Shown piece after piece: positions 1 to 25,983 of a stretch of 25,983 bases of DNA. Every line of letters begins with the position of its first letter. Positions within the stretch are counted from its first letter, which is position 1. The stretch is from a virus. Position numbers and translations under genes: made by a program. The notes under the pieces are model-generated. The model did not search any database, was not told the DNA's origin, and was given only the letters and a program-made list of their open reading frames with translations. The DNA is taken from the IMG/VR virus record IMGVR_UViG_3300032220_000127, positions 1 through 25,983 of that record. One strand, written 5' to 3'.

Positions 1-329
1 TAATAGATAACACAATGACTAAACTAAGAAGTTTAGTTGAAGAATTAAAATGTGCAATGTTCGTTGTGTCACATTTAAAAAGACCTGAAGGCAAAGGTCA
101 CGAAGAAGGACAAGTTACTTCTTTAAATCAACTTAGAGGTTCTCATTCACTAGCACAGTTATCTGATGGGGTTATTGGTTTTGAAAGAAATCAGCAATCT
201 GAAAGCGATAGCAATGTAATGCAAGTTAGAGTTCTAAAGAACAGGTTTAGTGGAGACACTGGAATTGCGACAACATTAATTTACGACAAACAAACAGGAA
301 GGTTAGCAGAAGGTACATTTGATGAATAA
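1..329 (+). CDS. Primase/helicase, C-terminal fragment (T7 gp4-like), 5' end outside window
   Basis: This is the C-terminal end of the replicative hexameric helicase, which unwinds DNA ahead of the phage polymerase using NTP. The frame is open to the left edge, reading I-D-N-T before the first visible ATG at 15, so that ATG is internal and not a start. From memory it lines up with the end of T7 gp4: FVVSHLKRPEGKGHEEG, then LRGSHSLAQLSDGVIGFERNQQ, then RFSGDTGI and a short tail. These correspond to the last part of the RecA/DnaB-type ATPase core, including the segment that contacts single-stranded DNA and the arginine-containing NRFSGDTG end. The Walker A motif and any primase domain lie outside the window. 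T7's acidic C-terminal tail is much reduced here: after GTFDE the protein stops. The stop overlaps the next start in ATGAATAA. Confidence 0.9.
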   Translation, partial: IDNTMTKLRSLVEELKCAMFVVSHLKRPEGKGHEEGQVTSLNQLRGSHSLAQLSDGVIGFERNQQSESDSNVMQVRVLKNRFSGDTGIATTLIYDKQTGRLAEGTFDE

Positions 330-591
330 AGAAATATTAGGGAAATTTATATTAGGTTATCTAGTTGAGAAACCAGATTACTTAAGTCTGTCTTTAGAAC
401 AGAAGCAAGTTGTGTACGAAACTTGTCAAACTATTATGACTGCAATCTATAATGCAATTAGATATGAAAATGTTTTTCCAGTTATAATGTGTGGAGATGC
501 CGAAGCTAAGAAAGTAATTTCAAAAGCAATGTCAGGCATAGCAGAGTTTCTCCCAAGTACAGATAAAATAACAATAACTCAAATACATTAA
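322..591 (+). CDS. Hypothetical protein, 89 aa
   Basis: I do not recognise the family. The ATG at 322 overlaps the helicase stop by 8 bases (ATGAATAA), which suggests translational coupling. A TTG at 319 in the same frame is a less likely start. The protein is predicted soluble and mostly helical. An N-terminal hydrophobic stretch (KFILGYLV) and the central segment around YETCQTIMTAIYNAIRYENVF suggest a small helical bundle, and the C-terminus is short and polar. Its position between helicase and polymerase points to a role in replication or host takeover, but nothing in the sequence shows which. Confidence 0.7.
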   Translation: MNKEILGKFILGYLVEKPDYLSLSLEQKQVVYETCQTIMTAIYNAIRYENVFPVIMCGDAEAKKVISKAMSGIAEFLPSTDKITITQIH

Positions 592-593
592 TT

Positions 594-761
594 ATGGATA
601 ATTTTATTTTACAAAAATTTAGAGAACAAGTTGCTAGACAAATTGCAAGAGCTGAACGTATAAGAAATATTTTTGCAATAGTTATATTTATATTAGTTCT
701 AGTAGCTTTTGTTCACATCGTAACTAAACAATATAGTTTAGCTAAATATTTTTTTTTATAA
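594..761 (+). CDS. Small single-pass membrane protein, 55 aa (zero-frame product)
   Basis: The ATG at 594 lies two bases after the preceding stop. The N-terminal 25 residues are strongly basic (R and K in KFREQVARQIARAERIR). They are followed by one hydrophobic helix at about residues 27-42 (NIFAIVIFILVLVAFV). By the positive-inside rule the N-terminus is cytoplasmic and the C-terminus outside. The zero frame ends in Tyr-Phe-Phe-Leu-stop inside a run of nine Ts (749-757). That run forms the heptamer T TTT TTA directly before TAA, and the -1 frame then stays open to 898. I therefore suspect this is the short form of a longer protein. There is no enzyme motif. A role in lysis or envelope is possible but not shown. 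Confidence 0.65.
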   Translation: MDNFILQKFREQVARQIARAERIRNIFAIVIFILVLVAFVHIVTKQYSLAKYFFL

Positions 762-898
762 AAACATCTAACCACACTTATACTTTATCAATAGATAAAG
801 GTGAGACCTGCACTGAAGCAATAGAAAAATTTACAAAAAATAAATTAACGTACAATGGTGAGAGAATAGTTCTCACTGGTTGTTACAAAATAAATTAA
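746..898 (+). CDS. Probable -1 frameshift extension of the upstream membrane protein
   Basis: This frame is open for 50 codons and contains no ATG, GTG or TTG, so it cannot start by itself in the usual way. It begins inside the T9 tract at the end of the 594-761 gene. A -1 slip at 752-758 would add 46 residues starting IKTSNHTYTL and ending GCYKIN. The product would be about 101 aa: a basic cytoplasmic tail, one membrane helix, and a small external domain with two cysteines (GETC and TGCY) that could form a disulphide. The composition looks like real protein, with mixed polar residues and few repeats. Alternatives are transcriptional slippage on the T tract, a homopolymer sequencing error, or a non-canonical start such as ATA or ATT. 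It ends one base before the polymerase ATG. Confidence 0.5.
   Translation: MFFFIKTSNHTYTLSIDKGETCTEAIEKFTKNKLTYNGERIVLTGCYKIN
752..758 (+). other. Candidate -1 slippery heptamer U_UUU_UUA followed by UAA
   Basis: In the zero frame of the 594-761 gene the codons are TAT TTT TTT TTA TAA. Bases 752-758 therefore read T TTT TTA in exactly the X_XXY_YYZ register of known -1 frameshift sites, and a stop codon sits next to the A-site codon. I see no strong stem within 5-9 bases downstream. Weak hairpins lie farther on: AGGT/ACCT at 799-809, and a 7-bp stem with one G-T wobble at 858-876. Confidence 0.5.
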
Positions 899-899
899 T

Positions 900-2666
900 A
901 TGAAATTAGTAATAGATGTTGAAACAAATGGTTTCTTAGATAAATTAAACAAAGTTCATTGCTTAGTTTGTAAAGATACAGAAACAAATAAACTCTATTC
1001 ATTTAATCCTAAGAATATTAAAGAAGGTTTAGAATTAATTAAAAATGCTAAAACTTTAATCGGTCACAACATACTTTCTTTTGACTTACCTGCTTTAGAT
1101 AAAGTCTATGGTTTTAAATTTAATGGTGAAGTAGTTGATACATTATTATTAAGCAGACTAATTTGGACAAATAGAATTGAACAAGACTGTAAGTTAAATT
1201 CTTTCCCACCTAAACTTATAGGTAAACATTCTATTGAAAGTTATGGTTATAGATTTGGTTTATTAAAAGGTGATTTTAAAGATAAAGAAAATTTTCAAGA
1301 ATGGTCTCAAGCAATGCAAGACTATTGTGAGAGAGATGTAGAGATTACAGATAAGTTATTTAAACTTATTAAGAACCAAAACTACTCTAAAGAAGCTATA
1401 GAATTAGAGCATAAGTTTGCTTACTGGATTAAGAAACAAGAGGATTATGGGGTAGATTTTGATGTGACCGCTTCTGAGTGGCTATATCAATCCCTTACGA
1501 AAAGAAGGTTAGAGCTGGAACAAAAACTAGCTTTAACCTTCCCAAACTGGGAACGATTTGACAGGACTGTTAGACCTAAGAGAGACAACAAAACTTTAGG
1601 TTATAAAAAAGGTGTACCAGTTAAAAAGTATATAACTGAAGTATTCAATCCAAATTCAAGAGACCACATTGCTAATAGACTTCAAGTCTTATTAGGTTGG
1701 AAACCAAAACATTTTACCGCAACAGGTAAAGTAGAAATAAATGAAAAGATATTAAATGAACTTCCTTATCCTGAAGCTAAAATATTATCTGAGCATTTCT
1801 TAATACAGAAAAGAATTTCACAACTTGCAGAAGGTGAACAAGCATATTTAAAATTAACAAGGGACAATAAAATTTATGGAAAAGTTATCACCAACGGAGC
1901 AGTTACAGGAAGATGTACGCATCACTCGCCAAACCTTGCACAAGTACCAAGTAAAGACAGTTTATATGGTAGCGAATTTCGTAAGTTGTTTATTGCTCCT
2001 ACCAATATGGTTATGTGTGGTATTGATTTTTCTGGTCTTGAGCTTCGTGTCCTTAGTCATTACCTTTATAATTTTGACAACGGGGAATTTCAAAAGAAAT
2101 TACTTGAAGATGATATACATACCGCCAATCAACTTGCTCTCGGATTATCCTCACGTTCTCAAGCTAAAACTTTTATATATGCTTTCATATATGGTGCTGG
2201 AAGTAAAAGAATTAGCGAAATTCTTAACGTCTCTAATGCGGAAGCTGAAAGAATAAGAAAAAGATTTGTAGAAGTTTTACCATCTTTAAAAACTTTAATA
2301 GATGTAGCTCAAAATAAATTTAGAAATCTTGGCTATGTTAAAGGTATTGATGGAAGAAAACTTATATGTCGTGCAGAGTATAGTGTTTTAAATACTCTTA
2401 TCCAATCTGCTGGAGCTTTGCTGGTTAAGCAAGGAACAATAATTATTAACGACAATCTAATTCGTAATGGGTTTGTGTTTGGTCAGGACTACGCAATGGT
2501 TCTCCACATACATGATGAAATGCAATTTGTAGTTAGGAAAGAAAAGATAGAACATTTTAAAACTATAGCTTCCTTGACTTTTGAACTAACAAGAAAACAT
2601 TTTAATTTTAGATGTCCATTGGCAGGTGAAATGAAAATAGGAAGTAATTGGAGTGAAACACACTAA
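900..2666 (+). CDS. Family A DNA polymerase (T7 gp5-like) with 3'-5' exonuclease domain
   Basis: This is the replicative DNA polymerase, 588 aa against 704 for T7 gp5. The proofreading exonuclease domain covers about residues 1-160, with Exo I D6/E8 (VIDVETNG), Exo II around N57-D62 (GHNILSFDLP) and Exo III Y142...D146 (YCERDVEIT). In the polymerase domain, TGRCTHHSPNLAQVP (336-350) matches T7's template-binding TGRATH segment. Motif A is GIDFSGLELR with catalytic D376. Motif B is R419...K423...Y427...YGAG, where Tyr at 427 is the residue type that determines dideoxynucleotide sensitivity. Motif C is HIHDE with catalytic D539. The thumb between FPNW (214-217) and FNPNSRDH (249-256) has only about 31 residues, so the T7 thioredoxin-binding insertion is much reduced. 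The gene ends GSNWSETH, like T7's GPNWAICH, and overlaps the next start. Confidence 0.97.
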   Translation: MKLVIDVETNGFLDKLNKVHCLVCKDTETNKLYSFNPKNIKEGLELIKNAKTLIGHNILSFDLPALDKVYGFKFNGEVVDTLLLSRLIWTNRIEQDCKLNSFPPKLIGKHSIESYGYRFGLLKGDFKDKENFQEWSQAMQDYCERDVEITDKLFKLIKNQNYSKEAIELEHKFAYWIKKQEDYGVDFDVTASEWLYQSLTKRRLELEQKLALTFPNWERFDRTVRPKRDNKTLGYKKGVPVKKYITEVFNPNSRDHIANRLQVLLGWKPKHFTATGKVEINEKILNELPYPEAKILSEHFLIQKRISQLAEGEQAYLKLTRDNKIYGKVITNGAVTGRCTHHSPNLAQVPSKDSLYGSEFRKLFIAPTNMVMCGIDFSGLELRVLSHYLYNFDNGEFQKKLLEDDIHTANQLALGLSSRSQAKTFIYAFIYGAGSKRISEILNVSNAEAERIRKRFVEVLPSLKTLIDVAQNKFRNLGYVKGIDGRKLICRAEYSVLNTLIQSAGALLVKQGTIIINDNLIRNGFVFGQDYAMVLHIHDEMQFVVRKEKIEHFKTIASLTFELTRKHFNFRCPLAGEMKIGSNWSETH

Positions 2667-3036
2667 CAAGTTTGATTTAGATTTGGCATTTGGTCAAAAG
2701 TACGAAAACGAATTTCAAAAAATAGTAGAAGGAACTGTTGAGATAAAAGCAGATAGATTATGGAAGAAGACTTCTAATATATTTATTGAAAAGGAAAGTA
2801 GAGGAAAACCTTCAGGTATTGAAGTATCTAAAGCTAGGTACTGGGTATTTTTCCTAGAGGTAGGTAAGAGAAAAGAACAGATATTTATTGGTATTCCATT
2901 AAAATTATTAAAGAAATTTGTAATTGGTTATCCACTTAAAAGAGGTGGAGATGCCTATACGTCTGTTGGTTATGTCGTACCAGCTAAAGACCTCGTAGAT
3001 TTTTACATTCAAATAAAACAATTCGGAGAAAAATAA
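2653..3036 (+). CDS. Possible PD-(D/E)XK-like nuclease, 127 aa
   Basis: The GTG start at 2653 overlaps the polymerase end by 14 bases, with GGA just upstream. The pattern suggests a small restriction-endonuclease-like fold. A helix with acidic residues (GQKYENEFQ, about 14-22) is followed by VEIKAD (29-34) and NIFIEKESRGKPSGI (42-56), which offer E30, K32, D34 and E46 as possible metal ligands. Then come KARYWVFFLEV and a C-terminal part with strands. I have seen similar small proteins described in phages, but I cannot name a family with certainty. It sits between polymerase and exonuclease, a place where several T7-like marine phages carry an endonuclease. It does not resemble T7 gp3 in sequence. 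A nuclease role in host DNA breakdown or recombination is inference. Confidence 0.6.
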   Translation: MKHTNKFDLDLAFGQKYENEFQKIVEGTVEIKADRLWKKTSNIFIEKESRGKPSGIEVSKARYWVFFLEVGKRKEQIFIGIPLKLLKKFVIGYPLKRGGDAYTSVGYVVPAKDLVDFYIQIKQFGEK

Positions 3037-3209
3037 TGACAAACAAATCTTTCTTTTACAAAAAAAATTCTCACGTCAGTAATGAAGTAAAGCATGAGTG
3101 CAGATGTGAAGACGTGCTGGATAGAATGAATGAGGAAATAGAAAATCTTAAAACAATAATCAAAGGATATAAAGATGAACTTAAAGTTGAAAGAGATAGA
3201 ACTGTATAA
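3036..3209 (+). CDS. Hypothetical small coiled-coil protein, 57 aa
   Basis: The start overlaps the previous stop as TAATG. The N-terminus is polar and basic. A C-x-C pair (ECRCED, about 21-26) leads into a probable coiled-coil helix from about residue 26 to the end (DVLDRMNEEIENLKTIIKG and on). The last 35 bases overlap the next gene in another frame, and that gene's Shine-Dalgarno (AAAGGA near 3163) lies inside this one. The family is not recognised. The regular ATG, coupling and heptad-like pattern make it likely to be a real gene. Confidence 0.55.
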   Translation: MTNKSFFYKKNSHVSNEVKHECRCEDVLDRMNEEIENLKTIIKGYKDELKVERDRTV

Positions 3210-3459
3210 AAAATATAAGATAGTTTTTATTGACCCTACTGGCGATACAGGTTGGGCAGATAAATCTGAATTTGAAAAATTCTTTCCTGAGCATTGTGTA
3301 ATTGAAGGATTTATATTTTCTAAAAATAAACAATTTGTAAGAACATTTGCTTCTTATTCTGTTGATGAACATTTTAGAATTACAGCTTATGGAGATAGGA
3401 ATGTTTTACCTACTTCCTGCATTGTTGAAATGATTGAAATAAAAGGAAATAAAAAATGA
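3175..3459 (+). CDS. Hypothetical conserved phage protein, 94 aa
   Basis: The ATG at 3175 has an AAAGGA ribosome binding site about ten bases upstream and overlaps the 57-aa gene. The protein looks like a small alpha/beta domain. YKIVFIDPTGDTGWADKSEFEKF, with its D-P-T-G-D-T-GW turn, is followed by CVIEGFIFSKNKQFVRTFASYS and a final VLPTSCIVEMIEIK strand. Proteins of this layout (a D-x-GW segment, then a strand pair, then P-x-S-x-I near the end) occur in many tailed phages without a known function. It is joined to the exonuclease by ATGA, so it belongs to the replication operon. Confidence 0.7.
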   Translation: MNLKLKEIELYKKYKIVFIDPTGDTGWADKSEFEKFFPEHCVIEGFIFSKNKQFVRTFASYSVDEHFRITAYGDRNVLPTSCIVEMIEIKGNKK

Positions 3460-4274
3460 AAAATATGAATGAGTTTCATGCTAACAAAAATAAAATAATG
3501 TTAGTTGATGGTGATTTACTTGCTTACAAGATTACTTCTTCACAAGAAGAACCTATTAATTGGGGTAATGATGACTGGACATTACATTGTGATTTTAACT
3601 TATGTAAACAATTATGGGTGCAGTCTATCGCTTATTATTTATCTTTAACAAAATCTAAAGATGCTTTAATTTGTTTCTCAGATAAAAATAATTTTAGAAA
3701 AGAATTAGATAGTACATATAAATCATATCGTAAGAATATTAGAAAACCTGTTTGTTATAATGAATTAAAAAAGTGGGTTGCTACTAAATTTAAAACACAA
3801 TCATTTAAAAATTTAGAAGGTGATGATGTTCTTGGAATATTAGCTACTGGAGATTATAAAGATAAATGTGTCATAGTATCTGGTGATAAAGACATGAGAA
3901 CAATATCTAGTTGGCATTGTTTTATTATTGATGACAGCATTGAATATGTAGATGCTAACAAAGCAGATTATAATTTCTGTACTCAGGTTCTAGTTGGAGA
4001 CCAAGCTGATGGTTACAAAGGTTGTGCTGGAGTAGGAGCTATTAAAGCATCTAGAGTATTATTAGATAAGAAAAATATAGACGAGTTATGGGAAGCTGTT
4101 GTTGCTGAATTTTTAAGAAACAAATATGTCCCTGATGATGCTTACCATCAAGCTAGAATGGCAAGAATATTAAGAGCTGGTGAATATAATTTTAAAACAA
4201 ACAAACCAAAACTTTGGAACTATAGATATGAAGACTTCATCACAAATACTGCAAACAGCAGAAAAGCTAGTTAG
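3456..4274 (+). CDS. 5'-3' exonuclease (T7 gp6-like, FEN/PIN-type fold)
   Basis: In T7 this enzyme degrades DNA from 5' ends, removes primers and helps turn host DNA into nucleotides. The protein is 272 aa against about 300 in T7. Visible active-site acidic residues are D18 and D20 (LVDGD), D76 (CFSDKNNFRKEL), E121/D123/D124 (LEGDDVLG), D144 and D146 (VSGDKDMRTI), and D182 and D185 (GDQADGYKGCAGVG). The last segment is the helix-hairpin-helix-like DNA-binding region. Near the C-terminus, QARMARILRAGEYNF matches T7 gp6 QMARILRFNEYNF almost word for word. The start at 3456 overlaps the preceding stop as ATGA. The 3' end overlaps the next gene by 47 bases if that gene begins at 4228. Confidence 0.95.
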   Translation: MKNMNEFHANKNKIMLVDGDLLAYKITSSQEEPINWGNDDWTLHCDFNLCKQLWVQSIAYYLSLTKSKDALICFSDKNNFRKELDSTYKSYRKNIRKPVCYNELKKWVATKFKTQSFKNLEGDDVLGILATGDYKDKCVIVSGDKDMRTISSWHCFIIDDSIEYVDANKADYNFCTQVLVGDQADGYKGCAGVGAIKASRVLLDKKNIDELWEAVVAEFLRNKYVPDDAYHQARMARILRAGEYNFKTNKPKLWNYRYEDFITNTANSRKAS

Positions 4275-4491
4275 TACCGATAGAAGCAAAACTCATGGTG
4301 ATAAGAAGGTTAATCATCAGAATATTGCTTCACTTTGGAGTGCTTATTTAGACTACCCATTAACAGCTAAAGACGTAGCCATTCTTATGGTTTTACTAAA
4401 ATTAGCTAGAACTAAAGCAGGTAGCCATAACATTGATGATTATATTGATGCCTGTGGTTATTCGGCAATAGCAGGAGAACTGAATGAGTAA
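4228..4491 (+). CDS. DUF6378-like phage protein, 87 aa
   Basis: I recognise the pattern seen in phage DUF6378 proteins: an ILQTAEKLVSTDRSKTHGD start with D-R-x-x-x-x-GD, then NIASLWSAYLDYPLTAKDVAILMVLLKLAR, then a histidine and DDYIDACGYSAIAGEL. The helical layout, with conserved DV, KLAR and D..D..GY, resembles small helical nucleotide pyrophosphohydrolase-type folds, but I do not claim that activity. The ATG at 4228 has GGA (4215-4217) upstream. A GTG at 4180 in frame would add 16 residues wholly inside the exonuclease gene and is less likely. It probably acts with the nucleotide-handling genes around it. Confidence 0.75.
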   Translation: MKTSSQILQTAEKLVSTDRSKTHGDKKVNHQNIASLWSAYLDYPLTAKDVAILMVLLKLARTKAGSHNIDDYIDACGYSAIAGELNE

Positions 4492-4524
4492 AAAATTAAT
4501 AAAGTGCCACTTTAGGAGTAGTCA

Positions 4525-4704
4525 ATGGATAACAAGGTAAAAATACCAATTATTAAAGAAGAATTAATAAAGTATCTCAATAGTCTATTTCCTGACAAAT
4601 GTGCGGATTTAAAAGATTCTGAAAAAGAAATTTATTACAAATCAGGACAAAGGTCAGTCGTTACTCATTTAATCAATCAATACAACATTCAACAGGAGAA
4701 TTAA
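4525..4704 (+). CDS. Hypothetical conserved phage protein, 59 aa
   Basis: The ATG at 4525 follows a good Shine-Dalgarno (AGGAG, 4514-4518). The protein is small and helical. Its core is LNSLFPDKCADLKDSEKEIYYKSGQRSVVTHL. The pattern of F-P-D, D-L, S-x-x-E-I-x-x-x-x-G-Q-R-x-V-V is one I associate with short conserved proteins of other podoviruses. No function is known to me. It ends three bases before the gp7.3-like gene and contains that gene's AGGAG in its last codons. Confidence 0.7.
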   Translation: MDNKVKIPIIKEELIKYLNSLFPDKCADLKDSEKEIYYKSGQRSVVTHLINQYNIQQEN

Positions 4705-4707
4705 AAT

Positions 4708-4938
4708 ATGTGTCCAAGTAGCCCCAAAGCTCCCCCAGCTCCAGAACCTTTGCCAATTACACCACCAGCAGTTACACAAGGTGTTGCAGGTAAAAAGCAA
4801 ATGTCACCTCAGGTAGCAGGAGAAAATTCAGAAGCAGGACAATCCGCATCTAACAAATCTAGAACTAGATTAGGCAGAGGTTCATTGAGAATACCTTTAG
4901 CTGGTGATGGTAGCGGTTTAAATTATCCAACAAGTTAG
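4708..4938 (+). CDS. Proline-rich small virion/tail protein (T7 gp7.3-like), 76 aa
   Basis: T7 gp7.3 is a small virion protein ejected early into the host and needed for tail assembly. It is encoded just before the portal, as here. Sequence is low-complexity: a proline/alanine-rich N-terminus after MCPSS (SPKAPPAPEPLPITPP), a polar middle, and RTRLGRGSLRIPLAGDGSGL at the end. The C-terminal pattern (basic, then SLxxxxxxGxGxN) matches the T7 gp7.3 ending KKSLSVARSSGGGINI, and position supports it. AGGAG at 4694-4698 precedes the ATG. It ends in TAG and shares its frame with the portal gene two codons later, which is unusual. Confidence 0.65.
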   Translation: MCPSSPKAPPAPEPLPITPPAVTQGVAGKKQMSPQVAGENSEAGQSASNKSRTRLGRGSLRIPLAGDGSGLNYPTS

Positions 4939-4944
4939 TATAAC

Positions 4945-6537
4945 TTGGAACGATATTCTGTTTCAGATAAAGTCAATTCGGAAAAATCCAAAATTGAGAG
5001 TGAGTATACAAAACTAGAAATTAATAGAGAAGTATTCATTGAAAGAGCAAGAGACAGTGCCGAATTAACAATACCTCATTTATTCCCACCAAAAGGTTCA
5101 AACGAAAGTACAAACTTCCCAACACCATATCAATCAGTAGGTTCAAGAGGTGTTATGAACTTATCATCAAAGCTCATGTTAGCTTTGTTTCCCCCACAAG
5201 CCCCATTTTTCCGTTTAGGAATAGATGATTTAGTTTACAAAAAATTACAACAAGACCCAGCTCAGAAAGAAACTATTGAACAAGGTTTAGCTCAAATTGA
5301 AAAAGCTATAATGGATAACATTGAAGCTACCTCAGATAGAGTTAGTGTTTATGAAGCATTAAAACAATTAATTGTAGGCGGTAATTGTTTATTAAGATTA
5401 ACTGATAAAGGATTAAGAGTTTATAGATTAGAAAATTATGTAGTTAAAAGAAATCCTCAAGGCGAAATTTTAAAAATTATTATTAAAGAAAGTATAAGTC
5501 CAACTTCTCTCCCACTAGAAATAGCCAAACAAATTACAAAGAAGACTGACGAAGAACATAAAAACTTAAATTTATTTACTTATATTTATAAAGAAATAGA
5601 TAAATATTGTTTAATTCAAGAAGTAGCTAAGAAACAAATTCTTAAAAAAGAATATAAATTAGATGAGCTTCCATTCCTTGCTTTACGTTTTAATAGAGTA
5701 GATGGTCAAGATTATGGTAGAGGATTAGTAGAAGCATACTTAGGTGACCTTAAGTCATTAGAAGGTTTAACTAGAGCTATATTAGAAGGTTCAACTGCAT
5801 CAGCTAAATGTTTATTCTTAGTTGCCCCAAATGGTTCAACTAGAGCTTCATCTATTGCAAAAGCAAATAATGGTGCAATCATTGAAGGTAATTCAGCAGA
5901 TGTAACTGTTTTGCAAGTTGGTAAATTTGCTGATTTTAAAGTTGCCTTAGAAACAATTAATAAAATAGAAAATAGACTACAGTTTGCATTTCTTTTAAAT
6001 TCATCAGTAGCAAGACAAGCTGAAAGAGTTACAGCTACAGAGATTTCTCTTATTGCCAATGAACTTCAAGACGCACTTGGGGGAGTTTATGGCTTACTTA
6101 CAGCAGAATTTCAGCTTCCATATTTAAAAGCAAAAATATCAATGCTTAAGGAAGCAAAATTATTACCAGATTTACCTAAAGATATAGTGAAGCCAAAAAT
6201 CATTGTTGGATTGGAAGCACTAGGTAGAAGTTCAGATAGATTAAGATTACTTCAATTTATGTCTGACCTTGCAGGAACTTTAGGTGCAGAGGTTCTAGGC
6301 AGATATATTAATCTAGAAGATGCTATCAAGAAATTTGCAGTAGCAAATGGAGTTGATACAGCAGGATTAATAAAATCTTCTGAACAAATCCAACAAGAAC
6401 AACAACAACAACAAGTACAACAATTTGCAACACAATCTCTTGCAGACCCTCGAGTAGCCATTGAGCTTGGTAAAGCTAATGCCGAAAATCCGCAAGGTAT
6501 GATTGATGCAGTTAAACAAGTAACTAATCAACAATAG
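4945..6537 (+). CDS. Portal (head-tail connector) protein, T7 gp8-like
   Basis: The dodecameric portal forms the DNA channel at the head vertex and nucleates capsid assembly. It is 530 aa against 536 for T7 gp8 and collinear with it: TIPHLFPPKGSNESTNFPTP, then SVGSRGVMNLSSKLMLALFPP, FEALKQL-like YEALKQLIVGGNCLL, YGRGLVEAYLGDLKSLE, FLLNSSVARQAERVTATEI and ELQDALGGVYGLL. The C-terminus has a glutamine run (about residues 480-495). The start is TTG at 4945. No ATG occurs in frame until about residue 71, inside conserved sequence, and a TAG at 4936-4938 closes the frame upstream. No Shine-Dalgarno is visible, so initiation may rely on coupling to the preceding gene or on readthrough. Confidence 0.95.
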   Translation: MERYSVSDKVNSEKSKIESEYTKLEINREVFIERARDSAELTIPHLFPPKGSNESTNFPTPYQSVGSRGVMNLSSKLMLALFPPQAPFFRLGIDDLVYKKLQQDPAQKETIEQGLAQIEKAIMDNIEATSDRVSVYEALKQLIVGGNCLLRLTDKGLRVYRLENYVVKRNPQGEILKIIIKESISPTSLPLEIAKQITKKTDEEHKNLNLFTYIYKEIDKYCLIQEVAKKQILKKEYKLDELPFLALRFNRVDGQDYGRGLVEAYLGDLKSLEGLTRAILEGSTASAKCLFLVAPNGSTRASSIAKANNGAIIEGNSADVTVLQVGKFADFKVALETINKIENRLQFAFLLNSSVARQAERVTATEISLIANELQDALGGVYGLLTAEFQLPYLKAKISMLKEAKLLPDLPKDIVKPKIIVGLEALGRSSDRLRLLQFMSDLAGTLGAEVLGRYINLEDAIKKFAVANGVDTAGLIKSSEQIQQEQQQQQVQQFATQSLADPRVAIELGKANAENPQGMIDAVKQVTNQQ

Positions 6538-6545
6538 GAAAAAAT

Positions 6546-7361
6546 ATGAACACTCAAAGAGTAGAAGTAGTAGCTGACAATAAAGAAGTAACTTTAGAAC
6601 AATCTGCTAAAGATTTAGGTATTGCAGGTGTAAATGTAGGAGCAGAAGTTATCTCTGCAAATTCAGGAACACAAACAGTTATATCACAACCAAAATCAAT
6701 AACAGAAAGCACAGAACAAAAACCTGAATGGCTTCCTGAAAAATTCAAATCTGCTGAAGAATTAGCTAAAGCATATTCTGAATTAGAAAAAAAATTCTCA
6801 TCTAATAATAAAGGTGCAAAACAAGAAACACCTAAAAACAAATCTGAAGAAGTTAAAGCTGAAGGTTTTACTTTAGATAAATATAATCAAGAGTATGCTG
6901 ATACAGGTGTTTTATCTGAAAACTCTTATGCTGAACTTGCTAAATTAGGTTTAGATAAAAATTTAGTAGATGGTTACATTGAAGGTCAAAAAGCAATTTC
7001 TGACAATTACCAAAAACAAATTTATAATGAAGTAGGTTCACAAGAACAATATACGCAACTTGTAGATTGGGCTTCTAAAAATTTATCTGATGAAGAAGTT
7101 GAAAGTTTTAATGATGTAATTTCTAATGGTTCAATACAAGCAATGAAATTTGCTGTTAGAGGATTGATGGCAACTGCTGGAATGAAACAATCTTCTGTAA
7201 AACAACAAGATTTATTTCAAGGTGATAGCGATGTTATTTCTGTAGATGCGTTTCAGTCTATAGCTCAAGTAACACAAGCTATGAATGACCCAAGATACGA
7301 AAAAGACCCAGCATACAGAAAAGAAGTAACTGATAAAATAGCTAGAAGTTCCGTTCTTTAA
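6546..7361 (+). CDS. Capsid scaffolding protein (T7 gp9-like)
   Basis: Scaffold protein fills the prohead during assembly and leaves before DNA packaging. The 271-aa protein is acidic and helical, with a low-complexity N-terminus (about 1-55). Then comes the typical EWLPEKFKSAEELAKAYSELEKK element (about 59-82), a polar linker, and helical segments (YAELAKLGLDKNLVDGYIEGQ and others) to a C-terminus with MNDPRYEKDPAYRKEVTDKI. That D-P-R-Y-x-x-D-P-A-Y-R ending is common in scaffold proteins of this group. T7 gp9 is slightly longer (307 aa). AGGAAAA before ATG 6546 is a usable ribosome binding site. The stop overlaps the HNH gene as TAATG. Confidence 0.92.
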   Translation: MNTQRVEVVADNKEVTLEQSAKDLGIAGVNVGAEVISANSGTQTVISQPKSITESTEQKPEWLPEKFKSAEELAKAYSELEKKFSSNNKGAKQETPKNKSEEVKAEGFTLDKYNQEYADTGVLSENSYAELAKLGLDKNLVDGYIEGQKAISDNYQKQIYNEVGSQEQYTQLVDWASKNLSDEEVESFNDVISNGSIQAMKFAVRGLMATAGMKQSSVKQQDLFQGDSDVISVDAFQSIAQVTQAMNDPRYEKDPAYRKEVTDKIARSSVL

Positions 7362-7576
7362 TGCGTGATTATAAGTCTGAATACAAAAATTATCAGGGGA
7401 AACCTGAACAGATAAAAAACAGAGCTTCTCGTAATTTAGCTAGAAGACTTATGAAGAAAAAATTGGGTGCTAAAATTAATGGTAAAGATATTGACCATAA
7501 AGATGGTAACCCAAAAAATAATTCAAGAAACAATTTAAGAATTATGTCTAAGTCAGCTAATAGGAGTAAAAAATAA
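7361..7576 (+). CDS. Small HNH-motif protein, 71 aa
   Basis: The C-terminal half carries the HNH signature: D45-H46 (DIDHKDGN), N50, N54 and a final N58-L59-R followed by SxSxNRSKK. This is the beta-beta-alpha metal core found in free-standing phage HNH proteins. The N-terminal half is basic (RASRNLARRLMKKKLG) and probably binds DNA. There is no intron or intein nearby. Homologues of this size are common in marine T7-like phages, often near capsid genes. Packaging-related HNH proteins are known in other tailed phages, but whether this one cuts DNA is unknown. It is coupled at both ends (TAATG), within an insertion between scaffold and capsid. Confidence 0.8.
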   Translation: MRDYKSEYKNYQGKPEQIKNRASRNLARRLMKKKLGAKINGKDIDHKDGNPKNNSRNNLRIMSKSANRSKK

Positions 7577-7929
7577 TGTGGTTTTTAAGTTTATTAAAAA
7601 ATCCACTATTTTCTTTAATAGCAGATAAAACTATTGGAGAAGTAAAACATTATTTAGAAGTTAGAAAAATAGAAAGAGTTGCTGAAATAGAAGCAATGAA
7701 AGATGTTTCAATAGCTCAAGTACAAAGCTCTGAAAAATCTCTTAAAGATGAGTGGCTAACTTTATTTATATCAGGAGTAATTTTAGCTTGTTTTATTCCT
7801 AAATTACAACCTTTTATGATTAAAGGTTTTGAAATTTTAAAATCAGCTCCAACAGAAATTCTTTATGCAATTTTAATTGTATTCATGGGAAGTTTTGGAG
7901 TGAACATTTTAGATAAGTATAAACGATGA
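7576..7929 (+). CDS. Holin-like membrane protein, 117 aa
   Basis: The N-terminus has a short hydrophobic stretch (WFLSLLKNPLFSLIA, 2-16), followed by a charged helix (about 18-58) rich in E, K and R. Two membrane helices follow: about 61-80 (WLTLFISGVILACFIP) and about 95-113 (ILYAILIVFMGSFGVNIL). The elements K-D-E-W-L and a final S-F-G resemble small phage membrane proteins that are often annotated as holins. The helical stalk plus two or three membrane segments also recalls the 3TM gene-transfer-agent holin layout. T7 has nothing like it between gp9 and gp10. A lysis role is inference, and a second holin candidate is at 25656-25874. Confidence 0.6.
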   Translation: MWFLSLLKNPLFSLIADKTIGEVKHYLEVRKIERVAEIEAMKDVSIAQVQSSEKSLKDEWLTLFISGVILACFIPKLQPFMIKGFEILKSAPTEILYAILIVFMGSFGVNILDKYKR

Positions 7930-8051
7930 TTAATATTTTAAATAAGTTAAATAAATTTTTAGAAAAGTTTCTTTGGAAACAAGAACAAAAAAAAAGAGTA
8001 GTTAGATTTAAAAAAGTAATTACTAAAAGTAATAAGTTCAAAAAAAGATAA
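7926..8051 (+). CDS. Very basic 41-aa peptide
   Basis: The ATG at 7926 overlaps the holin-like stop as ATGA. The product (MINILNKLNKFLEKFLWKQE, then a basic tail ending KFKKR) begins with an amphipathic helix and has about 14 Lys/Arg, so it should bind nucleic acid or membrane. I recognise no family. Coupled start and steady AT-rich codon use favour a real gene, but its small size leaves doubt. A 10-bp hairpin begins directly after its stop codon. Confidence 0.4.
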   Translation: MINILNKLNKFLEKFLWKQEQKKRVVRFKKVITKSNKFKKR

Positions 8052-8076
8052 TCACCATCTCTCATTAGAGAGGTGA
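8052..8076 (+). other. Hairpin upstream of the capsid gene (processing site or weak terminator)
   Basis: TCACC-A-TCTCT pairs with AGAGA-GGTGA around a CATT loop, giving 10 base pairs with one bulged A at 8057. No T-run follows, so it is a poor terminator. It stands at the boundary between the small inserted genes and the capsid leader, where T7 has RNA-processing sites. It could define the 5' end of capsid mRNA or stabilise it. Confidence 0.5.
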
Positions 8077-8189
8077 CCTAATGAAAATTCAAAAGGATTG
8101 CCTGTTACGACAGATAACTCTCTGAATAGGAAAGTACATTAGCTGAAACTAAATAAAAACAAACCAACAATAAAAAGGAGACATATAAA
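8077..8189 (+). promoter_or_regulatory. Capsid leader with strong Shine-Dalgarno
   Basis: This is one of the longest non-coding gaps in the window. AAGGAG at 8175-8180, nine bases before ATG 8190, is the best ribosome binding site seen here, as expected for the most abundant virion protein. The leader just before it is A/C-rich (AAACAAACCAACAATAAA) and so probably unstructured. A phage promoter is expected here by analogy with T7 phi10, but I cannot identify one with confidence. A 14-codon ORF at 8081-8125 could be a leader peptide or chance. Confidence 0.5.
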
Positions 8190-9143
8190 ATGTCAAACGC
8201 AACAGCTTCACGTCTTGGGCAAATCAATGCCGCAGGTGGAGTAAACGAGCTATTCCTTAAAGTATTCTCTGGTGAGGTTTTATCAGCTTTTGAACGTGAA
8301 AATTTAATGCTGAATATGACCAATGTCAGAAGTATTACTTCAGGTAAGTCTGCTCAGTTCCCAGTAACGGGGACAATATCTAGTTCTTATCATACTATTG
8401 GTAACGAAATACTCGGTACAGCAGTAAATAAGAATGAGAAAATAATAAATATCGATGATATGCTTTTAGCTAACGCATTTGTAGCTGAATTAGACGAACT
8501 TAAGAACCATTATGATGTTCGTTCTGTCTATTCAAAAGAAATGGGTCAAGCACTTGCAAAAACCATCGATAAGAACCTACTAAATCTAGTTGTATTAGCT
8601 TCTAGAGCATCTACTGCCAACGTAACTGGCGGAAACATCGGTGCAGTAATTACTGATGCAGATGCAGACACAAGTGCAAGTTCATTAAAGGACAGCATTT
8701 TTGATGCTATACAAAAACTAGATGAAAACGATGTACCTTCTTCTGATAGGTTTATCGTTGTAAAACCTGACCAATATTATCAATTATTAAATTTAGACAG
8801 TATTATGTCTAGAGATTTTAGTGCTAATGCTGGTGACAGGTCACAAGGTGTAATTACTACTATTGGTGGTGTACCTCTTGTTAAATCAAATACAGCAGTT
8901 GCGTCATTTACTGACCAATCTGCCGCTTCTACTGCTGGAACAAACAACACTTACATTGGAAACTTTTCTACTGTTCAAGCTGTTGTGTTCCACAAACAAG
9001 CTGTAGGAACTGTAAAGTTAAAAGATTTAGTTCTTGAAACTACTTACGACCCTAGAAGACTTGGAACACTAATGACTGCAAGAATGGCACTTGGTCATGG
9101 AATATTAAGACCAGAGTGTGCAGTATCAATTAAAACTTCATAA
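8190..9143 (+). CDS. Major capsid protein (T7 gp10-like)
   Basis: This is the HK97-fold coat protein, 317 aa against 345 for T7 gp10A. Conserved stretches include LFLKVFSGEVLSAFEREN (near 22-39), VRSITSGKSAQFPVTG, the IDDMLLANAFVAELDELKNHYDVRS region (matching T7's DAMNHYDVRS), DRFIVVKPDQYYQL, and near the end FHKQAVGTVKLKDLVLETTYDPRR and MALGHGILRPE. The gene uses noticeably more C-ended codons (AAC, ATC, GAC) than its neighbours, consistent with high expression. It has its own leader, a strong Shine-Dalgarno and a terminator-like hairpin behind it. I see no slippery site for a gp10B-type product. Confidence 0.97.
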   Translation: MSNATASRLGQINAAGGVNELFLKVFSGEVLSAFERENLMLNMTNVRSITSGKSAQFPVTGTISSSYHTIGNEILGTAVNKNEKIINIDDMLLANAFVAELDELKNHYDVRSVYSKEMGQALAKTIDKNLLNLVVLASRASTANVTGGNIGAVITDADADTSASSLKDSIFDAIQKLDENDVPSSDRFIVVKPDQYYQLLNLDSIMSRDFSANAGDRSQGVITTIGGVPLVKSNTAVASFTDQSAASTAGTNNTYIGNFSTVQAVVFHKQAVGTVKLKDLVLETTYDPRRLGTLMTARMALGHGILRPECAVSIKTS

Positions 9144-9170
9144 TTTAATTTAATTATAAAGTTAAAAACT

Positions 9171-9195
9171 GGGGGAGATTAATTTCTCCCCCTTT
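9171..9195 (+). terminator. Terminator-like hairpin after the capsid gene
   Basis: GGGGGAGA (9171-9178) pairs perfectly with TCTCCCCC (9185-9192) around the loop TTAATT, followed by TTT and an A-rich stretch. It is the most G/C-rich element in an otherwise AT-rich window. T7 has its main late terminator (T-phi) at the same place, after gene 10. The T-tract is short, so termination is probably partial, raising capsid mRNA over downstream tail genes. Confidence 0.85.
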
Positions 9196-9209
9196 AAAAA
9201 TATTCTCAA

Positions 9210-9815
9210 ATGACAATTACAACTCGTACATCTGAATTAGAAGCTGTTAATACAATTCTTTCTACAGTGGGTGAAGCTCCATTAAGTTCTTTAACTGGAA
9301 GTTTACCTGTTGATGGAACAATGGCTAGAAATGTTTTAAACGAAATTAATAGAGAAGTACAATCTCAAGGTTGGCATTTTAATACACATTACAAAGCAAC
9401 ATTATCAAAAGATGGTAGCAATAAAATTCCTTTAGCTAGTAATGTTTTAAGAGTTGAATTAGACCCAAATAAATTTTCAAAATTATCTTACGATATAGTA
9501 CAAAGAAATAATTACATTTATAATCTTGCAGAAAATACAGATATTTTTGATAGAGACTTTGATGAAGTTACAATAGTTTACCTTTTAGATTTTGCAGACA
9601 TACCAGAAGCCGCTAAAAGATATATAACTATTAGAAGTGCTAGAGTATTCCACGATAGAACTTTAGGAGCAACTACACTTCATAAATTTTCTCAAGAAGA
9701 TGAAGCAAGAGCATTAATTGTTTTAAAACAAGCTGAAGCATCAACAGGAGATTACACAATATTTGATAATCAATTAGGTGCATACACAGTAAGTAGAACT
9801 AACGTAATTTATTAA
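9210..9815 (+). CDS. Tail tubular protein A (T7 gp11-like adaptor)
   Basis: The protein forms the ring joining the portal to the nozzle in the short tail. It is 201 aa against 196 in T7. The N-terminus ([21 protein letters not shown]) matches T7's [41 protein letters not shown] matches RILNKINRQIQSRGWTFN, and [21 protein letters not shown] matches the later conserved helix. It starts with an ATG 17 bases after the capsid terminator hairpin stem, with no clear Shine-Dalgarno, so the leader is very short if transcription restarts there. The stop is followed one base later by the nozzle gene. Confidence 0.95.
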   Translation: [201 protein letters not shown]

Positions 9816-9816
9816 A

Positions 9817-12210
9817 ATGGCACTAGTTAGCAAAACTATTCCTAACTTGGTGCAAGGTGTATCACAGCAACCTGAAGTATTAAGATTATCGTCACAATTT
9901 ACATCTCAACTAAATGGATTTTCTAGTGTTGTGGAAGGTTTAAAAAAAAGACCTAACACTACACATATAAAAAAAATTTCAACATCAGCTCTTACTAATG
10001 CGTATGTTCATACGATTAATAGAGATTTAACAGAACGATATATTGTCATTATTACTAATGGTTCTATTAGAGTTTTTGATACTACAGGAACAGAAAAATC
10101 AGTTGTTATGCAGACAGGAGCTTCTGCATATTTAACTTCAGCATCTCCAAGAACTCAATTTTCTTGTACTTCTATTGCTGATTATACATTTGTACTTAAT
10201 AAAAATATTACAACAGCTATGTCGGCAACGACTAGTCCAGCTAAAATACAACAAGCTGTTTATACTTGTACTCAAGGAATTAATGGAATTAAATATTCAA
10301 TTAGAATAGACGGAGTTACTTATAATCACACTTTAGCCACTACTGGTTCTGTAACAACAGAGCAAGTTAGAGATGGATTAAGAAGTGCTATTGGAAGTCC
10401 TGCTGGATTAACATTTGCAAACATTGGTAATTCAAGTTTTTCAGTTATTAAAGCATCAGGAACATTAGCTATTAGTGCTTCAGATAGTTATGGAGACCAA
10501 GCATCACAAGTAATTAAAGACACAGTAGATAATTTTGATGCTCTACCTTTACCTGCAATTAATAATATGGTTGTTGAAGTAACAGGTGATGCAACAAATA
10601 AGTTTGATAATTATTTTGTAAAATTTATTGAAAGCTCTGGTGGTGATGGAGTTTGGGAAGAAACAGTTGCACCAAACACAGTTATAGAAATTGATGAAAC
10701 TACGATGCCGCATGTTCTAATAAGAACTGCTGATGGAAATTTTAGATTTACACAATGTGATGATAGTACATACACATTAAGTGCAGTTACTTATGACGTA
10801 CCAGTTTGGGGAAATAGAGTAGCAGGTGATTTAACTTCTGCACCTGACCCAAGTTTTATAGGTAGAAAAATTAACGAAATATTTTTTCATAGAAATAGAT
10901 TAGGTTTTTTATCTGATGAAAATATTGTAATGTCTAGAAGTGGAGAATTTTTTCAATTCTTCCCAGAAACAGTTACACAGGTTTTAGATACAGACCCAAT
11001 AGATGTAGCATCAACACATTCTAAAGTTTCTATATTAAGGTCAGCAGTATCATTTGATGAAGAACTTTTAATATTATCAGACCAAACACAGTTTATTTTA
11101 ACAGGTGGAACAGTATTAACTGCCGCTAATGTTGCTATAAATGTTACTACAGAATTTGAAAGCGATAGAAATATTAAACCTATTAATGCTGGTTCTAATG
11201 TTATCTTTGGTTTTCCTAAAGGAAACTATACAGGTTTTAGAGAATATTATATTTCCTCTGATACTGACGTAAAACAAGCAGAAGACATTACTGCAAATGT
11301 ACCAAAATTTATTCCTAAGAATGTATTTAAGATAACTACTGCAACAAATGAAAACATTGTTGTTGCAATAAGTTCTGATGAAGCAAATGCTCTTTATGTT
11401 TATCAATATTATGTTTCAGGAAATAAAAGATTACAAAGTGCTTGGCATAAGTGGAGCATGGGAACTTCTGCTAACACAAACATATTAAATGTAGATTTTA
11501 TTGAAAATACTTTATATTTAGTAATTCAAAGAGGAACAGACGTATTCATTGAGACTTTAGATATATCTCCTAATTTAACAGATACAGGAGCAACTTATTT
11601 AACTCATCTAGATAGAAAAATTCAAGAAAGCTCTACAGGAGTTTCAAGAAGTTATAATTCAGGAACAGACCAAACTACAATTACACTTCCATACGCAATT
11701 AAAAATACGATGTCAGTTGTAACTAGAAGTGGTGGTGCAAATATTTCTGGTAGAGAAATTGCTATAATTAGCCAAACAGTTAATGGTACTACGATTGTTG
11801 TTAGTGGAAATGTAACATCTACAAATTTATTTATAGGTGAAACTTATAATTTTACATTTACTTTCTCTCAACAATTTATGCAAGATGCTGATACAGCAGG
11901 TTCTAAAATTTCAGTTAAAGAAGGAAGACTACAAATTAGAAGCTGGGCAGTATCTTATAATGACACAGGTTATTTTACTACATTAGTTCAACCTGTTGGT
12001 AGAAGTAGTTCTTCAACTACATTTACAGGAACAATAACTGGTACAGGATTATTAGGTACAGTTAATTTAGAAGATGGTGATTATGAATTTGCTGTTCAAT
12101 CAGAGAATGACAAATTTACTGTTACAATAAGTAACGACAGTCATTTACCTTCTAATTTTATTAATGCTTCTTGGAATGGTTATTATGTTAGCCCAACAAC
12201 AAGGATTTAA
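9817..12210 (+). CDS. Tail tubular protein B (T7 gp12-like nozzle)
   Basis: This is the hexameric tail nozzle through which DNA leaves. It is 797 aa, close to 794 in T7. The N-terminus IPNLVQGVSQQPEVLR, with LNGFSSVVEGLKKRP, matches T7's IKNLKGGISQQPDILR and VNGWSSETEGLQKRP. The middle has the conserved segment FIGRKINEIFFHRNRLGFLSDENIVMSRSGEFFQFFPETV (about residues 346-385) and SFDEELLILSDQTQFIL. The rest is beta-rich. The 3' end overlaps the gp13-like gene. Its codon use (AGA, TTA, ATT) is typical of the window. Confidence 0.96.
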   Translation: MALVSKTIPNLVQGVSQQPEVLRLSSQFTSQLNGFSSVVEGLKKRPNTTHIKKISTSALTNAYVHTINRDLTERYIVIITNGSIRVFDTTGTEKSVVMQTGASAYLTSASPRTQFSCTSIADYTFVLNKNITTAMSATTSPAKIQQAVYTCTQGINGIKYSIRIDGVTYNHTLATTGSVTTEQVRDGLRSAIGSPAGLTFANIGNSSFSVIKASGTLAISASDSYGDQASQVIKDTVDNFDALPLPAINNMVVEVTGDATNKFDNYFVKFIESSGGDGVWEETVAPNTVIEIDETTMPHVLIRTADGNFRFTQCDDSTYTLSAVTYDVPVWGNRVAGDLTSAPDPSFIGRKINEIFFHRNRLGFLSDENIVMSRSGEFFQFFPETVTQVLDTDPIDVASTHSKVSILRSAVSFDEELLILSDQTQFILTGGTVLTAANVAINVTTEFESDRNIKPINAGSNVIFGFPKGNYTGFREYYISSDTDVKQAEDITANVPKFIPKNVFKITTATNENIVVAISSDEANALYVYQYYVSGNKRLQSAWHKWSMGTSANTNILNVDFIENTLYLVIQRGTDVFIETLDISPNLTDTGATYLTHLDRKIQESSTGVSRSYNSGTDQTTITLPYAIKNTMSVVTRSGGANISGREIAIISQTVNGTTIVVSGNVTSTNLFIGETYNFTFTFSQQFMQDADTAGSKISVKEGRLQIRSWAVSYNDTGYFTTLVQPVGRSSSSTTFTGTITGTGLLGTVNLEDGDYEFAVQSENDKFTVTISNDSHLPSNFINASWNGYYVSPTTRI

Positions 12211-12661
12211 TCATATACGTTTAACAGTTCTTGAAGATATAAAGAATTTAGCTCCAAGATTAAGATTTGAAGATAAAAGAGAAATTTTAAGTTCTATAGG
12301 TCTTACACCTTACGAAGGTCTTTATTATAGTTACAAACATTCAACAGTTTGTTTCACAATATTTAATTCAAAAAATATTCCAATAGCAATCTTTGGGGTA
12401 AACCAAATTACAAATTCATTGTCTAGTATTTGGCTTTTAGCAAGTAATGGTTTGAAAGAAGTTGAAATACCATTCTTAAGACAATGTAGAAATTTAGTAA
12501 ATTTTTTAACAAACAAACATAAAATACTTTTCAATTTTGTAGATTGTAGAAACGAACTTCACATCAAATGGTTAAAGTGGTGTGGATTTAAGTTTTTACG
12601 AAAAACTAATTACGGAGTATTAAACCAACCTTTTTATGAAATTATAAAAATATGTGCGTAG
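12185..12661 (+). CDS. Internal virion/assembly protein with GNAT-like fold (T7 gp13-like)
   Basis: T7 gp13 is needed for virion assembly. This 158-aa product resembles that family (DUF2833 type): IRLTVLEDIKNLAPRLRFEDKREI at the N-terminus, PIAIFGVNQ in the middle, IWLLASNGLKE, and LFNFVDCRNELHIKWLKWCGFKFL near the end. The N-V-D..N..H..WLK..GF pattern is shared with GNAT acetyltransferases that have probably lost catalysis. The start is uncertain: ATG codons at 12164, 12176 and 12185 are in frame. I prefer 12185, with GGA about ten bases upstream. It overlaps gp12 at the front and the gp14-like gene by 10 bases at the back. Confidence 0.85.
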   Translation: MLAQQQGFNHIRLTVLEDIKNLAPRLRFEDKREILSSIGLTPYEGLYYSYKHSTVCFTIFNSKNIPIAIFGVNQITNSLSSIWLLASNGLKEVEIPFLRQCRNLVNFLTNKHKILFNFVDCRNELHIKWLKWCGFKFLRKTNYGVLNQPFYEIIKICA

Positions 12662-13242
12662 AACCTACAACAGCTTTGATGATTGCATCAGTTGCATCAG
12701 CAGGTATTCAATACCAAGCAACTAATGCTCAACAAAAAGCACAGCAACAAGCTCAAAATAGGCAAAATGAATTAGCAAGACAAAATGCTATTCAAAGATA
12801 TGCCGCAGAAGGTTTAAAAATAAGACAACTTGCTTCACAAACATCTGCAAAAGGGTTTGAAGCTAGTAAGAAAACTAAGTCTGCACAAGCTCAATATGTA
12901 ACACAAGCTGGTGATGCTGGTGGACTAATGATGAGTGGTTCTACTGATGCACTAATGAGAGATTTTTATAGAGTAGATGGTAATTATAAAAATTCATTAA
13001 CTCAAAATTTAAAGTTAAACGAAAGTCAATTTAGAAGAAATTTAGAAGCAATTCAATTTGGTCAAGAAAGTCAAAGCACTTACGTTACAGCACCAAACCC
13101 AGAATTAAACTTTGCTACTCAAGTTCTTAACGTAGCAAACACTTATTACGGATTAGAAGCTGAGAAAGCTAATAGAGGTCTTCAAACAAATAGAGAAAAA
13201 AATAGAAATAGAAGCGAAGTAGAGGGTTTTAACATTGGCTAA
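12652..13242 (+). CDS. Internal virion protein (T7 gp14-like)
   Basis: In T7, gp14 is ejected to the outer membrane to start the DNA translocation channel. This product is 196 aa, the same length as T7 gp14, and begins with MC followed by a hydrophobic stretch (TTALMIASVASAGIQY, 6-21). It then has a long alanine/glutamine-rich helix (about 22-130: NAQQKAQQQAQNRQNELARQ and on). GLMMSGSTDALMRDFYRVDG and FRRNLEAIQFGQESQ match the spacing of T7's MLEGSSMDRIKR and YRRDYQAIFAQQ. The start lies inside the gp13-like 3' end. The stop overlaps the next gene's TTG. Confidence 0.88.
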   Translation: MCVEPTTALMIASVASAGIQYQATNAQQKAQQQAQNRQNELARQNAIQRYAAEGLKIRQLASQTSAKGFEASKKTKSAQAQYVTQAGDAGGLMMSGSTDALMRDFYRVDGNYKNSLTQNLKLNESQFRRNLEAIQFGQESQSTYVTAPNPELNFATQVLNVANTYYGLEAEKANRGLQTNREKNRNRSEVEGFNIG

Positions 13243-15121
13243 AAAATCATCAAGAACTCCAACAGGTTTAAATTTAACTCCTGAATTACCTGAAGTTGCT
13301 TCTCGAGATTTTAATTTATTTTACACACCGCAAAAAGAACCAGAGATTGCAGGTCTTAAAGAATTTACTTCTTCATTAGATAATTTTGTTAATGGTGGTG
13401 GAACAAAAGCTGTTCTTGCAAGTGAAGCAGAAGATAAAAAAATTAATTCTGCACAAGCACAACAAGATTACGCACAAAATAAATTAGCATTTAAAGAAGC
13501 TATTAAAGCTGGTCAAATAGATGCAACAGCAAATCCATATTATTTAGAAAAATATAAAGAACTTACTTTAAATTCTTTTGCTTCTGAATTTAGTTCAAAA
13601 TTAAATAAGGCATATCAAGACCAAAAAATAGTAGAGGATATAAGACCAAATTCTTTTGATAATTTTTATAAAGACCAATTAGGTAAATTTATTAAGGAAA
13701 GAGAATTAGGAGCTTTTAATCCACTTGATTTAGAAAAAGGGTTTTTTAAAGAAACTTCTGGTTTTAGAAATCAATTTGAAAATAATCATAGAACAGCTCA
13801 ATTAACAGTATTTAAAGAAAAGTTTAATGACAGAGTAAAAGCTAGAATTGGTGCAGTTATAGACCAGTTTAAAAATTATGAAGATAGTGCTTTTGCTGAA
13901 AGCGGTTCAGGTTATAACAAATATAATTTAATGGCAGACAGCATTAACGCATTAATAGCCGAACTAATAGATGTTAATGGAGATGGTAGAGAAACTATTG
14001 ATGTTGTTTTAGATGGAATAAAAAATTGGGCTACTACTACTAGTGATTATGAATTGGCTAAAAAAATTGTTAATGAGCTACCAGCAAAATTATTAGCAGG
14101 AACAAACAGTATTGAAAATATTGGTAGAGTTAAATTAGAAAAAGATAAATTATTTGATGCTTTAGTTGAAAAATCTGCTGAAAGAACAAGTAAATATAAT
14201 CAATTAACTAAAGGTCGTAGAGAACAAGAACAATTAAATACCTACAGTTTTCTAGCCGAAAAAGTTAAAGAAAATCCTGATTTTGATGTTACCGCTTGGC
14301 TTAATGACCCAAAACGAACAGGTTCAGAAAAACAAGGTGCTACTGATTTTATAAAAGATTTACAATTTGATAGAGGTAATACTGACAATATAGAAGTATT
14401 AAGAAAAATAGACAGATTAAATGCTGAAGGTAAATATGCTGAAGCATACGAATATACAAGAGAACAATATCAATTAGGAAATTTAAGAAACGATACTAAA
14501 AATAAATATATTAGTGAATACATCGCTGATGCACAATCAGGCAAGTATGATGAAGTTTTACAAAATAGTTTTGTTAGAGGTGATTTAGCTAGAATATCTA
14601 AAATTATTTCTTCTGAAAAAGGTGGCGGTTCAGCTTTAGATGCTTCTGATTTTACTACTTATGTAACTAGAAAATTAAGAACTTGGTATAAAGACAATAG
14701 AGCTAATTACAAAACACAATCTGATTTAGATGATGCCATAGAAAAAAAATATATGGAATTAGTTAAAAATTATAGAAGTGTAAGAGAAAATGATACTTTA
14801 TTTGGTAAAATTGATGAAACTACAAGAGGTGGACAAGGCAACATAATTCAAAACATTGATAATGCTATTGAACAAAAAAAACAGCAAGAAGAATTAGCTA
14901 AACAAAAAATAAAAGAAGAAAATAAAAATCTTAAAGATGATGAAATTCAGAAACTTTATGATTTAAAACAAAAAGAAAAAAGAAAATTTAAAAGTCCTGC
15001 TGAAGCTAAAAAAGCCCAAGAAGCTAAAGATGAACGTAAAGCATTAGAAGTTATGAAAAATCCTTTAACAGGTTTAATTAGAGATGCTTTTGACCCAAAT
15101 TTTAATAAAGATAAAAAATAA
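13235..15121 (+). CDS. Internal core protein (T7 gp15-like)
   Basis: By position and size this is the second internal core protein, which with gp14 and gp16 forms the periplasmic conduit during DNA ejection. It is 628 aa against 747 in T7. It starts at TTG 13235 with AGAGGG at 13221-13226, a good ribosome binding site inside the previous gene. The N-terminal part is variable. Most of the protein is helical and charged. One long charged coiled coil (about 540-610, rich in E, K and Q) leads to a C-terminus NPLTGLIRDAFDPNF. I see no enzyme motif. Similarity to T7 gp15 itself is weak by eye; gene order carries the call. Confidence 0.82.
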   Translation: MAKKSSRTPTGLNLTPELPEVASRDFNLFYTPQKEPEIAGLKEFTSSLDNFVNGGGTKAVLASEAEDKKINSAQAQQDYAQNKLAFKEAIKAGQIDATANPYYLEKYKELTLNSFASEFSSKLNKAYQDQKIVEDIRPNSFDNFYKDQLGKFIKERELGAFNPLDLEKGFFKETSGFRNQFENNHRTAQLTVFKEKFNDRVKARIGAVIDQFKNYEDSAFAESGSGYNKYNLMADSINALIAELIDVNGDGRETIDVVLDGIKNWATTTSDYELAKKIVNELPAKLLAGTNSIENIGRVKLEKDKLFDALVEKSAERTSKYNQLTKGRREQEQLNTYSFLAEKVKENPDFDVTAWLNDPKRTGSEKQGATDFIKDLQFDRGNTDNIEVLRKIDRLNAEGKYAEAYEYTREQYQLGNLRNDTKNKYISEYIADAQSGKYDEVLQNSFVRGDLARISKIISSEKGGGSALDASDFTTYVTRKLRTWYKDNRANYKTQSDLDDAIEKKYMELVKNYRSVRENDTLFGKIDETTRGGQGNIIQNIDNAIEQKKQQEELAKQKIKEENKNLKDDEIQKLYDLKQKEKRKFKSPAEAKKAQEAKDERKALEVMKNPLTGLIRDAFDPNFNKDKK

Positions 15122-15124
15122 TAT

Positions 15125-18100
15125 ATGGCACAAAAATATGAACTTCCTAATGGTAAATACATTGAGGTAGAAGATGATTTTATTGGGTCACAAGAAGAAA
15201 AAGAATTATTAGACCAGTTTAATCAAAGACAACCAGTACAATCTGCTCAACCAATACAACAAAATGATGTTGTACCTGAAGGCAAAGAGAATAATTGGTT
15301 ATATGATACTGCTGTAGTTGCTCCATACGAAGGTGCAAGAAAGTTCATAAATTCGTCAGGAAGACTAATTGAGGATTTAGGTGACACTTTAGGAGAAGTC
15401 ACTAATATTTATGGTGTAGCTTTAGGAGAAAAAGCTAATAATGGCTTAATAGAGCTTGTTTCTTACGATGAAGCTAAAGCAAAGGGTTTAAAAGACCCAA
15501 TATTTGGTGAAACAGGAAAAAGAGATTTTAATTCAATAAGAGGGTTTTTTTACGACCCATCAAGACCTGACAACGATGATTACACTACTAGTATGGTTGG
15601 TAGCTTTGTTGAAGCAGGAACTCAATTTCTATTAGGTTATGCAACAGGTGGTAAAATATTATCGCAATTTGGAGCAGTAGCACCAATAACTACAGCTCAA
15701 AAAATAGCTCAAACAACAACACAAGGAGCTATTGCAGACTTTATTGCATTTGATGAAAACTCAGGAAGATTTGCTGATGTTGTAACCGAATTTGCACCAG
15801 ATTTTGGAAATACGTTTTTATCATACCTACAAACAAATAAAGACGACACTTGGTATGAAGGTAGACTAAAAAATTCCATAGAAGGTATTGGTCTTGGACT
15901 AATGGCAGAAGTTCTTTTTAAAGTAGCCAAAGTTTCAAAAAGTAAAATTAGCAACACATATAATGAAGTTGATTTAAAAGCTGATGAAGTAATTATTGGT
16001 AAATCACAAGAAGCAATTATTGGAGTAAAAAATAAATTAGACGAAGCTCAGACAATCGGTGAGAAAATGAAGATTGTTAATGAAGCTCTAGAAAATGTAG
16101 ATGGACTAAGTCCAGCTCCTAAACAAATTTCAAAAGAAGAAAAAGTAATATTATTAAATAAAATTGCTCAAGAAGATTTATTAGTAAACTTTGATAAGTG
16201 GAAAGCAGGGGAAATGTCTGCTGAGGAAGCATTTAGTATTCCTAGAAGCTGGATTAACCTTGATACCTTTGATAAAAAATTAACAACACAAGAATTAGTT
16301 AATACTACTACTTCAATTATAGAAGCTGTTAAAAAAAGTTATAATCAAGTAGATAAGAAATTTTCTGACGAAGTTATTAAAAGAAAAGCAATACTTGAGT
16401 ATGGTGGAGACTTAAATAAAGTTTATCAAGATTTTGCTGATTTAACAAAAACATTTCAAGAAAAAGAAATTGCACCTCTAATATATCAACATGAGATAAC
16501 ATTAAATTCTCTAGTTAATATGTTAGCTCCTATGGTTCGTCAGTCTAAAATGGGATTACGACCACAAGCAGAAATTGACCAATTAATTAATTTGATTGGT
16601 GCTATGCAAAATAATCGTAAGATTGTTGCTAGTGAATTTGGTGGTGGCTTAAAAACATTTGGACAAACTAAAGAAGAATTTATTCAATCTAATATTCTTC
16701 AAGAAAATTTAAGAAAAGCTGTTGGTGAGTTTGAAAATTTTAGTTCTAAAGACCCAGAAGCTAAAGCAAAACTTTTAGATAAATTAGCTTCTTTAGATAA
16801 ACCTGATGTTACTAGAAGAATTTTAAATTTTGCTTTAAGCAATAAGGTTTGGGACATTGCAAACGAAGTATGGATTAATGCTTTATTATCTAATCCAAAA
16901 ACACAATTAATTAATGCTTTTTCAAACGCAATAACAGCTATTGCTAGACCTGTTGAAGATATAATGGGTTCTAAATTATCTGCTTGGTTAGATGGAGATA
17001 ATCTTGCAAAGAAAGCTGTTTATGAAGGACAGATTAATGAAGCCAAATCAACATTCGCAGGATTATTTAGTTATTTAAGAGATGCTACGAAATACACTGG
17101 CACTGCTTTAAAAAATGGTGAGCTTGTATTAGATGCAACTACAAAAGCAGATACAGCAACTTCTAGAGCTACTGGTACAGGAACAATAGGTAATATAGTT
17201 AGATTACCAACAAGATTTTTAAATGCTACTGACGAGTTTTTTAAACAAATTAATTACAGAGCTAAATTAAGTTCATTAGCATTACAAGCTGGTGAAGCTA
17301 AAGGATATAAAGGAAAAGATTTAGATAGTTTTGTTAAAGAATATATTAGACAAGGTTTTGACGAACAAGGTTTAAGAGGAACAAATCTTGAAGCATTAAA
17401 GTATGCACAAGAAAATACTTTTACTAATGAACTAACTGGTTTTGCTAAAAAGTTTCAAGACGCAATTAATACTTACCCAGCATTAAAACAATTCTTTCCA
17501 TTCGTAAGAACACCATTCCAATTAGCTAAAGCTATTGCTGACAGAACTGTTGGTGGAGTTACTTATAATCTTGACCATTTATTCGGAAGGTCAGGCGACC
17601 CAAGAATGATTGCTAAAGTTAGAGGTCAGACTGCTATGGGTGGAATATTATTAACTTCTGCTTCAGCACTATACCAACTTGGAATGATTAGTGGTTCAAC
17701 AAACCAAAAAGGTGATGGTAAAGCATTAGATAAATATACTGATGCTGAGTTATTAAGACTTAAAAAATCAGAAACTAACTTTAAACCTTACTCATTTAAT
17801 TTTGGAGATACTCAAATTCAATTTGGAAGATTAGACCCTTATGGTGCTTTCTTTGGAATTGTTGCAGATTTTATGAGTATTAGAGACAGACTAACTCAAG
17901 AACAAATTGAAAGAGTTGGTGCTGATATGAATTTATTCTTAGCAGGACAAATGGACAGTAATCCTATTCCTTTTGCTGACAGACAATTAATAAATGCTAG
18001 AGCAGGTATTAATTCTTTACAAACAAACATTTTAAATAAAACTTATTTTCAAGCCATACAAGAAATTGTAGATGCAGTATTTGACCAAGATGGCACTACT

Positions 18101-18817
18101 GCAAGTAAATATTTTACAAATAAAGTTGGAAGTTTTGTACCTAATATTATTTCTAAAATTAATAATGACCCATACCTAAGAGACGCACAAGGTATTATTG
18201 ATGAAGTTATAGGTAAAAGATTAGGAGTGGGAACACCACCATCACCTAAATATAATTTTATGGGTGAAGCTCATAAAGCTAGTGATGAAGATTCAATTCA
18301 AAGATTTTTTAATAATTTTTTAAATCCACTTTCAATAGGTGATAAAACTAATGACCCTGTTGCAATGGAAATTTTAAGATTAGGAAAAGCCCCAACAACT
18401 TTAAAAAAGTTTCAAGATGGAGTTGATTATACTGAATATAAGTTTGGTAAAAACACAGCTTATGACAAAATTAATCAATTATTAAATACTACAAAAATTG
18501 AAGGTTTAACTTTAAAAGAAAAATTAGCAGACGTAATACAATCAGAAGATTATCAAAATTTATCAGACCCAATTAAATTAGCTCAAGGCATCTCTGATGA
18601 TGGAACTAAATATAAGCGAATAAATTATATTTATGAAATTTACAAAACTAGAGCTGAAGCATTATTTGAACAAGAAAAAAGTAACTACAAGAATATAAAT
18701 AATCCTGACAGAAATCTTTTTAGTGATGTTCAAAAACAAAAAAGAAATAAACAAGTAATAGGTGGAAGTAGAGATTTAGACAGACTTCAACCATTAATTA
18801 ACTTTTACCAAGAATAA
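15125..18817 (+). CDS. Large internal virion/ejection protein (T7 gp16-like), without visible transglycosylase
   Basis: At 1230 aa this is the largest gene in the window and fills the gp16 place. T7 gp16 (1318 aa) crosses the inner membrane and pulls in DNA, and its N-terminus is a lytic transglycosylase. Here the N-terminus is different: KYELPNGKYIEVEDDFIG, then WLYDTAVVAPYEGARKFI, then a hydrophobic Gly/Ala region (about 157-207) that could insert in membrane. I do not find the E-S-x-F and G-x-M-Q-x elements of the transglycosylase. The C-terminal half has FFPFVRTPFQLAKAIADRTV and NFKPYSFNFGDTQIQFGRLDPYGAFFGIVAD, patterns I associate with large phage ejection or polyvalent proteins. The function is inferred mainly from position. 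Confidence 0.85.
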   Translation: MAQKYELPNGKYIEVEDDFIGSQEEKELLDQFNQRQPVQSAQPIQQNDVVPEGKENNWLYDTAVVAPYEGARKFINSSGRLIEDLGDTLGEVTNIYGVALGEKANNGLIELVSYDEAKAKGLKDPIFGETGKRDFNSIRGFFYDPSRPDNDDYTTSMVGSFVEAGTQFLLGYATGGKILSQFGAVAPITTAQKIAQTTTQGAIADFIAFDENSGRFADVVTEFAPDFGNTFLSYLQTNKDDTWYEGRLKNSIEGIGLGLMAEVLFKVAKVSKSKISNTYNEVDLKADEVIIGKSQEAIIGVKNKLDEAQTIGEKMKIVNEALENVDGLSPAPKQISKEEKVILLNKIAQEDLLVNFDKWKAGEMSAEEAFSIPRSWINLDTFDKKLTTQELVNTTTSIIEAVKKSYNQVDKKFSDEVIKRKAILEYGGDLNKVYQDFADLTKTFQEKEIAPLIYQHEITLNSLVNMLAPMVRQSKMGLRPQAEIDQLINLIGAMQNNRKIVASEFGGGLKTFGQTKEEFIQSNILQENLRKAVGEFENFSSKDPEAKAKLLDKLASLDKPDVTRRILNFALSNKVWDIANEVWINALLSNPKTQLINAFSNAITAIARPVEDIMGSKLSAWLDGDNLAKKAVYEGQINEAKSTFAGLFSYLRDATKYTGTALKNGELVLDATTKADTATSRATGTGTIGNIVRLPTRFLNATDEFFKQINYRAKLSSLALQAGEAKGYKGKDLDSFVKEYIRQGFDEQGLRGTNLEALKYAQENTFTNELTGFAKKFQDAINTYPALKQFFPFVRTPFQLAKAIADRTVGGVTYNLDHLFGRSGDPRMIAKVRGQTAMGGILLTSASALYQLGMISGSTNQKGDGKALDKYTDAELLRLKKSETNFKPYSFNFGDTQIQFGRLDPYGAFFGIVADFMSIRDRLTQEQIERVGADMNLFLAGQMDSNPIPFADRQLINARAGINSLQTNILNKTYFQAIQEIVDAVFDQDGTTASKYFTNKVGSFVPNIISKINNDPYLRDAQGIIDEVIGKRLGVGTPPSPKYNFMGEAHKASDEDSIQRFFNNFLNPLSIGDKTNDPVAMEILRLGKAPTTLKKFQDGVDYTEYKFGKNTAYDKINQLLNTTKIEGLTLKEKLADVIQSEDYQNLSDPIKLAQGISDDGTKYKRINYIYEIYKTRAEALFEQEKSNYKNINNPDRNLFSDVQKQKRNKQVIGGSRDLDRLQPLINFYQE

Positions 18818-18820
18818 CTA

Positions 18821-21800
18821 ATGCCAACATATTTCGCACAAGTTACCTACACAGGTAACGGAAGCACGACTTCTTATGCTATTCCGTTTTCTTATATAGA
18901 TAGCTCTCACGTTAAAGCATACATAAATGGAACTATAACTTCCGCATTTACTGTAAGTACATCAACACTAGTATTTACTTCAGCTCCAGCTAATGGTGCT
19001 ACTATAAGAATAGAAAGACAAACACCTCTTGATGCAAGACTAGTAGATTTTGCTGATGGTTCAGTTCTTACTGAAGCAGACTTAGATAGGTCAGCTAATC
19101 AAAATTTCTTTATTGCTCAAGAAGTAGCCGATGATGCCATTAACAATATGGCGGTTGATACAGACGACAAGTACAACGCACAGTCTAAAGTAATTAAAAA
19201 TTTAGCTAACCCTGTTAATGCTAACGATGCAGTAAATAAAACATATTTAGAAAACACTTGGTTAAGCACAGCAGATAAAGCAACATTAACAAACTTAAAT
19301 TCAAACATAGCAAGTGTTAATACAGTCAATACAAACATTGCTAATGTAAACACAGTAGCTTCAGATTTAAACGAAGCAGTATCAGAAATTAATACAGTCG
19401 CAGTAGATATTACAAACGTAAATACAGTTGGAACAAACATAGCCAACGTAAATACTGTTGCAGGTAATAATGCTAACATCACTACTGTAGCAGGTGCTAA
19501 TGCTAATATAACAACTGTCGCAGGAGCTAATGCAAACATTACTACTGTAGCTGGTCAAATTACACCTACAAATAATATTTCTACAGTTGCAGGTGCAGTT
19601 GCTAATATAGGAACTGTCGCAACAAACGTAGCCAATGTTAATATAGTTGGTGGAGCTATTGCTAACGTAAATACTGTAGCAGGAGCAAATGCAAATATTA
19701 CAACAGTTGCAACAGCTAATACTAATATTGGAACAGTTGCTACTAACGTAGCTAATGTAAATTTAGTAGGTGGTTCTATTGCTAATGTTAATACAGTCGC
19801 AACAAATGTCGCTAACGTAAATACTGTAGCTGGTAACAATGCCAATATAAACACAGTAGCAGGTGCTAACGCAAACATTACAACAGTTGCAGGAATATCA
19901 GGTGCAATAAGTACAGTTGCTTCTAATGCAGGTAACATTTCAACAGTTGCTACCGATATTGCAAAGGTAATTACTGCGGCTAATGATTTAAACGAAGCCA
20001 CTTCAGAAATTGAAGTTGTAGCAAATGCTATAGCTAATGTTGATACAGTTGGTAGTGCTATTGCAAATGTAAATACAGTAGCAACTAATATTGCAAATAT
20101 AAATTCTGTTAATTCTAATAGTACAAATATAAATTCAGTAGCAGGTAACTCTACTAATATAAATTCAGTTGCTTCAAACTCTGCAAATATAAATTCTGTT
20201 GCAGGTTCTATAGCTAACGTAAATGCAGTTGGGACTAATATTGGTTCAGTAAATGACTTTGCCGCAAGGTACAGAGTAAGTGCAACAGCTCCTACTACAA
20301 GTTTAGATTTAGGAGATTTATATTTCGACACTACTTCAAACACAATGAAGGTGTACTCTAGTGGTGGATTTATAAATGCAGGTTCTTCAGTTAATGGTAC
20401 AGCAAATAGATATAAATATACTGCAACAGCTTCACAAACTACATTTACAGGAGCAGACGATAACTCAAACACACTTGCTTATGATGCAGGATTTTTAGAT
20501 GTTTATTTAAATGGAATTAAATTAGTTAATAATTCAGACTTTACAGCATCTTCTGGTTCATCAATAGTTTTAGCAATAGGAGCTTCTGCTTCTGATATTT
20601 TAGAAGTTATTGCTTATGGAACTTTCCAATTAGCTAACTTTAGTATTGCTGATGCCAATGACGTTCCACCTTTAGGAACTGCTGGACAAGTTTTAAAAGT
20701 TAATTCTGGTGCAACTGCATTAGAATATGGAACAATAGATTTAACAAATTTAAATGCTACAAATTTAACTTCAGGAACTTTACCTGATGCTAGATTTCCA
20801 GCTACATTACCTGCAACAAGTGGTGCTAATTTAACTTCTTTAAACGCAAGTAATTTATCTTCAGGAACAGTATCTACAGCAAGATTAGGAACTGGAACTG
20901 CTAATGCTACAAATTTTTTAAGAGGAGATAATTCTTGGCAAACTATTTCAACTTCTCCTTCACAATTAGTAAGTTCAATTCCTTTAGCAAGTGGGGCTTC
21001 TTATACTGCTGGACAACTTGCTTCAATAAATGCAGTTGGAGAAATTACTTCACTCCCTGTTTTAAATACTTTTGGAACAACAAGAACAAATTCAGTTATC
21101 ACAGCTTATGATGCTATATCTGATGATGGTAGTACAGCACTAAAATTAGTACAAACAAGTCCATCTGGTGGTAGTTCAAGGACTTTAACAATTACTGGAG
21201 TTGCTTTATCAAATTCAGCAAATCCTACAAATGGTGGGACAACAGTAGTAGTAACAAATAATGCTCAATATGGTTTTACTGGTCTTGCTACTAGTATAGT
21301 TACACCAACTTCTTTAGGTAATAATAAATTTTTAATTACTTTTGCTACAAGTTATAGTTATGCAGATGGTTGCGGAAGTACTTCTACATGGAGAAGCATA
21401 ACTTTTATAGTTGAAGTAAATGCAAGTACAGGAAACCTTACCAAAGGAAATGAAATAACATATTCTGGTGCAGGTAATAATCCAGCAGGATTTCAAAATT
21501 ATGAAAATGCACGATTAACAAAAGATATAATTTATTTTAGAATTCGTGCCGCTAATGGTACTGGTTCTAATATTACTGGTATAATAACATGGACTGGAAC
21601 AACAATTACACTTACATCTGATTTAGATGCTTCTGGATTTAGTGGTGCTAATGGTAGAAATATAATATTAACTTCTAGTAATATTTTAGGTTTTGGAACA
21701 GGTGCTAGTTGGAAAACCGCAACTTGGACTGCTTCTCCAGTAGGTATAGGTACAGTTTCAACAACTACTCAAATAGCTGATTATCAAGATGAAGGTAACT

Positions 21801-22417
21801 GGGCTAAAATGTGTGCTTTTGGAACAGATGCACCTGAGTATGTTATAGCTACTTACAGAAATACTGATTTTATACGTAGATATATAACTTATTCAGTTAA
21901 TCAAACTACTGGTGCATTAACACAAGTTGAAACAGGCACTTTATTAAGTTTAAATAATTATGATGCTTCTATGTATGTCTTTAAAGATAAAAATTCTTTT
22001 GTAGCTGTTAATGGAGCTAGTAGTGGTACATTAAGTTTTACGAATGGAACTAAAAATACACCTGCATTTAATACTCCATATTCTTTAACTACAGTAAGAT
22101 ATAACAGTGGTGATTTATTTTATAATTTTAGTACAGATATTTACAGCTACCCAACAAATACTGGGTACACAGTTAATGCTTATGCTACAAATGTTTTTAA
22201 TTTTATTGGAGTTGTAAAAACAACAGACAGTACATCTCCGATTGATATAGTAACGAATGGTGTTGCAGGTGGGTTTACAGGTTTAACTGCTGGTGTTTTA
22301 TACTATACAACAACTCCAGCAGATGGAAGTGTCTCAACTTCTTCTGCGTCTGGTATATTAGTTGGTAAAGCAATATCAACAACAGAAATTCTATTAATGA
22401 AATCTAACTCAAATTAA
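18821..22417 (+). CDS. Tail fibre 1 (T7 gp17-like anchor, repeat shaft, receptor-binding tip)
   Basis: The 1198-aa protein has four parts. Residues 1-150 are the T7-type fibre anchor (YTGNGSTTSYAIPFSYIDSSH, RQTPLDARLVDFADGSVLTEADLDRS, LANPVNANDAVNKTYLE), which attaches to the tail. Residues about 158-478 are a shaft of decapeptide repeats. Residues about 528-603 form a module common in marine phage fibres (YKYTATASQTTFTGADDNSN, VYLNGIKLV, ILEVIAYGTF). After SGT-x-x-x-AR linkers (651-690), residues about 711-1198 are a beta-rich tip, ending with NFIGVVKTT, GGFTGLTAGVLYY and GKAISTTEILL. This tip resembles that of the second fibre at 22987-24762. It probably binds the cell-surface receptor. Confidence 0.93.
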   Translation: MPTYFAQVTYTGNGSTTSYAIPFSYIDSSHVKAYINGTITSAFTVSTSTLVFTSAPANGATIRIERQTPLDARLVDFADGSVLTEADLDRSANQNFFIAQEVADDAINNMAVDTDDKYNAQSKVIKNLANPVNANDAVNKTYLENTWLSTADKATLTNLNSNIASVNTVNTNIANVNTVASDLNEAVSEINTVAVDITNVNTVGTNIANVNTVAGNNANITTVAGANANITTVAGANANITTVAGQITPTNNISTVAGAVANIGTVATNVANVNIVGGAIANVNTVAGANANITTVATANTNIGTVATNVANVNLVGGSIANVNTVATNVANVNTVAGNNANINTVAGANANITTVAGISGAISTVASNAGNISTVATDIAKVITAANDLNEATSEIEVVANAIANVDTVGSAIANVNTVATNIANINSVNSNSTNINSVAGNSTNINSVASNSANINSVAGSIANVNAVGTNIGSVNDFAARYRVSATAPTTSLDLGDLYFDTTSNTMKVYSSGGFINAGSSVNGTANRYKYTATASQTTFTGADDNSNTLAYDAGFLDVYLNGIKLVNNSDFTASSGSSIVLAIGASASDILEVIAYGTFQLANFSIADANDVPPLGTAGQVLKVNSGATALEYGTIDLTNLNATNLTSGTLPDARFPATLPATSGANLTSLNASNLSSGTVSTARLGTGTANATNFLRGDNSWQTISTSPSQLVSSIPLASGASYTAGQLASINAVGEITSLPVLNTFGTTRTNSVITAYDAISDDGSTALKLVQTSPSGGSSRTLTITGVALSNSANPTNGGTTVVVTNNAQYGFTGLATSIVTPTSLGNNKFLITFATSYSYADGCGSTSTWRSITFIVEVNASTGNLTKGNEITYSGAGNNPAGFQNYENARLTKDIIYFRIRAANGTGSNITGIITWTGTTITLTSDLDASGFSGANGRNIILTSSNILGFGTGASWKTATWTASPVGIGTVSTTTQIADYQDEGNWAKMCAFGTDAPEYVIATYRNTDFIRRYITYSVNQTTGALTQVETGTLLSLNNYDASMYVFKDKNSFVAVNGASSGTLSFTNGTKNTPAFNTPYSLTTVRYNSGDLFYNFSTDIYSYPTNTGYTVNAYATNVFNFIGVVKTTDSTSPIDIVTNGVAGGFTGLTAGVLYYTTTPADGSVSTSSASGILVGKAISTTEILLMKSNSN
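19292..20254 (+). repeat. Decapeptide (30-nt) tandem repeat in the fibre shaft, about 32 units
   Basis: Residues about 158-478 of tail fibre 1 repeat with a strict period of ten. The consensus is x-[IA]-A-N-[IV]-[NT]-T-V-A-[GT], for example NVANVNTVAG, NNANINTVAG and ANANITTVAG. Two units with DLNEA-x-SEI (182-190 and 389-397) break the consensus without changing the period, which suggests a larger internal duplication of about 207 residues. The DNA copies differ at many third positions. The period fits a beta-solenoid or fibrous trimer rather than a heptad coiled coil. Confidence 0.9.
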
Positions 22418-22419
22418 AT

Positions 22420-22680
22420 ATGACAATACAATTTAAAAATATAGAAGAAATAAGAGCTTACGCAAAACAACAGCTAGAAAAAACTGATTATGCTGTTTTA
22501 CCAGATACAAATATAGCTAATAAAATTGAATTTATAGGATATAGAAGTTTTATAAGATTATTGTATTTAAAACCTAATTATACACCTTTTCCTGAAGAAC
22601 CAACTCCTATTTGGAATGAACCAAATACGATTATGTCAAATATACAAAATCAACCTAAGACAGACATACCAACAGAATAA
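22420..22680 (+). CDS. Tail-fibre assembly chaperone-like protein 1, 86 aa
   Basis: It starts two bases after the fibre 1 stop. The pattern is IEEIRAYAKQQLEKTDYAVLP, D-x-NIANKIEFIGYRSFIRLLY, then PFPEEPTPIW. It matches the usual plan of phage tail-fibre assembly chaperones: a helix, T-D-[WY], an asparagine and E-[FW], YRxxxR, then a proline-rich end with W. It also resembles the gene after the second fibre (24766-24987), including TDY, D-x-NI-x-N, EF-x-x-YR-x-[FY]-IR and PxPIW. I infer it helps fold or attach the fibre encoded just upstream. Its last base is shared with the cupin start (TAATG). Confidence 0.65.
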   Translation: MTIQFKNIEEIRAYAKQQLEKTDYAVLPDTNIANKIEFIGYRSFIRLLYLKPNYTPFPEEPTPIWNEPNTIMSNIQNQPKTDIPTE

Positions 22681-22961
22681 TGGTTATAAATATTCCATCA
22701 AAATATTCCTTTAATTATGAGGGTACTACAATAAATATCTTTCACGCAAATAAAGGCGAAGGATTACCTAAGCACGAGCATTTATATTCTCATGCTACAA
22801 TGTGTCATTCAGGAAGTTGTATTGTAAGAAAAGAAAATAAAGAATTTGTAATTAATAAAGAACATACACCAGTAAATCTAAAAGAAAAAGAGTGGCACGA
22901 AATAGAAGCACTTGAAGATAACACAGTATTTGTGAATATTTTTTCACAAGGTAAAAATTAA
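22680..22961 (+). CDS. Small single-domain cupin, 93 aa
   Basis: The cupin metal-binding motif is visible: G28-LPK-H32-E-H34-LYS-H38, with G45 closing motif 1, and H73 (EWHEIEA) in motif 2. A histidine stands where motif 1 usually has glutamate, so the site could bind a metal with four histidines. Short beta strands fill the rest. Its substrate is unknown. Small cupins occur in marine phage genomes, sometimes near tail genes, and may modify a sugar or a protein or act as a binding domain. It is coupled to the chaperone-like gene by TAATG and sits between the two fibre cassettes. Confidence 0.72.
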   Translation: MVINIPSKYSFNYEGTTINIFHANKGEGLPKHEHLYSHATMCHSGSCIVRKENKEFVINKEHTPVNLKEKEWHEIEALEDNTVFVNIFSQGKN

Positions 22962-22986
22962 AACAACAATTAACAATTAATAATAA

Positions 22987-24762
22987 ATGACTAAAGCACG
23001 AGATATATCCAGTCTAATAGGAGCAGGTGGCATTATAGATAATTCTAAAATTACTTTAGATGCTAACGAGATACCTAATTTAGACACAGCTAAGATTACG
23101 ACAGGCGAATTAGCAAATGCTAGAATAGCAGATTTACCTGCAAGTAAAATTACTTCAGGTACTATTGCGTCTGCTAGAATAAATAACGCATCATTAAATG
23201 CGATTACAGCTTTACCTGAAGGAGTGGGTGGTGGAAATAACTGGTCTGCAAATAGACCAAATCCTAACGCATTATCTTTAACAGCAGGAAAAGCCGCATC
23301 AATGAGTGGTACAAACTTAGCATTAAAAACAATGCCTGTAGCAAATACTTTTGGAACTGAATATCTTTCATCACAACAAGCAGATTATTATAGTGGCATT
23401 TCTACAGATGGAAGTAGAGCTTTACACATTTCACAAGTTGTTAATGGCACTTTTAATAATGGAACTCCAACTAATATAACTTGGACATTTAGAGGTTATG
23501 CCATTTCTCAAAGTGCAAACCCAACTAGAGGAACTGTTACTGTAACGCAAAATGCTACCACTCCAGGTGTACCTACAAGCCAAAACCCTTATGGTTTAAT
23601 TTCTTTAACAATTTACCCTTTAGACGAAACAAGATTTTTAATTACAATAACATCTGCCGCAACTGGTTATGACTCTGAAGTTATTCCCTCTAGCGGTAGT
23701 AAAGTTCTTGTTGTTATTATAACTGTTGATGCTTCAGGAAATTGCACTAAAGGAACTTCCCTAGAACTTTCAGGTGGAAATGTAGGGGGATATGCAACTT
23801 GGAATTATGCCGCAAAAGTAAGTCGTGGAAATATTACAAATCCATTACAAGAGGGACAATTATTAATTTTTGCAAGAGCGAATAATTCTTATACAATATA
23901 TAAAATTCCATCTTCAGGAATGGTTATAACTTCTCATGGAACAGATACTAAAGTAAATAACTGGACTGGATTACAGTATGTGTTTTTTGATGAAACAGCA
24001 GGAGTAGTTTCTGGTGTAACAGATGATGGAAAATTAAGAACTGCTAACTGGACAAGTGGAACTACATTAGGAACACACACAGATAGTGCAACTTTTACTC
24101 CAAACTTAAACGGAGCTGTAACTTGGATTCCAATTACAAAACAAAAAATTATTGCAAGATATAATCAAACACCTTCTACACCAACTTATCGTGCATTTAC
24201 TTTGGCTACAAACGGAGTTCTTACTCATACAAGTACAAATGATACTCCAATGACAACAATAGAGAACTTTACTGAACCAGCTTATTTAGCATATTCATCT
24301 AATAGTACTGGAACGACAATGTTAAATTCTGCTTTTAAATCATTTTCTTTTGACCAAACAACAGTAAATTATTTAGGTCAAAACTTTGACACTCCAGTTG
24401 TTACAGGTCATTTTGGTTATCAATTTGTGGCAGTAAGAAACTTATCAAGTAATACATATTTAGTTTTCTATTATTCATCAACAGACAACTCAAACTATTA
24501 CATGCGTCAAAAATTATTTACTATTAATGCTTCAGCTTCAAATGCTTTTAATTTTGCAGGAATAGTTAAAACATCAGGTAGTGGTGCAACAGTTCCTTTT
24601 TTCATTAGAGGAATAGTTGGTGGATTTAGTGGTTTAACAACAGGTGCATCTTACAAATTAAAAAATGATTACTCAGGAGACTTAGTAATTTCTTCTGATG
24701 CTACAGCTATAGGAAGTACATTAGGTACAGCAGTAAGTGAAACTGAAATTAACTTAGGATAA
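22987..24762 (+). CDS. Tail fibre 2 / second receptor-binding protein
   Basis: The 591-aa product lacks the T7-type anchor. It begins MTKARDISSLIGAGG, a start I know from marine phage tail proteins, followed by linkers of the form I-T-x-G-x-x-x-x-ARI (about 37-65) like those inside fibre 1. From about residue 115 to the end it resembles the fibre 1 tip: PVANTFGTEYL against PVLNTFGTTRT, SANPTRG against SANPTNG, and at the end NFAGIVKTSG, GGFSGLTTG and GTAVSETEINL. It probably forms a second receptor-binding spike or a branch on fibre 1. Its upstream leader is short and A/C-rich without a Shine-Dalgarno. Confidence 0.85.
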   Translation: MTKARDISSLIGAGGIIDNSKITLDANEIPNLDTAKITTGELANARIADLPASKITSGTIASARINNASLNAITALPEGVGGGNNWSANRPNPNALSLTAGKAASMSGTNLALKTMPVANTFGTEYLSSQQADYYSGISTDGSRALHISQVVNGTFNNGTPTNITWTFRGYAISQSANPTRGTVTVTQNATTPGVPTSQNPYGLISLTIYPLDETRFLITITSAATGYDSEVIPSSGSKVLVVIITVDASGNCTKGTSLELSGGNVGGYATWNYAAKVSRGNITNPLQEGQLLIFARANNSYTIYKIPSSGMVITSHGTDTKVNNWTGLQYVFFDETAGVVSGVTDDGKLRTANWTSGTTLGTHTDSATFTPNLNGAVTWIPITKQKIIARYNQTPSTPTYRAFTLATNGVLTHTSTNDTPMTTIENFTEPAYLAYSSNSTGTTMLNSAFKSFSFDQTTVNYLGQNFDTPVVTGHFGYQFVAVRNLSSNTYLVFYYSSTDNSNYYMRQKLFTINASASNAFNFAGIVKTSGSGATVPFFIRGIVGGFSGLTTGASYKLKNDYSGDLVISSDATAIGSTLGTAVSETEINLG

Positions 24763-24765
24763 TTT

Positions 24766-24987
24766 ATGAAACAATACGATTTTAAAACTTTAGAAGAAGC
24801 AAAAGAACATTTAAAAAAATGTTTATTAAATACAGACTATATCTTTTGTGGAGATATAAATATTTTAAATTACGATGAATTTACAACTTATAGAAATTAT
24901 ATAAGAAGTATTTATAAAAGTTTAACATTTACACCTATAACAACTTTTAATCTTCCACAGCAACCACAACCAATTTGGAAACAATAA
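24766..24987 (+). CDS. Tail-fibre assembly chaperone-like protein 2, 73 aa
   Basis: It starts three bases after fibre 2. FKTLEEAKEHLKKCLLNTDYIF is followed by D-INILNYDEFTTYRNYIRSIY, then PQQPQPIW at the C-terminus. This is the same plan as the 86-aa gene behind fibre 1, though shorter and diverged. Two such pairs in a row indicate that a fibre-tip-plus-helper cassette was duplicated or acquired twice. The chaperone role is inferred from pattern and position. Confidence 0.65.
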   Translation: MKQYDFKTLEEAKEHLKKCLLNTDYIFCGDINILNYDEFTTYRNYIRSIYKSLTFTPITTFNLPQQPQPIWKQ

Positions 24988-25004
24988 AAGACCATAAGTC
25001 TTTT
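24986..25004 (+). terminator. Weak terminator-like hairpin after the second fibre cassette
   Basis: AAAAGAC (24986-24992) pairs with GTCTTTT (24998-25004) around CATAA, a 7-bp stem starting inside the stop codon of the chaperone-like gene. TTTTCTT follows. The stem is A/T-rich and so weak. It marks the border between tail and lysis/packaging genes. Confidence 0.45.
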
Positions 25005-25028
25005 CTTAACAACTAACAAAAAAATAAT

Positions 25029-25148
25029 ATGACAACACTAACTATACTTATAGTTTTTATAATCGGAGCTTGGCTTGGGTGGAGATATGAAAATCTAATT
25101 AATGATTTTGTAGAACACTTTAAGTCTATGGGTAAAAAAGATTTATAA
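25029..25148 (+). CDS. Membrane microprotein, 39 aa
   Basis: The ATG at 25029 opens a 39-residue frame with one N-terminal hydrophobic helix (about 3-17, LTILIVFIIGAWLG), then W-R-Y-E and a polar C-terminus ending KKDL. The GAWLGWRYE motif at the membrane boundary looks like that of other small phage proteins, but I know no function. The stop is shared with the next start (TAATG). Confidence 0.5.
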   Translation: MTTLTILIVFIIGAWLGWRYENLINDFVEHFKSMGKKDL

Positions 25149-25231
25149 TGATTTTTACAACTATAGAAATAGCAGTTTATGTAAGTTTAATTTTAACAAT
25201 TTATATTTGTTACAACATTAGACCTAAATAA
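25148..25231 (+). CDS. Membrane microprotein, 27 aa
   Basis: The ATG overlaps the previous stop (TAATG), and the frame ends at a TAA whose last base is next to the following ATG. Almost the whole peptide is one membrane helix (about 6-22, IEIAVYVSLILTIYICY), with a short basic end (NIRPK). Its very small size makes the call uncertain. Chain coupling on both sides is the main support. Confidence 0.35.
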   Translation: MIFTTIEIAVYVSLILTIYICYNIRPK

Positions 25232-25291
25232 ATGACACCTTATACATTTGAAGAAATACAATTTTTAAACAAACCAACACAAGAGGAGAAT

Positions 25292-25441
25292 ATGTTCACA
25301 CCTAAATTTGAAATTCCTTCTTACGAAGAAGCTAAGAAAGCTACAGAAAACTTCGCAGGACAGGTTCAGAAATTTTGGGCAGATGCTTTCAAAGACTACG
25401 CAAAGTCAGTTGAAGCATTTTTTCAGAATAACAAAAAGTAA
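25292..25441 (+). CDS. Small amphipathic helical protein, 49 aa (phasin-like look)
   Basis: I chose ATG 25292 because AGAGGAG lies just before it (25282-25288). An in-frame ATG at 25232 would add 20 residues and is coupled to the preceding gene, so both starts may be used. The protein begins MFTPKFEIPSYEEAKK and continues as one long amphipathic helix with aromatic residues (FAGQVQKFWADAFKDYAKSV). That plan resembles the start of phasins and similar surface-coating proteins, but it is too short to assign. Confidence 0.55.
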   Translation: MFTPKFEIPSYEEAKKATENFAGQVQKFWADAFKDYAKSVEAFFQNNKK

Positions 25442-25467
25442 ACTAACAACAAACATCAGGAACACTA

Positions 25468-25632
25468 ATGGCTAAGAAAAAAGTAAAGTCTGTTGCTGAA
25501 TTACTAGAAGAAGCACAAGATATTCTAGCTCAAATTCAGGACAAAGTTAGTGAAAATGAAGTTGATGATTGGTCTGACGAAGACGAAGACGCATGGAATG
25601 ATGCGGATTTAGACGAAGAAGACCAAGAGTAA
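25468..25632 (+). CDS. Small acidic protein, 54 aa
   Basis: AGGA lies seven bases before ATG 25468. The product has a basic start (MAKKKVKSV), a helix (AELLEEAQDILAQIQDKV) and a very acidic C-terminal third with about 14 Asp/Glu in 22 residues (DDWSDEDEDAWND and on). A negatively charged tail of this kind may mimic nucleic acid or bind a basic partner, but I recognise no family. It lies in the tail-to-terminase interval, where small late genes are usual. Confidence 0.6.
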   Translation: MAKKKVKSVAELLEEAQDILAQIQDKVSENEVDDWSDEDEDAWNDADLDEEDQE

Positions 25633-25655
25633 TCAATGAAATTTTAGCTCCGCTT

Positions 25656-25874
25656 ATGACTACTAAAACTAGTAAGAGCTTTCACAAATGTAAGAAAGAA
25701 CATATCAGCAAAAGTCAGTTTGATATGTTGATATTTGAAATTAGAAACTTAAGAAAAGACGTAGAAGAACTAAAAGGATTTATGAATAAATCTAAAGGAA
25801 CACTAGCTGTTCTATTATTCATAGGTGGATTGATAGCTACAGTTATTACTGCACTGGATTATTTTAAAAGATAA
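25656..25874 (+). CDS. Holin candidate with coiled coil and C-terminal TM helix, 72 aa
   Basis: Residues 1-20 are polar and basic with one Cys and two His. About 21-45 form a short coiled coil (FDMLIFEIRNLRKDVEELKG). About 49-67 are a membrane helix (TLAVLLFIGGLIATVITAL), followed by DYFKR. The plan resembles XhlA-type phage lysis proteins. Its position, after the fibre genes and presumably before the small terminase, is that of T7 gp17.5 holin. No Shine-Dalgarno is obvious. Function is inferred from layout and position. Confidence 0.6.
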   Translation: MTTKTSKSFHKCKKEHISKSQFDMLIFEIRNLRKDVEELKGFMNKSKGTLAVLLFIGGLIATVITALDYFKR

Positions 25875-25878
25875 AATT

Positions 25879-25983
25879 ATGAGCAAAGGTTTATATTCAA
25901 ACATTAATAGAAGAAAAAAATTAGGTATCTCAAGAAGTAAAAAGAAATCTACAATATCTCCTGAAGCATACAAAAATATGCAA
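25879..25983 (+). CDS. Conserved small basic phage protein, 5' part, 3' end outside window
   Basis: The ATG at 25879 lies four bases after the holin-like stop, and the frame is open to the right edge (35 codons). It begins MSKGLYSNINRRKKLGISRS, then S-T-I-S-P-E-A-Y-K-N-M-Q. I associate the K-G-L-Y-x-N-I-x-x-R-[KR]-K start with short, very basic proteins common in marine podoviruses, whose function I do not know. It probably continues only a few more residues. Confidence 0.7.
   Translation, partial: MSKGLYSNINRRKKLGISRSKKKSTISPEAYKNMQ

What the first reader, a model, noticed from the sequence alone, without database searches (positions are those of the whole stretch)
594..898. Probable programmed -1 frameshift making a membrane protein with an external cysteine domain
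The zero frame of a 55-aa membrane protein ends T TTT TTA TAA, a canonical slippery heptamer in the correct register with a stop right after it. The -1 frame then runs 46 codons to 898, has no start codon of its own, reads like real protein and contains a cysteine pair. Fused, it gives an N-in single-pass protein of about 101 aa just before the polymerase gene. I know of no described frameshift at this place in T7-like phages. No strong stem lies at the usual spacing, so transcriptional slippage on the T9 run is equally possible.
Basis: partly seen in the sequence, partly recalled or inferred. Interest (0 to 1): 0.8.

Follow-up and report, generated by a model that had tools for sequence, protein, structure and literature searches.

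The report
Frameshift-made membrane protein in pelagiphage relatives
A small gene next to the DNA polymerase of a group of Pelagibacter-type T7-like marine viruses makes a short membrane protein and, when the RNA polymerase or the ribosome slips on a run of eight or nine Ts, a longer form with an extra folded cysteine-pair domain; the layout is kept in every relative found, so it is a real but apparently undescribed use of a known trick.

Summary
ORF 594-761 (55 aa, one TM helix) ends T9-A-TAA, and the -1 frame runs on for 46 codons to 898, one base before the DNA polymerase start, with no start codon of its own. All 18 contigs covering the site (window included, 15 distinct sequences) put the zero-frame stop at codon 56 and keep 45-46 open codons in the -1 frame; none carries a fused frame. 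The tail evolves as protein in the -1 frame only: dN/dS 0.33 against 1.31 and 1.73 in the other frames; amino-acid changes depleted at combined P about 1e-8 against 0.7 and 0.9. So a fused product of about 101 aa is very probably made, and a sequencing error is excluded. The quoted heptamer T_TTT_TTA is not what is conserved: six distinct relatives have T8-C-R-TAR and one T9-G-TAA. The invariant is eight Ts, two variable bases and TAA/TAG. No stem near the site is conserved. Close relatives encode a T7-like RNA polymerase, and T7 RNAP inserts bases on T runs this short. Transcriptional slippage is therefore at least as likely as ribosomal frameshifting (my split about 55:40). Cellular function is unknown; a membrane-anchored, probably periplasmic domain is the best guess.

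The parts
594..761 (+). Zero-frame ORF, 55 aa single-pass membrane protein (short product)
   Evidence: same length and stop position in 18 of 18 contigs
669..725 (+). Predicted transmembrane segment, residues 26-44 (IFAIVIFILVLVAFVHIVT)
   Evidence: Kyte-Doolittle mean 3.1 here, 2.3-3.3 in homologues
749..757 (+). Slip site: run of nine Ts; the first eight are invariant in all homologues; contains U_UUU_UUU (749-755) and, with A758, U_UUU_UUA (752-758)
759..761 (+). Zero-frame stop codon TAA (TAG in L041), directly after the last slip-site codon
758..898 (+). -1 frame extension, 46 codons plus stop, encoding a small domain with a conserved cysteine pair
   Evidence: dN/dS 0.33 in this frame only; permutation P about 1e-8; AlphaFold2 mean pLDDT 90
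850..886 (+). RNA hairpin near the end of the tail, just upstream of the polymerase start; a hairpin is predicted here in the window and all six homologues folded singly, in shifting register
   Evidence: mean folding z -2.1 over 13 sequences; individual folds; little covariation in the consensus fold
777..805 (+). Stem-loop about 18 nt after the slip site, present only in the window's own subclade
900..2666 (+). DNA polymerase family A, starting one base after the tail's stop codon; neighbour
   Evidence: annotated so in relatives
319..591 (+). Upstream small gene of unknown function that abuts or closely precedes polA in relatives lacking the membrane gene; neighbour

Best explanation
The gene makes two proteins from one start at 594. 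Normal decoding gives a 55-aa single-pass membrane protein. A slip on the conserved run of eight or nine Ts moves decoding into the -1 frame and adds 46 residues, giving a form of about 101 aa whose extra domain carries a conserved cysteine pair and probably lies in the periplasm (inferred). That the fused form is made and selected for is strongly supported by sequence evolution. How the frame changes is inferred: I think the more likely route is transcriptional slippage, in which the phage's own T7-like RNA polymerase (or the host's) adds one U on the T run so that some mRNAs carry the extended frame, with ribosomal -1 slippage on U_UUU_UUU (and U_UUU_UUA where present) as the close alternative or a contributor. 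Cellular function, for example at the membrane of the infected cell such as superinfection exclusion, is a guess.
For: 18 of 18 contigs, from many metagenomes: zero-frame stop at codon 56, -1 frame open for 45-46 codons to the polA start, no fused-frame copy. dN/dS 0.33 in the -1 tail, 1.31 and 1.73 in the other frames; amino-acid changes depleted in the -1 frame in each of four disjoint pairs, combined P about 1e-8, against 0.69 and 0.93 in the other frames. Third positions vary most, 0.293 against 0.201 and 0.086. No canonical start that could give the tail. T8 invariant while the next two bases vary. Tail folds confidently, pLDDT 90. For slippage by RNA polymerase: close relatives encode a T7-like RNAP; T7 RNAP inserts on runs of four or more Ts, restoring up to 50% of in-frame expression on poly(T), and E. 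coli RNAP reaches 5-10% on T7/T8 (PMC6260861); no conserved stem within 45 nt of the site; unstimulated heptamers in E. coli reach at most about ten times a 0.05% background (PMC4066793), and U_UUU_UUU and U_UUU_UUA are much less shift-prone than A_AAA_AAG there (PMC5009743).
Against: No direct evidence of either product (no RNA-seq, ribosome profiling or peptides). The zero-frame stop is kept right behind the slip site in every homologue, which a ribosomal mechanism explains at least as well. T7 RNAP prefers poly(A) to poly(T) for insertions. The RNA polymerases here are those of SAR11-type hosts and their phages, not T7 or E. coli; their slippage is unmeasured, and the window fragment itself does not reach an RNAP gene. 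The invariance of the Ts is partly explained by the two Phe codons and low GC (TTC is 14% of Phe codons in the window). The homologues form one clade, so the number of independent lineages is small.
Confidence: 0.55

Rival explanations
1. Programmed -1 ribosomal frameshifting: tandem slippage of tRNA-Phe on U_UUU_UUU (invariant) or on U_UUU_UUA/G (T9 members), with the stop codon following the slip site as a pause.
For: Heptamer U_UUU_UUU is in register in all 15 distinct sequences and a stop codon follows one codon later in all. A hairpin about 90 nt downstream is predicted across homologues, and long-range stimulators 44-104 nt downstream (IS elements) or over 200 nt (T7 gene 10) are known (PMC5009743).
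Against: No conserved stem at the usual spacing; U-rich heptamers shift poorly in E. coli without stimulators; the canonical U_UUU_UUA is not conserved.
Confidence: 0.38
2. The tail is a separate small gene translated by reinitiation from a non-standard codon such as AUA at 758, which overlaps the stop codon.
For: An ATA or GTA codon overlapping the stop is present in all homologues; the genes are tightly packed and several lack ribosome-binding sites.
Against: No ATG, GTG, TTG or CTG in the -1 frame that could give the tail; GTA and ATA are not known bacterial starts of useful efficiency (own knowledge); it would not explain the T8 invariance.
Confidence: 0.03
3. Sequencing or assembly error in a homopolymer, or a pseudogene with a recent frameshift.
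For: Homopolymers are error-prone; a single contig could not exclude it.
Against: 18 contigs with T9-A, T9-G, T8-CA or T8-CG all keep the same frame relation; the tail is under purifying selection.
Confidence: 0.01

Closest known systems
Phage T7 gene 10A/10B (and T3) -1 ribosomal frameshift
   Same: T7-like phage; a -1 shift near the end of an ORF adds a C-terminal extension to part of the product
   Different: Capsid gene with a G_GUU-type slip site; here a membrane protein gene before DNA polymerase, a pure T8-T9 run and a stop right after it; no homology
Programmed transcriptional slippage on A/T runs (Shigella mxiE T9, Thermus dnaX A9, IS elements with 8-9 A)
   Same: Run of 8-9 identical bases, its length varying between 8 and 9 among homologues, joining two frames without an obvious RNA structure
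   Different: Those are bacterial genes transcribed by multisubunit RNA polymerase; here a phage gene in a clade encoding a T7-like polymerase; slippage not measured
HIV-1 gag-pol slip site U_UUU_UUA
   Same: The window and other T9-A homologues contain the same heptamer in register
   Different: No stimulating stem-loop at the right spacing is conserved; the heptamer itself is not conserved in the family
Cultured pelagiphages HTVC011P, HTVC025P, HTVC041P, EXVC018P
   Same: Same replication gene order: primase/helicase, small gene, DNA polymerase A
   Different: They lack the membrane/frameshift gene; the small gene abuts or closely precedes polA

Membership tests
Recoded (frameshift-fused) gene, mechanism open | Second frame under purifying selection as protein | tested here: met
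Recoded (frameshift-fused) gene, mechanism open | Second frame lacks its own start codon | tested here: met
Recoded (frameshift-fused) gene, mechanism open | Slip-prone sequence and frame break conserved among homologues | tested here: met
   T8 invariant and stop at codon 56 in all
Programmed -1 ribosomal frameshift | X_XXY_YYZ heptamer in register in all homologues | tested here: met
Programmed -1 ribosomal frameshift | Stimulator: stem or pseudoknot 5-9 nt downstream, or internal Shine-Dalgarno upstream | tested here: not met
   No conserved structure within 45 nt, no G-rich motif upstream; pseudoknots not modelled; a distant hairpin at about +90 nt is possible
Programmed -1 ribosomal frameshift | Shift shown on mRNA of unchanged length | not testable with these tools
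   needs an RNA and protein experiment
Programmed transcriptional slippage | Uninterrupted run of about 8 or more A or T in all homologues | tested here: met
   T8 or T9 in all 15 distinct sequences
Programmed transcriptional slippage | RNA polymerase able to slip on it | tested here: inconclusive
   T7-like RNAP encoded in close relatives; T7 RNAP slips on such runs (PMC6260861); this enzyme itself is unmeasured
Programmed transcriptional slippage | mRNA with extra or missing U | not testable with these tools
   no RNA reads available
Homologue of T7 10A/10B | The shifted gene is the major capsid gene | tested here: not met
   the major head protein gene is elsewhere, 8190-9143; the fused protein has no PHROG match

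The most novel reading that the evidence does not exclude
The slip site also sets the translation of DNA polymerase. polA has no recognisable ribosome-binding site and starts one base after the tail's stop, behind a predicted hairpin. In relatives without the membrane gene, the upstream gene's stop often abuts polA directly. Only ribosomes that read the shifted frame would then reach the polA start and couple to it, so slippage by the phage RNA polymerase would act as a throttle on replication. This would be a regulatory use of polymerase slippage in a T7-like phage.
Probability: 0.12. Interest if true: 0.8.

Novelty: new member of a known kind. Interest (0 to 1): 0.5.

Why it matters
Small recoded genes are missed by automatic annotation, because gene finders report only the zero-frame ORF. 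This one is kept across a clade of marine phages, is absent from the cultured isolates compared, and has clean internal variation (T9-A, T9-G, T8-CA, T8-CG). That makes it a good natural test of whether T7-like RNA polymerases use slippage on T runs as a programmed device. In the literature I could search I found no described case of this for a phage gene; the search was limited.

Tried and rejected
Single-frame fused homologues: none in viral contigs, phage records (tblastn) or bacterial genomes. Known families: no convincing PHROG or Pfam match for the fused protein or tail (best E 0.0057, in one member of six). Fold search of the tail model: no usable match in BFVD or PDB. A 3' stimulatory stem near the slip site: real in the window's subclade only. 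Consensus folding of the junction region: little covariation. T-run conservation alone is weak evidence, because TTT is the preferred Phe codon. T runs of 8 or more are not significantly depleted in the window's genes (1 observed, 2.9 expected), although runs of six or more and seven or more are.

Full report
What is there. The window is a 25,983-base virus record whose closest annotated relatives are T7-like pelagiphages (Autographiviridae). Gene order at its start is primase/helicase C-terminus (15-329), a small gene (319-591), the 55-aa membrane ORF (594-761), the -1 frame extension (to 898) and family A DNA polymerase (900-2666). The zero frame ends TAT TTT TTT TTA TAA; T9 lies at 749-757.

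Is it real? Scans of viral contigs with the gene, with the tail alone and with the polymerase gave 17 contigs besides the window that cover the slip site and the whole tail; with the window, 15 distinct sequences. In every one the zero-frame stop is codon 56, the -1 frame continues for 45-46 codons, and its stop lies 1 or 5 bases before the polymerase ATG. In the gapless set of 13, dN/dS in the tail is 0.33 in the -1 frame and 1.31 and 1.73 in the other two; for the first ORF it is 0.62 in its own frame. In four disjoint pairs, relocating the observed substitutions at random gives more amino-acid changes than observed in the -1 frame (combined P about 1e-8) but not in the other frames (0.69, 0.93). 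The -1 frame has no usual start codon that could give the tail. The tail is therefore very probably translated, and fusion to the membrane ORF is the only plausible route. Sequencing error is excluded.

What is conserved at the site. Eight Ts are invariant, followed by T-A, T-G, C-A or C-G and then TAA (TAG in L041). L041 is instructive: its membrane part is close to L023's, while its tail is only 35% identical to the window's tail, yet it keeps the T8 run, a stop, the open -1 frame and both cysteines.

How it works. The slip could happen in transcription or translation. Ribosomal: the heptamer is in register and a stop codon follows, but no stem near the site is conserved. A hairpin at about +90 to +130 nt has mean z -2.1 over 13 sequences, with little covariation. 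Unstimulated heptamers in E. coli reach at most about ten times a 0.05% background (PMC4066793), and U-rich ones are weaker than A_AAA_AAG (PMC5009743). Transcriptional: close relatives encode a T7-like RNA polymerase; T7 RNAP inserts on runs of four or more Ts with up to half of in-frame expression restored, and E. coli RNAP reaches 5-10% on T7/T8 (PMC6260861). One added U gives exactly the -1 frame. Length variation between 8 and 9 without loss of the frame relation resembles the slippage-using IS elements (PMC1088944). I therefore put transcriptional slippage at about 55% and ribosomal shifting at about 40%; both may contribute. The stated confidence of 0.55 covers the whole best explanation including this route; that a fused product is made at all I put at about 0.93.

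What the product is. Residues 26-44 are a strong transmembrane segment in all homologues tested. The charge bias favours the N-terminus inside but is small. The tail alone is predicted with mean pLDDT 90 as short strands around one helix. Its two cysteines are invariant, including in L041, which suits a disulfide in the periplasm (inferred). No family or fold match was found, so a function such as superinfection exclusion is a guess.

Context. The gene is found only in the clade whose polymerase is at least 77% identical to the window's. In relatives at about 50-65% polymerase identity the small upstream gene often abuts polA directly, or a different short cysteine-rich ORF lies between. In the window neither the membrane ORF nor polA has a recognisable ribosome-binding site. 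These facts allow, but do not show, that the slip also meters translation of polA.

Novelty. I found no description of this gene or of a frameshift at this place in the papers searched, a limited library. The device itself is known, so I call it a new member of a known kind.

Noticed in passing
window 850-886: Hairpin ending about 13 nt before the polymerase ATG, predicted in the window and all six homologues folded singly although the inner stem shifts register; it could affect polA translation or be a long-range frameshift stimulator.
   Followed up: partly
L057, L059, L063, L066, L071, L078, L082: about 100-170 nt before polA: Relatives without the membrane gene carry a different short ORF at the same place with zinc-ribbon-like cysteine pairs (RPKCDFCQKKSD...CGGCY).
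   Followed up: no
L041 2802-2939: The tail has diverged strongly (35% identity to the window) while the membrane part stays close to the L023 group; the stop is TAG. Suggests fast evolution or replacement of the external domain.
   Followed up: partly
window, coding strand: Runs of six or more, and of seven or more, Ts or As are rarer in genes than under synonymous shuffling (for T6 and longer: 14 observed against 20.9 expected), as if slip-prone runs are avoided.
   Followed up: partly
window 22987-24762: 591-aa ORF in the late region with no PHROG match at 1e-5.
   Followed up: no
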